DNA of 64,000 nt, from assembly GCF_036237275.1 (NCBI RefSeq), contig NZ_CP108352.1, positions 2,728,001 through 2,792,000 on the forward strand. Reading direction: 5' to 3'. This document shows, piece after piece, positions 1 through 64,000 of this stretch; position 1 is the first letter of the stretch; each line of letters opens with the position of its first letter. Both the position numbers and the translations under genes were made by a program. The notes beneath the pieces were generated by a model. It did no database searches. It had not been told where the DNA came from and was given only the letters and a program-made list of their open reading frames with translations. The stretch is from Streptomyces sp. NBC_01353 (GTDB taxonomy: Bacteria; Actinomycetota; Actinomycetes; Streptomycetales; Streptomycetaceae).

Positions 1-1153
1 AGACGGCGACGCCGGCACTGGCCTCCAGGACGAGCGTGAGCCCGTCGAGGTCGAGCGGCGAGGAGAGTTCGGCGACGAGGTGGCGGGCGACGCGCTGGGC
101 GCTGGTGGTGGAGTCGGCGATGGGGAGCAGGACGGCGAACTCGTCGCCGCCGAGCCGGGCGGCCTCCGCCCCGCGCGGCAGGGCGAGCTTGAGCCGCTCG
201 GCGATCTGGAGCAGCAGTCGGTCTCCGGCGAGATGCCCGAGGGTGTCGTTGACCGATCGGAAACGGTCGAGGTCGATCAGGACGAGGGCGGAGCGCGCGC
301 CCTCCCCCTCGGCCTCCTCGAGGGCCGTCCAGGCCCGCTCCAGGAGCCACTGGCGGTTCGGCAGTCCGGTGAGCGGGTCGCGCAGCTGCTCCTCGGCACG
401 GGCGCGGGCGATCCAGAGGGTGGAGTCGAGGGCGATGAGCGGGACGGCGAAGAGCGGCAGCAGGACCGGCTGGGAGACCGCGACGACGCAGATCAGCGGG
501 GCGATGCCGAGCAGCGCCACCGCGACGAGTCCCTGCCGGAGCAGGGCCGTGCGGGCGACGGTCGGCAGGCCGCCGCCCTGGGGCGAGAGGGCGTACCAGA
601 GGAGCAGCCGGGTCACCACGAGGTAGGCGGCCGCGGCGAGCGCGACTTCCGGTACGTCGGCGATCCCCCAGTCGAGGGGCTGCCAGGGGCGCTCCACGGT
701 CGGTACGTCTCCGAAGGCGGCGAGGACCAGGGCGGCGGCGCCGATGCCGAGGACGTCCACGGCGCCGTGCAGGAGTCCCTGGCGCCAGCGGTGGCAGCGG
801 GCCGCGCCGACGAGGACGACGACGGCCATGGAGACGAGGCCGGCGGGCACCCAGCCGTAGAGCAGCAGGACCGCCAGGGTGAGGGCGGCGCCGGAGCCGG
901 TGCCGCCCCACCAGCGGTCGCGGCCGAGGGCGACCAGGTGTCCGACGATGAGCCCGGTGAGGATGGCGAGGGACCAGCCCGCGGCGCCGTCGGGGAAGAG
1001 TCCGTGGCCGGTGCTCAGGGCCCGGTAGAAGCCGGTGGCGAGCACGACGGCGGCGACGCCCACCACGACTCCGGGCAGCCCGGAGGTGATGCCCACGAAG
1101 GTCTCACGGCCACGCGGCCGTGAGACCCGGGCGGCACTCTCGGTCGGTTTCAT
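1..1153 (-). CDS. Membrane-anchored GGDEF protein (diguanylate cyclase), cut by the window edge
   Basis: The visible 384 residues begin with several hydrophobic membrane segments (about residues 20-250) followed by a GGDEF domain: DPLTGLPNR, LIDLDRFRSVND and an intact GGDEF at residues 335-339 are readable. The intact active site predicts synthesis of cyclic di-GMP from two GTP at the membrane. The C-terminus lies outside the window; an EAL phosphodiesterase domain often follows in this family, but that cannot be seen. Position next to ligA matches the Streptomyces RmdB gene, a composite GGDEF-EAL protein, as I recall it. The ATG at 1151-1153 is the chosen start. The 239 bp up to the ligA stop probably hold its promoter; I see no clear box there. 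Confidence 0.88.
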   Translation of the reverse strand, partial: MKPTESAARVSRPRGRETFVGITSGLPGVVVGVAAVVLATGFYRALSTGHGLFPDGAAGWSLAILTGLIVGHLVALGRDRWWGGTGSGAALTLAVLLLYGWVPAGLVSMAVVVLVGAARCHRWRQGLLHGAVDVLGIGAAALVLAAFGDVPTVERPWQPLDWGIADVPEVALAAAAYLVVTRLLLWYALSPQGGGLPTVARTALLRQGLVAVALLGIAPLICVVAVSQPVLLPLFAVPLIALDSTLWIARARAEEQLRDPLTGLPNRQWLLERAWTALEEAEGEGARSALVLIDLDRFRSVNDTLGHLAGDRLLLQIAERLKLALPRGAEAARLGGDEFAVLLPIADSTTSAQRVARHLVAELSSPLDLDGLTLVLEASAGVAV

Positions 1154-1392
1154 TCCGTCCCTCTCACAGCCGGCGGTGCCGTCGCAACGCGATGGGCCGT
1201 TGCCATGCCTCCACGACCGGCAGAGCCCTCACACGGCCGTGCACTGCAGGCGCACGGTCTCAACAGTAGGCCGCGGAGGGCTCCGACGGGCAGCGCTCTC
1301 CATGTCTTGCCCGAATGCGAGCAGCCCACCCGTAACGATCTGGTATGCGCCGAACGGGTGACGTTCCCGGCTGTCCCTTGCCTCTCTCCCGG

Positions 1393-4619
<3,227 letters not shown>

Positions 4620-4624
4620 TGTTC

Positions 4625-5314
4625 CTACCGTCCCGGACGGACTGTCAGGTCATTGATCTCGGCGTCGCGCGGCAGGTCGACGGCCGTGATGATCGTCGTC
4701 GCGACGGACTCCGGGTCGATCCACCGGGAGGGGTCGTACTCCTTGCCCTCCTGCGCGTGCACCTTGGCCTGCATCGGACTGGCGGTCCGCCCCGGGTAGA
4801 CCGAGGTGACGCGCACCCCGTTGCCGTGCTCCTCGTGGCGCAGGGAGTCGGCGAGCGCCTTCAGACCGTGCTTGGAGGCGGCGTAGGCGCTCCACTCGGC
4901 ATGGGCGTTGAGCCCGGCGCCGGAGTTGACGAAGACCACGTGTCCCTGGGAGACGCGCAGCTGGGGCAGGAAGTGCCGGGTCAGCTCCGCGGGGGCGACG
5001 AGGTTGACGTTGAGCTGGTGGCGCCAGGTCTTCGGGGTGAGGTCGCCGACCGGCCCGAGGTCGACGACGCCGGCGATGTGCAGAAGGGTGTCGACCCGCT
5101 CGGGCAGGCTCTGGTGCGAGAACGCCCAGGAGAGCCGGTCGGGGTCGGCGAGGTCTCCGACAAGGGTCCTGGCGCCGGGGAACTCGGCGGCGAGCTCCTT
5201 GGCCCGGCCGGCATCGCGCGCGTGGAGCACGAGCTCGTCCCCGCGCGCGTGCAGACGACGAGCGACGGCGGCGCCGATGCCGGAACCTGCCCCGGTGATC
5301 ACATGTGTAGCCAT
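4625..5314 (-). CDS. Short-chain dehydrogenase/reductase
   Basis: A classical SDR of 229 residues. It shows the NAD(P)-binding TGAGSGIG near the N-terminus, the structural Asn-Ala-Gly region in altered form (HIAGVV), a catalytic serine in FVNSGAG and the YAASK catalytic Tyr-x-x-x-Lys. It should oxidise or reduce an alcohol/carbonyl in the cytoplasm; the substrate cannot be inferred. The start is placed at the ATG of MATHVITG rather than the ATG three codons earlier, because only the later one has a ribosome site (GGGA) at normal distance. It lies immediately upstream of the MetE-like gene in the same direction. Confidence 0.88.
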   Translation of the reverse strand: MATHVITGAGSGIGAAVARRLHARGDELVLHARDAGRAKELAAEFPGARTLVGDLADPDRLSWAFSHQSLPERVDTLLHIAGVVDLGPVGDLTPKTWRHQLNVNLVAPAELTRHFLPQLRVSQGHVVFVNSGAGLNAHAEWSAYAASKHGLKALADSLRHEEHGNGVRVTSVYPGRTASPMQAKVHAQEGKEYDPSRWIDPESVATTIITAVDLPRDAEINDLTVRPGR

Positions 5315-5330
5315 GGGCACCATGGTCCCA

Positions 5331-5894
5331 TCACCGTGCGGCGATGCCCCCGGCGGCAGCCGCTGATGTCGCAGCCTCCAGGTAGGCGAGGGCGGACACG
5401 CCGTCCTCCGCGAAGAACACCAGGTCGGTGAGGGGCAGCGGCAGGAAGCCTTCCTCCTCCATGCGGTGGAACTGGGCCTTCAGACCGTCGTAGAACCCGG
5501 CCGTGTTCAGCAGCACCACCGGCTTGGTGTGCTTTCCGTGCTTCCTCAACTCCAGGACCTCGGTGGCCTCGTCGAGGGTGCCGGTGCCGCCGACCATGAC
5601 CACGATCGCGTCGGACTTGGCCAGAAGCAGCGCCTTCCGCTCGGCGAGGTCCTTGGCGACGATCATCTCGTCCGCGTTTGGCCGGGCCTTGGCGGCGAGG
5701 AAGTCGACCGAGACACCGACGAGCCGGCCGCCCGCCTCCTCCACGCCGTCCGCGACGACCTTCATCAGACCGACGTCGGAGCCGCCCCACACCAGTGTGT
5801 GGCCGTCCTTTCCGAGGCGTTCCGCGAAGTCGCGGGCAGGGGCGGTGTAGCGCTCGTCGAGGTCGGCGGCGGAGAGGAAGACGCAGATGTTCAT
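5331..5894 (-). CDS. TIGR00730/LOG-family Rossmann protein
   Basis: A 187-residue protein of the LOG (Lonely Guy) family, whose characterised members hydrolyse nucleoside 5'-monophosphates such as cytokinin riboside phosphates. The phosphate-binding motif is present as VGGTGTLDE; the usual first proline is replaced by valine, and the downstream Glu is kept. The upstream GGSDVGLM segment also fits the family. The ATG at 5894 is preferred over the GTG three codons upstream, since GGTGG precedes it. It is transcribed divergently from the hydrolase at 5993, with 98 bp between. Assignment to the family is firm; the substrate is not known. Confidence 0.82.
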   Translation of the reverse strand: MNICVFLSAADLDERYTAPARDFAERLGKDGHTLVWGGSDVGLMKVVADGVEEAGGRLVGVSVDFLAAKARPNADEMIVAKDLAERKALLLAKSDAIVVMVGGTGTLDEATEVLELRKHGKHTKPVVLLNTAGFYDGLKAQFHRMEEEGFLPLPLTDLVFFAEDGVSALAYLEAATSAAAAGGIAAR

Positions 5895-5992
5895 GGCCTC
5901 CACCGTAGGCGCCGACCTGCGACTTCCAAGAACTTCCGGGAAATCCCGCCGAGTCGCGATGAGTTCCGGGAGCGGCTCCGGTCCTCTCTGGC

Positions 5993-6802
5993 ATGGACGA
6001 GGTGAACAGCACGCTGAGCAGGTCGCGGGGACGGGTCACATCGGGGGACGGCACGCGGATCGCGTACGAGCGGCGCGGGGAGGGACAGCCGGTGATCCTG
6101 GTGGGCGGGGCCCTGTGCACCGCCGAGACCGAGGCGCCCCTGGCCGATCTCCTCGCGCCGCGCTTCTCGGTCGTGAGCTACGACCGGCGGGGGCGCGGCG
6201 GGAGCGGCGACACCGGCCCGTACACCGTGGAGCGGGAGATCGACGATCTGGCGGCGCTGATCGACGAGGTGGGTGGCCGGGTGATCGTGCACGGCACGTC
6301 CTCGGGCGGGGCGCTGGCGCTGGCCGCGGCGGGCGCAGGGCTGCCGATCGACCGCTTGTCGGTCTACGAGCCGCCGTTCTCCGCGGAGGCCGGGGCGCGC
6401 GAGACGTACGCCGCGCACCGGCGCCGGCTGATGGAGCTCCTCGACCGGGGGCAGCGGGCGGCGGCGCTCGAACTGTTCCTCGCCGACGCGATGCCGCCGG
6501 GGGCGCCGGCCGGGATGCGCGGCGGGGCGGAGTGGGCACGGCTTGAGGCCGTGGCGCACACCCTGGCCTACGACCACGCGGTGCTGGGCGACGGTGCGGT
6601 GCCCGCCAAGCGCCTGCGGCGGGTCCACGCGCGCGTGCTGGTGGTCGACGGCGGCGCCAGCCCCGCCTGGATGCGCCGGGCCGCCCATGTCGTCTCGACG
6701 TCCCTCCCCCGCGGCCGCCACCGCACCCTGACGGGCCAGACGCACCAGGTGGCACCGCACGTCCTGGCACCGGCTCTGGAGGAGTTCTTCGAGGAGGAGT
6801 AG
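5993..6802 (+). CDS. Alpha/beta hydrolase
   Basis: A 269-residue alpha/beta-hydrolase-fold protein. The nucleophile elbow is GTSSG (G-x-S-x-G) in VHGTSSGGAL, the oxyanion/strand region GGALC precedes it, an acid candidate lies in VLVVDGG, and the catalytic histidine is probably in GQTHQV near the C-terminus. No signal peptide is visible, so it is likely cytoplasmic. Its substrate cannot be predicted. It converges on mnmA, 43 bp away, and diverges from the LOG-like gene. Confidence 0.85.
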   Translation: MDEVNSTLSRSRGRVTSGDGTRIAYERRGEGQPVILVGGALCTAETEAPLADLLAPRFSVVSYDRRGRGGSGDTGPYTVEREIDDLAALIDEVGGRVIVHGTSSGGALALAAAGAGLPIDRLSVYEPPFSAEAGARETYAAHRRRLMELLDRGQRAAALELFLADAMPPGAPAGMRGGAEWARLEAVAHTLAYDHAVLGDGAVPAKRLRRVHARVLVVDGGASPAWMRRAAHVVSTSLPRGRHRTLTGQTHQVAPHVLAPALEEFFEEE

Positions 6803-6845
6803 GAAGAGGGGCGGCGCCGTTCGGGGTCGGATCGCCGCTACGGCG

Positions 6846-7973
6846 TCAGACCGCCGCCGCCGTGCTCCGTGCCGTCGTCGCGATCGTCGCCGAGCCCACC
6901 ACGCGCGTGCCGTCGTACAGCACGATCGCCTGGCCGGGGGCCACGCCCCGGACCGGCTCGTCGAAGGTGACCGTCAGCTCGCCGTCCTCCAGGGCGGCCG
7001 TCACCGCCGTCTCACCGCCGTGGGCGCGCAGCTGGGCGGTGTAGCGGCCGGACCCCTCCGGGGCCGTGCCGCACCAGCGGGGCTTGATCGCCGTGAGGCC
7101 GGTGACGTCGAGCGCCTCGACCGGGCCCACCGTGACCGTGTTGTTCACCGGCGAGATGTCCAGGACGTAGCGCGGCTTTCCGTCCGGCGCCGGGTGGCCG
7201 ATCCGCAGGCCCTTACGCTGTCCGATGGTGAAGCCGTACGCACCCTCGTGGGTGCCCACCTTCGTACCCGACTCGTCGACGATGTCGCCCTCCGCCCGGC
7301 CCAGCCGGGAGGCCAGGAAGCCCTGGGTGTCGCCGTCGGCGATGAAGCAGATGTCATGGCTGTCGGGCTTCTTCGCCACCGCGAGCCCGCGGCGCTCCGC
7401 CTCCGCCCGGATCTCGTCCTTGGTCGTGAGGGTGTCACCCAGCGGGAACATCGCGTGGGCGAGCTGCTTCTCGTCCAGGACACCGAGGACGTACGACTGG
7501 TCCTTGGCCATGTCGGACGCCCGGTGCAGCTCGCGCGAGCCGTCCTCGTTGAGCGCGACGGTGGCGTAGTGGCCGGTGCAGACCGCGTCGAAGCCGAGCG
7601 CGAGCGCCTTGTCGAGCAGCGCCGCGAACTTGATCTTCTCGTTGCAGCGCAGGCACGGGTTGGGGGTGCGGCCCGCCTCGTACTCCGCGACGAAGTCGTC
7701 GACGACGTCCTCGCGGAACCGCTCGGCGAGGTCCCAGACGTAGAAGGGGATGCCGATGACGTCGGCCGCGCGGCGGGCGTCGCGGGAGTCCTCGATGGTG
7801 CAGCAGCCGCGCGCGCCGGTACGGAACGACTGCGGGTTCGCGGAGAGCGCCAGGTGCACTCCGGTCACGTCGTGCCCGGCTTCGGCGGCGCGGGCGGCGG
7901 CGACGGCGGAGTCCACTCCGCCGGACATGGCGGCGAGGACACGGAGGGGGCGCTGCGGCGGAGTCTGAGTCAT
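6846..7973 (-). CDS. mnmA: tRNA-specific 2-thiouridylase
   Basis: Forms 2-thiouridine at the wobble position of Lys, Glu and Gln tRNAs, using ATP and sulfur delivered from a cysteine desulfurase. The 375 residues contain the PP-loop SGGVDS (17-22) and the two catalytic cysteines in the family contexts PNPCLRC (Cys107) and HDICFI (Cys209), so the enzyme looks intact. The start is the ATG at 7971-7973. The desulfurase at 8720-9883, on the same strand, is a natural sulfur donor, although an oppositely oriented amidase gene sits between them. Confidence 0.96.
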
Positions 7974-8034
7974 AGCCCTACCAGGGTACGGGGCTCCGGG
8001 AACCGTGGTCGCGTGAGTATGCGTTCACGTTCAC

Positions 8035-8685
8035 ATGGGGACTGACAAGAAGCGGGGGGTGGGGCGGCGAGCCGTCCTGCTCGGCGGCGGCGTGGCCGTG
8101 CTGGGTACGGCGGCGCTGGCCCGCGACGAGCTGGCGCGCGCGTGGTGGCGGCTGCCCGGCACCGAGAAGGACCGGGTGGAGGGCGAGCTCGACCACAAGG
8201 GGGCCGACTGGTCGGCCGCGTCCCGGGCGAACTGGCGGCGGGCCGACCGGCCCGCCGACTACACGATCGACCGGGTGGTGATCCATGTCGTCCAGGGCAG
8301 TTACGCGAGCGCGCTGAAGGTCTTCAAGAATCCGGGGCACGGCGCCGCCACGCACTACGTCGTCCGTAAGGACGGGCATGTGGCGCAGATGATCCGCGAG
8401 CTCGACGTGGCCTTCCACGCCGGGAACCGGGACATGAACGAGCGGAGCGTCGGGATCGAGCACGAGGGCTTCGTCGACCGGCCTCAGGACTTCACGCCGG
8501 CGATGTACGCGTCGTCGGCGCGGCTGACGGCCGGGATATGCGCCCGGTACGCCATCCCCGTCGATCGGGAGCACGTCATCGGGCATGTCGAGGTGCCGGG
8601 GACCGATCACACGGACCCCGGGCCGCACTGGGACTGGGACCGCTACATGAAGCTCGTACGGGAGGCTTCGAAGAAGGTCACCTGA
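8035..8685 (+). CDS. Tat-exported N-acetylmuramoyl-L-alanine amidase (Amidase_2)
   Basis: A 216-residue protein starting with a twin-arginine signal ([15 protein letters not shown]), so it is predicted to be folded before export. The rest matches the zinc amidase/PGRP fold: zinc ligands are likely the His of VVIHVVQG and those around GHVEVPGTDHTDPG, and ATHYVV and the HEGF segment fit the substrate groove. It should cut the bond between MurNAc and L-Ala in peptidoglycan. It is divergent from mnmA (61 bp apart) and convergent with the cysteine desulfurase. Confidence 0.9.
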   Translation: MGTDKKRGVGRRAVLLGGGVAVLGTAALARDELARAWWRLPGTEKDRVEGELDHKGADWSAASRANWRRADRPADYTIDRVVIHVVQGSYASALKVFKNPGHGAATHYVVRKDGHVAQMIRELDVAFHAGNRDMNERSVGIEHEGFVDRPQDFTPAMYASSARLTAGICARYAIPVDREHVIGHVEVPGTDHTDPGPHWDWDRYMKLVREASKKVT

Positions 8686-8719
8686 GTGGACGCCCGACGG
8701 GACTCGGACTCCTGACTCG

Positions 8720-9883
8720 TCAGACCAGGCCGGCGGTGCGTGCCCGCTCGACGGCCGGGCCGATGGCTGCGGCGACCGCCGCGACGTCCTCCTTGGTGGA
8801 GGTGTGGCCGAGGGTGAAGCGCAGGGTGCCCCGGGCGAGGTCCGGGTCGGTGCCGGTGGCGAGCAGGACGTGGCTGGGCTGGGCGACGCCTGCGGTGCAG
8901 GCGGAGCCGGTGGAGCACTCGATGCCCTGGGCGTCGAGCAGCAGGAGCAGGGAGTCGCCCTCGCAGCCGGGGAAGGAGAAGTGGGCGTTGGCGGGGAGCC
9001 GGTCGTCCGGGTCGCCGCCGAGGATGGCGTCGGGGACGGCGGCGCGGACGGCGGCGACGAGCTCGTCCCGCAGGGCGCCGATCTCGCGGGCGAACTCCTC
9101 GCGCCGCTCGGCGGCGAGCTGTCCGGCGACGGCGAAGGCGGCGATGGCGGGTACGTCGAGGGTGCCGGAGCGGACATGGCGCTCCTGGCCGCCGCCGTGC
9201 AGGACGGGTACGGGGCTGTACTCACGGCCCAGGAGCAGTGCGCCGATGCCGTAGGGTCCGCCGATCTTGTGGCCGGAGACGGTCAGGGCGGCGAGGCCGG
9301 AGGCGGCGAAGTCGACGGGGATCTGGCCGAAGGCCTGGACGGCATCGGCATGCAGCGGCACGTCGAACTCGCGGGCCACGTCGGCGAGTTCACGGATCGG
9401 CATGATCGTGCCGATCTCGTTGTTCGCCCACATGACGGTGGCGAGCGCGACGGATTCGGGCTCGCGCGCGATCGCCTCGCGCAGGGCGTCGGGGTGGACG
9501 CGGCCGTACCGGTCGACCGGGAGGTACTCGACGGTGGCGCCCTCGTGGGTGGCGAGCCAGTCCACGGCGTCGAGCACGGCGTGGTGCTCGACGGGGCTCG
9601 CGAGGACGCGGGTGCGGGCGGGGTCGGCGTCGCGGCGCGCCCAGTACAGGCCCTTGACGGCGAGGTTGTCGGCCTCGGTGCCGCCGGAGGTGAAGACCAC
9701 CTCGCTGGGCCGGGCGCCCAGGGCGGCGGCGAGGGTCTCGCGCGCCTCCTCGACGGCCCGCCGGGCGCGCCGCCCGGCCGCGTGGAGCGAGGAGGCGTTG
9801 CCGGTCACGGCGAGCTGGGCGTTCATCGCCTCGATCGCCTCGGGAAGCATGGGCGTGGTCGCGGCGTGGTCGAGGTAAGCCAT
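8720..9883 (-). CDS. Cysteine desulfurase (NifS/IscS family)
   Basis: A PLP enzyme that moves sulfur from L-cysteine to an active-site cysteine persulfide. The N-terminal YLDHAATTP, the PLP lysine in SGHKIGG (Lys206) and the sulfur-carrying cysteine in STGSACTAG (Cys329) are all present; the 387-residue length is normal for the group-I (IscS/NifS) type. It probably supplies MnmA and perhaps Fe-S assembly. No iscU-like scaffold gene lies nearby. The start ATG at 9883 is 362 bp from the next gene. Confidence 0.95.
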
Positions 9884-10245
9884 GGTGCCTAGATTCTACG
9901 AGGGCGCGGGGGGCGGTTGGTCGGGGGCCCGGGGAGGGTGGGGTGGCCTTTGGGGGGTTGGGCGCGGGCGGGGGCACGGAGGGAAGCGGCCGGGGGCGCG
10001 ATGCGGAGCCGCTGCCGGTCGGTGGGGCACGTCGGCGACGCTCGCGACGGGGCCGTCGGTCGAGCTCACCGGCGCGGCTCGTCGCGGGCCCGTCGGAGCC
10101 CCGTCGGGCGCGGTGCGAAGCCGCCGCCGGTCGGCGGGGTTCGTGCACCGGGCCGTCGGCCTGGCCCGCCCATGAGGCTCGTGACCGAGCCGGCCCCAGG
10201 GTCCGTCGGCGCGGCCGTCGGTCGCGGCGCAGCGCAGGAATCCCC
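9884..10245. other. Intergenic stretch, no gene recognised
   Basis: These 362 bp separate the desulfurase start from the WYL regulator stop. The sequence is G-rich on the + strand with loosely repeated GTCGG and GGCCGTCGG words. Long frames cross it on both strands, but none has protein-like composition or a ribosome site. The right end near 10240 may hold the regulator's 3' end signals; I see no clear hairpin. Confidence 0.5.
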
Positions 10246-11208
10246 TCAGAGAGGGTCTGCGTGCAGGGCGAGGACTTCTACTGCCGCCTCCGCCAGCAGG
10301 GTTCGTACCTCCGGTGGTTCCAGGACCTCCACGCTGCCGCCCAGGGCAAGCAGCGGGCGAGCGTCGCCCGCTTCGGGGAAGGCCAGGTCCACCTCCGTCC
10401 ACTCCCCTTCGGGCTCCCCCGGCGGCGACGTCAGGCGGTCGCCGTGGAGGCGGAGGAAGCGGTCCAGGCGGTCGTGCCGGATCCGGGCCCGCACCAGGAC
10501 GCCGGCGGGGCGGTTCTCCACGCGGCGGCGCAGTTGCTCCCACACCTCGGCCAGTTCGGCGGCTTCCCGGCGCCGTACCGGGTCGTCGAGGAGTTCGGCC
10601 CGCTGCACCCGGTCGGCACGGAAGAGCCGGGGCTCGCCCCTGTGGTCGGCAACCAGGTACCAGACACCCGCCTTCACGACGAGGCCGTACGGGTCGACCG
10701 TGTACGTCTTCGGGGCCGGTGCCCCGCTGCTCCGGTACCGCAGTCGCAGGCGCCGGTCGGTGAAGACGGCCCGGTTGAGGACGTCCAGGTCCACGGCCGG
10801 AAGGGGCGTACGCATCCAGCGGTCCGGGTCGACGAGGATGCGGCGGCTCGTCAGTTCGGCGGCGGGCCGGTGGGGTTCGGGGAGAGCGGCCATCACCTTG
10901 CGCAGGGCGGAGCCGAGGGCCCGGTCGAGGCCGAGGGCCGCGTGGGCGCCCTGGGCGGCGAGTACGAACAGGGCACGGGACTCGTCGGCCGTCAGCCCCG
11001 TGACATCCGTACGGAAGCCGGGCAGGAGGGCGATGCCACCGTGCCGGCCGCGTTCGGCGTACACGGGCACACCGGACGCCGAGAGCGCCTCGACGTCCCG
11101 GTAGACGGTGCGTACGGAGACATCGAGGCGCTCGGCGAGCTCCGTGGCAGGAACCAGGCCCCGGGTCTGGAGGAGCAGCAGGAGGGAGAGCAGCCTGTCG
11201 GACTTCAC
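10246..11208 (-). CDS. YafY/WYL-type transcriptional regulator
   Basis: A 320-residue regulator. Residues 1-60 form a DeoR/HTH_11 winged helix (LAERLDVSVRTVYRDVEAL). The middle carries a WYL-type ligand-binding domain (YRSSG...YGLVVKAGVWYLVADHRG...RLFRADRV), and the C-terminus a WCX-like region. Such proteins often repress or activate neighbouring genes and may bind small ligands or nucleic acids. The thioesterase gene lies upstream on the same strand, 75 bp away, so it is a possible target or operon partner. No operator could be picked out. Confidence 0.88.
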   Translation of the reverse strand: MKSDRLLSLLLLLQTRGLVPATELAERLDVSVRTVYRDVEALSASGVPVYAERGRHGGIALLPGFRTDVTGLTADESRALFVLAAQGAHAALGLDRALGSALRKVMAALPEPHRPAAELTSRRILVDPDRWMRTPLPAVDLDVLNRAVFTDRRLRLRYRSSGAPAPKTYTVDPYGLVVKAGVWYLVADHRGEPRLFRADRVQRAELLDDPVRRREAAELAEVWEQLRRRVENRPAGVLVRARIRHDRLDRFLRLHGDRLTSPPGEPEGEWTEVDLAFPEAGDARPLLALGGSVEVLEPPEVRTLLAEAAVEVLALHADPL

Positions 11209-11283
11209 CGGCCGAGGCTAACTCCGGGGTGGTGGCGGGAGGGCGGCCGCCCCGAAGCCTCACCGCCCAGGAGGGCGCCGCCG

Positions 11284-12132
11284 TCAGCCGCGCGGCGCTC
11301 GGGCCAGCTGGCGGGACTGGGCGACGAGCCGGTCCGCGCTGTCCCAGACCTCCGCGTCCTCCTCCAGGAAGCCGCCGGCCAGGTTGCGCGTGGTGATGGA
11401 GACGCGCAGCGGGCCGGGGGCCGGGCGGCAGCGGATGTGGGTGGTGAGCTCGACGGTCGGGGTCCAGCCCTTGAGGCCCAGCTCGAAGGAGGTCGGCGGC
11501 AGCGCGTCGACGGTGAGGAGCAGGGAGAGCGCGTCGGGCTCGCGGCCGTCGGAGAGGCCGAACCAGCCGCGCATCTCGCCCTTGCCCGACGGCGCGCCGA
11601 TCGCCCAGCCGACGGTGGCCGGGTCGAGCTTGAGGTCGAGCCGCTCGGTGATGGCGCTGGAGCCGGGGATCTGGGGGGTGGGGCCGTCGGAGGCGCCGAA
11701 GCAGTGCTCGATGGGCGCGATCGCGGGGGGCGTGGCGGCGGTGCGGACGTCGTCGGGGAGCGCGTCGAGGTCGCCGTACGAGGCGAGGACCCGGATGCGC
11801 TCGACCTCGGTGCCGTCCTCGGCGTACTGGAAGAGGGACGCCTGGCCGGTGGAGAGGGTGCGGCCGGTACGGACGGTCTCGGTGCGGATCACCGCAGGGC
11901 CGGGCACGGACGGCGTGAGGTAGTGCGCCGAGATCGTGAACGGGTCCGGGTGCGGGAGGTGGTCGCCGAGTGCGCGGCCGAGCAGGGCGAGGAGGTAGCC
12001 GCCGTTGACGGCGCTGATGATGGTCCACCCGGCGGAGAGATCGGCGTCGTAGACGCCGGGGGCGCGGAGGGTGACGGCGGTGTCGCGGTCGAACTCGCTG
12101 GTCCCCGCGATCGTCTCGATGCTCGTGCTCAT
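11284..12132 (-). CDS. Thioesterase family protein (double hotdog acyl-CoA thioesterase)
   Basis: A 282-residue protein resembling TesB-like double-hotdog thioesterases of actinobacteria. SAVNGGYLLALLGRAL in the first half and GWFGLSDGREPDALSLLL in the second match the substrate-binding parts of the two hotdog repeats, including the Asp/Ser region of the second domain. It should hydrolyse acyl-CoA to free acid and CoA; chain length cannot be read from sequence. Start ATG is at 12132. It may be co-transcribed with the WYL regulator gene downstream. Confidence 0.8.
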   Translation of the reverse strand: MSTSIETIAGTSEFDRDTAVTLRAPGVYDADLSAGWTIISAVNGGYLLALLGRALGDHLPHPDPFTISAHYLTPSVPGPAVIRTETVRTGRTLSTGQASLFQYAEDGTEVERIRVLASYGDLDALPDDVRTAATPPAIAPIEHCFGASDGPTPQIPGSSAITERLDLKLDPATVGWAIGAPSGKGEMRGWFGLSDGREPDALSLLLTVDALPPTSFELGLKGWTPTVELTTHIRCRPAPGPLRVSITTRNLAGGFLEEDAEVWDSADRLVAQSRQLARAPRG

Positions 12133-12155
12133 GGTTTCGACGGTACAGCAGGAAA

Positions 12156-12833
12156 CTACTGAGCGGTAGCTTTTTCGGGCTCCTCACGGGCGGAGGAGCG
12201 GCGGTTCCAGGCGCGGGGCGCGCGCCAGTGGTAGCGCATCGCGAGGAGGCGGAGGACGAAGGCCGTGGCGACGGCTACGCCGCTGGTGTACGCGTTGAGG
12301 ACGTCGAAGCGGATGCAGAGGACGACCATCGTGGCGCCGACGATCGCGGGCACGGCGTAGAGGTCCCGGTCCCAGCGGAGGAGCGAGGGGACCTCGTTGG
12401 CGAGGACGTCGCGCAGGACACCGCCGCCGACGGCGGTCGCGAGACCGAGGACGGCGGAGTAGGTGAGGCCGAGGCCGTACTCGTACGCCTTGACGGTGCC
12501 GGTGACACAGAAGAGGCCGAGGCCGGCGGCGTCGAAGACGTTGACGGCGTTCTGGGTGCGCTCGACCTCGGGGTGGAGGAAGAAGACGAGGACCGTGGCG
12601 ACGAGCGGCATGAGGAAGTAGCCGAGGTCGTTGAAGGCGGCGGGGGGTACGGCGCCGATGATCAGGTCGCGGAAGATACCGCCGCCGAGCGCGGTGACCT
12701 CGGCGAGGACGGCGATGCCGAAGACGTCGAAGTTCTTGCGGACGGCGAGGAGGGCGCCGGAGATGGCGAAGACGAAGATGCCGACGAGGTCGAGGGCGTG
12801 TTGTACGGAGGGGCTGAAGAGGTCGTGGAGCAC
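12156..12833 (-). CDS. TRIC/UPF0126-family membrane channel
   Basis: A 225-residue protein with about seven hydrophobic helices in two repeats. Each repeat holds the family's glycine signature (ALGGGIFRDL and AVGGGVLRDV), as in the YadS/YicG and trimeric intracellular cation channel family, members of which conduct K+. The frame is open for 45 codons upstream, but that part is Pro/Arg-rich and unlike the family, so I place the start at the GTG at 12833 (VLHDLFSP). There is no ribosome site. CACAAT six bases upstream may be a -10 box of a leaderless transcript. Confidence 0.85.
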   Translation of the reverse strand: MLHDLFSPSVQHALDLVGIFVFAISGALLAVRKNFDVFGIAVLAEVTALGGGIFRDLIIGAVPPAAFNDLGYFLMPLVATVLVFFLHPEVERTQNAVNVFDAAGLGLFCVTGTVKAYEYGLGLTYSAVLGLATAVGGGVLRDVLANEVPSLLRWDRDLYAVPAIVGATMVVLCIRFDVLNAYTSGVAVATAFVLRLLAMRYHWRAPRAWNRRSSAREEPEKATAQ

Positions 12834-13210
12834 CGAGCAATTGTGCCGGGTCCTGGCGGGGGCGGCGGCCAGGTGGTGGCGGGGGCGGAGCGACGGGGGC
12901 GGCTCGGCCCCGTGCGGGCGACGGCTCGGCGGGGGCAGCCGGCGCCGTACCGGGTTGCGAGGCGGCACTGCACAGCGGGCACCCAGGGGCCGGGCGGGAC
13001 GCCGGCAAAGACGGGAGGCGCCCCACCCCGCCCCTCCCCGAAAACCTGACGGGACCGGGGCTCCGCCCCCGCACCCCCGCGGCGCGGCAGCTCCGCGGGG
13101 GTAGGCCGCCCTGCCGCCCGGTGGCCCGGGGGCCGACGCTGGCCCGGGGCCGACGGTGGCCCGGGGCCTCCCCCGAATCCCCGTCTTGCGGCGGCTTCGC
13201 GCCGCGCACG
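12834..13210. other. Intergenic stretch with GC-rich repeats
   Basis: About 380 bp without a convincing gene between the TRIC gene and the peptide-transporter operon end. It contains short palindromic words such as GGGGCTCCGCCCC and a triplicated unit based on GGCCCGGGGCCGACG at about 13122-13169. Open frames here encode only Pro/Arg/Gly-rich strings. I see no promoter that I trust apart from the possible -10 box beside the TRIC start. Confidence 0.5.
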
Positions 13211-13250
13211 CCGCGAGGCCCCGGACGGTGGTCGTCCGGGGCCTCGCGGC
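13210..13250 (-). terminator. Terminator of the peptide ABC operon
   Basis: A perfect 18-bp inverted repeat (left arm 13210-13227, right arm 13233-13250) with a 5-base loop lies 14 bp after the last gene of the operon. There is no clear T-run, as is common for GC-rich terminators in actinobacteria. Confidence 0.8.
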
Positions 13251-13263
13251 ATTGCTCGTGCGG

Positions 13264-14511
13264 CTACGCCTTCGGCGGCGCGTCGCCTTCGGTGTCCGGC
13301 GCTTCCGCGGCCTCGGGCGCCTCGGGCTCCTCGCCCTGCGTCGGGCTCGCCGCCTTGGCCGGTGCGGCCGCCGCCTCCGTCTCGGCGGGAGCGTCCGCCT
13401 TCGCGAGGGTGTCCTTCGCCGGTGCCTCCGGCTCAGCCGGGGCCTCCGCCGTCGCGACGGCCCTCGCCCCCGACACCTCCACCGAATCCCTGGCCGACGG
13501 CACCGTCAGCCCCTCCGCGTTCTCCGGGTGGTGGCACGCCACCCGTTGGCCCGGGCGGAGTTCCAGGAGTGGGGGTTCCACAGTCTTGCAGACGTCCGTC
13601 GCCTTCCAGCAGCGGGTGTGGAAGCGGCAGCCCGGCGGTGGGGCGATCGGGGACGGGACGTCGCCCTGGAGGAGAATCCGCTCGCTCTTCGCGCCACGGC
13701 GTCGCGGGTCCGGTACCGGGACCGCCGACATCAGGGCCTTGGTGTACGGGTGCATCGGCGACTCGTACAAGGACTTGCGGTCCGCCAGCTCCACGATCTT
13801 GCCGAGGTACATCACCGCGATCCGGTCCGAGACGTGCCGGATGACCGACAGGTCGTGGGCGATGATCACGTACGTGAGGCCCAGCTCCTCCTGGAGGTCG
13901 TCCAGGAGGTTCACCACCTGCGCCTGGATGGAGACGTCCAGCGCGGAGACCGGCTCGTCGGCCACGACCAGCTTCGGCTTCAGGGCGAGCGCCCGGGCGA
14001 TGCCGATGCGCTGGCGCTGACCGCCGGAGAACTCGTGCGGGTAGCGGTTGTAGTGCTCCGGGTTCAGGCCGACCAGGCCCAGCAGGCGCTGGACCTCCTT
14101 CTTGACGCCACCCTCCGGCTCCACGCCCTGGAGCTTGAACGGCGCCGAGATGATCGAACCGACCGTGTGCCTCGGGTTGAGCGAGCCGTACGGGTCCTGG
14201 AAGATCATCTGGATGTCGCGGCGCAGCGGACGCATCTTGGCCACACCGAGGTGCGAGACGTCCACCCCCTCGAACTCGACCGTACCGCCCGTCGGTTCGA
14301 GGAGCCGGGTGATGAGCCGGCCCATCGTCGACTTCCCGCAGCCGGACTCGCCGACGACGCCGAGGGTCTCGCCGGGCAGCACCTCGAAGTCGATGCCGTC
14401 GACCGCCTTGACCGCCCCGACCTGGCGCTGCAGCAGCCCCTTCTTGATCGGGAAGTGCTTCACCAGGCCGTTGACCTTGAGCAGGGGCTCAGTGCTCTTG
14501 TTGTCGCTCAC
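13264..14511 (-). CDS. Oligopeptide/dipeptide ABC transporter ATPase (OppF/DppF type)
   Basis: Second ATPase of a five-gene peptide importer. It has Walker A GESGCGKS, signature FSGGQRQR, Walker [12 protein letters not shown], and the C-terminal oligopeptide-transporter motif with cysteines ([14 protein letters not shown]). Beyond the normal end near residue 335 comes an 80-residue tail rich in Ala, Glu, Pro and Lys, probably disordered and unusual for this family. The GTG start overlaps the stop of the OppD-like gene as GTGA, indicating translational coupling. A strong hairpin follows the stop. Confidence 0.92.
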
Positions 14512-15641
14512 AGCTTCGGCGCAATCTCTTCGGTCCAGATCCGGGTCCGCTCCTCCGGTGACATGTGGCAGGCGGAGTAGTGACGGCCGGGGGCCTCACC
14601 GCTCGGCGCGAGCCGCAGCTCGGGGCGTTCCGTGCGCGTGATGCCGCCCTTGGGCACGTCCGCGTACGGGCAACGGGGGTGGAACGCGCAGCCGCTCGGG
14701 ATGTTGATGAGGCTGGGCGGCGAGCCCTTGACCGGGATGAGCCGGTCGGTCTGCTCCCGGTCGATCCGCGGCATCGAGCCGAGCAGGCCCCAGGTGTAGG
14801 GGTGCTGCGGCTCGTAGAAGACCGATTCGGCCGGACCGCGCTCGATGCACCGGCCGCCGTACATCACGAGGATGTCGTCGGCGAGCTCGGCGACGACGCC
14901 GAGGTCGTGCGTGATCATGATGACCGCGGAGCCGAACTCCTTCTGCAGATCCCGGATCAGGTCCAGGATCTGCGCCTGCACGGTCACGTCGAGCGCGGTG
15001 GTCGGCTCGTCCGCGATGAGCAGTTCAGGGTTGTTGACCAGCGACATCGCGATCATCGCGCGCTGACGCATACCGCCGGAGAACTCGTGCGGATAGGCGT
15101 CGAAGCGCTTGTCGGGCTCGGGGATGCCGACCCGGTCGAGCATCTCGACCGCGCGCTTGCGGGCGGTCTTCTTGTCGACGGCGTTGTGGGTGCGGTACGC
15201 CTCCACGATCTGGTTGCCGACCGTGTAGTACGGGTGCATCGCGGACAGCGGGTCCTGGAAGACCATCGCCATCTTGCGACCGCGCAGACGCCGTACCTCG
15301 TCGGCGTCGGCGCGGATCAGCTCGTCGCCGTCCAGCCAGATCTCGCCCTCGATCACCGGCCGGTTGCGGCTGTGGCCGGTGCGGTGCAGGCCCATGATGG
15401 CGAGCGAGCTGACCGACTTGCCGGAGCCGGACTCGCCCACGATGCCGAGGGTCTTGCCGCGGGCCAGGTCGAAGGAGAGCCCGTCGACGGACTTGACCAG
15501 GCCGTCGTCGGTCGGGAAGTGGACCTTGAGGTCGCGCACCGAGAGGTACGCGTCGTCCTTGGGTCCGGACTGCACGGGGACGCCGACCGGACCGGTGGTG
15601 GCGCCTGCGGGGCTGTCGCTGTTCAGCGGGGTCTCGGTCAC
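14508..15641 (-). CDS. Oligopeptide/dipeptide ABC transporter ATPase (OppD/DppD type)
   Basis: First ATPase of the peptide importer, 377 residues. Walker A GESGSGKS, signature FSGGMRQR, Walker [13 protein letters not shown] and the C-terminal segment [11 protein letters not shown] are all present. It would pair with the OppF-like protein on the cytoplasmic face of the two permeases. Its GTG start overlaps the permease stop by four bases (GTGA), and its stop overlaps the next start in the same way. Confidence 0.93.
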
Positions 15642-16639
15642 GTCAGCCTCACGCGCGGGTCGACGATGGAGTACATGATGTCCACGATCAGGTTCGCCAT
15701 GACGACGAAGAAGGCCGCGATGAGGGTGACGCCCATGATGACGGGCAGGTCACCGGCGCCGATGGCGCCGACCGCGGCGGTGCCGAGGCCCTGGAAGTTG
15801 AAGGTCGTCTCGGTGAGCACGGCGCCGCCGAGGAGGCCGCCGAGGTCGAGTCCGACGAGGGTGATGACCGGGGTCAGTGTCGAACGCAGGGCGTGCTTGC
15901 CGATGACCACGTTCTCCTTGAGCCCCTTCGCGCGGGCCGTGCGGATGTAGTCCTCACCGAGGACTTCCAGCATGGTGGCGCGAGTGATGCGGGCGTAGGT
16001 GGCCGCGAAGAGGAAGGCCAGTGTCACCCAGGGGAGGATCATGCTGTTGAGCCACTCCCCTGGATCCTCCGCCAAGGGTTTGTAGTTGCTCTCGTCCAGC
16101 CACCCCAGCGAGTAGACGAAGACCGCGCCCGCCAGCATTCCGGTGAAGTAGATGGGCAGCGAGACGCCGGCCAAGGCCGTCACCATCGTCGCCCTGTCCC
16201 AGATCGTGCCTCTGCGCAAGGCCGAGATCACGCCCGTCAGGACACCGCCGATCACCCAGAGGACCACCGCGCCGCTGGCGAGGGAGAGCGTCACCGGGAT
16301 GCGGTCGAGCAGCAGCTCCCACACCGGCTGCTCCGCCTTGAAGGAGTAACCGAAGCACGGCGCGGGGCAGTGCGTCACCTCCGTGCCCTGGTTGTAGTCG
16401 CGGCCGGCGACTATGCCCTTGAGGAACAGTCCGTACTGCTCGGGGATGGACTTGTCGAAGCCCATCTTCACGCGGATGCCCGCAAGAGCGGTTTCGTTGG
16501 TCTCGCGGCCTGCGTACATGAGCGCCGGGTCGCTGCCGGTTATTTTCGGCACCGCGAAGAAGATGCCGAAGGTGACCGCGGAGACCACCAGCAGCGTTGC
16601 GACGACGTTGAAAAGCCGCCGGATGAGGTAGACGAGCAC
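15638..16639 (-). CDS. Oligopeptide ABC transporter permease (DppB/OppB type)
   Basis: A 333-residue inner-membrane permease with an N-terminal helix (YLIRRLFNVVATLLVVSAV), a long extracytoplasmic loop containing two cysteines (HCPAPCFGY), and a six-helix BPD_transp_1 core ending with the EAA region (TRATMLEVLGEDYIRTARAKG). It would form the channel with the DppC-type permease encoded at the start of the operon. The GTG start at 16639 is 118 bp after the binding-protein gene, behind a hairpin. Confidence 0.92.
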   Translation of the reverse strand: MLVYLIRRLFNVVATLLVVSAVTFGIFFAVPKITGSDPALMYAGRETNETALAGIRVKMGFDKSIPEQYGLFLKGIVAGRDYNQGTEVTHCPAPCFGYSFKAEQPVWELLLDRIPVTLSLASGAVVLWVIGGVLTGVISALRRGTIWDRATMVTALAGVSLPIYFTGMLAGAVFVYSLGWLDESNYKPLAEDPGEWLNSMILPWVTLAFLFAATYARITRATMLEVLGEDYIRTARAKGLKENVVIGKHALRSTLTPVITLVGLDLGGLLGGAVLTETTFNFQGLGTAAVGAIGAGDLPVIMGVTLIAAFFVVMANLIVDIMYSIVDPRVRLT

Positions 16640-16660
16640 TGCAGTCGGCCGCTCGGGGCG

Positions 16661-16695
16661 GGCGGCTGCCGCCCCTTGTGGGGACGACAGCCGCC
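16661..16695 (-). terminator. Hairpin between binding-protein and permease genes
   Basis: GGCGGCTG (16661-16668) pairs with CAGCCGCC (16688-16695), and four further C-G pairs close an inner stem. It lies within the operon just after the binding-protein gene. A hairpin here could end part of the transcription or protect the upstream message, giving more binding protein than permease. This is inference from position. Confidence 0.5.
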
Positions 16696-16757
16696 GCCTG
16701 CGGCCTTCACCTGCCCTTCGAACTAGCGCATGTGGGGTGAAGGCACATGTCCTGCTG

Positions 16758-18518
16758 TTACTTGACGACGCCCACGGTGGCGAGGTCGATCTTGCCCATC
16801 GACTCGTTGAAGTAGACGTTCGTCAGACGGGGGTTGTGGTAGACGAGCGCCTTGTCGAAGTTGATCGGCAGGTAGAGCGCCTTGTCCATGATCTTCTTGT
16901 TGATCTCGGTGTAGAACGGCGCGGCCTCGGCCGGCGTCGGGGCGTCGGCGGCCTTGTCGAACAGGCCGTTCACCTCGGGGTCGTTCAGCATCGAGTAGTT
17001 GTTGTTGCCGTTGGGCAGGATGAACGAGCCGTCCACCAGCGGCTGCAGGAAGCCCGCGCCGGAGTTGTAGTCGGCACCCCAGCCCATGACGATGATGCCG
17101 TAGCCCTTCTTCTTCACGTTCTCGGGCGAACCGATCGTGGAGGAGGAGAGCTTGCCGTCGTACTGGTCGATCGAGGCGTCGATGCCCGCGGCCTTCAGCG
17201 CGGCCTGCAGGGACTCGGCGGTCTTGACCTCGGCCTTGCGGTTGTTGCGGACCGCGATCGTGGTCTTGAAGCCGTTCGGCTTGCCACAGGCGGCGAGGGC
17301 GGCCTTGGCCTTGTCGATCTGCGGCTTGCCGGCGGTCAGGCCGTACGGGTCGAACGCCTTGTCGGAGCCGGGGATGCCGGGCGGCAGCATGTTGGCGCCG
17401 AGGTCACCGGAGGTCGGACCGCCACGGGCGGTCTGCAGGGACTTCGGGTCGGCCGCGTAGATGACGGCCTTGCGGCACTCGACGTTGTCGAACGGCGCGA
17501 CCGTCTGCGGGAAGACCATGTAACGGATGTAGCCCGTGAACGGGTTGTCCGCGTTGGCCTTCAGCTTCGGGTTCTGCAGGATCTTGATCTTCGCGGCGTC
17601 CTGGACACCCGTGCCGTCGACCGCGAGGTCGATGTCACCGGACAGCAGACGCTGGTCCATGTCTTCGGCGTTGGTGGTCACCGTGAAGGAGACCTTGTCC
17701 GGCAGACCCTTGCGGATCGTGTCGGTCTTCGGGTCCCAGTTCGGGTTGCGCTCGAAGGTCGCGCCCTTGCCCGCGGTGAAGCTGGTGACCTTGTACGGGC
17801 CGGTGGACAGCGGCTTGTTGGTGTACTTCGCGCCCGTGTCCTTGGCCATCGGGACCGGCGAGGAGGACGGCATCGCCAGCAGGTAGGAGAAGTCCGAGTT
17901 CGGCTTCGCCAGGTTGAAGACGATGGTCTTGTCGTCAGGCGTCTGGACCGACTTCAGGCCGAGCTTGTCGGCGGCCTTGTCCTTGTACGGGCCGGGGTAC
18001 TTCTGGCCCTGGTCGAGGATGTCGATCAGGTACGTCGGACCGCCGGACAGCACGTCCTGCGCGAAGACGCGCTCGACGCCGTACTTGATGTCCTTCGAGG
18101 TGACCGGCGTGCCGTCCTCGAACTTCACGCCGTCCTTGAGCTTCAGCGTGTAGGTCTTGCCGCCGTTGCTGAGGACCGGCAGGGCCTCGGCGAGGTCCGG
18201 GACCAGCTTGGTGCCCGCGTCGCCCGGCTTGCTGTCGTACGCGAGCAGCTGACGGACGTACAGGCGCTGGAGGTTCCAGACGAAGCCGTAGTAGGCGCGC
18301 GCCGGGTCCAGGTAGTCGACATCCTGGGGCGACCAGAGCTTGAGCTCGCCGCCCTTCTTGTCGGAGACGTTGACGACACCCTTGGTCGCCGCGTCGAACC
18401 CGGCGCCGGCGGAACCCTTGCCCTTGCCGCCGTCGTCGCTGCCGCCACCGCATGCCGCGGTGAGGGAGAGAGCGGCGACCAGCGCGGTGAGCGCTGCTGC
18501 CTTCTTTCTGCGGATCAC
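16758..18518 (-). CDS. Peptide ABC transporter substrate-binding lipoprotein
   Basis: A 586-residue SBP family 5 protein. The chosen GTG start at 18518 gives an N-terminus with RRKK, a hydrophobic stretch and the lipobox LTAACGG, so the mature protein is a lipid-anchored surface protein. GGGAGG (18529-18534) precedes the start by 10 bases; codons further upstream are read-through of the leader. Internal segments such as the Asp-Pro-Ala-Arg-Ala-Tyr region and KYGVERVF fit the DppA/OppA fold. It should capture peptides and hand them to the permeases. BldK, which imports a signalling peptide in Streptomyces, is a related system; the ligand here is unknown. Confidence 0.92.
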   Translation of the reverse strand: MIRRKKAAALTALVAALSLTAACGGGSDDGGKGKGSAGAGFDAATKGVVNVSDKKGGELKLWSPQDVDYLDPARAYYGFVWNLQRLYVRQLLAYDSKPGDAGTKLVPDLAEALPVLSNGGKTYTLKLKDGVKFEDGTPVTSKDIKYGVERVFAQDVLSGGPTYLIDILDQGQKYPGPYKDKAADKLGLKSVQTPDDKTIVFNLAKPNSDFSYLLAMPSSSPVPMAKDTGAKYTNKPLSTGPYKVTSFTAGKGATFERNPNWDPKTDTIRKGLPDKVSFTVTTNAEDMDQRLLSGDIDLAVDGTGVQDAAKIKILQNPKLKANADNPFTGYIRYMVFPQTVAPFDNVECRKAVIYAADPKSLQTARGGPTSGDLGANMLPPGIPGSDKAFDPYGLTAGKPQIDKAKAALAACGKPNGFKTTIAVRNNRKAEVKTAESLQAALKAAGIDASIDQYDGKLSSSTIGSPENVKKKGYGIIVMGWGADYNSGAGFLQPLVDGSFILPNGNNNYSMLNDPEVNGLFDKAADAPTPAEAAPFYTEINKKIMDKALYLPINFDKALVYHNPRLTNVYFNESMGKIDLATVGVVK

Positions 18519-18567
18519 TATGTTCCAACCTCCCAGGAATGGATTCAGGTGAATCAGGTGAATCGGT

Positions 18568-19557
18568 TCAGCTGCCCTTGGGGTCGAGTGCGTCACGCAG
18601 CCCGTCCCCGAAGAGGTTGAACGCAAGGACGGTGATGAAGATCGCGATACCGGGAACCACCATGAACGTCGGGTCCGCCTGGTAGATCGGGACGGCGTCG
18701 GAGAGCATCTTTCCCCAGGACGCGGTGGGCGGCTTGACGCCGGCGCCCAGGAAGCTCAGGGCCGCCTCGGTGAGGATGTTGGTCGGGATGATCAGCGTCG
18801 TGTAGACGAGGATCGGGGCGACCAGGTTGGGCAGGAGCTCCTTGCGGAGGATGTAGCCGCGGCCCGCTCCGAGCGACCGGGCGGCCTCGACGTACTCCCG
18901 CTCGCGCAGCGACATCGTCTGGCCGCGGACGATGCGTCCGATGTACGGCCAGCCGAAGAAGCCGATGACGACGATCAGTACGCCCATGCGGACGCCGGTG
19001 CCGGTCAGCCCCCAGAGCGAGTTGGGGACCACGGAGACCAGCGCGATGGTGAAGAGCAGCTGCGGGAAGGCGAGCAGCAGGTCCATCAGACGGCTGATGA
19101 TCGCGTCGACCCAGCCGCCGAAGAAGCCGGCGATGGCACCCAGCACGCTGCCGATGACGACGGAGACGAAGGCGGCCAGGAAGGCCACGAGGAGCGAGAT
19201 CCGCGCGCCGTAGACGATGCGGCTGAAGACGTCGCGCCCGTTGGTCGGCTCCACGCCCAGCAGGAAGTCGGAACTCATACCGCCGAAGGATCCCTTGGGG
19301 ATGCCCAGGTCGGGGTCGAGCATCTCCTCGTGGAACTCGTTCGGCGGGTGGCCGAAGAGACTGACGATCTGCGGCGCGAAGATCGCGACGAGGATGAGGA
19401 AGAGCACGAGGAACGCGCCCGTCAGTGCGATCTTGTCGCGCTTGAGGCGTGTCCAGGCGATACGGCCGGGAGAACGACCCTCGATGGCCTTGGCAGGGAC
19501 TTTGGCGGCGACAGCTGCGATCTCGTCCGCGGCTGTGTCGTGCAGTGGTGCCGTCAT
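18568..19557 (-). CDS. Oligopeptide ABC transporter permease (DppC/OppC type)
   Basis: A 329-residue permease and first gene of the operon. It has a cytoplasmic N-terminal extension (about 45 residues, including RSPGRIAWTRLKRDK), an OppC_N-type first helix, then a five-to-six-helix core with the EAA region (LREREYVEAARSLGAG). Forty-nine bp separate its stop from the binding-protein start. The order permease C, binding protein, permease B, two ATPases differs from the common A-B-C-D-F order. Confidence 0.92.
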   Translation of the reverse strand: MTAPLHDTAADEIAAVAAKVPAKAIEGRSPGRIAWTRLKRDKIALTGAFLVLFLILVAIFAPQIVSLFGHPPNEFHEEMLDPDLGIPKGSFGGMSSDFLLGVEPTNGRDVFSRIVYGARISLLVAFLAAFVSVVIGSVLGAIAGFFGGWVDAIISRLMDLLLAFPQLLFTIALVSVVPNSLWGLTGTGVRMGVLIVVIGFFGWPYIGRIVRGQTMSLREREYVEAARSLGAGRGYILRKELLPNLVAPILVYTTLIIPTNILTEAALSFLGAGVKPPTASWGKMLSDAVPIYQADPTFMVVPGIAIFITVLAFNLFGDGLRDALDPKGS

Positions 19558-19939
19558 CGTGGTGGGGACCCCTCTCGGCCGACGGTGGCCGGCCCATGCC
19601 CGCCGCTGTAGCGGCTTGTCTCACATCGGTGTCGCTGATGGTGCGTACGGGTGCGTTTGTTACGTGTGGATTGCTGCGAAGAGCGTCTGAAGTGCGCGTG
19701 AAGAGTTGGTGGTCGCGGGCCGTCCGGCTCTCGGTTGGGGGGAGTCTTCATCGGGCTCACGATCACCCGCCAGACCTGCTCGGGATGTGATGCGCAACCG
19801 TGATGTGGCCCGGAGCCTTCCGTTATCCGGACCGGGCGATCTGCTGAGCGAAGCAACACCGCCCGTTCGGCGCAGAACGGACATCACGGCCAACAGGGCG
19901 TTCCTGGCTGCTTTTTGGGTGGATTCGCCGAGGACGACG
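19558..19939. other. Leader region upstream of the peptide ABC operon
   Basis: About 380 bp without a gene. The part next to 19557 should contain the operon promoter and untranslated leader; GAGAGGGG at about 19570-19577 is the likely ribosome site for the first permease. Local AT-richness around 19645-19680 is compatible with a promoter, but no pair of boxes is clear. Confidence 0.45.
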
Positions 19940-19970
19940 AAGGCCGCACCGAGGATCTCGGTGCGGCCTT
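19940..19970. terminator. Bidirectional hairpin terminator
   Basis: A perfect 14-bp stem (19940-19953 with 19957-19970) with a three-base loop, flanked by TT on the + strand side and AA on the other. It lies 40 bp beyond the stop of the SseB-like gene at 20011 and should end that minus-strand transcript. Confidence 0.8.
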
Positions 19971-20010
19971 TTCGGACAGGCGTCTCGCGATGCGGACGCG
20001 CTGTCAGGGC

Positions 20011-20754
20011 TCAGCGATAGACGGGAACGTGGGCGTCGCGGTCGTAGAACGGCCGCGCGTTGGCGCGCAGCCACATCGTCACCGGGTCGTACTCGTCGGA
20101 CATCGCGACGGTCGAGACGGGCAGCCCGTCGGGGACCGATGCGATCGACTGGCGCATCATGGCCCGCACCGCCTCGACCGAGGCGGTGGAGGTGTCGTAG
20201 AGGTCGAGACCGATGGCCAGGTACGGGGAGCCGAGCGCGGGTTGCACCCAGGCGCGGCGCAACGCCCGTACGGCCGGGGTGCGGTGGGCGTTCTGGGTCA
20301 GCAGGGCGTAGAACTGCGGGATCTCCAGGGAGGGTTCGGAGAGCCGCAGCGGTCCGGCGGGCATCCGGTCGAGACCGGTGGCGATCCGTCGGAGATCGGC
20401 CCAGGGGATGCCGACGCCGCCGCCCGGGTCGTGCGGGTTGAGCCAGATGCCCCAGCGGTCCGGGTAGAGGGAGCGCGCGATGTCGCGTCCTGTGACCACT
20501 TCGTGGGCGCGGTTCCAGCCGGAGGCGGCGAGCTCCTGCGCGGAGGTGACGCACGGGGCGTACCCGAAGCCGTCGACCTCCATGTTCCCGTACTGGGCGT
20601 CGGGCGAGCCGGGTGCGCCCTGCCAGAGCAGCATCCAGACATCGCCTTCGGCGAGGGCGTGCAACAGCTTCTCGTACGCGTCGTAGCGTCCCGGTGCCAC
20701 CTGGCGCAGCATGTGCTCGACCTGTCCGGCCGCAGCGGTGCTCGACGCGCTCAC
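20011..20754 (-). CDS. SseB-like protein (enhanced serine sensitivity family), copy 1
   Basis: A 247-residue protein with two-part SseB architecture: an N-terminal domain ending in the WLNP region and a C-terminal part ending in PFYDRDAHVPVY. Members are annotated as enhanced serine sensitivity proteins after E. coli SseB; their biochemical role is not established. The GTG at 20754 is preferred, with GAGGGG 11 bases before it, though the frame is open to a GTG at 20781. The next gene upstream encodes a related protein with the same C-terminal pattern, and both lie just before the glycine/serine genes. Confidence 0.65.
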   Translation of the reverse strand: MSASSTAAAGQVEHMLRQVAPGRYDAYEKLLHALAEGDVWMLLWQGAPGSPDAQYGNMEVDGFGYAPCVTSAQELAASGWNRAHEVVTGRDIARSLYPDRWGIWLNPHDPGGGVGIPWADLRRIATGLDRMPAGPLRLSEPSLEIPQFYALLTQNAHRTPAVRALRRAWVQPALGSPYLAIGLDLYDTSTASVEAVRAMMRQSIASVPDGLPVSTVAMSDEYDPVTMWLRANARPFYDRDAHVPVYR

Positions 20755-20794
20755 CCTGGGTCCCGCCCCTCTTCCGTCCACCGAACCAGCTTAA

Positions 20795-21535
20795 TTACGC
20801 GGACGCCCGCTGATAGAAGGGGCGCACCCGCTCCAGCATCCAGTCGCCGACCGGGTCCTGCGCAACGTCCAGCAGGATGAGATTGACCGGCCAGGCCACC
20901 TCGACCCGGCCCAGCGCGCGGCCGAGCGCGTCGAGCGGGGCGTTGCGGTCGACGCCGTCCCAGGTGGCGAGCTGGACGCCGACGAAGAGCGCCGGCTCCA
21001 TGCCTTCGACGCTGGCCAGGGCGCGGCGCGCGGTGACGACGACTCCGGTGGCCTCGAACTCCGCGGACGCGGCGGCGAGGAAGTCGACGGGATCGTCCTG
21101 CCAGTCGGGCTCGAAGAGCCGGACGCGGCCGCCGGACGCGGGGCCGTCCAGCGGGGTGCGGCCGATCCGGCAGAGCTCGGCGACGGCGGGCGGGGGCAAC
21201 GGGGCGCCGACGGTGCCGCCGGGGTTCACGGCGATGCCGAGCTGCGGGGGCAGACCGCGGGCGAAGTCTCGGGCGGGGGCTACGGTGAAGGACATGTGAC
21301 CGCCGACACAGGCCAGGAACTGCTGCTCAGAGCTGAAGACGGGGACGTACGGCAGTCCGTCGATCTCCATTGTGGGCAGATCGAGGTCCCGGCTCTCGGG
21401 GCTGCCGCCGTTGGGGAGGGGCACCCAGACGGGGCTCCGTCCGAGCACCTCGACGAGCCGGCCTCCGGCTGCGGGGTTGCCGAGCGAGGCGGCCAGCACC
21501 TCTTCGAGCTCATTGCCCGGCCATGTGACGTCCAC
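20795..21535 (-). CDS. SseB-like protein, copy 2
   Basis: A 246-residue relative of the protein at 20011-20754. It shares the layout: MEIDGLPYVPVFSS (compare MEVDGFGYAPCVTS), AVNPGG (compare LNPHDPGG), and a C-terminal RPFYQRAS. The true start is taken as the GTG at 21535; residues further upstream are Arg-rich and do not resemble the family. It ends 40 bp before copy 1 starts, so the two are probably one operon. Function is unknown beyond family naming. Confidence 0.6.
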   Translation of the reverse strand: MDVTWPGNELEEVLAASLGNPAAGGRLVEVLGRSPVWVPLPNGGSPESRDLDLPTMEIDGLPYVPVFSSEQQFLACVGGHMSFTVAPARDFARGLPPQLGIAVNPGGTVGAPLPPPAVAELCRIGRTPLDGPASGGRVRLFEPDWQDDPVDFLAAASAEFEATGVVVTARRALASVEGMEPALFVGVQLATWDGVDRNAPLDALGRALGRVEVAWPVNLILLDVAQDPVGDWMLERVRPFYQRASA

Positions 21536-21680
21536 GGTTCTCGGTTCCCCTTCTCGCGCCCTGGTCGCGTCTCGCACGCCCTGGTCGCGGCGCCCTCGGG
21601 GCAGAACCCTAACGCCGCCCCGGCACCGCCGTGGCCAAAAGTGCACGGAGCACCCCGGTCCGGATAGACCGGAAACGGCT

Positions 21681-21740
21681 CGGGCCGGTGCGCCGCGCTC
21701 GGTCGGGCCGGTGCGCCGCGCTCGGTCGGGCCGGTGCGGG
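21681..21740. repeat. 23-bp tandem repeat, about 2.6 copies
   Basis: Units start at 21681, 21704 and 21727 with an exact 23-base period, each beginning CGGGCCGGTGCG. It lies in the short gap between copy 2 of the SseB-like gene and the P-loop gene end. No function is evident; it may vary in copy number between strains. Confidence 0.8.
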
Positions 21741-21745
21741 CGCAG

Positions 21746-22417
21746 TCAGTCCGTGGGTCGGAAGGTGATTCTCCGCAGGGCGCCCGCCGCGTCCCTGTCG
21801 AGGAGGGTCGCCGAGGAGCAGCCCCTCGGCAGGCGGCCGGACTCGACGGCGCTCAGGAGTCGGCCGACGGCCCGGCGGTGCCGGGCGAAGGCGTATCCCG
21901 ACACGCCTCGGCCACGCTCGCGCTGCCCCTCCCGCGCGGCGGCCGGGGTGACGTCCAGCAGGACCAGGTGCAGGGCGCCGCCACGGCGGCGGGCCTCGCG
22001 GGCGAGCCAGTTCCGTACCCACGACTGGGTGCCACAGTCGTGGACGACCACGCTCCGCCCGGAGCGCAGCGCCCGGCGCAGCCCGGCGTAGTGGGCGATG
22101 CGGGCCAGCGGGCGGTAGACGGCGTACGGCAGGAAGCGGGGCAGCCGTGCCTCCCAGCGCTCACGGGCGTCCTGCGAATCGATGCCCAGGCCGCCGGCCG
22201 CGCGCCGCATGAGCGTCGACTTGCCGCTGCCGGGCAGGCCGGAGACCACGACGAGGTCACCGGCGGCGAAGGAGAGCGCGCGGGGCCCACGGCCGCCCCG
22301 CTCGCGCAGATCGCGCAGCAGAGGCATGGCGGAGCGGCGCCTGCGGGTCCTGGCCCGGGCGCGCGGGGACGGTATCCCCGTCCCTGTGGCGTAGGCGCCG
22401 GTGTGCTGGAACGTCAT
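21746..22417 (-). CDS. P-loop AAA/zeta-type kinase-like ATPase
   Basis: A 223-residue protein with a Walker A motif GLPGSGKST near residue 57 and a later hydrophobic strand followed by Asp (LHLVLLDVTP), the pattern of small P-loop kinases and AAA_33/zeta-like proteins. The start ATG at 22417 has GGGGGAG 7 bases upstream, so codons further 5' are not used. No partner antitoxin or obvious substrate gene is adjacent. It is divergent from the glycine riboswitch operon, and a 16-bp palindrome lies directly in front of it. Confidence 0.75.
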   Translation of the reverse strand: MTFQHTGAYATGTGIPSPRARARTRRRRSAMPLLRDLRERGGRGPRALSFAAGDLVVVSGLPGSGKSTLMRRAAGGLGIDSQDARERWEARLPRFLPYAVYRPLARIAHYAGLRRALRSGRSVVVHDCGTQSWVRNWLAREARRRGGALHLVLLDVTPAAAREGQRERGRGVSGYAFARHRRAVGRLLSAVESGRLPRGCSSATLLDRDAAGALRRITFRPTD

Positions 22418-22433
22418 CGCTTCTCCCCCAGTC

Positions 22434-22449
22434 GGGTTCCCGGGAACCC
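22434..22449. promoter_or_regulatory. 16-bp perfect palindrome, candidate operator
   Basis: GGGTTCCCGGGAACCC reads the same on both strands and has no loop, so it suits a dimeric protein better than a terminator. It lies 17 bases before the start of the P-loop gene and upstream of the glycine operon leader. No protein can be assigned to it. Confidence 0.5.
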
Positions 22450-22559
22450 TTGCCCACAAAGTGTAAAGAAGCGGTAATGAGGCACAAGCGATTTGCCGAT
22501 CAGACCCCTCGTGCAATGATGTGCGCGCCAAGCGCACACAACCTCATACCGGCCGCTCG

Positions 22560-22794
22560 AATCCGCGCGGGAGAGTCCCGGAACCACCACGGTGGGCCCC
22601 GGGCGCCGAAGGAGCAAGACCCTCCCTTGAATCTCTCAGGCCCCGTACCGCGTGGATGAGGCAGATCTGAAAAGCGAACCGCCCCGGCGTGCCCGGTGCG
22701 GCTCCACCCAAGGTGCAAGCCGAGGATGCTCTCGGTGAACCTCTCAGGTTCCATGACAGATGGGGAGGATCGTCCTCGTCCGTCATGATTTTTC
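22560..22794 (+). promoter_or_regulatory. Tandem glycine riboswitch with terminator, gcvT leader
   Basis: Two aptamers are readable. Aptamer 1 (about 22566-22664) has GGGAGAGTCCCGG, GCCGAAGGAGCAA and ATCTCTCAGG; aptamer 2 (about 22680-22766) has GCAAGCCGAGGATG, CTCTCGGTGAACCTCTCAGG and ACAGATGGGGAGG. These are the conserved glycine-riboswitch elements. Immediately downstream CATGAC (22752-22757) pairs with GTCATG (22782-22787) around an inner GAGGA/TCCTC stem and is followed by ATTTTTC, a terminator whose 5' arm overlaps aptamer 2. Glycine binding should disrupt it and allow gcvT-gcvH (and perhaps glyA) to be read. Confidence 0.93.
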
Positions 22795-22820
22795 TGCCTT
22801 GGGACCCGGGAGCCACACCC

Positions 22821-23948
22821 ATGAGCACTGCCGCCCCCCGTCTGACCGCCCTCGATGCGCTGCATCGCTCCCTGGGCGCGACCATGACCGACTTCGCCGG
22901 CTGGGACATGCCGCTGCGCTACGGCAGCGAGCGCGACGAGCACAACGCCGTCCGCACCAAGGCGGGCCTCTTCGACCTCTCCCACATGGGCGAGATCACC
23001 GTCACCGGCCCGCAGGCCGTCGAGCTCCTCGACTTCGCGCTGGTCGGCAACATCTCCACGGTGGGCCTGGGCCGCGCGCGCTACACGATGATCTGCCAGG
23101 AGGACGGCGGCATCCTCGACGACCTGATCGTGTACCGCCTCGGCGAGACCGAGTACATGGTCGTCGCCAACGCCTCCAACGCGCAGATCGTCCTCGACGC
23201 GCTGAGCGAGCGCGCGACCGGCTTCGACGCCGAGGTGCGGGACGACCGTGACGCGTACGCCCTGATCGCCGTCCAGGGCCCGGAGTCCCCCGGCATCCTG
23301 AAGTCGATCACCGACGCCGACCTGGACGGTCTGAAGTACTACGCCGGCCTCCCGGGCACGGTCGCCGGGGTCCCCGCGCTGATCGCCCGTACCGGCTACA
23401 CCGGCGAGGACGGCTTCGAGCTCTTCCTGAAGCCCGAGCACGCCGTGGGCGTCTGGAAGGCGCTGACCGAGGCGGGCGCCCCCGTCGGCCTGATCCCGTG
23501 CGGCCTGTCCTGCCGTGACACGCTCCGCCTGGAGGCGGGGATGCCGCTGTACGGGCACGAGCTGACCACCTCCCTCACCCCGTTCGACGCGGGCCTCGGC
23601 CGGGTCGTGAAGTTCGAGAAGACGACCAACGACGGCGCCTTCGTCGGCCGCAAGGCGCTGGAGGCCGCCGCCGAGCGCGCCGCCTCCAACCCGCCGCGCA
23701 AGCTCGTCGGCCTGATCGCCGAGGGCCGCCGCGTCCCGCGCGCCGGCTTCTCCGTCGTCGCGAACGGTGAGGTCGTCGGCGAGGTCACCTCCGGCGCCCC
23801 CTCCCCCACCCTCGGAAAGCCGATCGCCATGGCGTACGTGGACGCGGCGCACGCCGAGCCCGGCACGCAGGGTGTAGGTGTGGACATCCGCGGCACCCAC
23901 GAGCCGTACGAGGTCGTGGCGCTGCCGTTCTACAAGCGCCAGAAGTGA
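22821..23948 (+). CDS. gcvT: Glycine cleavage system T protein (aminomethyltransferase)
   Basis: Takes the aminomethyl group from lipoylated H protein, releases ammonia and forms methylene-THF. The 375 residues include [22 protein letters not shown], the [10 protein letters not shown] folate-site region and the C-terminal GEVTSG...IAMAYVD segment of GcvT. The ATG at 22821 (MSTAAPRL) is chosen; reading further upstream would run into the riboswitch. It is followed by gcvH after 77 bp; gcvP is not in the window. Confidence 0.96.
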
Positions 23949-24025
23949 CGCATCCGTCTCGCTCCGTGTCTCACCCCGCAAGACCCACGTTCATCAGCAC
24001 TCCCTCGATCCAGGAGAATCAGGTC

Positions 24026-24406
24026 ATGAGCAACCCCCAGCAGCTGCGCTACACCAAGGAGCACGAGTGGCTGTCGGCCGCCGAGGACGGCGTCGCGACG
24101 GTCGGCATCACGGAGTTCGCGGCCAACGCGCTCGGTGACGTCGTCTACGCCCAGCTTCCGGAGGTCGGTGACACGGTGACCGCGGGCGAGACCTGCGGCG
24201 AGCTGGAGTCGACCAAGTCCGTCAGCGACCTGTACTCCCCGGTCACCGGTGAGGTCGTGGCGGCCAACCAGGACGTGGTGGACGACCCGTCGCTGGTGAA
24301 CACCGCTCCGTTCGAGGGTGGCTGGCTGTTCAAGGTGCGCGTCACGGGTGAGCCGGACGACCTGCTTTCCGCCGACGCGTACGCCGAGTTCTCCGCCGGG
24401 AACTGA
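24026..24406 (+). CDS. gcvH: Glycine cleavage system H protein
   Basis: The lipoyl carrier that shuttles the aminomethyl group between P, T and L proteins. It is 126 residues long, with KEHEWL near the N-terminus and the lipoyl lysine at position 64 in [12 protein letters not shown]. The ATG at 24026 has AGGAG 9 bases upstream; the open frame extends into the gcvT-gcvH gap but lacks a better start. glyA begins 20 bp after the stop. Confidence 0.97.
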
Positions 24407-24426
24407 GACCCCTTAGGGATCGATTC

Positions 24427-25686
<1,260 letters not shown>

Positions 25687-25835
25687 TTTCGTACGCTTTA
25701 GTTCCAGCTTCGTTCGTACGACAGCTCCGGGGCACCGCGCACACTGGACAGTGGGCACGGTGCCCCACCCCCTTTTCCTGCTGTTCTGCACCACCCCGGC
25801 AGACAACGGCGTCAGCCCCCCACAAGGAGTTCCCC

Positions 25836-27206
<1,371 letters not shown>

Positions 27207-27213
27207 GATTCTG

Positions 27214-27256
27214 GGCCCTGACCAGCGCTTTTGTATCTTTCAGCGCTGTCAGGGCC
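27214..27256. repeat. Imperfect inverted repeat behind sdaA
   Basis: GGCCCTGACCAGCGCT (27214-27229) is complementary to AGCGCTGTCAGGGCC (27242-27256) apart from one extra base, around an AT-rich loop. It may now serve as the sdaA terminator, or belong to the attachment site. Confidence 0.6.
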
Positions 27257-27277
27257 TTCCCTGCCTGCACGGCGGAA

Positions 27278-27329
27278 AGTCCCTGGAACCTCCCTGGGAC
27301 AGACGTGAAAGTCCCTGAGAAGTCCCTGG
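27278..27329 (+). repeat. Four AGTCCCTG-type direct repeats, possible integrase arm sites
   Basis: AGTCCCTG at 27278-27285, CTCCCTGG at 27290-27297, AGTCCCTGA at 27310-27318 and AGTCCCTGG at 27321-27329. They form two pairs about 11-12 bases apart. A similar pair occurs near the other end of the element at 28755-28774. Confidence 0.55.
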
Positions 27330-27429
27330 CGGATCCCCCACCGATGGGCGTGTGACCTGGAAGTTCGCGGCACCCGAGCAGCGATGATGTCCCTCGGGCA
27401 CAGCGGATCGAACAATCACCCCATCCAAT

Positions 27430-27449
27430 AACAAGAGTCTTGTTAAACT
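27430..27449 (+). promoter_or_regulatory. Operator and -10 box of the toxin-antitoxin operon
   Basis: AACAAGA-G-TCTTGTT (27430-27444) is a 15-bp palindrome with a central G. It runs directly into a -10 box TAAACT (27444-27449), 7 bases before the antitoxin ATG. The antitoxin message is therefore probably leaderless, and a DNA-binding antitoxin could repress its own operon here. Confidence 0.65.
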
Positions 27450-27456
27450 GGGGCCC

Positions 27457-27729
27457 ATGGCTACCTCCCCGGCGCCCGGCGAAGGACCCGTCCGACCCGT
27501 ATCCGTCTCGCTCCACGAAGGCACCATCGCTGCCCTCAAGGCACGTACAGGCAAGCGAGGCATGTCCGCCTACGTCGAGTCCCTCATTCAGCGCCAACTG
27601 GAGCGGGACCGACTGCGCGAACTCATCGAGGACGCGGAAGCCGACCATGGCCCGGTCGACCAGTCGGCCGTCGACGCCAAACGTGCGGTCCTCCGCGGCG
27701 AGACGGCCAGCTCGGCGGACGCCGCGTGA
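27457..27729 (+). CDS. VapB-like antitoxin (ribbon-helix-helix type)
   Basis: A 90-residue protein. The N-terminal half (PVSVSLHEGTIAALKARTGKRGMSAYVESLI) has the strand-helix-helix pattern of RHH DNA-binding domains; the C-terminal half is acidic and would wrap the toxin. The ATG follows a palindromic operator and -10 box. Its stop overlaps the toxin GTG as GTGA, so the pair is translationally coupled. The RHH reading is pattern-based and the subfamily is uncertain. Confidence 0.75.
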   Translation: MATSPAPGEGPVRPVSVSLHEGTIAALKARTGKRGMSAYVESLIQRQLERDRLRELIEDAEADHGPVDQSAVDAKRAVLRGETASSADAA

Positions 27730-28118
27730 GCGGCACGCTCGTCCTGGACTGCGAAGGCCTGTCCAAACTGGTACGACGCACACCTGAGATCACCGAGTGG
27801 CTGACGGCAGCCGAAGCCGAAGACATCCGCGTCGTCACCAGCTCCGTCACCCTCGTCGAAGCACGCGACCCCAAGGTCGACCAAGCCCGCTTCGACTATG
27901 CCGTCTCCCGAGTGAACATCATCCCGCCCAACGAAGCCATCGCCCGCCTTGCGAGCAAGCTCCTGGCCACGGCCGGACTGCACGGCCACAAGTACGCCCT
28001 CGACGCCATCGTGGCCGCCACCGCGCTCACCTCGCCGGCCCCAGTGACCGTCCTGACATCGGACCCCGAAGACCTCCTGATGCTCTGCGGCCCCAGCGTC
28101 CGCATCATCAAGGTCTGA
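27726..28118 (+). CDS. VapC-like PIN-domain toxin
   Basis: A 130-residue PIN-domain protein, a family of Mg-dependent ribonucleases that cut tRNA, rRNA or mRNA in toxin-antitoxin systems. The acidic residues expected in the active site are present: Asp8 in VLDCEGL, Glu45 in TLVEAR, Asp93 in YALDAIVAAT and Asp113 in LTSDPEDL. The gene looks intact. It is coupled to the antitoxin by a 4-bp overlap and lies inside the sdaA-linked element, where such modules often stabilise the element. Confidence 0.82.
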   Translation: MSGTLVLDCEGLSKLVRRTPEITEWLTAAEAEDIRVVTSSVTLVEARDPKVDQARFDYAVSRVNIIPPNEAIARLASKLLATAGLHGHKYALDAIVAATALTSPAPVTVLTSDPEDLLMLCGPSVRIIKV

Positions 28119-28345
28119 CCGTGAGGCCGCGCCTCGACCCACCCCTTGCGCGGATCAGAGCGCTGCGCGGAAGGCCAGTGCGCAGCCGGTACGCAGCTCC
28201 TCATCACTCCGGCCAACACGACGCAGAAGCAGGCCTGTTAGGGACGTATTCTTCTGCCTGGGTTGATAGCTGCGGCAGGAGCGTTGGACCGGCTACTACT
28301 CCATGCCGTGAGCGCTGGGCACCAGGGATCGTAGGGGGAGACGTC

Positions 28346-28662
28346 GTGGAGATGCAGATCAAGGTCGACGCAGAGGGTGACGACGCAGCGGTGCACGATC
28401 TCTATTACTGGCTCAGGCAGGATCGCGAGCTCCGGCGTCACGCGAAGGCCGATCCGACACAAGCCTCTGAAGCTTCTGATCGCATGAACGCGGGCGAGAC
28501 CATCAACATGTTCGTCAGCAATGGCCTTGCCGCCGCAAGCTGCTGGTGAACATCGTGGTCGCCTGGCGAGCAGCCACCCCAGGTAGCAACCAAGCCTGGC
28601 GAAACCCTCCACAGCAAATGTGTAGACACCCCGTCGGCGTTACGCGCACAGCGACCCGATGA
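28346..28662 (+). pseudogene. Frameshifted EACC1-like gene
   Basis: From the GTG at 28346 (GGGGGAG about 6 bases upstream) 67 residues are read, with VHDLYYWLRQDRELRRHA and a Met-x-x-x-x-x-Ile-Asn-x-x-x-Ser-Asn-Gly pattern, then a premature stop at 28547. In the frame beginning at 28540 the reading continues LLVNIVVAWRAATPG and runs to a stop at 28660. Joined, these match my recollection of effector-associated constant component 1 (EACC1), a small protein encoded beside NTPase, protease or caspase effectors in bacterial conflict systems. One base appears to be missing near 28537-28541. No effector gene remains downstream. Confidence 0.6.
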
Positions 28663-28754
28663 AGTAGTCGAACGTCTGCATGGGCGCCAAACGTCTGCCT
28701 CCACTCAGGAATATCACACACCGTCGGATACCTTGTAGATCACCGGCGACACGA

Positions 28755-28774
28755 AGTCCCTGAAGAATCCCTGA
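28755..28774 (+). repeat. AGTCCCTGA/ATCCCTGA pair near the right end of the element
   Basis: AGTCCCTGA at 28755-28763 and ATCCCTGA at 28767-28774, resembling the repeats at 27310-27329 in sequence and spacing. Occurrence near both ends in the same orientation suits arm-type binding sites of a tyrosine recombinase. Confidence 0.5.
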
Positions 28775-28836
28775 CATGACGCAAAGCGCGCTTGTCGTGC
28801 CGAATTAGCAGGTCAGAACCCCCACCACATGTGGCC

Positions 28837-28902
28837 GACATGCGCGTCAAGTACAAGGAGACGGCGCGCGGCGGTCTCGCGGTGAACATCATCGAGTGCT
28901 GA
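28837..28902 (+). repeat. Right copy of sdaA 3'-end repeat (attR-like)
   Basis: A 66-bp partial copy of the sdaA 3' end including the stop, with four mismatches, all in its left 27 bases. It has no start codon or ribosome site of its own and is not a gene. It is followed 58 bp later by a strong terminator, suggesting that this copy marks the original end of sdaA. Confidence 0.85.
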
Positions 28903-28960
28903 CGTTGAGGACCTGACCGGCGCGGGTGTCGGAATCCCGTCACGATGTCCGCGTACAGCA

Positions 28961-28990
28961 CCGAGGGGCCCGCTGAAGCGGGCCCCTCGG
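28961..28990 (+). terminator. Probable original sdaA terminator, now displaced
   Basis: A perfect 13-bp stem (28961-28973 with 28978-28990) closed by the tetraloop TGAA. It lies 58 bp after the second sdaA end and 1.75 kb after the real sdaA stop. No other gene reading toward it from the left ends close by. Confidence 0.75.
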
Positions 28991-29162
28991 TCGTCGTACC
29001 GGCCGTCGGAGCGCGGGCTGGATGTCCGTGCGGAGCCAGTAGCGGCCGACCGGGCGGGATCGGCGCGGGGGCCGGACGGGCGGCGGCAACTCACGTACGT
29101 GTACGTACGCGGTGGGGCCGTACGGAATGCGGTACGGCGCCGCCCGTCCTCGCCCGGCGGGG

Positions 29163-29378
29163 TCAGGCCTTGTTGAGGTCCGCCCAGAACTCGTCCCAGG
29201 ACAGCTTGCCGTCGGCGTTGCCGTCACGCTGGCCGATCAGGGCCTCCGCGACCGTCTCGGTGACGTTGAAGTCACCCAGCTGCGCCATGACGCTCTTGTA
29301 CTCGGCGGCGGTGATGAAACCGTCCCCGTCCACGTCGAACCGCTCGAATGCCTTGCGCGCCGACTCGATGTCCGCCAC
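29163..29378 (-). CDS. EF-hand calcium-binding protein
   Basis: A 71-residue protein with two EF-hands. Loop 1 (residues 15-26, DVDGDGFITAAE) and loop 2 (52-63, DGNADGKLSWDE) both carry the acidic and glycine positions needed for calcium. It resembles small Streptomyces calcium-binding proteins such as CabB, which lies in the corresponding region of S. coelicolor as I recall. Being soluble and without enzymatic domain, it is probably a calcium buffer or sensor. It is divergent from the GNAT gene. Confidence 0.9.
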   Translation of the reverse strand: MADIESARKAFERFDVDGDGFITAAEYKSVMAQLGDFNVTETVAEALIGQRDGNADGKLSWDEFWADLNKA

Positions 29379-29483
29379 AGCTTCCGCCCCTTCTTGATGC
29401 TTCGATGACGGGGCTCAGATTATCGGGCTCTCCCCGGGGGCCGGGCGCCGGGCCACGAGGGGCCATGGCGGATCATGGGGGGC

Positions 29484-30122
29484 ATGAGCGACGACGTGGC
29501 ACAGATCCTGGCAGCGGCGGCCCGCGGACAGTTCCCGCCGCCCGACGGTTCGACGACCGTCGTCCCGCCGCCGAACGACCGGGATGCCGGCGTCCTCGCC
29601 TTCACCGCGCACTCGGTCGTCTTCACGGACGCGGATCCCGCATGGGTGCGGGCGGAGCTGGCGGCCGCCTCCAGCGACCCACTGGCCGCCTCGATGAACC
29701 CGGGGTTCCTCCTCGCCCTGATGCGGCACACGGGCCGGCGCATGAACACCATCGACCTGCTGACGGTCGCCACGGCGCTGCCCGGGGACCCGGAGCTGCC
29801 CCTGCGGGAGATCGAGGACCCGGAGCATCCCCGGGTGGCGCGGGCGATGAAGTACCGCGACGACGTACGGGTGTGGGCGGCCGACGGCGGCGTGGTGATC
29901 CTGGGCCGGGGCGTGGCGGGCCGCTGGGAGGCGGCGATCGAGGTCGACGAGGAGGTCAGGCACCGCGGGATCGGCCGGGCGCTGGCCCTCGCCGCCCGGC
30001 ATCTGACACCGGGCGACGTGGTCTGGGCGCAGCAGTCCCCGGGCAACGCCCGCAGCGTCCGCGTCTTCCAGGCGGCGGGCTACCGCCCGGTGGCCTCGGA
30101 GGCCCTGCTCACAGCAGGTTGA
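29484..30122 (+). CDS. GNAT-family N-acetyltransferase
   Basis: A 212-residue protein. The C-terminal half has the acetyl-CoA binding pattern EVRHRGIGRALALAARHL (Arg-x-x-Gly-x-Gly/Ala) and a following strand-helix with NARSVRVFQAAGYRPV, typical of GNAT enzymes. The N-terminal 110 residues are a less common extension (GVLAFTAHSVVFTDADPAWV). The second ATG at 29484 is chosen; three codons upstream is an alternative. The acceptor is unknown, and neighbours give no hint. Confidence 0.8.
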   Translation: MSDDVAQILAAAARGQFPPPDGSTTVVPPPNDRDAGVLAFTAHSVVFTDADPAWVRAELAAASSDPLAASMNPGFLLALMRHTGRRMNTIDLLTVATALPGDPELPLREIEDPEHPRVARAMKYRDDVRVWAADGGVVILGRGVAGRWEAAIEVDEEVRHRGIGRALALAARHLTPGDVVWAQQSPGNARSVRVFQAAGYRPVASEALLTAG

Positions 30123-30174
30123 CCCGCGCCCGGCGAGTGCGCCGAAGGGCCCCGAGGCGAACCGAGCCCTGAAA

Positions 30175-31359
30175 CTAGCGGAACACTCCGGTGTGGCCCA
30201 GGGAGTAGCGGCCGGGCTGGGGGTAGACCGCGAGGCCGTGGGGGCCGCCGCCGACCGGGATGCGGGCGAGCTGCTTGCCGGTCTTGGTGTCGATCGCGTA
30301 GACCTCGGAGTCGTAACGTCCCGACAGCCACAGCACCTTGCCGTCGGCCGAGACGCCGCCCATGTCCGGGGAGCCGCCGTCCGGCAGCCACCACTTCTTC
30401 GTCAGCTTGTTCTGCCCGAAGTCGAAGACCGAGATGGAGCCCTCGCCCCGGTTGGGGATGTACATCTCCTTGGAGTCCCGGGAGACGTAGAGGCCGTGGG
30501 CGCCCTTGCCGGTCGGCATCAGCTGCGGGGTGGTGAACTTTTCGCCGTCCAGGACCCACATGCCGTGGGCCATCATGTCGGCGATGTAGAAGGTCTTTCC
30601 GTCCGGGGAGATCTTCACGTCCTGCGGCATCGCGCCCTGGAAGGGCAGCTTCTGCTGACCGATGACCTCCATCTTCGCCGTGTCGACCTTCAGCAGCTCG
30701 CCGGAGAACTCGCAGGAGACGACGAAGTACCGGCCGTCCGCGGAGAAGTCCGCGTGGTTGACGCCGTAGCAGGAGACCGGGACGGTCTTCTTCCGGTCCA
30801 TGGTGTGCGGGTCGCGGAAGACCAGCTCACGGTCGAGGGAGGCCATGACGACGGCGTACTTGCCGTCGGGGGTGAAGTAGAGGTTGTACGGGTCGTGGAC
30901 CTCGACGGGCTTGCCTGCCACTCCGGTGGCGGGGTCGATCGGGGTGAGTGTGTGGCCGCGGTTGTTGTTGACCCAGAGCGTCTTCAGGTCCCACGACGGG
31001 ACGACGTGCTGCGGCTGGATGCCGACCGGGATGGTCTCGATCACCTTGTAGGTCGCCGGGTCGATGACGGAGACGGTGTTGGAGTTGGTGTTGGGCACGT
31101 AGACCCGGGACGGGAAGTCCTTGACCACGGGCGAGAGCCGGCCCGGCCGGTCGGCCGCGTAGACGTCCTTGGGGTCGAGGAGGGGTGGCATTCCGGGGAG
31201 GCCGTCCGGGGCGACCTTCTTCGGCACGACCGGGCGCGCCGCCTCCTTCTTGGCGCCGCCGCGGGGCTCGGTCCCGGTGTCCGCGGTACCGCACCCGGCG
31301 AGCGCGGCGAGCAGTGCGGCGGCGAGGAGGCTCTTCGAACGCTTGGTGAGTGGCAGCAT
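30175..31359 (-). CDS. Secreted YVTN-repeat beta-propeller lipoprotein
   Basis: A 394-residue lipoprotein: the N-terminus has KRSK, a hydrophobic stretch and the lipobox LAALAGCGT. The body is a seven-bladed propeller of YVTN repeats (SRVYVPNTNSNTVSVIDPAT, AYNTQ-like blades such as LWVNNNRGHTLTPIDPAT and KEMYIPNRGEGSISVFDFG). Such proteins bind ligands at the cell surface or act as nitrite-reductase-like folds; no haem ligand set is apparent. The ATG overlaps the deacetylase stop as TGATG, so the two are translationally coupled. Confidence 0.85.
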   Translation of the reverse strand: MLPLTKRSKSLLAAALLAALAGCGTADTGTEPRGGAKKEAARPVVPKKVAPDGLPGMPPLLDPKDVYAADRPGRLSPVVKDFPSRVYVPNTNSNTVSVIDPATYKVIETIPVGIQPQHVVPSWDLKTLWVNNNRGHTLTPIDPATGVAGKPVEVHDPYNLYFTPDGKYAVVMASLDRELVFRDPHTMDRKKTVPVSCYGVNHADFSADGRYFVVSCEFSGELLKVDTAKMEVIGQQKLPFQGAMPQDVKISPDGKTFYIADMMAHGMWVLDGEKFTTPQLMPTGKGAHGLYVSRDSKEMYIPNRGEGSISVFDFGQNKLTKKWWLPDGGSPDMGGVSADGKVLWLSGRYDSEVYAIDTKTGKQLARIPVGGGPHGLAVYPQPGRYSLGHTGVFR

Positions 31360-32117
31360 CAGGTCAGCAGCTCCGTGGTCGTCACCGCGCGCAGGCCGCG
31401 GCGGTCGAGGTCGGCGAGGAGGGGCGGCAGGGCGGCGAGCGTGTCCGCGTAGCCGAGGTGCAGGCTCACCACCGATCCGTTGCGGATCGGCCCCGTGACG
31501 TTGCGGACGACGGCCGCGGCGCCGGGCGAGGTGAAGTCGAGGGAGTCGACGTCGTACGAGAGGACGTGCGGGTAGCCGACCCGGCGGGCGGCCCGCTGGA
31601 CGGCCGCGCTCGCGTGCCGGCCTCGGGACGGCCGGAACCAGCTGCCGATGGAGCCGGTGAGCCGGCGCAGCCGTGTGGCGCAGGCGCTGATCTCCGCGTG
31701 CGCCTCGTCCTCGGTCATCGCGTTGACGTCGAGATGTCGCTGGGTGTGGTTGCCGAGGTCGTGGCCGCCGTCGAGGATCCGGCGGGCCAGCTCGGGGTGG
31801 GTGTCGAGCCAGTCGCCGACGGCGAGGACGGTGACCCGGGCGCCGCCCTTCTCGGCTTCGGCGAGGACGGCGCGGGCGAGGGCGGGGTCGCCCTGACCGT
31901 GGAAGGTGAGGGCGACCTGGGGGCGGTCGCGCGGCCCGTTCGTGATCTCGACGGGCCGGCCGGCGAAGCGGCGGGGGGCCGGTGCGGCGGGCTTGGGGGC
32001 AGGCGCGGGGCCGTCGGGCGCGGGGCGGCCGTCGGTGCCGCAGGCGGTGGTGAGCGCTCCCGCGAGGGCGGCCGCCGCGCCCGCCCGGAGTGCGCCACGG
32101 CGGTCGGTCAGGGTCAC
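31359..32117 (-). CDS. Polysaccharide deacetylase (NodB) lipoprotein with altered motif 1
   Basis: A 252-residue NodB-homology protein with lipobox LTTACGT after a hydrophobic signal, so it is probably surface-anchored. The metal-binding second motif is present (GNHTQRH). Motif 1, normally TFDDG with the catalytic Asp, reads TFHGQGD, so the catalytic base and one metal ligand are changed; motif 3 (RPSRGRH) is kept in part. It may be inactive as a deacetylase or use a different chemistry. Its coupling with the propeller lipoprotein suggests a joint role in the cell wall or surface polysaccharide. Confidence 0.82.
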   Translation of the reverse strand: MTLTDRRGALRAGAAAALAGALTTACGTDGRPAPDGPAPAPKPAAPAPRRFAGRPVEITNGPRDRPQVALTFHGQGDPALARAVLAEAEKGGARVTVLAVGDWLDTHPELARRILDGGHDLGNHTQRHLDVNAMTEDEAHAEISACATRLRRLTGSIGSWFRPSRGRHASAAVQRAARRVGYPHVLSYDVDSLDFTSPGAAAVVRNVTGPIRNGSVVSLHLGYADTLAALPPLLADLDRRGLRAVTTTELLT

Positions 32118-32444
32118 GCGCCCATTTAAGGCCCGTAGTGACCGTTTTCTTACGATTGGGCCAATTCAGGACGTTTACGGGTCGCACTCCAGTGCCCGCC
32201 ACGTGAAGGAGTCGAGGAAACAAGCGATGAACCCCATACTTATTCACCATTTACAAGGCAGGTGCTCTAGGTCACCAACGATTCATCGGGGAACTGTCAC
32301 GCTTTGACCGAAATTGCCCCAGTAGGGACTTTTGGCGGGATGGCCCTTGTCTGCCATAGTCGGAGACACGACCCCCATTGACCCGGGCCAGGTCGTTTTC
32401 ACGGCCGTGGATACACCCCCCCCCGATCCACGGCCGTCCTCACG
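32118..32444. other. Intergenic stretch with a possible 26-residue ORF
   Basis: No long gene. The region is AT-richer than average. TTAAAT at about 32125-32130, read on the minus strand, sits just before the deacetylase start and may be its -10 box. On the + strand an ATG at 32227 with GAGG 9 bases upstream opens 26 codons to a stop at 32305-32307, including a TTA codon. A 12-bp inverted repeat with a C-rich loop lies at 32401-32437. Confidence 0.4.
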
Positions 32445-32483
32445 GAAGCCCCCAGGCGCCCCATCGCGGCGGACGGGGGCTTC
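32445..32483 (-). terminator. Hairpin behind the anti-sigma-type ATPase gene
   Basis: GAAGCCCCC (32445-32453) pairs with GGGGGCTTC (32475-32483) around a 21-base loop, 83 bp after the stop of the minus-strand gene at 32566. A further 12-bp stem lies just beyond (32401-32412 with 32426-32437). Together they probably end that transcript. Confidence 0.55.
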
Positions 32484-32565
32484 GGTGCATCCGGGGAACG
32501 GTCGACGGCCGACGGGCAGTAGTCAAAGGCCGACGGCCAGAGGTCGGCCGGTCAGCGGTCAGCAG

Positions 32566-33069
32566 TCAGCGGTCAGAGACGCGCATCTCGAACCACGTCG
32601 TCTTGCCGCGCGGCTGCAGATCCACGCCCCAGCGGTCGGAGAGCTTGTCGACGAGGAAGAGCCCGCGCCCGCTGATGTCGAGCTCCTGGACGGGCATGAG
32701 GCACGGCAGTCCGCGCGAGGGGTCACGGACCTCGATCCGGATCCAGCCACGACGGCGCAGCATCCGCAGCCCGAAGACCCGGGCACCGGTGTGCCGGACG
32801 GCGTTGCCGACGAGTTCGGAGACAAGTAAGACGGCGTGCTCGGCGATCAGCGGGGACAGGGCCCACTGCCGCAGGACGACGCACTGGGTGAGCCGGCGGG
32901 CGACGGCGGCGGACTCGGGACGGGACGGCAGTCGCACGTCCTCCTCGGCAGGATTCCCGTACAACTCCAGGGCCTCGAGGGCCTGTTCGTCATCGGCGGC
33001 CGGTACCCACCGCGCTGCGGTCGCACCGCCGTGCTGCCGCGGCTGTTCCACACCCTCCAGGCCCGCCAT
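32566..33069 (-). CDS. Anti-sigma/RsbW-type ATP-binding protein
   Basis: A 167-residue protein with a single HATPase_c domain as in SpoIIAB/RsbW and the many Streptomyces relatives. The N box (ELVGNAVRHTG), G1 (RDPSRGLP) and G2 (GRGLFLVDKLSD) are all present. Such proteins bind sigma factors or anti-anti-sigma factors and may phosphorylate the latter. No sigma factor gene lies beside it, so the partner is unknown. The last codons run into a GGTCAGC heptamer repeat (about 32550-32576). Confidence 0.85.
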   Translation of the reverse strand: MAGLEGVEQPRQHGGATAARWVPAADDEQALEALELYGNPAEEDVRLPSRPESAAVARRLTQCVVLRQWALSPLIAEHAVLLVSELVGNAVRHTGARVFGLRMLRRRGWIRIEVRDPSRGLPCLMPVQELDISGRGLFLVDKLSDRWGVDLQPRGKTTWFEMRVSDR

Positions 33070-33224
33070 GCCCCCATCATGGCCGGACGGAACGGAACAC
33101 GGGGCCGTTCCGGCGGAATCGAGCCTCCGGAATCGACAATTCCGCTGAATTCATCCGGCATATGCCCTTGGCGGACGGCGGTACTGGAGAGTAGGGTCCG
33201 CCGACCGCCTCAGGCCGCCGGAAC

Positions 33225-33992
33225 TCAGACGAACTTCGCCTTGCCCGGGCCCTCCTCGACGAAGCTGCGCATCCCGCGCTCGCGGTCCTCGGTGGCGAAC
33301 AGACCCGCGAACCAGGTGCGTTCGATCGCGAGACCGGTGTCGATGTCGGCCTCCAGACCCTGGTCGATCGCCTCCTTCGCGGCGCGCAGCGCGATGGCGG
33401 GGCCCTGGGCGAGCTTCGCGGCCCAGGCGTGCGCCTGCTCGTACACCTCGGCCGCCGGAACGACCCGGTCGACCAGGCCGAGCGTCAGGGCCTCGTCGGC
33501 CTTGACCATCCGGCCGGTGAAGATGAGGTCCTTGGCCTTCGACGGGCCGACCAGTCGGGACAGCCGCTGGGTGCCGCCGGCGCCGGGGATCAGCCCGAGC
33601 AGGATCTCGGGCTGGCCGAGCTTGGCGTTGTCCGCGGCGATCCGGTAGTCGGCGCACAGGGCCAGTTCGCAGCCGCCGCCGAGGGCGTAGCCGGTGATGG
33701 CGGCGACGACGGGCTTGGGGATACGGGCGATCGCGGTGAAGGAGTCCTGGAGCGCGCGCGACCGCTTGACCATGGCCGCGTGGTCCATGACCTGCATCTC
33801 CTTGATGTCCGCGCCCGCCGCGAACACCTTCTCGCCGCCGTACAGGATCACGGCGCGCACGTCGTCGCGGTCGGTCGCCTCCTGGGCCAGCTCGAGCAGC
33901 CGGTCCTGGGTGGCGATGTCGAGGGCGTTCATCGGAGGGCGGTCGAGGCGGATGGTGCCGACGCCTTCGGCGACTTCGAGGTTCACAGTCAT
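33225..33992 (-). CDS. Enoyl-CoA hydratase/isomerase family protein
   Basis: A 255-residue crotonase-fold enzyme. The oxyanion-hole and CoA region (FAAGADIKEM and GYALGGGCELALCAD) and both catalytic glutamates (Glu in GGCELAL and in PEILLGLIPGAGG) are present, so hydratase activity in fatty-acid or amino-acid breakdown is likely. The ATG at 33992 (MTVNLEVAEG) is preferred over a TTG ten codons upstream. No other beta-oxidation gene is adjacent. Confidence 0.92.
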   Translation of the reverse strand: MTVNLEVAEGVGTIRLDRPPMNALDIATQDRLLELAQEATDRDDVRAVILYGGEKVFAAGADIKEMQVMDHAAMVKRSRALQDSFTAIARIPKPVVAAITGYALGGGCELALCADYRIAADNAKLGQPEILLGLIPGAGGTQRLSRLVGPSKAKDLIFTGRMVKADEALTLGLVDRVVPAAEVYEQAHAWAAKLAQGPAIALRAAKEAIDQGLEADIDTGLAIERTWFAGLFATEDRERGMRSFVEEGPGKAKFV

Positions 33993-34021
33993 ACCCGGCA
34001 GGTTAGCCGTCGTTAACGGCA

Positions 34022-34058
34022 ACGGACCCGGTGCTGTTGCTCACAGCACCGGGTCCGT
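34022..34058 (-). terminator. Terminator of the first L,D-transpeptidase gene
   Basis: A perfect 16-bp stem (34022-34037 with 34043-34058) with a 5-base loop, 22 bp after the transpeptidase stop and just before the enoyl-CoA hydratase start. Confidence 0.85.
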
Positions 34059-34079
34059 CGTACGGAGTGGCTCAGGGAC

Positions 34080-35330
34080 CTACTTGATCCACTCCGACCA
34101 GCTCATGTTCCAGCCGTTGAGGCCGTTGTCCGGAGCGATCTGCTTGTCCCTGGAGTTCTTCACGACCACCACGTCGCCGATGAGCGAGCGGTCGTAGAAC
34201 CAGGCCGCCGGGGTGGAGCCGTCGCCGGCGCCGCGCGCGTCCCGCAGACCGACGCAGCCGTGGCTGACGTTGGCCGAGCCGAAGGTGCCGGACGAGGCCC
34301 AGTAGTTGCCGTGGACGAAGGTGCCCGAGGTCGACAGACGCATCGCGTGCGGCACGTCCTTGATGTCGTACTCACCGCCGAAGCCGACCGTGGCGCCGTT
34401 CATCCGGGTCACCTTGTACTTCTCGCTGATGACCATCTGACCGTTGTACGTGGTCGTGGACGGGGCGCCCGCGGTGATCGGGATCGTCTTGATGATCTTG
34501 CCGTCGCGCTCGACCTTCATCGTCTTCGCGCTGGCGTCGACCGTGGAGACCTGACGGCGGCCGATGGTGAAGGAGACCTTCTTCTTCTGCTTGCCGTAGA
34601 CGCCCGGGCGGCCCTCGACGCCGTCCAGGTTGAGCTCGACGGTCACCTTGGTGCCCGCGGCCCAGTACTCCTTGGGGCGGAAGTCGAGGCGGTCGTTGCC
34701 GAACCAGTGGCCCTCGACCTCGACGGCGGGCTCGGCGGTCACCTTGATGGCGTTCTCGACGGCCGCCGGGTTGGTGATACCCCGGGTGAAGTTGATGGAG
34801 ACCGGCATGCCGACGCCGACGGTCGAGCCGTCCTCGGGCGTGTAGTGGCCGACGAAGGTGTTCTTCGGGGTCAGGGTGGTGAAGGTGGTGTCCTTCGCCG
34901 ACTCACGGCCCTCGGCGTCCTTCGCGATCGCGTGGACCTTGTACTGCGTACCCGCGGACAGGTGGCCGACCGGCGTCCAGCTGGCGCCGTCCGCGGCGAT
35001 CTTGCCCTCGACCTCGACGCCCTTGGTGTCGGCGACGGTGACCGTCGTCAACTTGCCCTGCTCGGCCGTCACCTTCAGCACACCGCTGGTGGCGACCGAG
35101 TCGGCGCCGTCCTTCGGGGCGATCGTGACGACCGCCTGCGACGCCGCGTTCCCCTGCTTGCCCCCGCCGCTCTGCGCCGGGTCCTGTCCACCCTTGCCGC
35201 CGCCCGCCGGGTCCCCGCCCCCGCAGGCCGTCAGCACCAGGAGCAACGCTCCCACAGCCAGGGCCTGCAGACGCGCGCCCCCGCGCCGCCGTCCACGCCC
35301 CACCCCGGCCGATATCGGCTGCCCGTTCAA
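34080..35330 (-). CDS. L,D-transpeptidase lipoprotein (Ig-like + YkuD), copy 1
   Basis: A 416-residue lipoprotein with lipobox LVLTACGGG, a Gly/Lys-rich linker, two Ig-like domains (about residues 60-250) and a C-terminal YkuD domain. The catalytic motif HGNYW...SANVSHGCVGLRD contains the His and Cys that form 3-3 peptidoglycan cross-links. Family members act outside the membrane and are targets of carbapenems. A TTG at 35330 with GAGGGGA 10 bases upstream is the likely start. A paralog follows upstream on the same strand. Confidence 0.92.
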   Translation of the reverse strand: MNGQPISAGVGRGRRRGGARLQALAVGALLLVLTACGGGDPAGGGKGGQDPAQSGGGKQGNAASQAVVTIAPKDGADSVATSGVLKVTAEQGKLTTVTVADTKGVEVEGKIAADGASWTPVGHLSAGTQYKVHAIAKDAEGRESAKDTTFTTLTPKNTFVGHYTPEDGSTVGVGMPVSINFTRGITNPAAVENAIKVTAEPAVEVEGHWFGNDRLDFRPKEYWAAGTKVTVELNLDGVEGRPGVYGKQKKKVSFTIGRRQVSTVDASAKTMKVERDGKIIKTIPITAGAPSTTTYNGQMVISEKYKVTRMNGATVGFGGEYDIKDVPHAMRLSTSGTFVHGNYWASSGTFGSANVSHGCVGLRDARGAGDGSTPAAWFYDRSLIGDVVVVKNSRDKQIAPDNGLNGWNMSWSEWIK

Positions 35331-35517
35331 AATGGTCGTCTCCCCTCGCACGGCCTGGTCTCGCCACGGCCCGTACCCCCGCACGCATCCTCCGCGCACA
35401 CGGCGCTAGATAATCACACCGCAGGACACGAAAGTTCCACGCGAATGTCACCGTTCAGTCCCAGTTGATCCAGGAACCGTGCACGCGACGCAGGTCAGCG
35501 AGGGGACGACGAGGGGC

Positions 35518-36753
35518 TCACCGCAGGGCGGAACCTGCCTTCCACTGGTTCCAGTCCATGTTCCAGCCTCCGAGCCCGTTGTCGGGAGCGACCTTTCGGT
35601 CACGGGAGTTGACCACTTCCACCACATCGCCGATGAGCGTCCGGTCGAAGAACCAGCCCGCCGGGGAATCCGGGCTGCCGCCCTTCTCGTCCCGCAGTCC
35701 GACGCAGCCGTGGCTGACGTTGGCCGAGCCGAAGGTCGAGGGATCGGCCCAGTAGTTGCCGTGCAGGAAGGTCCCCGAGTCGGTCAACCGCATCGCGTGC
35801 GGCACGTCCTTGATGTCGTACTCGCCGCCGAAGCCGACCGTGCGGCCGTCCATCCGTGTCACGTCGAAGAGCTCCGTGACCACCATCTTCCCGTTGTACG
35901 TGGTGGTCTTCGGCGCCCCGGCCGTGATGGGCACGGTCGCGAGGACGTCACCGTCCCTGTGCACCTCCATCGTGTGCGCGGCCGCGTCGACCACGGACAC
36001 CTGGGAGCGCCCGACCGTGAACCCGACCGTCTTGCGCTGGATGCCGTACACCCCCGGCGCGCCCTCGACATCGCGCAGCGCGAGCTCGACGGTCACCTTG
36101 GTGCCGGGCTGCCAGTACTCCTCAGGACGGAAGTCGAGCCGCTCGTCGCCGAACCAGTGGCCGACGACGTCCACCGGGGGCACGGAGGTGATCCTGATGG
36201 CCCGTTCGACCGCTTCCCGGTTCTCGATGGCCCGGTTGAAGCCGATCGAAACGATCATGCCGGTGCCGACCGTGGAGCGGTTCTCCGGCTTGAAGTAGCC
36301 GATGAAGCGGCGCTCGGGCACGACGGTGGTGAACGTGGTGTGCCGGGCGGAGCGGCGGCCGTGGGCGTCCAGCGCCACCGCGTCCACGCTGTACTTGGCG
36401 GCGAGCGCGAGCCGCGCGTCCGCCTTCGGCCGCCAGCGCAGCCCGTCCTCGCTGATCGCGCCGGGAACCGCGATCCGCTGGGCGTCCTCGACCTGGACGA
36501 CGGTGACCCGTTCGAGGCGGCCGCTGTCGACCCTCACCTCGATCGGCCCCTCGGCGGGCACGGCCCGGCTGCCGTCCTCCGGGCTGATCCGGATGACGTC
36601 GCCGGGCGCCCGCGCCTTCCCGGGCAGCGAGATGTCGATGCCTCCGCCGCCGTCGCCACCCTTGTCGGTGCAGCCCGCAAGCCCGGCCACCAGTCCCGCC
36701 GCCGCCAGGGCGAGCACCGCACCGGCCCTCACCCGCTTCAGTACGTGTTTCAC
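35518..36753 (-). CDS. L,D-transpeptidase lipoprotein (Ig-like + YkuD), copy 2
   Basis: A 411-residue paralog of the protein at 34080-35330 with the same order: lipobox VAGLAGCTD, Ig-like domains, YkuD domain with HGNYW...SANVSHGCVGLRD. The two share long stretches such as GGEYDIKDVPHAMRL. It should also form 3-3 cross-links at the cell wall. The GTG at 36753 gives a normal signal peptide (KHVLKRVRAG then a hydrophobic core); no good ribosome site precedes it. It is divergent from glgX, 197 bp apart. Confidence 0.9.
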   Translation of the reverse strand: MKHVLKRVRAGAVLALAAAGLVAGLAGCTDKGGDGGGGIDISLPGKARAPGDVIRISPEDGSRAVPAEGPIEVRVDSGRLERVTVVQVEDAQRIAVPGAISEDGLRWRPKADARLALAAKYSVDAVALDAHGRRSARHTTFTTVVPERRFIGYFKPENRSTVGTGMIVSIGFNRAIENREAVERAIRITSVPPVDVVGHWFGDERLDFRPEEYWQPGTKVTVELALRDVEGAPGVYGIQRKTVGFTVGRSQVSVVDAAAHTMEVHRDGDVLATVPITAGAPKTTTYNGKMVVTELFDVTRMDGRTVGFGGEYDIKDVPHAMRLTDSGTFLHGNYWADPSTFGSANVSHGCVGLRDEKGGSPDSPAGWFFDRTLIGDVVEVVNSRDRKVAPDNGLGGWNMDWNQWKAGSALR

Positions 36754-36950
36754 GCCTGGCCCAACGACAGCCACCCTCCAGGGGAAACGTGCGTGCGGGT
36801 CATGTTGGGAGTCCGGTCGTCCGGGCAGAACAGGTGGGAGGACCACGTGCGGGGAGTCGCGGCCGGGACGCCGCGCCCTCCGCGACATGGGGGCACCTCC
36901 CATGCCGGTGGCTGTGGGGGAGGGCCCGACGAGCCGCGGGAGGCCGACAG

Positions 36951-39179
36951 GTGTCGAGCGCAGCCGAGCAGGAGGCGGTACGGGACGGAGTGGGGCTCTC
37001 CCCTGCCCCGGAGCGGCCCCGGCCCGTGGTGTGGCCGGGGGCGCCCACCCCGTTGGGCGCACGGTGCCGGGTGGGGCCCGACGGGGTCGCCGGCACCAAC
37101 TTCGCGCTGTGGGCGGGCGGGGCGGAGGCCGTCGAGCTGTGCCTCTTCGACACCGACCCGGCGGGGAACGAAACGGAGAGACGGCTGCCGCTGACCGAGT
37201 TGACCCATGAGATCTGGCACGGCTTCGTGCCGGGGGTGGCGGCCGGGCAGCGGTACGGCTTCCGGGTGCGGGGCCGCTGGGACCCGTGGACGGGCGCCCG
37301 CTGGAACCCGGCCAAGCTGCTCCTGGATCCGTACGCCCGGGCCGTCGACGGGGACTTCACGCTGCCGCCGGAGGTGTACGGGCACGTCCGGGACTGGCCG
37401 CAGCAGCATGTGGCCGACACCGTGCGGGACGACCGGGACTCGGCGCCGTTCGTGCCGAAGGGCGTCGTCGTCCAGGACGACGACGACTGGTCGGACGACC
37501 GCAGACCGAAGACCCCCTGGCCGGACTCGGTCATCTACGAGCTGCACGTGAAGGGCTTCACCAAGCTCCACCCGGGCATCCCCGAGGAGCTGCGGGGCAC
37601 ATACGCCGGGCTCGCGCACCCGGCGGCGATCGAGCATCTCGTACGGCTCGGGGTGACGGCGGTCGAGCTGCTTCCGGTGCACCAGTTCGCCCACGAGGAC
37701 CATCTGCTGCGCCGGGACCTGCGCAACTACTGGGGCTACAACTCCATCGGCTACTTCGCCCCGCACGCCGGCTACTCCTCGTCGGGGACCACCGGCCAGC
37801 AGGTCGGCGAGTTCAAGCGGATGGTGCGGGCGCTGCACGCCGCCGGCATCGAGGTCATCCTCGACGTGGTCTACAACCACACGGCCGAGGCGGGCGAACT
37901 GGGCCCCACGCTCTCCCTGAAGGGCGTCGACAACCGGGGCTACTACCGGCTGCAGTCCGACGCCCGCCGGTACGCCGACTACACCGGCTGCGGCAACACG
38001 CTGCACGTGGTCCAGCCACAGGTGCTGCGGCTGGTCACGGACTCGCTGCGGTACTGGGTGACGGAGATGGGCGTCGACGGCTTCCGCTTCGACCTGGCGG
38101 CGGCGCTCGCCCGCTCGATGCACGACGTCGACATGCTCTCGCCCTTTCTCGCGGTCATCGCCCAGGACCCGGTCCTGCGCCGGGTCAAGCTGATCGCCGA
38201 GCCGTGGGACGTCGGCAACGGCGGCTATCAGGTCGGCGCCTTCCCTCCGCTGTGGACGGAGTGGAACGACCGCTACCGCGACGCGGTGCGGGACTTCTGG
38301 CGCGGCGCGCTGCCTGACGTACGCGACCTCGGCTACCGGCTGTCGGGCTCCAGCGACCTGTACGCGTGGGGCGGCCGGCGGCCGTACGCCTCGGTCAACT
38401 TCATCACCGCCCACGACGGGTTCACGTTACGAGACCTCGTCACATACGAGCGGAAGCACAACGAGGCCAACGGGGAGGGCAACCGGGACGGCACGAACGA
38501 CAACCGCGCCTGGAACTGCGGGGCCGAGGGCGAGACCGACGACCCGGAGATCGGCGCGCTGCGCCTGCGCCAGCTGCGGAACCTGCTGACGACGCTGCTG
38601 CTGTCGACCGGGGTGCCGATGCTGGTCGCGGGCGACGAGATGGGCCGCACGCAGGGCGGCAACAACAACGCGTACTGCCAGGACAACGAGACGAGCTGGC
38701 TGGACTGGTCACTGCCCGAGGACCCCGGGCGACGGGGGCTGCTCGCCCTGACCCGCCGACTGCTCGCCCTGCGCGACACCCACCCGGTGCTGCGGCGGCG
38801 CGCGTTCTTCTCCGGCCGCCCGCAAGGCGCGGACGGCCTGCGGGACCTGGCGTGGTTCACGCCGGACGGCCAGGAGATGACGGAGCAGGACTGGTACGCC
38901 CCCGCCGCCACTCTGGGCCTCTACCTCTCGGGCCGCGACATCCCGGGACGGGACGCCCGCGGCGCCCAGATCACCGACGACAGCTTCCTGGCGATCCTCC
39001 ACGCGGGCCCGCGCCCGCTCGCGTACCGACTGCCGGGCCCGCCGTGGGCGGAGTCGTACGAGCTGGTCCTGGACACGACCTTGGAGGACCAGTCCCGGTC
39101 CCCGGGAACGGTGCACCGGGGCGGGGAGACGGTGACCGTGGGGGCCCGGTCGGTGCTTCTGCTGCGGGTCGGGGGGTGA
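36951..39179 (+). CDS. glgX: Glycogen debranching enzyme GlgX
   Basis: Hydrolyses alpha-1,6 branches left after phosphorylase action. The 742-residue protein has an N-terminal CBM48 domain (GVAGTNFALWAGGAEAVELC) and a GH13 barrel with the catalytic Asp381 (GFRFDLA), Glu417 (IAEPWD) and Asp489 (TAHDGFT), plus the GlgX-typical RDGTNDNRAWNCG. The GTG at 36951 has GGGAGG 7 bases upstream; the frame is open further 5' but not protein-like. The glycogen phosphorylase that supplies limit dextrins is at 57117-59717. Confidence 0.94.
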   Translation: MSSAAEQEAVRDGVGLSPAPERPRPVVWPGAPTPLGARCRVGPDGVAGTNFALWAGGAEAVELCLFDTDPAGNETERRLPLTELTHEIWHGFVPGVAAGQRYGFRVRGRWDPWTGARWNPAKLLLDPYARAVDGDFTLPPEVYGHVRDWPQQHVADTVRDDRDSAPFVPKGVVVQDDDDWSDDRRPKTPWPDSVIYELHVKGFTKLHPGIPEELRGTYAGLAHPAAIEHLVRLGVTAVELLPVHQFAHEDHLLRRDLRNYWGYNSIGYFAPHAGYSSSGTTGQQVGEFKRMVRALHAAGIEVILDVVYNHTAEAGELGPTLSLKGVDNRGYYRLQSDARRYADYTGCGNTLHVVQPQVLRLVTDSLRYWVTEMGVDGFRFDLAAALARSMHDVDMLSPFLAVIAQDPVLRRVKLIAEPWDVGNGGYQVGAFPPLWTEWNDRYRDAVRDFWRGALPDVRDLGYRLSGSSDLYAWGGRRPYASVNFITAHDGFTLRDLVTYERKHNEANGEGNRDGTNDNRAWNCGAEGETDDPEIGALRLRQLRNLLTTLLLSTGVPMLVAGDEMGRTQGGNNNAYCQDNETSWLDWSLPEDPGRRGLLALTRRLLALRDTHPVLRRRAFFSGRPQGADGLRDLAWFTPDGQEMTEQDWYAPAATLGLYLSGRDIPGRDARGAQITDDSFLAILHAGPRPLAYRLPGPPWAESYELVLDTTLEDQSRSPGTVHRGGETVTVGARSVLLLRVGG

Positions 39180-39202
39180 GGGGCGCGGGGGTGGGGTCCC
39201 CG

Positions 39203-39302
39203 GTGACGGGCGCGGGGTCAGGCCCCCGGGGTGACGGGCGCGTGGTCAGGCCCCCGGGGTGACGGATGCGGGGTCAGGCCCCCGGGGTGACGGATGCGGG
39301 TG
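39203..39302. repeat. 28-bp tandem repeat, about 3.6 copies
   Basis: Units begin at 39203, 39231, 39259 and 39287 with an exact 28-base period; each starts GTGACGG and contains GGTCAGGCCCCCGGGG. Copies directly abut, without spacers. It fills the gap between glgX and its terminator. No coding role is seen. Confidence 0.85.
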
Positions 39303-39306
39303 AAGA

Positions 39307-39349
39307 CCCGCATCGGCCACCGCGGCGCGACGGCGGTGGCCGATGCGGG
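39307..39349. terminator. Bidirectional terminator between glgX and the AraC gene
   Basis: A perfect 17-bp stem (39307-39323 with 39333-39349) and 9-base loop between convergent genes. The remaining sequence to 39501 shows no gene. Confidence 0.85.
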
Positions 39350-39501
39350 AAGGGGTGGTGCTTCCCCCTGCGTGCCGTGGCGGCACGCACGCCTGGGGCA
39401 CCGGCGCGCGGGCCGTCCCCGACATCCCCCGTGACGGCTCCGCGTGCCCGTCCAGTCTCCGCGCGTCCGTTCGGCGCTGTCTTTGGCCTGGAGCGCACAG
39501 C

Positions 39502-40503
39502 TCATTGACGTTGCGCGCACTCCCGGAACTCGCTGGGCGTGCAGTCGTACGCCGTGCGGAACGCCCGGCTGAAGGCCGCGTGGTGGCGGAAGCCCCAGCG
39601 GGCCGCGATGTCGTGGACCGGCGTCGCCCGCTGCGCCGGGTCGGCGAGGTCGTGGCGGGCCCGGTCCAGGCGGCGGTCGCGGATCCAGCCGGAGACGGTG
39701 ACGCCGTGTTCCTGGCAGAGGAGGTGCAGATAGCGCACCGAGATGTGGTGGGCGGCGGCGATGGTGTGCGGCGAGAGCTCGGGGTCGGCGAGCCGAAGCC
39801 GGACGAACTCCTGGATCCGCAGGAACAGCGCGTGTCGGCGGCTCTCGGGCTCCGGCGCGCCCTCGGCGTCGAGGTATCGGCCCGCGGTGCCGGCGAGGAG
39901 GTCGAGCATCACCCTTGTCAGGCGGGGCGCTTCGCTCTCCTCGAAGGAGGCTCCCCAAAGGGCTTCGCCCTGGGGGGACCCCCAGTCGGCGGCGAGCCGG
40001 ACGAGGAACTGGGCGAGCATCGCGCCGAAGCCGGAGTCCGAGCCCATTCGCACGGCGACGAGCCGTTCGGCCTCGCGGGCGGGCAGCGGGAGAAGCGCCT
40101 TGGGGAACTGGGCGACGATGTGCCCGATCCACCCCTCCTCGCTCCGCGTACCGCCGTGGAAGGGCAGCGATGAGTCGTAGACCATGAGGTCGCCGGCACC
40201 GAGTGCGGTGTCACGGCCGGCCTGGGAGATCCACATCTCGCCGCTGAGGGTGAGCGAGAGCTGGTAGTAGCCGGGGTCGTAGAGACTGATCAGCCGGGGT
40301 GTACGGGTGCTGGTCAGGGGCCGGTAGCGCATCGTGGTGACCTGGACGGCCCCGAGGTCGAGGGCGTGCGCCTCTGCGTGGAAGTCGTCCGCGTGCTCGC
40401 TGCGCAGGACGGTCGGGAGGAGGGTCGTGGCCGTCATGTCGTGCCACTGCCCGAAGCGTTCGGCCGGGTCCAGTGCGTCGGTCGTGAAGTGGTGGACGTC
40501 CAT
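39502..40503 (-). CDS. AraC-family transcriptional regulator
   Basis: A 333-residue regulator with an N-terminal AraC_binding_2-like domain (about 1-200) and a C-terminal double HTH (HTIAAAHHISVRYLHLLCQ and TPVHDIAARWGFRHHAAFSRAFRTAYDCTPSEFR). The ATG at 40503 is used, as GGGGGAG lies before it. A hairpin-forming sequence at 39953-39975 lies inside the gene and encodes WGSPQGEALWG, probably an in-frame insertion. It is the last gene after the response regulator (28 bp gap), so it may act with the two-component system and exporter. Confidence 0.88.
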   Translation of the reverse strand: MDVHHFTTDALDPAERFGQWHDMTATTLLPTVLRSEHADDFHAEAHALDLGAVQVTTMRYRPLTSTRTPRLISLYDPGYYQLSLTLSGEMWISQAGRDTALGAGDLMVYDSSLPFHGGTRSEEGWIGHIVAQFPKALLPLPAREAERLVAVRMGSDSGFGAMLAQFLVRLAADWGSPQGEALWGASFEESEAPRLTRVMLDLLAGTAGRYLDAEGAPEPESRRHALFLRIQEFVRLRLADPELSPHTIAAAHHISVRYLHLLCQEHGVTVSGWIRDRRLDRARHDLADPAQRATPVHDIAARWGFRHHAAFSRAFRTAYDCTPSEFRECAQRQ

Positions 40504-40531
40504 GACTCCCCCGAGTCGCGTCACACGTCGG

Positions 40532-41200
40532 TCAGTTGCGGCCCAGGATGCCCCGGTCGTACGCCACCGCGACCGCGGCCGCGCGGTCCTTGACGCCCAA
40601 CTTGCCATAGATGTGCGTCAGATGGGTCTTCACGGTCGCCTCGCTGATGAAGAGCTCGGCGGCGATCGCACGGTTGGAGGTGCCCTTGGCGACGAGTTCG
40701 AGGACCTCGCGTTCCCGCGCGGAGAGGCTCTCGTCCACGGGAGCGGCGGGGGTACGGACGCGGGAGACCAGCCGGGAGGCGACGGCCGGGGAGAGCACGG
40801 TACGTCCTTCGGCGGCCGCCCGGACCGCGGCGAACAGCTCCTCGCGGGGCGCGTCCTTGAGGAGGTAGCCGGTGGCACCGGCCTCGATCGCGGGGAGGGT
40901 GTCCGTGTCGGTGTCGTACGTGGTGAGGACGAGGACCTGGGAGCGGGCGCCGCGCCGGGTGAGCTCGGCGATGGCGTCGACGCCGTTGCCGCCGGGCATC
41001 CGCAGGTCCATGAGGACGACGTCCGGGTCGAGACGCAGGGTGAGTTCGACGGCCTCGACACCGCCGGACGCCTCGCCTAGGACGTGGAAACCCGGTTCGG
41101 CGGGGCCCGGTACGGCGGCGGTGAACATTCCGCGCAGGCCGTCCCGTACGACGGGGTGGTCGTCGACGATCAGCAGGGTGATGCGCTTGGGCTCAGCCAT
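40532..41200 (-). CDS. NarL/FixJ-family response regulator
   Basis: A 222-residue regulator: receiver domain with acidic pocket (LLIVDDHPVVRDG) and phospho-acceptor Asp65 (VVLMDLRMPGG), then a LuxR HTH (LSAREREVLELVAKGTSNRAIAAELFISEATVKTHLTHIYGKL). It overlaps the kinase gene by 8 bp and is surely its partner. The exporter genes upstream in the same operon are its likely targets. Confidence 0.94.
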   Translation of the reverse strand: MAEPKRITLLIVDDHPVVRDGLRGMFTAAVPGPAEPGFHVLGEASGGVEAVELTLRLDPDVVLMDLRMPGGNGVDAIAELTRRGARSQVLVLTTYDTDTDTLPAIEAGATGYLLKDAPREELFAAVRAAAEGRTVLSPAVASRLVSRVRTPAAPVDESLSAREREVLELVAKGTSNRAIAAELFISEATVKTHLTHIYGKLGVKDRAAAVAVAYDRGILGRN

Positions 41201-42632
41201 GGTGCACCAACGGTACGCGGGCGGAGATCGCCGTTCCCTCGCCGGGCCCGGTCTCCAGGGCGACGGTGCCGGTGAGCCGTTCGGCGCGCGCCCTCATGCC
41301 GTCGAGGCCGAAGCCGCCACCGCCGGTGCGGGAGGGGACGGCGCCGGGTTCGAAGCCGCGGCCGTCGTCCCGTACGTCGAGGGTGATCTCGTCGCCCATG
41401 TACGAGAGGGTGACGCCGGCCCGGGAGGCGCCGGAGTGGCGCTCGGCGTTGGCCAGGGCCTCCTGGGCGATCCGCAGCAGGGTGGCGGCGACCTCGTCGT
41501 GCAGGGGTTCCGCGGTGCCGGTGACGGTGAACCGGGCGGTGATGCCCGTGCGTTCGGACCAGTCGGCGACGGTCTTCTTCAGCGCCTCGGGAAGCGGGTC
41601 GTGCTCCAGGGCGACCGGGCTCAGGTTCTGCACGGAGCGGCGGGCCTCGCCGAGGCTGTGGCGGGCGAGGTCGGCGGCGCGCTGGAGGTGGACCCGGGCG
41701 AGCTCCGGGTCGGGGGTGGCGGTGACGGCCTGGAGCTGGGCGATGATCCCGGCCAGGCCCTGGGCGAGGGTGTCGTGGATCTCGGCGGCGAGCCTCCGCC
41801 GCTCGTCGGCGACCCCGGCCTCGCGGGCCTGGAGCAGGAGTTGCGCCTGGAGGGCGGCGTTCTCGGCGAGGGCCTGTTCCAGACGGGCGTTGGTGCGGGC
41901 GAGTTCGGTGATGGTGGCGGCGCGCTCGGCGGCCTGCTCGGCCTCCTTCGAACCGAGGTGGGCGAAGACGACGGCGAGGCAGGCGTTGAGGGCGAACAGG
42001 CCGCCGAAGGCGATCCAGTTCATGAGCGAGGCGGGCGGCAGGCCGCCGGACTGGGACCCGGCCATGGTGACGGCGGTGACGAGGAGCCCGGCGCGGACGA
42101 GGCGGCGGGGCAGGAGTTGGACGACGTCGAAGTAGCCGATGCAGGCGTAGACGGCGAAGAAGGGGTTGAGCCAGGTGAGGGCGAAGGCGAGGACCGTACG
42201 GACGGTGAAGTAGCGGAAGGACGCGGCGCTGGGGGCGCCGGGCACGAGCCGTACGGACTCGACGGCGAGCCCGGCGGGTCGCGTGCCCGCGGCTGCGGAA
42301 GCGGGCGCGCACCCGGTGGTGAGGCCGGCGTCCGACGCGGCGGGACCGGCCTCTGCGACATCGGCGTCCGACGCGGAGGTATCGGTGTCCCCGGCGTCGG
42401 TGGTCGACGCGGCGGGACCGGACTCCGCCGCCCTGGCGCGGCGTTGGCGGGCGTCCCACCCGAGCTGGAGGGCGAGCACCGCGACGACCAGGACCGCGGC
42501 CGTGGCCATCTCCGTACGGTCCATGATCAGGTCGGCGGCCGCCGCGGCGAGCACCGTGGCGATGGCCAGCAGACCGTGCGGCCCCCAGCGGAAGAACTGC
42601 TGCCAGCGTTCCTCGACCGTCGTCGCCCTCAT
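41193..42632 (-). CDS. Membrane histidine kinase (NarL-partner type)
   Basis: A 479-residue kinase with hydrophobic helices in the first 60 and at about 120-220 residues, a coiled coil, a HisKA_3 domain with the phosphorylated His in LAAEIHDTLAQGLAGI, and HATPase_c (N box QEALANAERHS, G1 DDGRGFEPG, G2 GFGLDGM). Between the early helices lies a 60-residue Ala/Ser/Asp/Gly-rich loop with repeated GPAAS words, unusual for this class. ATG at 42632 has GGGGGAG 5 bases upstream. Confidence 0.92.
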   Translation of the reverse strand: MRATTVEERWQQFFRWGPHGLLAIATVLAAAAADLIMDRTEMATAAVLVVAVLALQLGWDARQRRARAAESGPAASTTDAGDTDTSASDADVAEAGPAASDAGLTTGCAPASAAAGTRPAGLAVESVRLVPGAPSAASFRYFTVRTVLAFALTWLNPFFAVYACIGYFDVVQLLPRRLVRAGLLVTAVTMAGSQSGGLPPASLMNWIAFGGLFALNACLAVVFAHLGSKEAEQAAERAATITELARTNARLEQALAENAALQAQLLLQAREAGVADERRRLAAEIHDTLAQGLAGIIAQLQAVTATPDPELARVHLQRAADLARHSLGEARRSVQNLSPVALEHDPLPEALKKTVADWSERTGITARFTVTGTAEPLHDEVAATLLRIAQEALANAERHSGASRAGVTLSYMGDEITLDVRDDGRGFEPGAVPSRTGGGGFGLDGMRARAERLTGTVALETGPGEGTAISARVPLVHHG

Positions 42633-42649
42633 GGGCTCTCCCCCTACCG

Positions 42650-43393
42650 TCACTCCCAGCGGAACCAGCGGGCCGCCATGGCGGTCAGCACGACCGTCCA
42701 GAGGGCCATGACCCCGAGCGCCGCCCACCCGGGCCAACCGCCGGTCGTCGCCGCGTCGAGCGCCTGCGAGGCGGCGCCGTACGGCGTGAACTGGACGATG
42801 CGCTGCAGCGTATCCGGCATGGCCTGGACGGGGACCCAGACGCCGGCCGTGAACATCGTCGGGAAGAAGACGGCCGACCCGACCGCCGTGGCGATCTTCT
42901 GGGTACGGGAGACGGCGCAGACGGCGGCGCCGAGGGCGAGGCCGCCGGCGATCGCGAGAAGCAGCGCGAGGACGTACCCGGGGAGGTTCTGCGGCAGCCG
43001 GACGCCGAAGGCGATCCGGCCGACGACGATGACGAGCGCGGAGGAGACGAGGGCCGCGGCACCGTGCAGGGCGATCTGGGCGGTGAGGAGGGAGGCCGGA
43101 CGGACCGGGGTGGTCGACATCCGTCGCAGGATGCCGCGTTCGCGGTAGCCGGCGAGGACCGGGGGCATGGCCTGGAGCCCGGACATGATCATGGCGAAGA
43201 GGACGGAGACGGGGACGTAGAGGTCGATGACGCGGCGGCCGCCGAGGTCCTCGGACACCTCACGGAAGGACGGGATCAGACCGAGGATCACCAGGAGGAC
43301 CGTCGGCGAGACCATCACCCAGAACAGCGCGCCGGGTTCGCGGGTGAAGAGACGGACCTCGGTCCTGAGGACGAGGGTGGTGGCGGTGCTCAT
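42650..43393 (-). CDS. ABC-2 type exporter permease
   Basis: A 247-residue membrane protein with six helices of the ABC2_membrane family, as in daunorubicin-type exporters (DrrB). YRERGILRRMSTTPVRP matches the cytoplasmic segment of that family. It pairs with the ATPase encoded just upstream, whose stop overlaps its ATG as ATGA, and 17 bp separate it from the kinase gene. Substrate unknown. Confidence 0.9.
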   Translation of the reverse strand: MSTATTLVLRTEVRLFTREPGALFWVMVSPTVLLVILGLIPSFREVSEDLGGRRVIDLYVPVSVLFAMIMSGLQAMPPVLAGYRERGILRRMSTTPVRPASLLTAQIALHGAAALVSSALVIVVGRIAFGVRLPQNLPGYVLALLLAIAGGLALGAAVCAVSRTQKIATAVGSAVFFPTMFTAGVWVPVQAMPDTLQRIVQFTPYGAASQALDAATTGGWPGWAALGVMALWTVVLTAMAARWFRWE

Positions 43394-44295
43394 CGGTGGT
43401 CGGCTCCTGTCAGGTCGAGGAAGGCGTCGTCGAGGGTGGCGTCGACGACCCGGAGCTGTTGGGCGGTGACGGCACGCCGGGCGAGGAGCTGGATGAGGGC
43501 GTTGACGGTCTCGTCGGTGCCGGTGACGACGGTCCGGCCGTCCTTGGTCTCCACGGCCGCCGCCCGCGGCAGGGCGCGGAGTTCGGCCGGGTCGAGAGGC
43601 GTCTCGGCGGCGAAGGAGATCACCTTGGAGGCGCTGGCGCGGCCGATCAGCCCGTCGGGGGTGTCGAGCGCGGCGATCCGGCCCTTGTCGATGACGGCGA
43701 TCCGGTCGCAGAGGCGCTGGGCCTCCTCCATGAAGTGGGTGACGAGCAGAACGGTCACCCCGCCCGCCCGGATGTCCTCGACGAGGGACCAGGTCTCGCG
43801 CCGGGCGCGCGGGTCGAGCCCGGTGGTGAGCTCGTCGAGGACGACGGCGCGCGGGTTGCCGACGAGGGCGAGCGCGATGAACAGCCGCTGCTTCTGCCCG
43901 CCGGACAGCTTCCCGAACCGGGCTTCGAGATGGGCGTCGAGCCCGAGCCTCTCGGCGAGGTTCCGCCAGTCGACGGGCCGCTCGTAGAAGGAGGCGTACA
44001 GCTCCAGGGCCTCCCGTACGGTCAGTTTGGCCTGGAGCTCGCTCTCCTGGAGCTGCACCCCGAGGATCCGGGTGACGTCGGCGTGCTGGGCGACGGGGTC
44101 GAGCCCGCCGACCCGCACGGTCCCGGCGTCGGGGATCCGCAGCCCCTCGACGCACTCGACGGTCGTGGTCTTGCCGGCCCCGTTGGGCCCGAGGAACCCG
44201 AGGATCTCCCCCTCGGCGACCTCGAACGAGACACCGTCGACGACCTTCCGGCCGCCGTAGGCCTTGTGCAGGCCCTGAACTTCGATCATTGGCAT
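43390..44295 (-). CDS. ABC exporter ATPase (DrrA-like)
   Basis: A 301-residue ATPase: Walker A GPNGAGKTTT, signature KLSGGQKQR, Walker B VVLDELTTGLD and H-loop THFMEE. The Walker B motif reads LDEL where LDEP is more usual, but the catalytic Glu is kept. The C-terminal DrrA-like domain (TVNALIQLLARRAVTAQQLRVVDATLDDAFLDLTG) marks the drug-exporter group. First gene of a probable five-gene operon; a 22-bp palindrome lies 57 bp upstream of its start. Confidence 0.92.
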   Translation of the reverse strand: MPMIEVQGLHKAYGGRKVVDGVSFEVAEGEILGFLGPNGAGKTTTVECVEGLRIPDAGTVRVGGLDPVAQHADVTRILGVQLQESELQAKLTVREALELYASFYERPVDWRNLAERLGLDAHLEARFGKLSGGQKQRLFIALALVGNPRAVVLDELTTGLDPRARRETWSLVEDIRAGGVTVLLVTHFMEEAQRLCDRIAVIDKGRIAALDTPDGLIGRASASKVISFAAETPLDPAELRALPRAAAVETKDGRTVVTGTDETVNALIQLLARRAVTAQQLRVVDATLDDAFLDLTGADHR

Positions 44296-44351
44296 GACTC
44301 AAGCGTGGCCGCGGAGGCGGTCCCGGGGCATCGGCCATCGCGCTCGAAGCG

Positions 44352-44373
44352 CCATCAACCGATCGGTTGATGG
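44352..44373. promoter_or_regulatory. 22-bp perfect palindrome, candidate operator of the exporter operon
   Basis: The core ATCAACCGATCGGTTGAT (44354-44371) with matching CC and GG flanks makes a 22-bp palindrome. It lies 57 bp upstream of the DrrA-like gene and 200 bp from the divergent exporter genes. It looks like the site of a dimeric repressor such as a TetR or MarR protein, yet no such gene is adjacent. Confidence 0.7.
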
Positions 44374-44559
44374 TGGGTACGACCCCGGGGTCAGCTTTTC
44401 GCCGCCGCCGCGTGCTCGGTCTCGATCCGCGCCAGGACCCGCTCCTCGGCGAGGCGACGGGCCGCCCCCGGAGTCGGGGTGCGGACACAGGGGTGGGAAC
44501 CGGATGACGAAGGGTGGGTGCGGGGAGAAAACCAGGTGAGGGTTGTCAGTGGTGAACCC

Positions 44560-44565
44560 TAGGCT
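44560..44565 (+). promoter_or_regulatory. -10 box TAGGCT in front of the ABC exporter
   Basis: TAGGCT ends 8 bases before the ATG at 44574, so the transcript is probably leaderless. The same hexamer and spacing occur before the response regulator at 53296. No clear -35 box is seen. Confidence 0.4.
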
Positions 44566-44573
44566 CGGACCTG

Positions 44574-46373
44574 ATGCCCGGAGAAGATGCAGTCGCCAAG
44601 GATTCCCCCGACCGCTCGGCCGTGCGCACGCTGTTGCGCCTGTGGCCCTATGTACGACCGGTGCGGGGGCGGTTGGCCACCGCCGCCGTCGTCGCGATAG
44701 TCGCCTCGTGTCTGTCGCTCGTCATTCCGCTCGTCCTGAAGTGGATGGTCGACGGGCCCGTCGCCGCGGGCGATCCGGGCGGCGTGTGGCTGGGCGCCCT
44801 GTATCTGCTGCTGCTCGGGATCGCGGAGGCGGTGCTCTTCGGCTACCGGCGGTGGCTGGTGGCACGGCCGTTGGCCGGGGTCGAGGCGCGGATGCGGGCC
44901 GATCTCTTCCGGCGTCTGCAACGGCTGCCGATCGCCTTCCACGACCGGTGGGCCTCGGGCCAGCTGCTGTCGCGCGGCACGACCGATCTGATGCTGCTGC
45001 GGATGTTCCTCGCCTTCCCGCTGACGTTCCTGCTGGTCAACGGCGTGACGATCCTGGCCGGTTACGTCCTGCTGCTGGGCCAGGACTGGACGCTCGGCCT
45101 GGTGCTGCTCACGCCCGTCGCCCCGCTGGTGATCCTCTGCTCGATGTTCGAGACGAAGTACTCCGTCGTCGCCCGGCGCGCCCAGGACCAGGTCGGCGAC
45201 CTGACCACCGTCGTCGAGGAGAGCGTCCTCGGCATCCGGATCGTCAAGGGCTTCGGCCGCCACCGCAGCCAGGCGCTCGCCTTCCGGGAGCTGGCCGACC
45301 GGCTGCGGGGCACGGAGCTGGTCAAGGCCCGGCTGCTCGCCGGAATCTGGGCGTTCATCACCGTCATTCCGGAGCTGGCGATCGGCGCGGCGCTCGTGCT
45401 CGGCACCGTCCAGGTCGCCGACGGCGATCTGTCGGCGGGAACGCTCGTCGCCTTCCTGTCGACGGCGCTCGCGCTGCGCTGGCCGGTGGAGTCGATCGGC
45501 TTCCTGCTCGCGATGAGCCAGGAGGCGGCGACGGCGACGGAGCGGTACTTCGAGGTGATGGACGAGGCGGAGGAGACGCGAGGGCCGGAGTCCGGGGCGG
45601 TGTCGGCCACCGGAGCCGCGGCCTCGGAGGGCGTGCGGTTCGAGAACGTCACGTTCCGCTACCCGGACGCTCCCGAGGGCACACCGCCCGTGCTCGACGG
45701 GATCGACCTGCACATCCGGCCGGGCGAGACCCTCGCGCTGGTGGGCGGCACCGGCTCGGGCAAGACGACCCTGACCGCGCTCGTCCCCCGGCTGCACGAG
45801 GCGACCGGCGGACGGATCCTGCTCGACGGCGAGGACATCGCCCGCATGGAGCGCGAACGGCTGCGCGCGCTGGTGTCGGTGGCCTTCGAGGAGCCGACCC
45901 TGTTCTCGGCGAGCGTGGGCGAGAACGTCCTCATGGGCGTGGGGGCGGGGGCCGGCGAGCCGGAGCTGCGGCGCGCGCTGGGGGTGGCCCAGGCCGAGGG
46001 GTTCGTCACCGCGCTCCCCGAGGGCGCGGCGACCCAGGTGGGCGAGCAGGGCCTGAGCCTCTCGGGCGGCCAGCGCCAGCGCCTCGCCCTGGCCCGCGCG
46101 GTCGTCGGCCGCCCGCGCTTCCTCGTCCTCGACGACCCGCTGTCCGCGCTGGACGTGCACACGGAGGCCCTGGTGGAGGCTGCGCTGCGGGAGGTCCTGC
46201 GCGGGACGACCGCGCTGGTCGTGGCACACCGTCCGTCGACCGTGATGCTCGCGGACCGGGTCGCGCTCCTGTCGGAGGGCCGGATCGCGGCCGTAGGCAC
46301 CCACCACGAACTGCTGCGGAGCAACGCCGAGTACGCCTGGCTGATGTCGGGCGAGGGGAACGAGGAACGATGA
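44574..46373 (+). CDS. ABC exporter half-transporter, subunit 1 (degenerate site)
   Basis: A 599-residue exporter with six-helix ABC_membrane domain (about 20-320) and NBD (about 350-590). Walker A GGTGSGKTT and signature LSGGQRQR are normal. The Walker B end reads LDDP instead of LDEP and the Q-loop reads AFEEPTLFS without the glutamine, the pattern of the non-catalytic half in heterodimeric exporters such as TM287/288. It overlaps subunit 2 by ATGA. Substrate may be a drug or a peptide/lipid; unknown. Confidence 0.92.
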   Translation: MPGEDAVAKDSPDRSAVRTLLRLWPYVRPVRGRLATAAVVAIVASCLSLVIPLVLKWMVDGPVAAGDPGGVWLGALYLLLLGIAEAVLFGYRRWLVARPLAGVEARMRADLFRRLQRLPIAFHDRWASGQLLSRGTTDLMLLRMFLAFPLTFLLVNGVTILAGYVLLLGQDWTLGLVLLTPVAPLVILCSMFETKYSVVARRAQDQVGDLTTVVEESVLGIRIVKGFGRHRSQALAFRELADRLRGTELVKARLLAGIWAFITVIPELAIGAALVLGTVQVADGDLSAGTLVAFLSTALALRWPVESIGFLLAMSQEAATATERYFEVMDEAEETRGPESGAVSATGAAASEGVRFENVTFRYPDAPEGTPPVLDGIDLHIRPGETLALVGGTGSGKTTLTALVPRLHEATGGRILLDGEDIARMERERLRALVSVAFEEPTLFSASVGENVLMGVGAGAGEPELRRALGVAQAEGFVTALPEGAATQVGEQGLSLSGGQRQRLALARAVVGRPRFLVLDDPLSALDVHTEALVEAALREVLRGTTALVVAHRPSTVMLADRVALLSEGRIAAVGTHHELLRSNAEYAWLMSGEGNEER

Positions 46374-48361
46374 CGGATCCCACGACGACATCAGCGACGG
46401 ACACGGAGGGAACGGCGCCCGGTGAGGCGCCGGGGACACCGGCGGTCGCACCCTGCGGGTCCGGGACGCCCGGGGCCGGGGCCGCCACCGGGAAGCCTGA
46501 CGGCGATCCGTCCACGGCCGCCCCCGGGAAGCCCGACGGGGATCCCTCCGCGGCCGGTACGCCCCACGGGGATCCCTTCGACCGGGACGATCTGCCCACC
46601 GCGCCCGGGGCCACCGGCGCGCTGCTGCGTTCGCTGCTCTCCGCGCACCGCGCGCGCGTGGCCGTCGCCGCGCTCGTGCTGCTGGTCCAGCAGGCCGCCG
46701 TGCAGGCCGGTCCGCTGCTCGTCGCGTACACCATCGACAGTGGCGTGCCCGCCATCCGCGACGGGGACTACGGGCCCGTCGTGGCCGTCGCCGTCGGGTA
46801 CCTCCTCTGCGCGGCGGCCGCCGGGCTCCTCCAGTACGCCTTCGTCCGCGGCGCCGCCCGTGTCAACCAGGACGTGCTGCTCGACCTGCGCGGGCGGATC
46901 TTCCGTCACGCCCAGGCCCTCAGCGTGGACTTCCACGAGCGGTACACCTCCGGCCGGCTCATCTCCCGCTCCACCACGGACGTGGAGTCCCTGCGGGAGC
47001 TGCTCGCGGAGGGGCTCCAGGAACTGATCGGCGTCGTCCTCGCGTTCGTGTACATCTCGGCGATGCTGCTCTGGCTGGACCTGGGCATCGGCGCGGTGGC
47101 CGTCGCCTCCTTCGTACCGCTGTATCTGCTCGTACGGATCTACCGGCGGCGCGCGGCCCTCGTCTTCGCCGAGCGGTCCACGGCCATCGCGGGCGTGATC
47201 GTGAAGTTCGCGGAGACGATGAACGGGATCCGGCCGGTACGGGCGTTCCGCAGGGAGCAGGCCAACGACACCGAGTTCGCCGCGCTCAATCACCGCCACG
47301 AGCGCAGCAACGGCAACGCGCTCCTGGAGATGGCCCGCTATGTCGTCGGCTCACGCCTCGTGGCGAACACGGCCGTGGCCGGGATGTGTCTGTGGGGCGC
47401 GTACCGGGTGGCCGGGGGGACGCTGGCGCTCGGTGTGCTGGCAGCGGCGGTGCTGTACATGCGGCGGTTGTACGACCCGATCGACCGGCTCGGCATGTTC
47501 CTCAACTCGTACCAGTCGGCGGCCGCGTCGCTCGCCAAGATCGCGGGCCTGCTGGCGCAGGAGCCGGGCGTCCCGGAGGCCGCCTCGCCGAAGGAGCTCC
47601 CGGCGCGCCGGACCGGGACGCCGGGGCGCGAGGTCGTGTTCGAGGACGTGCGGTTCGCGTACCGGACCGGCGGCGAGGTGCTGCCCCGCTTCGACCTGAC
47701 CATCCCGGCGGGGCAGACGGTCGCGGTGGTCGGCTCGACGGGCGCCGGCAAGTCGACGCTCGCCAAGCTGCTCGCCCGCTTCTACGACCCGACCGAGGGG
47801 CGGGTGCTGCTCGACGGCGTCGACGTCCGGGACCTCGCGACACCCGAACTGCGGCGCGGTGTGGTGATGGTGACGCAGGAGGCGTTCCTGTTCTCGGGGA
47901 CGGTCGCCGAGAACATCGCGATCGGGCGGCCGGACGCGACCCGGGCGGAGATCGAGCAGGCGGCGAAGGCGATCGGCGCGCACGAGTTCATCGCGGGGCT
48001 TCCGGACGGGTACGACACGGACGTACGGAAGCGGGGCGGGCGGATCTCGGCGGGCCAGCGGCAGTTGGTGGCCTTCGCCCGCGCGCTCCTCGCGGACCCG
48101 GCGGTCCTCATCCTGGACGAGGCCACGAGCTCGCTGGACGTGCCGGGGGAACGGGCGGTGCAGCGGGCCATGGACACGGTGCTCGCAGGTCGGACGGCGG
48201 TGGTGATCGCCCACCGCCTGTCGACGGTGGAGATCGCCGACCGGGTCCTGGTGATGGAACACGGCCGCATCGTCGAGGACGGCCACCCGTCGGACCTGGT
48301 GAGCGGCGAGGGCCACTTCGCAACCCTCCACCGCGCCTGGCGGGACAGCCTGGTGGGTTGA
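46370..48361 (+). CDS. ABC exporter half-transporter, subunit 2 (catalytic site)
   Basis: A 663-residue partner of the previous protein. The NBD has Walker A GSTGAGKST, signature ISAGQRQL, full Walker B LILDEATSSLD and a normal Q-loop VTQEAF. Ahead of the membrane domain is an 80-residue Pro/Gly/Asp-rich extension with GKPDGDPS repeated twice and then GTPHGDPF, probably disordered. The ATG overlaps the subunit 1 stop, so both are made in equal amounts. Confidence 0.93.
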   Translation: MTDPTTTSATDTEGTAPGEAPGTPAVAPCGSGTPGAGAATGKPDGDPSTAAPGKPDGDPSAAGTPHGDPFDRDDLPTAPGATGALLRSLLSAHRARVAVAALVLLVQQAAVQAGPLLVAYTIDSGVPAIRDGDYGPVVAVAVGYLLCAAAAGLLQYAFVRGAARVNQDVLLDLRGRIFRHAQALSVDFHERYTSGRLISRSTTDVESLRELLAEGLQELIGVVLAFVYISAMLLWLDLGIGAVAVASFVPLYLLVRIYRRRAALVFAERSTAIAGVIVKFAETMNGIRPVRAFRREQANDTEFAALNHRHERSNGNALLEMARYVVGSRLVANTAVAGMCLWGAYRVAGGTLALGVLAAAVLYMRRLYDPIDRLGMFLNSYQSAAASLAKIAGLLAQEPGVPEAASPKELPARRTGTPGREVVFEDVRFAYRTGGEVLPRFDLTIPAGQTVAVVGSTGAGKSTLAKLLARFYDPTEGRVLLDGVDVRDLATPELRRGVVMVTQEAFLFSGTVAENIAIGRPDATRAEIEQAAKAIGAHEFIAGLPDGYDTDVRKRGGRISAGQRQLVAFARALLADPAVLILDEATSSLDVPGERAVQRAMDTVLAGRTAVVIAHRLSTVEIADRVLVMEHGRIVEDGHPSDLVSGEGHFATLHRAWRDSLVG

Positions 48362-48501
48362 ACCCCGTTGTGGGGCGATCGTCCCTCCCCCGGACTCCGG
48401 CGGGCGGGACCCCTGGCAAGACGGGTGGGCACACGGGACGGCGCCTTGCAGGCGCCTCCGCTCCAAGGGCCCGGTGCCCAAGGCCCGGCCCCGGCGCCCC
48501 G

Positions 48502-49980
48502 TCAGGCCCTGCGCCCCCGCAGCAGCACCACACACAGCACCGCCGCCAGAAGCATCACCCCCGCCGCCCCGAACGCCGCCCCATTCAACGCAGACGTGAA
48601 CGCAGACCTCGCCGCGTCCAACACCTCCCCCGGCAGCCCCATCGCCCCACCCAGCGTCTCCCGCGCCGCCGCCGGAGCCGATGACGGCATCTCGGCCGTA
48701 TAGACCGCCGCTCCGATCGAGCCGAGGACCGCCATCCCGAGCGCGCCACCCAGCTCCGTACCCGATTCGAGGACCGCCGCCGCCGCGCCCGCCCGCTCCG
48801 GCGGGGCCGCGCCCAGGGCGCTCTCGTTGGCGAGGGTCATCGCCGAGACGAGGCCGCCGGCGTACACGGTCGCGCCGACGAGGACGACCCAGAGCGGCGT
48901 GTCGGCGTCGATGAGCGTCAGCGACGCGAAGCCGACCGCCGAGAGCAGGAAGCCGCCGGTCATCACATACGCCCGGTCGACCCGCCCCGCGAGCACCGCG
49001 GCCGTGGGCGCGGCGATCATGACGCCCACCGACGGCACCAGACTCCACAGCGCCGCCTCCAACGGGCTCTGGCCGAGGACGGACTGCAGGTACTGGGTGA
49101 GGAAGACGGCGAAGCCGACGGTCGCGACCATGGCGAGCAGGTTCACCAGGACCGACCCCCCGTACGCCCGCTTGCGCAGCAGCGCGAGGTCCACCATCGG
49201 CTCCGCGAGCCGGCTCTGACGGCGCAGGAACACCAGGGCGATCAGCAGGCCCGTCGTGACCGCGAGCGCCGGCAGCGGTCGCCAGCCGTCCTTGGCGAGC
49301 TCCTTGATGCCGTGGATCAGCGGCAGCAGCGCGGCCAGCGACAGCAGCGCGCTGGTCCAGTCGAACCGCCCGCGCGTCGCCGCCCCCTTGGACTCGGGCA
49401 GGAGTACGGGCCCGAGGATCAGGAGGAGGAACATCGCGGGCAGGTTGATGAGGAAGACCGACCCCCACCAGAAGTGTTCGACGAGCGCGCCGCTGACGAC
49501 CGGTCCGAGGGAGATCCCGCTCGCCATCACGGTCGTCCACAGCGTGACCGCCTTGGACCGCTGGGCCTCGTCGCGGAAGAGGGTGCGGATCAGGGCGAGC
49601 GTGGACGGCATCAGGCAGGCCCCGGCGACCCCGAGCAGCGCGCGGGCGGCGATCAGCGCGCCCGGGCTGTGGGCGTAGGCGGCGGCGACCGATGCGAGAC
49701 CGAAGAGCGCGGCGCCGCCGAGGAGCAGCTTGCGGCGGCCGACGCGGTCCCCGAGCGCCCCCATGGTGATGAGGAGTCCGGCGAGGACGAAGCCGTACAT
49801 GTCGAGGATCCACAGCTGTGCGGTGGCCCCGGGATGGAGGTCGGCGCTGATGGAGGGGATGGCGAAGTAGAGGATCGAGACGTCCATGGAGACGAGGAGG
49901 AGCGGCAGCATCAGCACGGCGAGCGCGGTCCATTCGCGGCGGCCGGCGAGGACGGTTTCCGGTGGTGTCGTGAGCGTCAT
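48502..49980 (-). CDS. MFS drug exporter (DHA2/EmrB-QacA family)
   Basis: A 492-residue permease with about 14 helices. GALGDRVGRRKLLL is the MFS motif A and LGVAGACLMPSTLALIRTLF the antiporter region of the DHA2 group. It should export a drug-like compound using the proton gradient. The ATG at 49980 (MTLTTPP) is chosen; no ribosome site precedes it, and 18-21 codons more are open upstream. It diverges from a GntR/TetR fusion regulator, which probably controls it. Confidence 0.9.
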   Translation of the reverse strand: MTLTTPPETVLAGRREWTALAVLMLPLLLVSMDVSILYFAIPSISADLHPGATAQLWILDMYGFVLAGLLITMGALGDRVGRRKLLLGGAALFGLASVAAAYAHSPGALIAARALLGVAGACLMPSTLALIRTLFRDEAQRSKAVTLWTTVMASGISLGPVVSGALVEHFWWGSVFLINLPAMFLLLILGPVLLPESKGAATRGRFDWTSALLSLAALLPLIHGIKELAKDGWRPLPALAVTTGLLIALVFLRRQSRLAEPMVDLALLRKRAYGGSVLVNLLAMVATVGFAVFLTQYLQSVLGQSPLEAALWSLVPSVGVMIAAPTAAVLAGRVDRAYVMTGGFLLSAVGFASLTLIDADTPLWVVLVGATVYAGGLVSAMTLANESALGAAPPERAGAAAAVLESGTELGGALGMAVLGSIGAAVYTAEMPSSAPAAARETLGGAMGLPGEVLDAARSAFTSALNGAAFGAAGVMLLAAVLCVVLLRGRRA

Positions 49981-50023
49981 GCGGGGAGCGAAGCAGCCGT
50001 CTGCGTACGTCGCCATTCCCGCT

Positions 50024-50098
50024 CTAGTGCATCGCGCCGACATCTGTCGAAGTGCCGGATCAGCAGCGCGTACACCCTTCGGAGCGCACTAGTACACT
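50024..50098. promoter_or_regulatory. Divergent control region between MFS exporter and regulator
   Basis: CTAGTGC (50024-50030) and its inverse GCACTAG (50086-50092) flank the region. The second copy abuts TACACT (50093-50098), a -10 box 7 bases before the regulator GTG, which suggests a leaderless and self-controlled message. The first copy lies close to the MFS start. They are candidate half-sites of the regulator. Confidence 0.5.
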
Positions 50099-50105
50099 GC
50101 CCGCC

Positions 50106-51005
50106 GTGCCGACTCCGCCGCCCTACCTCGCCATCGCCGCCGAGATCCGTCGCCGGATCCATGCGGGGGAACTCTCGCCCGGCAACCGCGTCCCCTCGAC
50201 CCGGGCCATCACCCGCGAGTGGGGCGTGGCGATGGCGACGGCCACCAAGGCCCTGGCAGCGCTGCGCCAGGAGGGTCTCGTCAGGGCGGAGCCGGGCGTC
50301 GGGACGGTGGTGGTCCGATCGGCCGGCGCCCCGGCCGCGGAGTCCCTGAACCGTGACCGGATCGTCCGTGCCGCGATCGAACTCGCCGATGCCGAGGGGC
50401 TTTCGGCGCTGGCGATGCGTCGGCTGGCCACGTCCCTCTCGACCTCGACGATGGCGCTGTACCGGCATGTCCCGGGCAAGGGCGAGCTGGTGCGGCTGAT
50501 GACGGACGCGGTCTGCGGGGAGGTGCCGTTGGGGCCGGTGCCGACGGACTGGCGTACGGGTCTCGAGCACGGTGCTCGCTGGCTGCGCGGGATCTACACC
50601 CGGCACCGGTGGATGGCGCAGGCGATGGCCTCCTTCACCCGGCCTGTCGCCTCACCGAACGCGATGGCGTACCTGGAGTGGATCCTGGGGGTGCTGCGCG
50701 GCACTCCGCTGACACCGTTCGAGAAGCTCCACACCCATCTGGCGATCTTCGCCTACATCCAGGGTCTGGCGATGGCCGACGATCTGGAGGAGCAGGCGCG
50801 CCAGGACACCGGGATGTCGGACGGCGAGTGGATGGACCAGAACGAGCCGCGGTTCGACGCGATTTCGGCCGGGGGCTCCTACCCCCTGCTCGACGCTCTC
50901 TCCGCGGGGGCGGACTTCGAGGTGGACCTGGAGTCCCTCTTCGAATTCGGGCTCCGGAGAACACTGGACGGCGTTGCGACCTTGATCGACGAAACGTCCG
51001 GTTAA
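50106..51005 (+). CDS. GntR/TetR fusion transcriptional regulator
   Basis: A 299-residue protein with two DNA-binding domains: an N-terminal GntR winged helix (about 5-75; AEIRRRIHAGELSPGNRVPS and GVAMATATKALAALRQEGLV) and a TetR HTH (about 85-130; RIVRAAIELADAEGLSALAMRRLATSL...MALYRHVPGKGEL) with a TetR C-terminal ligand domain. This combination is known in actinobacteria. The GTG at 50106 follows a -10 box and is taken as the start. It should sense an exporter substrate and repress the divergent MFS gene. Confidence 0.9.
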   Translation: MPTPPPYLAIAAEIRRRIHAGELSPGNRVPSTRAITREWGVAMATATKALAALRQEGLVRAEPGVGTVVVRSAGAPAAESLNRDRIVRAAIELADAEGLSALAMRRLATSLSTSTMALYRHVPGKGELVRLMTDAVCGEVPLGPVPTDWRTGLEHGARWLRGIYTRHRWMAQAMASFTRPVASPNAMAYLEWILGVLRGTPLTPFEKLHTHLAIFAYIQGLAMADDLEEQARQDTGMSDGEWMDQNEPRFDAISAGGSYPLLDALSAGADFEVDLESLFEFGLRRTLDGVATLIDETSG

Positions 51006-51188
51006 CGAACACGGCCTTTCGGGCACCGGACGATTTCCGGCCAACTTGTTGACGCGCTCCTGACAGATGCCGGTCACGACTGCCACTCTCTCCCCGACTC
51101 GTAAGAGAGTTCGCGCTCCACAGCTCTGTTTGCTCTGCCCGGACGACCCACCCAGCCGTCCGGTACCCCCCTCGCAAAAGGAGTCTGC

Positions 51189-53219
51189 GTGAGATCCACG
51201 CCCAGCCGTCGCGCCACCGCGACCGGCGCTCTGATCGCTGCCGCCGCCATGCTCGCCGTCACCGTCCAGTCGGGCGCCGCCACCGCGGCGGACGACCCCT
51301 GGACGGTCGCCCCGAAGGCCCAGGCGGGTACCCAGGCCAACCCCGGCAAGTTGCCGGCCGACCTCTCCCCCGCCCAGCGCAGCGCGCTGATACGCGCGGC
51401 CGACGCCGACAAGGCGGCGACCGCCAAGTCTCTCGGCCTCGGCGCCCAGGAGAAGCTCGTCGTCCGCGACGTCGTCCAGGACCGCGACGGCACGACCCAC
51501 ACGCGCTATGAGCGCACCTACGCCGGACTCCCCGTCCTCGGCGGCGACCTGGTCGTCCAGGAGACCAAGGCCGGAGTGACCCAGGGCATCACCAAGGCGT
51601 CCCGCGCGGAGCTGAAGAACGTCGACACCACCGCCGACGTCGCCCCGGCCGCCGCCGAGAAGCAGGCGCTCGGCGCCGCCGCCGCGGAGGGCTCGAAGAA
51701 GACCGCCGCCGAGCGCGCGCCGCGCAAGGTCGTCTGGATGGCGCAGGGTTCGCCCGTCCTCGCGTACGAGACCGTCGTCGGCGGCCTCCAGCACGACGGC
51801 ACCCCGAACGAGCTGCACGTCGTCACCGACGCCACCACCGGCAAGAAGCTGTACGAGTGGCAGGCCGTCCACACCGGCACCGGCAACACGCAGTACAGCG
51901 GCCAGGTGACGCTGGGCACCGCGCCCTCGTACACGCTGACCGACACCGGCCGCGGCAACCACAAGACGTACAACCTCAACCGGGGTACGTCCGGCACCGG
52001 GACGCTCTTCTCCGGCTCGGACGACATCTGGGGCGACGGCACCCCGCAGAACGCGGAGACCGCGGGCGCGGACGCGCACTTCGGCGCCGGGGTCACCTGG
52101 GACTACTACAAGAACGTGCACGGCCGCTCCGGCATCCGCGGTGACGGCGTCGGCGCGTACTCCCGGGTCCACTACGGCAACGCGTACGTCAACGCCTTCT
52201 GGCAGGACTCCTGCTTCTGCATGACCTACGGCGACGGCTCCGGCAACACCAAGCCGCTCACGTCGATCGACGTGGCCGCGCACGAGATGACGCACGGCGT
52301 CACCTCCAACACCGCCGGTCTGGTCTACAGCGGGGAGTCCGGCGGTCTGAACGAGGCCACCTCCGACATCTTCGCGGCGGCCGTCGAGTTCTACGCCAAC
52401 AACGCCTCGGACAAGGGCGACTACCTCGTCGGCGAGAAGATCGACATCCGCGGCAACGGCACCCCGCTGCGCTACATGGACAAGCCGAGCAAGGACGGCT
52501 CGTCCAAGGACGCCTGGTACTCGGGCATCGGCGGCATCGACGTCCACTACTCCTCGGGCCCGGCGAACCACTGGTACTACCTGCTCTCCGAGGGCAGCGG
52601 CGCCAAGACCATCAACGGCGTCAACTACGACTCGCCGACCTCCGACGGCCTGCCCGTCACCGGCATCGGCCGGGACAAGGCCTCGCTGATCTGGTTCAAG
52701 GCGCTCACCACCAAGTTCAGCTCGAACACCAACTACGCCGGTGCCCGCACCGGTACGGTCGCGGTGGCCACCGAGCTGTACGGCGCCGGCAGCCCCGAGG
52801 TCCTGGCCGTGGAGCACGCCTGGGCCGGCATCAACGTGGGCTCGCGTCCCGGCGGCGGCAACCCCAACCCGGGCAAGGTCTTCGAGAGCGCGGCGGACGT
52901 GTCCATCCCGGACAACGGCGCCGCGGTGACCTCCACGGTCAACGTCACCGGCATCACCGGCAACGCGCCCTCCACCCTCAAGGTGGACGTGGACATCGTC
53001 CACACCTACCGCGGTGACCTCGTCGTCGACCTCGTCGCCCCCGACGGCTCGGTCTACAACCTGCACAACCGGTCCGGCGGCAGCGCCGACAACATCGTCC
53101 AGAGCTACACCGTGAACGCCTCCTCGGAGGTCGCCAACGGCGCCTGGAAGCTCCGCGTCCAGGACAAGGCAGCGATCGACACCGGCTACATCAACAGCTT
53201 CAAGCTCACCTTCCCGTAA
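51189..53219 (+). CDS. Secreted M4 (thermolysin-type) zinc metalloprotease with P-domain
   Basis: A 676-residue pre-proenzyme: signal peptide to about residue 35 (ending GAATA-ADD), FTP/PepSY propeptide (about 50-210), M4 catalytic domain with HEMTH at 365-369 (His365, Glu366, His369) and third zinc ligand Glu389 in GGLNEATSD, and a C-terminal proprotein-convertase P-domain (about 555-675). It degrades proteins outside the cell after self-cleavage. AAAAGGAG precedes the GTG start. Downstream is a strong terminator. Confidence 0.95.
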   Translation: MRSTPSRRATATGALIAAAAMLAVTVQSGAATAADDPWTVAPKAQAGTQANPGKLPADLSPAQRSALIRAADADKAATAKSLGLGAQEKLVVRDVVQDRDGTTHTRYERTYAGLPVLGGDLVVQETKAGVTQGITKASRAELKNVDTTADVAPAAAEKQALGAAAAEGSKKTAAERAPRKVVWMAQGSPVLAYETVVGGLQHDGTPNELHVVTDATTGKKLYEWQAVHTGTGNTQYSGQVTLGTAPSYTLTDTGRGNHKTYNLNRGTSGTGTLFSGSDDIWGDGTPQNAETAGADAHFGAGVTWDYYKNVHGRSGIRGDGVGAYSRVHYGNAYVNAFWQDSCFCMTYGDGSGNTKPLTSIDVAAHEMTHGVTSNTAGLVYSGESGGLNEATSDIFAAAVEFYANNASDKGDYLVGEKIDIRGNGTPLRYMDKPSKDGSSKDAWYSGIGGIDVHYSSGPANHWYYLLSEGSGAKTINGVNYDSPTSDGLPVTGIGRDKASLIWFKALTTKFSSNTNYAGARTGTVAVATELYGAGSPEVLAVEHAWAGINVGSRPGGGNPNPGKVFESAADVSIPDNGAAVTSTVNVTGITGNAPSTLKVDVDIVHTYRGDLVVDLVAPDGSVYNLHNRSGGSADNIVQSYTVNASSEVANGAWKLRVQDKAAIDTGYINSFKLTFP

Positions 53220-53233
53220 CACCGGGTGAGTGA

Positions 53234-53270
53234 CGGACGCCCGGAGGGACTCGTTCCCTCCGGGCGTCCG
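53234..53270 (+). terminator. Terminator of the metalloprotease gene
   Basis: A perfect 16-bp stem (53234-53249 with 53255-53270) and 5-base loop, 14 bp after the stop. Confidence 0.85.
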
Positions 53271-53295
53271 CGCGTTCGTGCTTAGGCTGGTGGGC

Positions 53296-53967
53296 ATGAT
53301 CAGGGTGCTGCTCGCGGACGACGAGACGATGATCCGGGCCGGAGTCAAGGCGATCCTCGCCGCCGACCCGGGGATCGAGGTGGTCGCGGAGGCGGCCGAC
53401 GGGCGCGAGGCCGTCGAACTCGCCCGCCGTCATCTGCCCGACGTGATCCTCCTCGACATCCGGATGCCGAGGCTCGACGGCCTCGGGGCGGCGGAGGAGC
53501 TGCGCCGCGCGGTGCCGGAGGCGGCGGTCGTGATGCTGACGACGTTCTCCGAGGACGAGTACATCGCCCAGGCCCTCGGCTCGGGCGCGGCCGGCTTCCT
53601 GCTGAAGTCCGGCGACCCGAGGGAACTGCTCGCGGGGGTACGGGCGGTGGCCGACGGAGCCGCGTTCCTCTCCCCGGAGGTCACCCGCCGGGTCATCGCC
53701 CATCTGCCGACCGGCCGGCTCTCCCGCGCGGCGGAGGCCCGGGAGCGTCTGGAGGCGCTGACCGGACGGGAGCGGGAGGTCGTGTCGCTGGTGGGCGCCG
53801 GACTGTCGAACGGGGAGATCGCTTCCCGGCTGTACGTCGTGGAGGGCACCGTGAAGGCCCACGTGAGCGCGGTCCTGGCCCGCCTCGGCCTGAAGAACCG
53901 GGTACAGCTGGCGATCCTGGCGTACGAGGCGGGGTTGGTGGATCTCCTGGACGGTCGGGACCACTGA
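53296..53967 (+). CDS. NarL/FixJ-family response regulator
   Basis: A 223-residue regulator with receiver domain (VLLADDETMIRAG, phospho-acceptor Asp54 in ILLDIRMPRL) and LuxR HTH (LTGREREVVSLVGAGLSNGEIASRLYVVEGTVKAHVSAVLARL). The ATG at 53296 comes 7 bases after TAGGCT, so translation is probably leaderless. The partner kinase follows after 45 bp. The target genes are not evident. Confidence 0.93.
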   Translation: MIRVLLADDETMIRAGVKAILAADPGIEVVAEAADGREAVELARRHLPDVILLDIRMPRLDGLGAAEELRRAVPEAAVVMLTTFSEDEYIAQALGSGAAGFLLKSGDPRELLAGVRAVADGAAFLSPEVTRRVIAHLPTGRLSRAAEARERLEALTGREREVVSLVGAGLSNGEIASRLYVVEGTVKAHVSAVLARLGLKNRVQLAILAYEAGLVDLLDGRDH

Positions 53968-54012
53968 CTTTCGTCCGGGGCCCCGGTTCCGGTCCTCCGG
54001 CAAGCTGGGTGG

Positions 54013-55752
54013 ATGCGTCGTGAACGACTTCGGGATCTTCTGCTCGACCTGGGCCTCTGGGGGCTCCTCGGCACCCCCGTGCTGCTGCGGCTCGACCCCA
54101 ACGACGGCGGCTCCTGGGGGCAGGTCGTCGTGGGGGTCGTCGTGCTCGGCGTGGCCGTGGCGTGCTGTCGGGCGCTGCCGCTGGTCTCGCTCGCCCTCGC
54201 CGTCGCGCTGAGCCTCGCCACCTCCCCCGAGCTGTTCACCGCGCCGTACGCCCTCGCGCTCGTCGTCCTCGGCTATCTCGCCGGACGTCGGCAGCAGCAC
54301 ACCCGGGCCGCGCTGGCGCTGTTCGCCGTGGTCGCGGTGCTCGGCTTCGCGCTTGTCCCGCTCTCGGACGGAAACGTCTCCCAGGGGTTCACCGTCGTCC
54401 TGGTCCTCGCCCTGGCGATCGTCGCGCCCTGGCTGACGGGCCGGTACGTACGCCAGTACGCCCGGCTCGTCCGGGCCGGCTGGGAGCTGGCCGCGCGCAT
54501 GGAGCGCGAGCAGGCCGCCGTCGCCGACCGGGAGCGGCTGCGCGAACGCTCCCGGATCGCGGGCGACATGCACGACTCGCTCGGCCACGACCTCGCGCTG
54601 ATCGCGCTGCGCGCCGCCGCGCTGGAGGTCGATCCGGGGCTCGGCGCCCGGCAGCAGGCCGCGGCCGGGGAGCTGCGCGTCGCGGCCGCCGACGCGACGG
54701 CCCGGCTGCGGGACATCATCGGTGTCCTCGGGGCGGACGAGGAGGACGGGCCGGGCGCCGCCCCGACGGCCCCGGTCGGAGAGACGGTCGAGGAGGTCGT
54801 GGAGCGGGCGAGCGCGTCCGGGCTGCGGGTGGAGCTGACGGTGACCGGTCCCGCCGGTGAGACACCGCCGATGGTCGACCGTGCGGTCCACCGGCTGGTG
54901 GTGGAGTCCCTCACCAACGCGGCCAAGCACGCACCGGGTGCCCCGGTCCGGGTCGCACTGGAGCGCGCGGACGGCACGTTGACGGTGTCGGTGACCAACG
55001 GCCCCGGCACCGGGGCGGCCGGCGGCCTGCGGATCCGTACGGGCACGGCCGGCGGCGTGTCGGGCCGTACGCGTACGCAGCAGGCCGACGGCCCGTCGAG
55101 CCGTGGGCAGGCCGCGCGGGCGAGTGGCGTAGCCGGTGGCGTCACCGGCCGCCCCGCCCGACCCGACCCCGCCCGACCCGGCTCGGGCGGCACCGGACTC
55201 GTCGGACTCGACGAGCGCGTGCGGCTGGCCGGGGGGCGGCTGAGTCACGGTCCGGACGGGGCGGGCGGGTTCGCCGTGCGGGCGGTGCTGCCGCTGGAGC
55301 CCGGTGCCGCGGCGGCGGCACCCGGTGCAAGCACCGGCTCCACCGGAGCGGCTGCCGCCGCGCAGCCTGCTGCCCCCGCCGCGCCCACCTCCGTACGGGA
55401 ACGGGACCTGGCCCGGCGGGAGGTACGGCGCGGGCTCGGGCAGGCGATCTGGATCCCGCTCACGCTGGTCGCCGCGCTCGGTCTCGTGATGCTGCTCTTC
55501 GGGCTGTGGACGCAGTCCCGGTCCTTCCTGGACCGGGACGACTACGTCTTGCTGCGCGTCGGCGATCCGCTCTCCGCCGACGCCGAACGTCTGCCGCCGC
55601 ACCCGCTGGACGGACCGCCCGCCGACGCCCCGCCGGAGCCGCCCGGCATGGACCGGTGTCTGTACTACCGGGCGACGATGACGGCCGCCGTACCCGTCTA
55701 CCGCCTGTGTTTTGTCGGCGGGCGGCTCGCGGACAAGGCACTCGTGGGATGA
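54013..55752 (+). CDS. Histidine kinase with interrupted ATPase domain and extra C-terminal membrane segment
   Basis: A 579-residue kinase. Four or five helices span residues 12-142, followed by a HisKA_3 domain with His187 (RIAGDMHDSLGHDLALI), and HATPase_c with N box VESLTNAAKHA. Between the G1-type region (VSVTNGPG, near 330) and G2 (GTGLVGLDERV, from 393) sit about 60 Gly/Arg/Thr-rich residues. After the catalytic domain come an Ala/Pro-rich linker, a helix at about 478-499 and an 80-residue C-terminal part with two cysteines. Most NarL-partner kinases end at the ATPase domain. It converges on the alginate-lyase gene, 7 bp away. Confidence 0.88.
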   Translation: MRRERLRDLLLDLGLWGLLGTPVLLRLDPNDGGSWGQVVVGVVVLGVAVACCRALPLVSLALAVALSLATSPELFTAPYALALVVLGYLAGRRQQHTRAALALFAVVAVLGFALVPLSDGNVSQGFTVVLVLALAIVAPWLTGRYVRQYARLVRAGWELAARMEREQAAVADRERLRERSRIAGDMHDSLGHDLALIALRAAALEVDPGLGARQQAAAGELRVAAADATARLRDIIGVLGADEEDGPGAAPTAPVGETVEEVVERASASGLRVELTVTGPAGETPPMVDRAVHRLVVESLTNAAKHAPGAPVRVALERADGTLTVSVTNGPGTGAAGGLRIRTGTAGGVSGRTRTQQADGPSSRGQAARASGVAGGVTGRPARPDPARPGSGGTGLVGLDERVRLAGGRLSHGPDGAGGFAVRAVLPLEPGAAAAAPGASTGSTGAAAAAQPAAPAAPTSVRERDLARREVRRGLGQAIWIPLTLVAALGLVMLLFGLWTQSRSFLDRDDYVLLRVGDPLSADAERLPPHPLDGPPADAPPEPPGMDRCLYYRATMTAAVPVYRLCFVGGRLADKALVG

Positions 55753-55759
55753 GCCGGCG

Positions 55760-56989
55760 TCAGTTCGGGTTCCCCGCGTGCGTCAGGGTCTCCCAGGAGA
55801 CGAAGTAGTTGTCCGTTCCGGAGGGCCGGTGCCCCTCGGTGTAGATCTGCGTGTTGGTCATGGAGATCCCCATGCGCCCGCTGAGGGCATTGAAGCCGAC
55901 CTCCGTCACCCGCCCGAGGCCCGGCTTCACCGTGCCGCCGCAGAGCCAGGACGGGATCGCCGTGCCGTTCTCGTACTTGGTGTGGAAGCCGAGCGCGTGC
56001 CGCAGCCGTTCGGAGACCTGCGGGTAGAGGTCCGCGCCCTGGATCCGGCTGGTCTCGGCGGTGTGGACGGCGGCGGCGAGGCCCCAGCCGGTGTGGCCGA
56101 AGTCCCGGCAGGTCTCCTGGGAGAGGCCGTCGGCGAAGGTGGACTGGCCCTGCCAGTACTTCACGATCTCGTCGCGGGTGTCGATGCTGCTGTTCGGCGG
56201 CGGCTTGGGCGTGGCGCCGTCGGTGGACAGATAGATGTACGCGGGGACCCGGCCGAGATAGGTCTTCACGGCCTTGTCGTAGGCAGCGCGGTCCTCCAGA
56301 TGGACGGCGATGCCGAGCGCGGCCTCGGTCATGATGAGTTCCCAGTTGCCGTTCTTCGTCGCGGCGCCGTTGATGATCTCGGGGAGATAGACGGTGCGGA
56401 GCATGGTCGCGAAGCGGCCGGAGTTCGCCCAGCCGCCGGTGTAGGTGTGCTTGATGATCTCGGCGGCCCGGGGCCAGGAGGAGCCGGCCCAGCCGGTCTG
56501 GAGCGGCGCGTTGGAGTTCGTGTGGTCCTTGATCACGGCCGACCAGGCGTCCATGATCTCGATCGCCTTCCGGGCGTGCCGGTCGTCCCGGGTGATGTAC
56601 CAGGCGAGCGCCTGGGTGTAGGCGGCGACCGCGTCCTGACGTTCGTCCGTGCAGCCGTAGTTGGGGTTGGAGGACGAGCCGCACTCGACGATGGCGCGCG
56701 GCTTGGGCGCGCGCGTCAGGGAGGCGTAGGGGCTCGCCGCCATCTGGTCGTAGGCGGCCTTCCAGGGCTGCGCGCCCGCCTGCACCTTCGCCCGTACGAA
56801 GTCGAGCTGCGGCCGGCTCACGACGACGCCGGGGTGGGTGAAGGTCGCGGGGGCGGCGGCCCCGGCGGGGGCGGCCGCAGGGGCCGTTGGGGCCTGTTCG
56901 GGTCCGGCGGCGGCCGTCGGCGCCAGTGTGACGGCGACGGCCGCCGCCAGGGCGGTGGCGAGGGCGGGGACCAGGGCTTTGAGGCGCAT
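55760..56989 (-). CDS. Secreted alginate-lyase-family protein
   Basis: A 409-residue exported protein: signal peptide (MRLKALVPALATALAAAVAV, cleaved near APTAAA) and an alginate_lyase-type alpha/alpha barrel. Segments such as AYTQALAWYITRDDRHARKA, NAPLQTGWAGSSWPRAAEII and NGNWELIMTEAALGIAVHLED match this family, including an Asn and a His/Tyr-rich groove. Members cleave uronate polysaccharides by beta-elimination, but substrate cannot be fixed. ATG at 56989 is used, with AAAGG about 11 bases upstream. A DasR-like site lies 100 bp upstream. Confidence 0.8.
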   Translation of the reverse strand: MRLKALVPALATALAAAVAVTLAPTAAAGPEQAPTAPAAAPAGAAAPATFTHPGVVVSRPQLDFVRAKVQAGAQPWKAAYDQMAASPYASLTRAPKPRAIVECGSSSNPNYGCTDERQDAVAAYTQALAWYITRDDRHARKAIEIMDAWSAVIKDHTNSNAPLQTGWAGSSWPRAAEIIKHTYTGGWANSGRFATMLRTVYLPEIINGAATKNGNWELIMTEAALGIAVHLEDRAAYDKAVKTYLGRVPAYIYLSTDGATPKPPPNSSIDTRDEIVKYWQGQSTFADGLSQETCRDFGHTGWGLAAAVHTAETSRIQGADLYPQVSERLRHALGFHTKYENGTAIPSWLCGGTVKPGLGRVTEVGFNALSGRMGISMTNTQIYTEGHRPSGTDNYFVSWETLTHAGNPN

Positions 56990-57088
56990 GTGGGGGGTGC
57001 CTTTCGTTCCTGTATGTGAACGTCGAGCGGGTGCATGAACTCCGCGTCGAGCGTGGAACTTAAAGGCCATCCATGGACACGTCAAGAC

Positions 57089-57104
57089 CTTGGTCCGTAC
57101 CAGT
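57089..57104. promoter_or_regulatory. DasR-like (dre) 16-bp site
   Basis: CTTGGTCCGTACCAGT keeps both half-sites (TGGT and ACCA) and agrees with the dre consensus ACTGGTCTAGACCAGT at 11 of 16 bases. It lies 100 bp upstream of the alginate-lyase start and close to the end of glgP. A GntR/HutC-type regulator of sugar use may bind here. Confidence 0.4.
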
Positions 57105-57116
57105 CAGGGCATCGGA

Positions 57117-59717
57117 TCAGCGCATCAGAACGCCTGCCCCCTCCACCGTCGTCTCCGTCGGCAGGGCCACCAGACCCAGCTCCGCCGGCGAAGCGAGCAA
57201 CGAATGGGAGGGCAGCACCCGGACCGTGCAGCCATAGGGGCCGGTCCGGTCCAGGACGAGGGAGCCCTCGTACGGCACCCGGCCTTCCAGATCCGGTCCG
57301 CCCGCGGGCTTCAGCGTGCACACCCGGGTGTCGACGAGCGCGTCGTCGGGGGTGACCCGGCCGGCGACCGCCTGGACCTCCACGTCGTCCGACCGCAGTT
57401 CGCCGAGCGCCACCCGTACCCGTACCGCCGTCGTCGCACCGAGCTCCGCGTCGGCCAGGTCCTCGCCGACCTCACCGATCTCGATGTGGTCGAGGGCGAC
57501 CTTGGGCCAGGCGCCGCGTACCCGCCCCTTCCAGTCGGCCAGCTCCCGGGCGGTGCGTACGGGGAGGGCCCGGTGGGCCAGGGCCGCCGGGGCGTACAGC
57601 TTCTCCACGTACTCGCGCACCATCCGGTCGGCGAGCACCCTCGGCCCGAGGTCGCCCAGCGTTCGGCGGACCATCTCCGTCCAGCGGGCCGGCACCCCGT
57701 CCGCGCCCCGGTCGTAGAAGCGCGGGGCGACACGGCGCTCGATCAGCTCGTAGAGCGCGGCCGCCTCCAGGTCGTCCCGGCGCTCCTCGTCCGTCGCCGC
57801 CGCCCCGTCGGCCGTCGGGATCGCCCAGCCGAAGTCGGGCTCGAACCACTCGTCCCACCAACCGTCCAGGACCGACAGGTTGAGACAGCCGTTCAGGGCG
57901 GCCTTCATCCCGCTGGTCCCGCAGGCCTCCAGGGGGCGCAGCGGGTTGTTGAGCCAGACGTCGCAGCCCGGGTACAGCTTGCGCGCCATGGCCATGCCGT
58001 AGTCGGGCAGGAAGACGATCCGGTGCCGCACCCGCGGATCGTCAGCGAACCGCACCAGCTCCTGCACGAGCCGCTTGCCACCGTGGTCGGCGGGGTGCGC
58101 CTTGCCCGCGACGACGAGCTGCACCGGCCGCTCCGGGTGCAGGAGCAGGGCCCGCAGCCGGTCGGGGTCGCGCAGCATCAGCGTGAGCCTTTTGTACGAG
58201 GGGACCCGGCGCGCGAAGCCGATGGTGAGCACGTCGGGGTCGAGGACGGAGTCCGTCCAGCCGAGTTCGGCGGCCGCGGCGCCCCGCTGCCGCCAGGAGG
58301 CCCGCAGCCGTTCCCGTACCTCGGTCACGAGCTGTTCGCGCAGGGTCCTGCGCAGCTCCCACAGCTCCCGGTCGTCGGCCCCCGCCGAACAGCGGCCGAC
58401 TTCGGGCGCGGTCCACGTCGGCGCGTGGACCCCGTTGGTGATCGAGCCGATCGGCACCTCCTCCGGGTCGAAGCCGGGCCACAGACCGGCGAACATCCCG
58501 CGGCTGACGGCCCCGTGGAGGGTGGAGACGCCGTTGGCGCGCTGCGCGAGCCGCAGGCCCATGGCGGCCATGTTGAAGAGCCCGTGCTCGCCGCCGAGCG
58601 GGGTCTCGTCGCCGAGGGCGAGGATGCGGCCCACGTCGACGCCGGGCAGCTCGCCGTCCTCGCCGAGGTAGCGGGCGACGATGCTGCGCTCGAAGCGGTC
58701 GATGCCCGCGGGGACGGGCGTGTGGGTGGTGAAGACCGTTCCCGCGCGGACGGTCTCCAGGGCGGCGTCGAAGTCGAGCCCGTCGCCCGCCAGTTCTCGA
58801 ATGCGTTCGAGGCCGAGGAAGCCGGCGTGGCCCTCGTTGGTGTGGAACACCTCGGGCGCGGGGGTGCCGGTGAGCCGGCAGTACGTGCGGACGGCCCGGA
58901 CACCGCCGATGCCGAGGAGCATCTCCTGGAGCAGCCGGTGCTCGCTGCCGCCGCCGTACAGCCGGTCGGTGACCTCGCGTTCGGCGGGCGCGTTCTCCTC
59001 GACGTCGGAGTCGAGCATGAGCAGCGGCACACGGCCGACCTGCGCGATCCAGATGTGGGCGTGCAGACTGCGGCCGCCGGGGAGGGCGAGGGTGACCCGG
59101 GTGGGCGTGCCGTCGTTCTCGCGGAGCAGTGAGACGGGCAGCTCGCCGGGGTCGAGGACGGGGTAGTGCTCCTGCTGCCAGCCCTCGCGGGAGAGGGACT
59201 GCCGGAAGTAGCCGTGCCGGTAGAGCAGACCGACGCCGACGAGAGGGACGCCGAGGTCGCTGGCGGCCTTGAGGTGGTCGCCGGCCAGGATGCCGAGGCC
59301 GCCGGAGTACTGCGGCAGGGCCGCGGTGACCCCGAACTCGGGTGAGAAGTACCCGATCGAGGCGGGCAGCCTTCCGCTCTGCTCCTGGTACCAGCGGGGG
59401 GCGTGCAGATAGTGGTCGAGGTCCTCGGCCGCTGCGCGCAGCCGGGCCAGGAAGTCCTGGTCGGCGGCGAGTGCGGCGAGGCGGTCGGCGGAGACGGAGC
59501 TGAGGAGTCGAACCGGGTCGACGTCCTCGCCGCAGCGGGCCCCCGGCCGGCCGGCGCGGTCGGCGTCGTCGCAGGAGCCGGTGACGGGGGCGAGGGAGTC
59601 GAAGAGTTCACGGGTCGGCTCATGCCAGGACCAGCGCAGGTTCCGCGCCAGTTCGGTGAGGGGTCGAAGGGTGTCGGGGAGGACGGGACGCACGGTGAAT
59701 CGACGGATTGCCTTCAC
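57117..59717 (-). CDS. glgP: Glycogen (alpha-glucan) phosphorylase
   Basis: Releases glucose-1-phosphate from glycogen ends. The 866-residue protein belongs to the short alpha-glucan phosphorylases, with an N-terminal DUF3417 domain (about 1-110). FHTNEGHAGF, THTPVPAGIDRF, RRVPSYKRLTLML and EACGTSGMKAALNG (the PLP/phosphate-site region) are all present. The GTG at 59717 has AAGGTGG 6 bases upstream; 44 open codons before it are not protein-like. With GlgX (36951-39179) it covers glycogen breakdown. In other Streptomyces this gene neighbours the glgE cluster; here different genes follow it. Confidence 0.95.
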   Translation of the reverse strand: MKAIRRFTVRPVLPDTLRPLTELARNLRWSWHEPTRELFDSLAPVTGSCDDADRAGRPGARCGEDVDPVRLLSSVSADRLAALAADQDFLARLRAAAEDLDHYLHAPRWYQEQSGRLPASIGYFSPEFGVTAALPQYSGGLGILAGDHLKAASDLGVPLVGVGLLYRHGYFRQSLSREGWQQEHYPVLDPGELPVSLLRENDGTPTRVTLALPGGRSLHAHIWIAQVGRVPLLMLDSDVEENAPAEREVTDRLYGGGSEHRLLQEMLLGIGGVRAVRTYCRLTGTPAPEVFHTNEGHAGFLGLERIRELAGDGLDFDAALETVRAGTVFTTHTPVPAGIDRFERSIVARYLGEDGELPGVDVGRILALGDETPLGGEHGLFNMAAMGLRLAQRANGVSTLHGAVSRGMFAGLWPGFDPEEVPIGSITNGVHAPTWTAPEVGRCSAGADDRELWELRRTLREQLVTEVRERLRASWRQRGAAAAELGWTDSVLDPDVLTIGFARRVPSYKRLTLMLRDPDRLRALLLHPERPVQLVVAGKAHPADHGGKRLVQELVRFADDPRVRHRIVFLPDYGMAMARKLYPGCDVWLNNPLRPLEACGTSGMKAALNGCLNLSVLDGWWDEWFEPDFGWAIPTADGAAATDEERRDDLEAAALYELIERRVAPRFYDRGADGVPARWTEMVRRTLGDLGPRVLADRMVREYVEKLYAPAALAHRALPVRTARELADWKGRVRGAWPKVALDHIEIGEVGEDLADAELGATTAVRVRVALGELRSDDVEVQAVAGRVTPDDALVDTRVCTLKPAGGPDLEGRVPYEGSLVLDRTGPYGCTVRVLPSHSLLASPAELGLVALPTETTVEGAGVLMR

Positions 59718-59901
59718 GCGTTCCACCTTCGCAGGGGAGTACGGAGCGGAGCGGACGCACCACGCTGTGCAGCCGACTGAGCATCCCCCTGACGATAGGC
59801 CACCTCGCCCTCCCGGACCACGGCGCGCGGGGGTCGCGCGCCGTGGCACGGGCGGTGGCGCGGTGTCAGGGGAGCGCGCGGTGCCGGGGCGGCGCGCGAT
59901 G

Positions 59902-61245
59902 TCAGGGCAGCGCTCCCAGCGGCACGGTGTAGGGCGAGCCCTGGTTGACGGCGGTCGGTTCGCAGGCGCCGGTGGCCGCGTAGCGGGCGGCGATCGCGGC
60001 CAGCTCGGCGGCGGGGATCACCTCGTGGATGTCGGTGAACCCGTGCGGGGCCCGCTGGTACGCCAGATCGATGACGACCTCGGGGCCGAGCCGCCGGTTG
60101 GCGAGCTGGAGTGCGGTGGTGGCGGGTCTGCGGTCGCGCTCGTACGCGGCGAGGGCCTCCGCCGGGTCACGATGGAGCGCGAGGGCGTGGGCGAGGGCCC
60201 GGGCGTCGACGACGGACTGGGTGGCTCCGTTGGACCCGATCGGGTACATCGCGTGGGCCGCGTCGCCGATCAGGGTGGTACGGCCGTGGCTCCACCGGTC
60301 GAGGGGCTCGCGGTCGACCATCGGGTACTCATGGGCGGCGTCGGCGGCCCTCAGCACCTCCGGCACGCTGACGCCGTCGAACTCCCACCCCTCGTAGTGG
60401 TGCAGGAACGTTTCTACAGGGATGGGGCGGTTCCAGTCCCCCCGATACTCCTCGTCCGCGGCGTCGGCGGGCCGGGCGAGCGCCCAGTTCACCAGGACGT
60501 CGCTGCCCGCCCGGCGCACCGGGTAGACCACGGCCTTCTGCCGGTCGTCGCCCGCGATGAACATGAACGAGCCGACGGCGCGGGCCGGCATCCGCGAGAC
60601 GCCGCGCCACACGAGCTGCCCGTTCCAGGGCGGGCTGCCCTCGCCGGGGTTCAGCGCGGCCCTGACGGCGGAGCGGATGCCGTCCGCGCCGACGAGCACA
60701 TCGGGTTCCAGGGAGGCCCGGCCGCGCCGGGCGCCGTCGCGGTGCTCCAACTGGACACGGGGCCGGCCGTCGGGCAGCGGCTCCACCCGGGTGACCCGGA
60801 CCCCGGTGACCAGGGCGGCCGCGCCGAGCCGTTCCCGTACCGCGTCGGCGAGGACCTGCTGGAGATGGGCGCGGTGGATCGAGAGCTGGGGCCAGCGGTA
60901 CCCGGCGCCGAGCCCCCGCGGCTCACGGGAGATCAGGCCGCCGGAGCGGTGGTAGTAGCGCAGTTCGCGGGTGCGCAGGGCACCGGCTTCGAGGCGCGGG
61001 AGCAGCCCGAGCGCGTCGAGCTCACGGACGGCGGGCGGCAGGAGGTTGAGGCCGGCGCCTGCGCACCGGTTCTCCCTGGCGGACTCGACGACGGTCACAC
61101 GGTCGAATCCGGCGGCGTGCAGGGCGAGGGCGCTGGTGAGCCCGGCGATACCGCCTCCGGCGACGACGACGTGCAGAAGCCCACCGCCGGGCAGACCGCG
61201 CCCACCGTCCGGGAGGGAGGGCTCGTACGGGGTGCCGTGGGCCAT
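59902..61245 (-). CDS. FAD-dependent monooxygenase, PhzS-like
   Basis: A 447-residue PHBH-fold flavoprotein: FAD dinucleotide motif VVAGGGIAGL (residues 30-35 Gly-x-Gly-x-x-Gly), the second motif DVLVGADGIRSAVR, and LIGDAAHAMYPIGSNGATQSVVDA. It resembles the phenazine hydroxylase PhzS along its length (ELRYYHRSGG, EPRG...YPQ/WPQLSIHR, HEYPMVDREPL). It should hydroxylate, perhaps with decarboxylation, an aromatic acid using NAD(P)H and O2. ATG at 61245 has GGGAGGG 4-5 bases upstream. It starts 11 bp after the PrnB-like gene, in one operon. Confidence 0.88.
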   Translation of the reverse strand: MAHGTPYEPSLPDGGRGLPGGGLLHVVVAGGGIAGLTSALALHAAGFDRVTVVESARENRCAGAGLNLLPPAVRELDALGLLPRLEAGALRTRELRYYHRSGGLISREPRGLGAGYRWPQLSIHRAHLQQVLADAVRERLGAAALVTGVRVTRVEPLPDGRPRVQLEHRDGARRGRASLEPDVLVGADGIRSAVRAALNPGEGSPPWNGQLVWRGVSRMPARAVGSFMFIAGDDRQKAVVYPVRRAGSDVLVNWALARPADAADEEYRGDWNRPIPVETFLHHYEGWEFDGVSVPEVLRAADAAHEYPMVDREPLDRWSHGRTTLIGDAAHAMYPIGSNGATQSVVDARALAHALALHRDPAEALAAYERDRRPATTALQLANRRLGPEVVIDLAYQRAPHGFTDIHEVIPAAELAAIAARYAATGACEPTAVNQGSPYTVPLGALP

Positions 61246-61256
61246 CGGGCCCTCCC

Positions 61257-62567
61257 TCAACACGACGATCCGCCGGAACGGGGGCCGCTCGCGCGACCGG
61301 AACGATCTCCGTCCGAGCGGTCCGAGCGGTCCGAGCGGTCCGAGCGGTCCGAGCGGTCCGAGCGGTCCGAGCGGTCCGAGCGGCTGAGAGTCGCGCAGTC
61401 CGAGCGGGTTCCGGTCGCATGGCGCGCCATCGTCTCGTTGTCCCGGGTCAGGTCGAGGATCGAACGCAGCAGGGTGATCGGGGCGCCGCCGCTCCCCTCG
61501 TCGTAGAGCCGCAGGTCGTCCGCGTACGCCTTGCGGGCGACGCCCAGGTGGCGGGCGCGGAAGGTCTTGAGGATGCGGAGCACCCGGCCGAGCGCTTGTG
61601 CGGAGGCGGCCAGTTGCGGGGGCAGCCGCTCGACGTTCTCCCAGCTGATGGCCGCGGAAAGCTTGCTGACGGCGGAGACACCGCCCGCATGCCGGGCGTG
61701 GAAGTCCCGCCAGGACGGCAGGCTGTAATGGATGGAGCCGGCGAGGAACGCGTCGTAGACCGGGTTCGAGCGGTCGCACTGCCAGAGCGTCAGATCGACC
61801 AGCCAGAGCGGGACCTGGGCCGCGGCGGGGCCGAGGTAGTCACGTCCCGCGACGTCGACCTCCTCGAAGTAGGGGCGCAGGGTGAGCGCGAAGAACTCCG
61901 GGCTGACATGGGTGACCGTGTGGTCGATGGAGTCGACCATCGACCGGAGGTGCTGGCCGATGCGGTCGAGGGCGCAGGCGAAGCCGGGGTCGTACGGTTC
62001 GAGCCGGGCGAGCCGGGAGCAGGTGTCGAGGGCGGCGACGAGTCCGGGGAACACCATCCGGACGGCTTCCTGGAGATGGGCCTCCATGGGGTGGCCGGTG
62101 TACATCCGCCGGCGGGGGCCGGACGGGTTCCAGGTCGTGTAGTGGTGCACGGTGTCGCGGGGCACCATGTCGGTGCGGCGGCCCAGGAGTTCGAGGACCG
62201 GGAGGACTTCGGGGACGGCGGCCACGGGCTGGAGGCCGTGACGTTTGAGCGAGCCGAGCAGGATGCCGAGGTCGCGCATCGCGGCGAGCGCGTCGATCAC
62301 GCTCCACTCGGCGGCCAGGTCGGGGTCGGGGACGAGGGTGCGCAGGGCGACCGTGAGCGCGGGCGCGTCGGCGTCGGCGTTCATCGCGGGCAACGCGGCG
62401 AGGACGGCGTCGGCGCCGAGCGGGTCGGCGGCGCATATGTCGGCTAAGCAGTAGCGAGGGTCGCCGCGTTCCTCGAGTCGGGGCGCGACAAGGTCGTACA
62501 GGGCCAACGGAATGCCCCTTCCGGTCGGGGGCTCGCTCACCTCCGGGGCGCGCGTCGACGGGCGCAC
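61257..62567 (-). CDS. PrnB-like haem enzyme (monodechloroaminopyrrolnitrin synthase family)
   Basis: A 436-residue protein matching PrnB, which rearranges (chloro)tryptophan to an arylpyrrole and has the indoleamine 2,3-dioxygenase fold. Shared segments include AAMRDLGILLGSLKRHG, WNPSGP, YTGHPMEAHLQEAVR, RPYFEEVDVAGRDYLGP and FRARHLGVARKAY, whose His340 is the likely haem ligand. The usual end is near residue 390; then a tail of about 46 residues is mostly repeated Ser-Asp-Arg. The GTG at 62567 or a TTG 20 codons on (with GGAAGGGG 7 bases upstream) may be the start. It lies between the exporter and monooxygenase genes. Confidence 0.83.
   Translation of the reverse strand: MRPSTRAPEVSEPPTGRGIPLALYDLVAPRLEERGDPRYCLADICAADPLGADAVLAALPAMNADADAPALTVALRTLVPDPDLAAEWSVIDALAAMRDLGILLGSLKRHGLQPVAAVPEVLPVLELLGRRTDMVPRDTVHHYTTWNPSGPRRRMYTGHPMEAHLQEAVRMVFPGLVAALDTCSRLARLEPYDPGFACALDRIGQHLRSMVDSIDHTVTHVSPEFFALTLRPYFEEVDVAGRDYLGPAAAQVPLWLVDLTLWQCDRSNPVYDAFLAGSIHYSLPSWRDFHARHAGGVSAVSKLSAAISWENVERLPPQLAASAQALGRVLRILKTFRARHLGVARKAYADDLRLYDEGSGGAPITLLRSILDLTRDNETMARHATGTRSDCATLSRSDRSDRSDRSDRSDRSDRSDRSDGDRSGRASGPRSGGSSC
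61311..61383. repeat. 9-bp tandem repeat, about 8 copies, inside the PrnB-like gene
   Basis: GTCCGAGCG is repeated eight times without a mismatch. Read on the minus strand it encodes Ser-Asp-Arg repeats in the C-terminal tail. As 9 is a multiple of three, gain or loss of copies would not change the frame. Confidence 0.95.
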
Positions 62568-62599
62568 TCCCCTTCGGCTCGCTCGCCGGGGTTACGTGG

Positions 62600-64000
62600 T
62601 CACCGTGGTTCGGCCACTCGCCCGCGGCGTGGCGGCGCCGGGGTGGGCATGGGCAGGCGCAAGCGTACGGAGATCAACGTGGCGACGGCGGCGAAAGCCC
62701 CTCCGACGAGCAGAGCGGCCTGGAAGCCGTCGGTCTGGGCGGCCGCGGTGGCTGATTCGGTACGGGTGGTGGCGACGGCCACGAGGACGGCGAGGCCGAG
62801 GACGGAGCCGAACTGCTGGCTCGTGTTGACCAACCCGGAGGCGAGTCCGGCCTCTTCGGGGGCGGCCTCGGCCGTGGCGGCCACGTTCGTGGTGACCATG
62901 ACGAGCGGCAGGGCGGCGCCCAGGAGGAGGCTCGGGGCGAGGACGGTGGTGAGGAAGCCGCCGTCGGGGGTGAGCGCGAGGGCCAGCCAGATCGTGCCGG
63001 CGCACAGCAGCGCGAAGCCGAGGGTCATGGTCCGGGTCAGTCCGAGCCGGAAGATGAGCCGGCCGGTCTGCGGGGCGACGGCGACGACCACGAGGGAGAG
63101 GGGCAGCAGGCCAAGACCGCCGCCGAGGGGTGTGTACCCGAGGACGCTCTGCAGATGGACGCTGACCAGGAAGAACATCGGGAACAGCGTCATCTGGGCG
63201 AGGGCGCTGAGGACGTTGGCGCGCCGGAGGGCGGGCCTTCGGAGGACGGCCGGCGGGACGAGCGGCTCCGGCGTGCGCGTCTCGACGACGGCGAAGGCGG
63301 CGAGGAGGGCGAGCCCGCCGGCTCCGGCGGTCAAGGTCGTCGGGGACAGCCACCCGGTCTCGGCGGCGCCGACGAGCGCGTAGGCGACGAGCCCCAGGCC
63401 GCCGGTGCCGGTGAGTGCCCCGGCGAGGTCGAAGCGGCTGCCGCCCTTGGTGTCGCGGGCCCCTTCGAGCACCCGGAGGGCCTGGGCGCCCAGGAGCACG
63501 GCGGCGAGGACGTTGAGCCACAGCGTGGACCGCCATCCGAGGAGATCGGTGAGGACTCCGCCGAGTACGGTCCCGAGGACCCCGCCGAGGCCCCCCATCG
63601 CGGCGAACGCCCCGAGCGCCTTGTGTCGGGCGGGCCCGTCGGGGAAGAGGACGAGCAGCAGCGCGAATGCGGCGGCCGCGGCGAGCGCGGCACCGACGCC
63701 CTGGGCGGCGCGGGCCGCGACCAGTACACCCGGTCCGGGCGCGAGGGCCCCGACGGCGGAGGCGACCGCGAGCAGCCCGAGCCCGGCGAGGAACACCCGC
63801 CGATGCCCGAGCAGGTCGGCGACCCGCCCTCCGAGCAGCAACAGCCCCCCGAAGGTGATCAGATACGCGTTCGCCACCCAGGACAGCCCGGCGGCTCCGG
63901 CGCCGAGGTCGGCGCCGATGGAGGGCAGGGCGACGTTGACGACGGCGGTGTCGAGAATGAGCAGCAGCTGCGTGGCGGCGAGCAGCGTGAGAGCGCCACG
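62600..64000 (-). CDS. MFS exporter (DHA2 family), start outside the window
   Basis: At least 466 residues of a 14-helix MFS exporter. Visible are LLLILDTAVVNVALPSIGADL (first helix and motif D1), GGRVADLLGHRRVFLAG (motif A) and repeated hydrophobic helices to the end. The start codon lies beyond 64000. It ends 32 bp before the PrnB-like gene on the same strand and is probably the first gene of that operon in the window. It may export the product of the two enzymes. Confidence 0.9.
   Translation of the reverse strand, partial: RGALTLLAATQLLLILDTAVVNVALPSIGADLGAGAAGLSWVANAYLITFGGLLLLGGRVADLLGHRRVFLAGLGLLAVASAVGALAPGPGVLVAARAAQGVGAALAAAAAFALLLVLFPDGPARHKALGAFAAMGGLGGVLGTVLGGVLTDLLGWRSTLWLNVLAAVLLGAQALRVLEGARDTKGGSRFDLAGALTGTGGLGLVAYALVGAAETGWLSPTTLTAGAGGLALLAAFAVVETRTPEPLVPPAVLRRPALRRANVLSALAQMTLFPMFFLVSVHLQSVLGYTPLGGGLGLLPLSLVVVAVAPQTGRLIFRLGLTRTMTLGFALLCAGTIWLALALTPDGGFLTTVLAPSLLLGAALPLVMVTTNVAATAEAAPEEAGLASGLVNTSQQFGSVLGLAVLVAVATTRTESATAAAQTDGFQAALLVGGAFAAVATLISVRLRLPMPTPAPPRRGRVAEPR

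Follow-up and report, generated by a model that had tools for sequence, protein, structure and literature searches.

Results

The window, by which we mean the whole 64,000-nucleotide stretch that was analysed (G000:C1:2728001-2792000, from a Streptomyces genome of 8.57 Mb), ends in three closely spaced minus-strand genes. They encode a PhzS-like FAD monooxygenase of 447 amino acids (59902-61245, with its ATG at 61245 behind a GGAGG), a PrnB-type haem enzyme of 436 amino acids (61257-62567) and a predicted DHA2-like MFS exporter (62600-64000, running beyond the window end), with gaps of 11 bp (PrnB-PhzS) and 32 bp (MFS-PrnB). This arrangement, and the three families named in a first-pass annotation of the letters, were borne out by the open reading frames and by Pfam, where FAD_binding_3 (8.4e-22), PrnB (PF08933; 125.3 bits against a cut-off of 27, E 3.3e-36) and MFS_1 (3.5e-42) all scored above cut-off. 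The PhzS-like protein also exceeded the NCBIfam cut-off for NF005720/PRK07538 (486.5 bits against 400), and its nearest solved structures were 2rgj/3c96 (E 6.6e-83), which we take to be PhzS, the structure files themselves naming a flavin-containing monooxygenase. No named NCBIfam family matched the PrnB protein, and the MFS protein reached 191 bits against TIGR00711, under the cut-off of 230.2.

The first-pass annotation had described a compact three-gene operon without a regulator and had advised looking past position 64000. Sequence of the same genome beyond the window (locus L006, where window position equals L006 position + 58999) upheld the trio, yet revealed that the run is longer: an HpaB-type monooxygenase gene (L006:5019-6482, minus strand) lies upstream of the MFS gene, followed by an AraC regulator gene with a Cupin_6 domain (L006:6622-7599, minus strand), which overturns the claim that no regulator is present, and by a divergent NmrA-family gene (L006:7716-8657, plus strand). 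Beyond these come glgE (L006:8936-11014, plus strand), treS, a maltokinase gene and glgB. The HpaB-type stop overlaps an ATG as TGATG at window-equivalent base 64018, and this ATG is probably the MFS start. The window trio forms the far end of a conserved set of six genes, a proposed specialised-metabolite cluster made up of AraC, an HpaB-MFS-PrnB-PhzS run and the divergent NmrA.

A PF08933 profile search of 392 Streptomyces genomes gave 49 matches in 48 genomes, which by neighbourhood fell into 32 loci of the window type, four of a second version, three with PrnB and PhzS only, one lone relative (L102), eight remote relatives with different surroundings and one SO4414-like match. All six genes (at least 60% identity per gene, with L019 and L022 counted despite broken frames in PhzS and PrnB, respectively) were present in 28 of the 32 window-type loci; MFS was missing from L071 and L088, and AraC and NmrA were missing from L020 and L089, the contig of L089 ending there. 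Every one of the 32 contained PhzS, in two pieces in L019. The same set in 32 loci, rearranged in four more, rules out chance neighbours. A scan of named genomes yielded 19 loci, all from Streptomyces and partly overlapping the 392, and PhzS was lacking in L055; given this and the two loci without MFS, neither gene is indispensable everywhere. L088 also retains only a piece of HpaB: the loss of MFS and the bulk of HpaB (at about 9700-12500), with PrnB and PhzS still in place, is a natural hint as to the core genes. PF08933 was found in a draw of 396 genomes from the phylum only in the window's own genome and one other, and in a separate search in one of 29 genera, Streptomyces.

In a PrnB tree of 46 matches and two references (without L022, L069 and L071; long branches flagged), fully supported branches united the second-version proteins, those of the two-gene version and the eight remote ones, each group on a branch of its own. 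A 319-bit PF08933 match in G383 (L069) was rejected as a true PrnB, being of the SO4414/1zee type. The eight remote PrnB-like proteins (L026, L074 and L080-L085) share 29-35% identity with the window PrnB. A GHMP kinase, a PLP decarboxylase and an amine oxidase are among the neighbours in L026, and homologues of them recur in several other remote loci, a further conserved gene set.

The first-pass annotation had suggested an insertion beside glgP. The gene set does sit between glgP and glgE in the source genome. A GlgE search of 12 genomes without a PF08933 match found 11, and 10 cluster-free stretches from nine genomes were compared: divergent glgP lay within 0.7 kb of glgE in four and within 5 kb in three more, and was not seen within the compared stretch in the other three. 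Among the 32 window-type loci, glgP was present in the stretch in 31 (not L077), glgE in 28 and at least one of them in all; the stretches of L076, L089 and L096 end before glgE, and that of L020 is without it. Thus the glgP-glgE neighbourhood is indeed interrupted, with glgE just past the set, but not by a recent one-off event. Recent insertion into one strain is ruled out because 32 of the 392 Streptomyces genomes carry the set and the divergence of its six genes tracks that of glgE, with pairwise values correlating at r 0.79-0.93 (glgP itself at 0.84) across 21 of the 32 loci (11 were excluded for a gene or neighbour missing from the stretch or for broken, fused or shortened rows). The six genes are under purifying selection, with dN/dS of 0.15-0.41 against the orthologue locus L099 and 0.05-0.43 over three pairs (in which PrnB gave 0.25-0.41, PhzS 0.24-0.27 and glgE 0.07-0.14). 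Across the 30 of 32 loci having AraC, HpaB and NmrA, two regions hold strongly conserved blocks, with most columns alike in at least 80% of rows: the one upstream of HpaB, where they lie around GGTTCTTAAGGA and GGACGTTCATTG, and the one separating NmrA from AraC, where they lie around GTTCAATTAACAAACCGGGGCGG. In L096, AraC and HpaB are about 2 kb further apart.

The earlier reading had been staked on a PrnB match for 61257-62567 and on the two enzyme genes occurring together in related genomes, and both were found: the window protein is predicted to have the PrnB fold, and PrnB and PhzS genes stand together in the 32 window-type loci and in other versions. The protein keeps the proximal haem His (H340) and the Ser of the carboxylate-binding loop (S359), and both residues are kept in 30 of 32 window-type rows, the exceptions being L022 (broken frame) and L071 (shortened extract), and in all four second-version rows. 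It also keeps Tyr143, which matches Tyr104, given as a pocket residue of FbPrnB in section 7 of PMC11791213. Past about residue 390 the frame reads through a 9-bp tandem repeat (61311-61383, minus strand; 8.1 identical copies) as an SDRSDR... tail, leaving about 390 amino acids without it; the tail occurs in none of the other PrnB tails listed, and the repeat is perhaps a fresh minisatellite within the coding end.

A PhzS-like gene adjoins 39 of the 40 PrnB copies of the window's branch (38 of the 40 being in the tree), and three of these 39 are without matches to the other four genes in the vicinity. In one strain (L104:9699-12257, plus strand) PrnB and PhzS form a single open frame with no stop between them; we do not claim a fusion protein, as a ribosome-site-like GGAG and an internal ATG remain between the genes.

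The second version (L090, L092, L098 and L103) lies at another chromosomal locus and brings together HpaB, MFS, NmrA, PrnB and PhzS with 54-63% identity to the window's proteins, AraC being 49-50% identical. Its NmrA gene follows MFS on the same strand, which argues that NmrA is part of the unit. It carries an extra FAD_binding_3 monooxygenase and, in L090, L092 and L103, a predicted stand-alone ketosynthase. All four clusters contain an additional trpC (IGPS) and an additional trpD, compared with one trpC and one full-length trpD in each of four glgP-type genomes. Alongside the L092 cluster lie TrpG-type GATase and TrpE-type chorismate-binding genes; L090 has homologues of the two, L098 has one of the TrpE gene, and a DAHP synthase gene adjoins the L090 cluster. 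Such a built-in tryptophan supply is a strong argument that the second-version PrnB would use tryptophan; by homology, the window PrnB probably does the same, which supports the earlier guess of a tryptophan-derived aromatic. However, none of the four glgP-linked genomes compared has an extra trpC or trpD, and this counts against the tryptophan-to-arylpyrrole route preferred below. Next to the AraC gene in L090 is a protein combining indoleamine 2,3-dioxygenase and cytochrome b5 domains (L090:3-1505, minus strand), perhaps a haem dioxygenase with its own electron donor; L092, L098 and L103 showed no homologue within their stretches.

The HpaB-type protein matched both Pfam domains (PF11794, 3.2e-74; PF03241, 1.2e-51) and 4oo2 (250 bits), and fell far short of the two HpaB equivalog cut-offs (272.5 against 885.2 bits and 261.3 against 480.2 bits). 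At the position of the catalytic His, which we take to be His142 of T. thermophilus HpaB, 35 of 36 orthologues have Phe and one has a gap; the partner Tyr position varies (Tyr in 30 of 36) and the Arg is kept in 35 of 36. As Phe replaces the catalytic His, this enzyme may carry out a reaction other than phenol hydroxylation. No flavin reductase for it is found among the six genes.

None of the six genes encodes a halogenase or a Rieske domain of the PrnD-type N-oxygenase, and their Pfam matches include no phenazine core genes. No full-length tryptophan halogenase was found in the source genome either, where matches covered at most 94 of 458 positions among the 64 of 84 first-look candidates that were scored; in 12 carriers, with part of the first-look candidates scored, six gave only fragmentary matches and six gave longer ones. 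With no halogenase in the set and none of full length among the 64 scored candidates, pyrrolnitrin as the product of the six-gene set alone was rejected, as the first-pass annotation had concluded from the absence of a halogenase, an aminotransferase and a regulator.

Discussion

The six-gene set probably converts tryptophan to an exported, oxygenated aromatic compound with no chlorination step, by means of the type of haem enzyme that takes part in making the antifungal pyrrolnitrin. Building on the observed gene set, its families and predicted fold, the haem and carboxylate residues, the linkage, the purifying selection and the upstream blocks, we propose a route in which the PrnB-type haem enzyme would bind L-tryptophan in its non-chlorinated form and convert it by rearrangement into a product of the 3-(2-aminophenyl)pyrrole type, the arylpyrrole being suggested by PrnB family membership. 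Oxygen would then be added by the PhzS-like FAD monooxygenase and the HpaB-type FADH2-dependent monooxygenase, the NmrA-type protein may reduce an intermediate with NAD(P)H, the MFS protein would export the product and AraC would govern the gene set. We give this full reading, from tryptophan through oxygenation, reduction and export to AraC control, about an even chance; the Phe at the catalytic His position of the HpaB-type protein and the missing flavin reductase count against it. Tentatively, and with rather more doubt, the set could represent a halogen-free phenylpyrrole branch in Streptomyces, in which PrnB and the PhzS-type enzyme act as one unit, the flavoprotein oxidises the aminophenylpyrrole or even supplies PrnB activation, the HpaB-type enzyme, having lost the phenol-binding His, does another oxidation, and the end products form an as yet undescribed class, oxygenated aminophenylpyrroles.

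The alternative that survives best has the PrnB-like enzyme act as a tryptophan mono-oxygenase, forming hydroxy- or oxindole products in the manner of other histidine-ligated haem aromatic oxygenases, so that the cluster would yield an oxygenated indole and not an arylpyrrole. Haem-dependent tryptophan hydroxylases exist, BifE being one (PMC13285481); MarE, which forms 2-oxindole, is placed in one superfamily with PrnB in PMC11791213; and PMC13036774 presents a Paenibacillus PrnB homologue suspected of indole hydroxylation and predicted to hydroxylate tryptophan, which suggests that PrnB-family enzymes may do other oxidations and weighs against the arylpyrrole. The window PrnB is only 31-36% identical to characterised PrnB, which also speaks for this alternative; we regard it as unlikely, though a serious contender. 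A tyrosine- or phenylalanine-like aromatic amino acid as the substrate, in place of tryptophan, seems improbable: the lone relative L102, whose PrnB is 44% identical to the window's and lies between a type II chorismate mutase and a class III aminotransferase (L102:7938-10941, minus strand), perhaps does act on another aromatic substrate, but it has no PhzS, HpaB, MFS, AraC or NmrA matches and shares a separate branch with the two-gene version; trpC and trpD are present in the second version, which is nearer to the window's. AraC, HpaB, FAD_binding_3 and exporter genes are frequent in aromatic catabolism too, but with no ring-cleavage gene among the six, and with the tryptophan-supply genes of the second version speaking for biosynthesis, it is very improbable that the cluster degrades or detoxifies a soil aromatic compound instead of making a metabolite.

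The metabolites of these Streptomyces clusters possibly belong to an undescribed class. The first-pass annotation knew of no described cluster with this pair, and among the best-matching papers of the open-licence PMC literature we likewise found no description of a PrnB and PhzS cluster. As the window's set contains no polyketide, peptide or halogenase genes, the six genes may have been overlooked by the usual cluster finders. PrnB is active in vivo, including in Corynebacterium glutamicum, where PMC11112847 gives a putative product mass and aminopyrrolnitrin as end product; section 10 of PMC11791213 states that its authors obtained no in vitro activity and that the mechanism is still an open question. 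With their constant flavoprotein partner gene, a tryptophan-supplied version and a two-gene version, the natural PrnB clusters offer test systems for that mechanism.

Compared with known systems, the window enzyme shares with PrnB (monodechloroaminopyrrolnitrin synthase, PF08933) of Pseudomonas, Burkholderia and Serratia the fold, the proximal His, the loop Ser and many substrate-side residues, at the above identity over about 345 residues, and is much closer to it than to indoleamine 2,3-dioxygenase (about 13-16% identity). Its pocket Tyr143 is like that of FbPrnB, whereas P. fluorescens PrnB has Val117. Unlike PrnB of known systems, its gene adjoins PhzS and HpaB types with no halogenase-type neighbour, and the six-gene set lacks the halogenase partners (PrnA and PrnC) and the Rieske PrnD of the pyrrolnitrin cluster. 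The HpaB-type protein has both Pfam domains in common with HpaB two-component aromatic monooxygenases, but differs from HpaB 4-hydroxyphenylacetate 3-hydroxylase in its Phe for the catalytic His and its sub-equivalog score. The PhzS-like protein resembles PhzS, the P. aeruginosa flavin hydroxylase of pyocyanin synthesis, over residues 25-386, and has in common with it the PRK07538 subfamily and motifs that we take to be the FAD-binding and GD-type ones, whereas its gene's neighbours are of the PrnB and HpaB types and a phenazine substrate is not implied.
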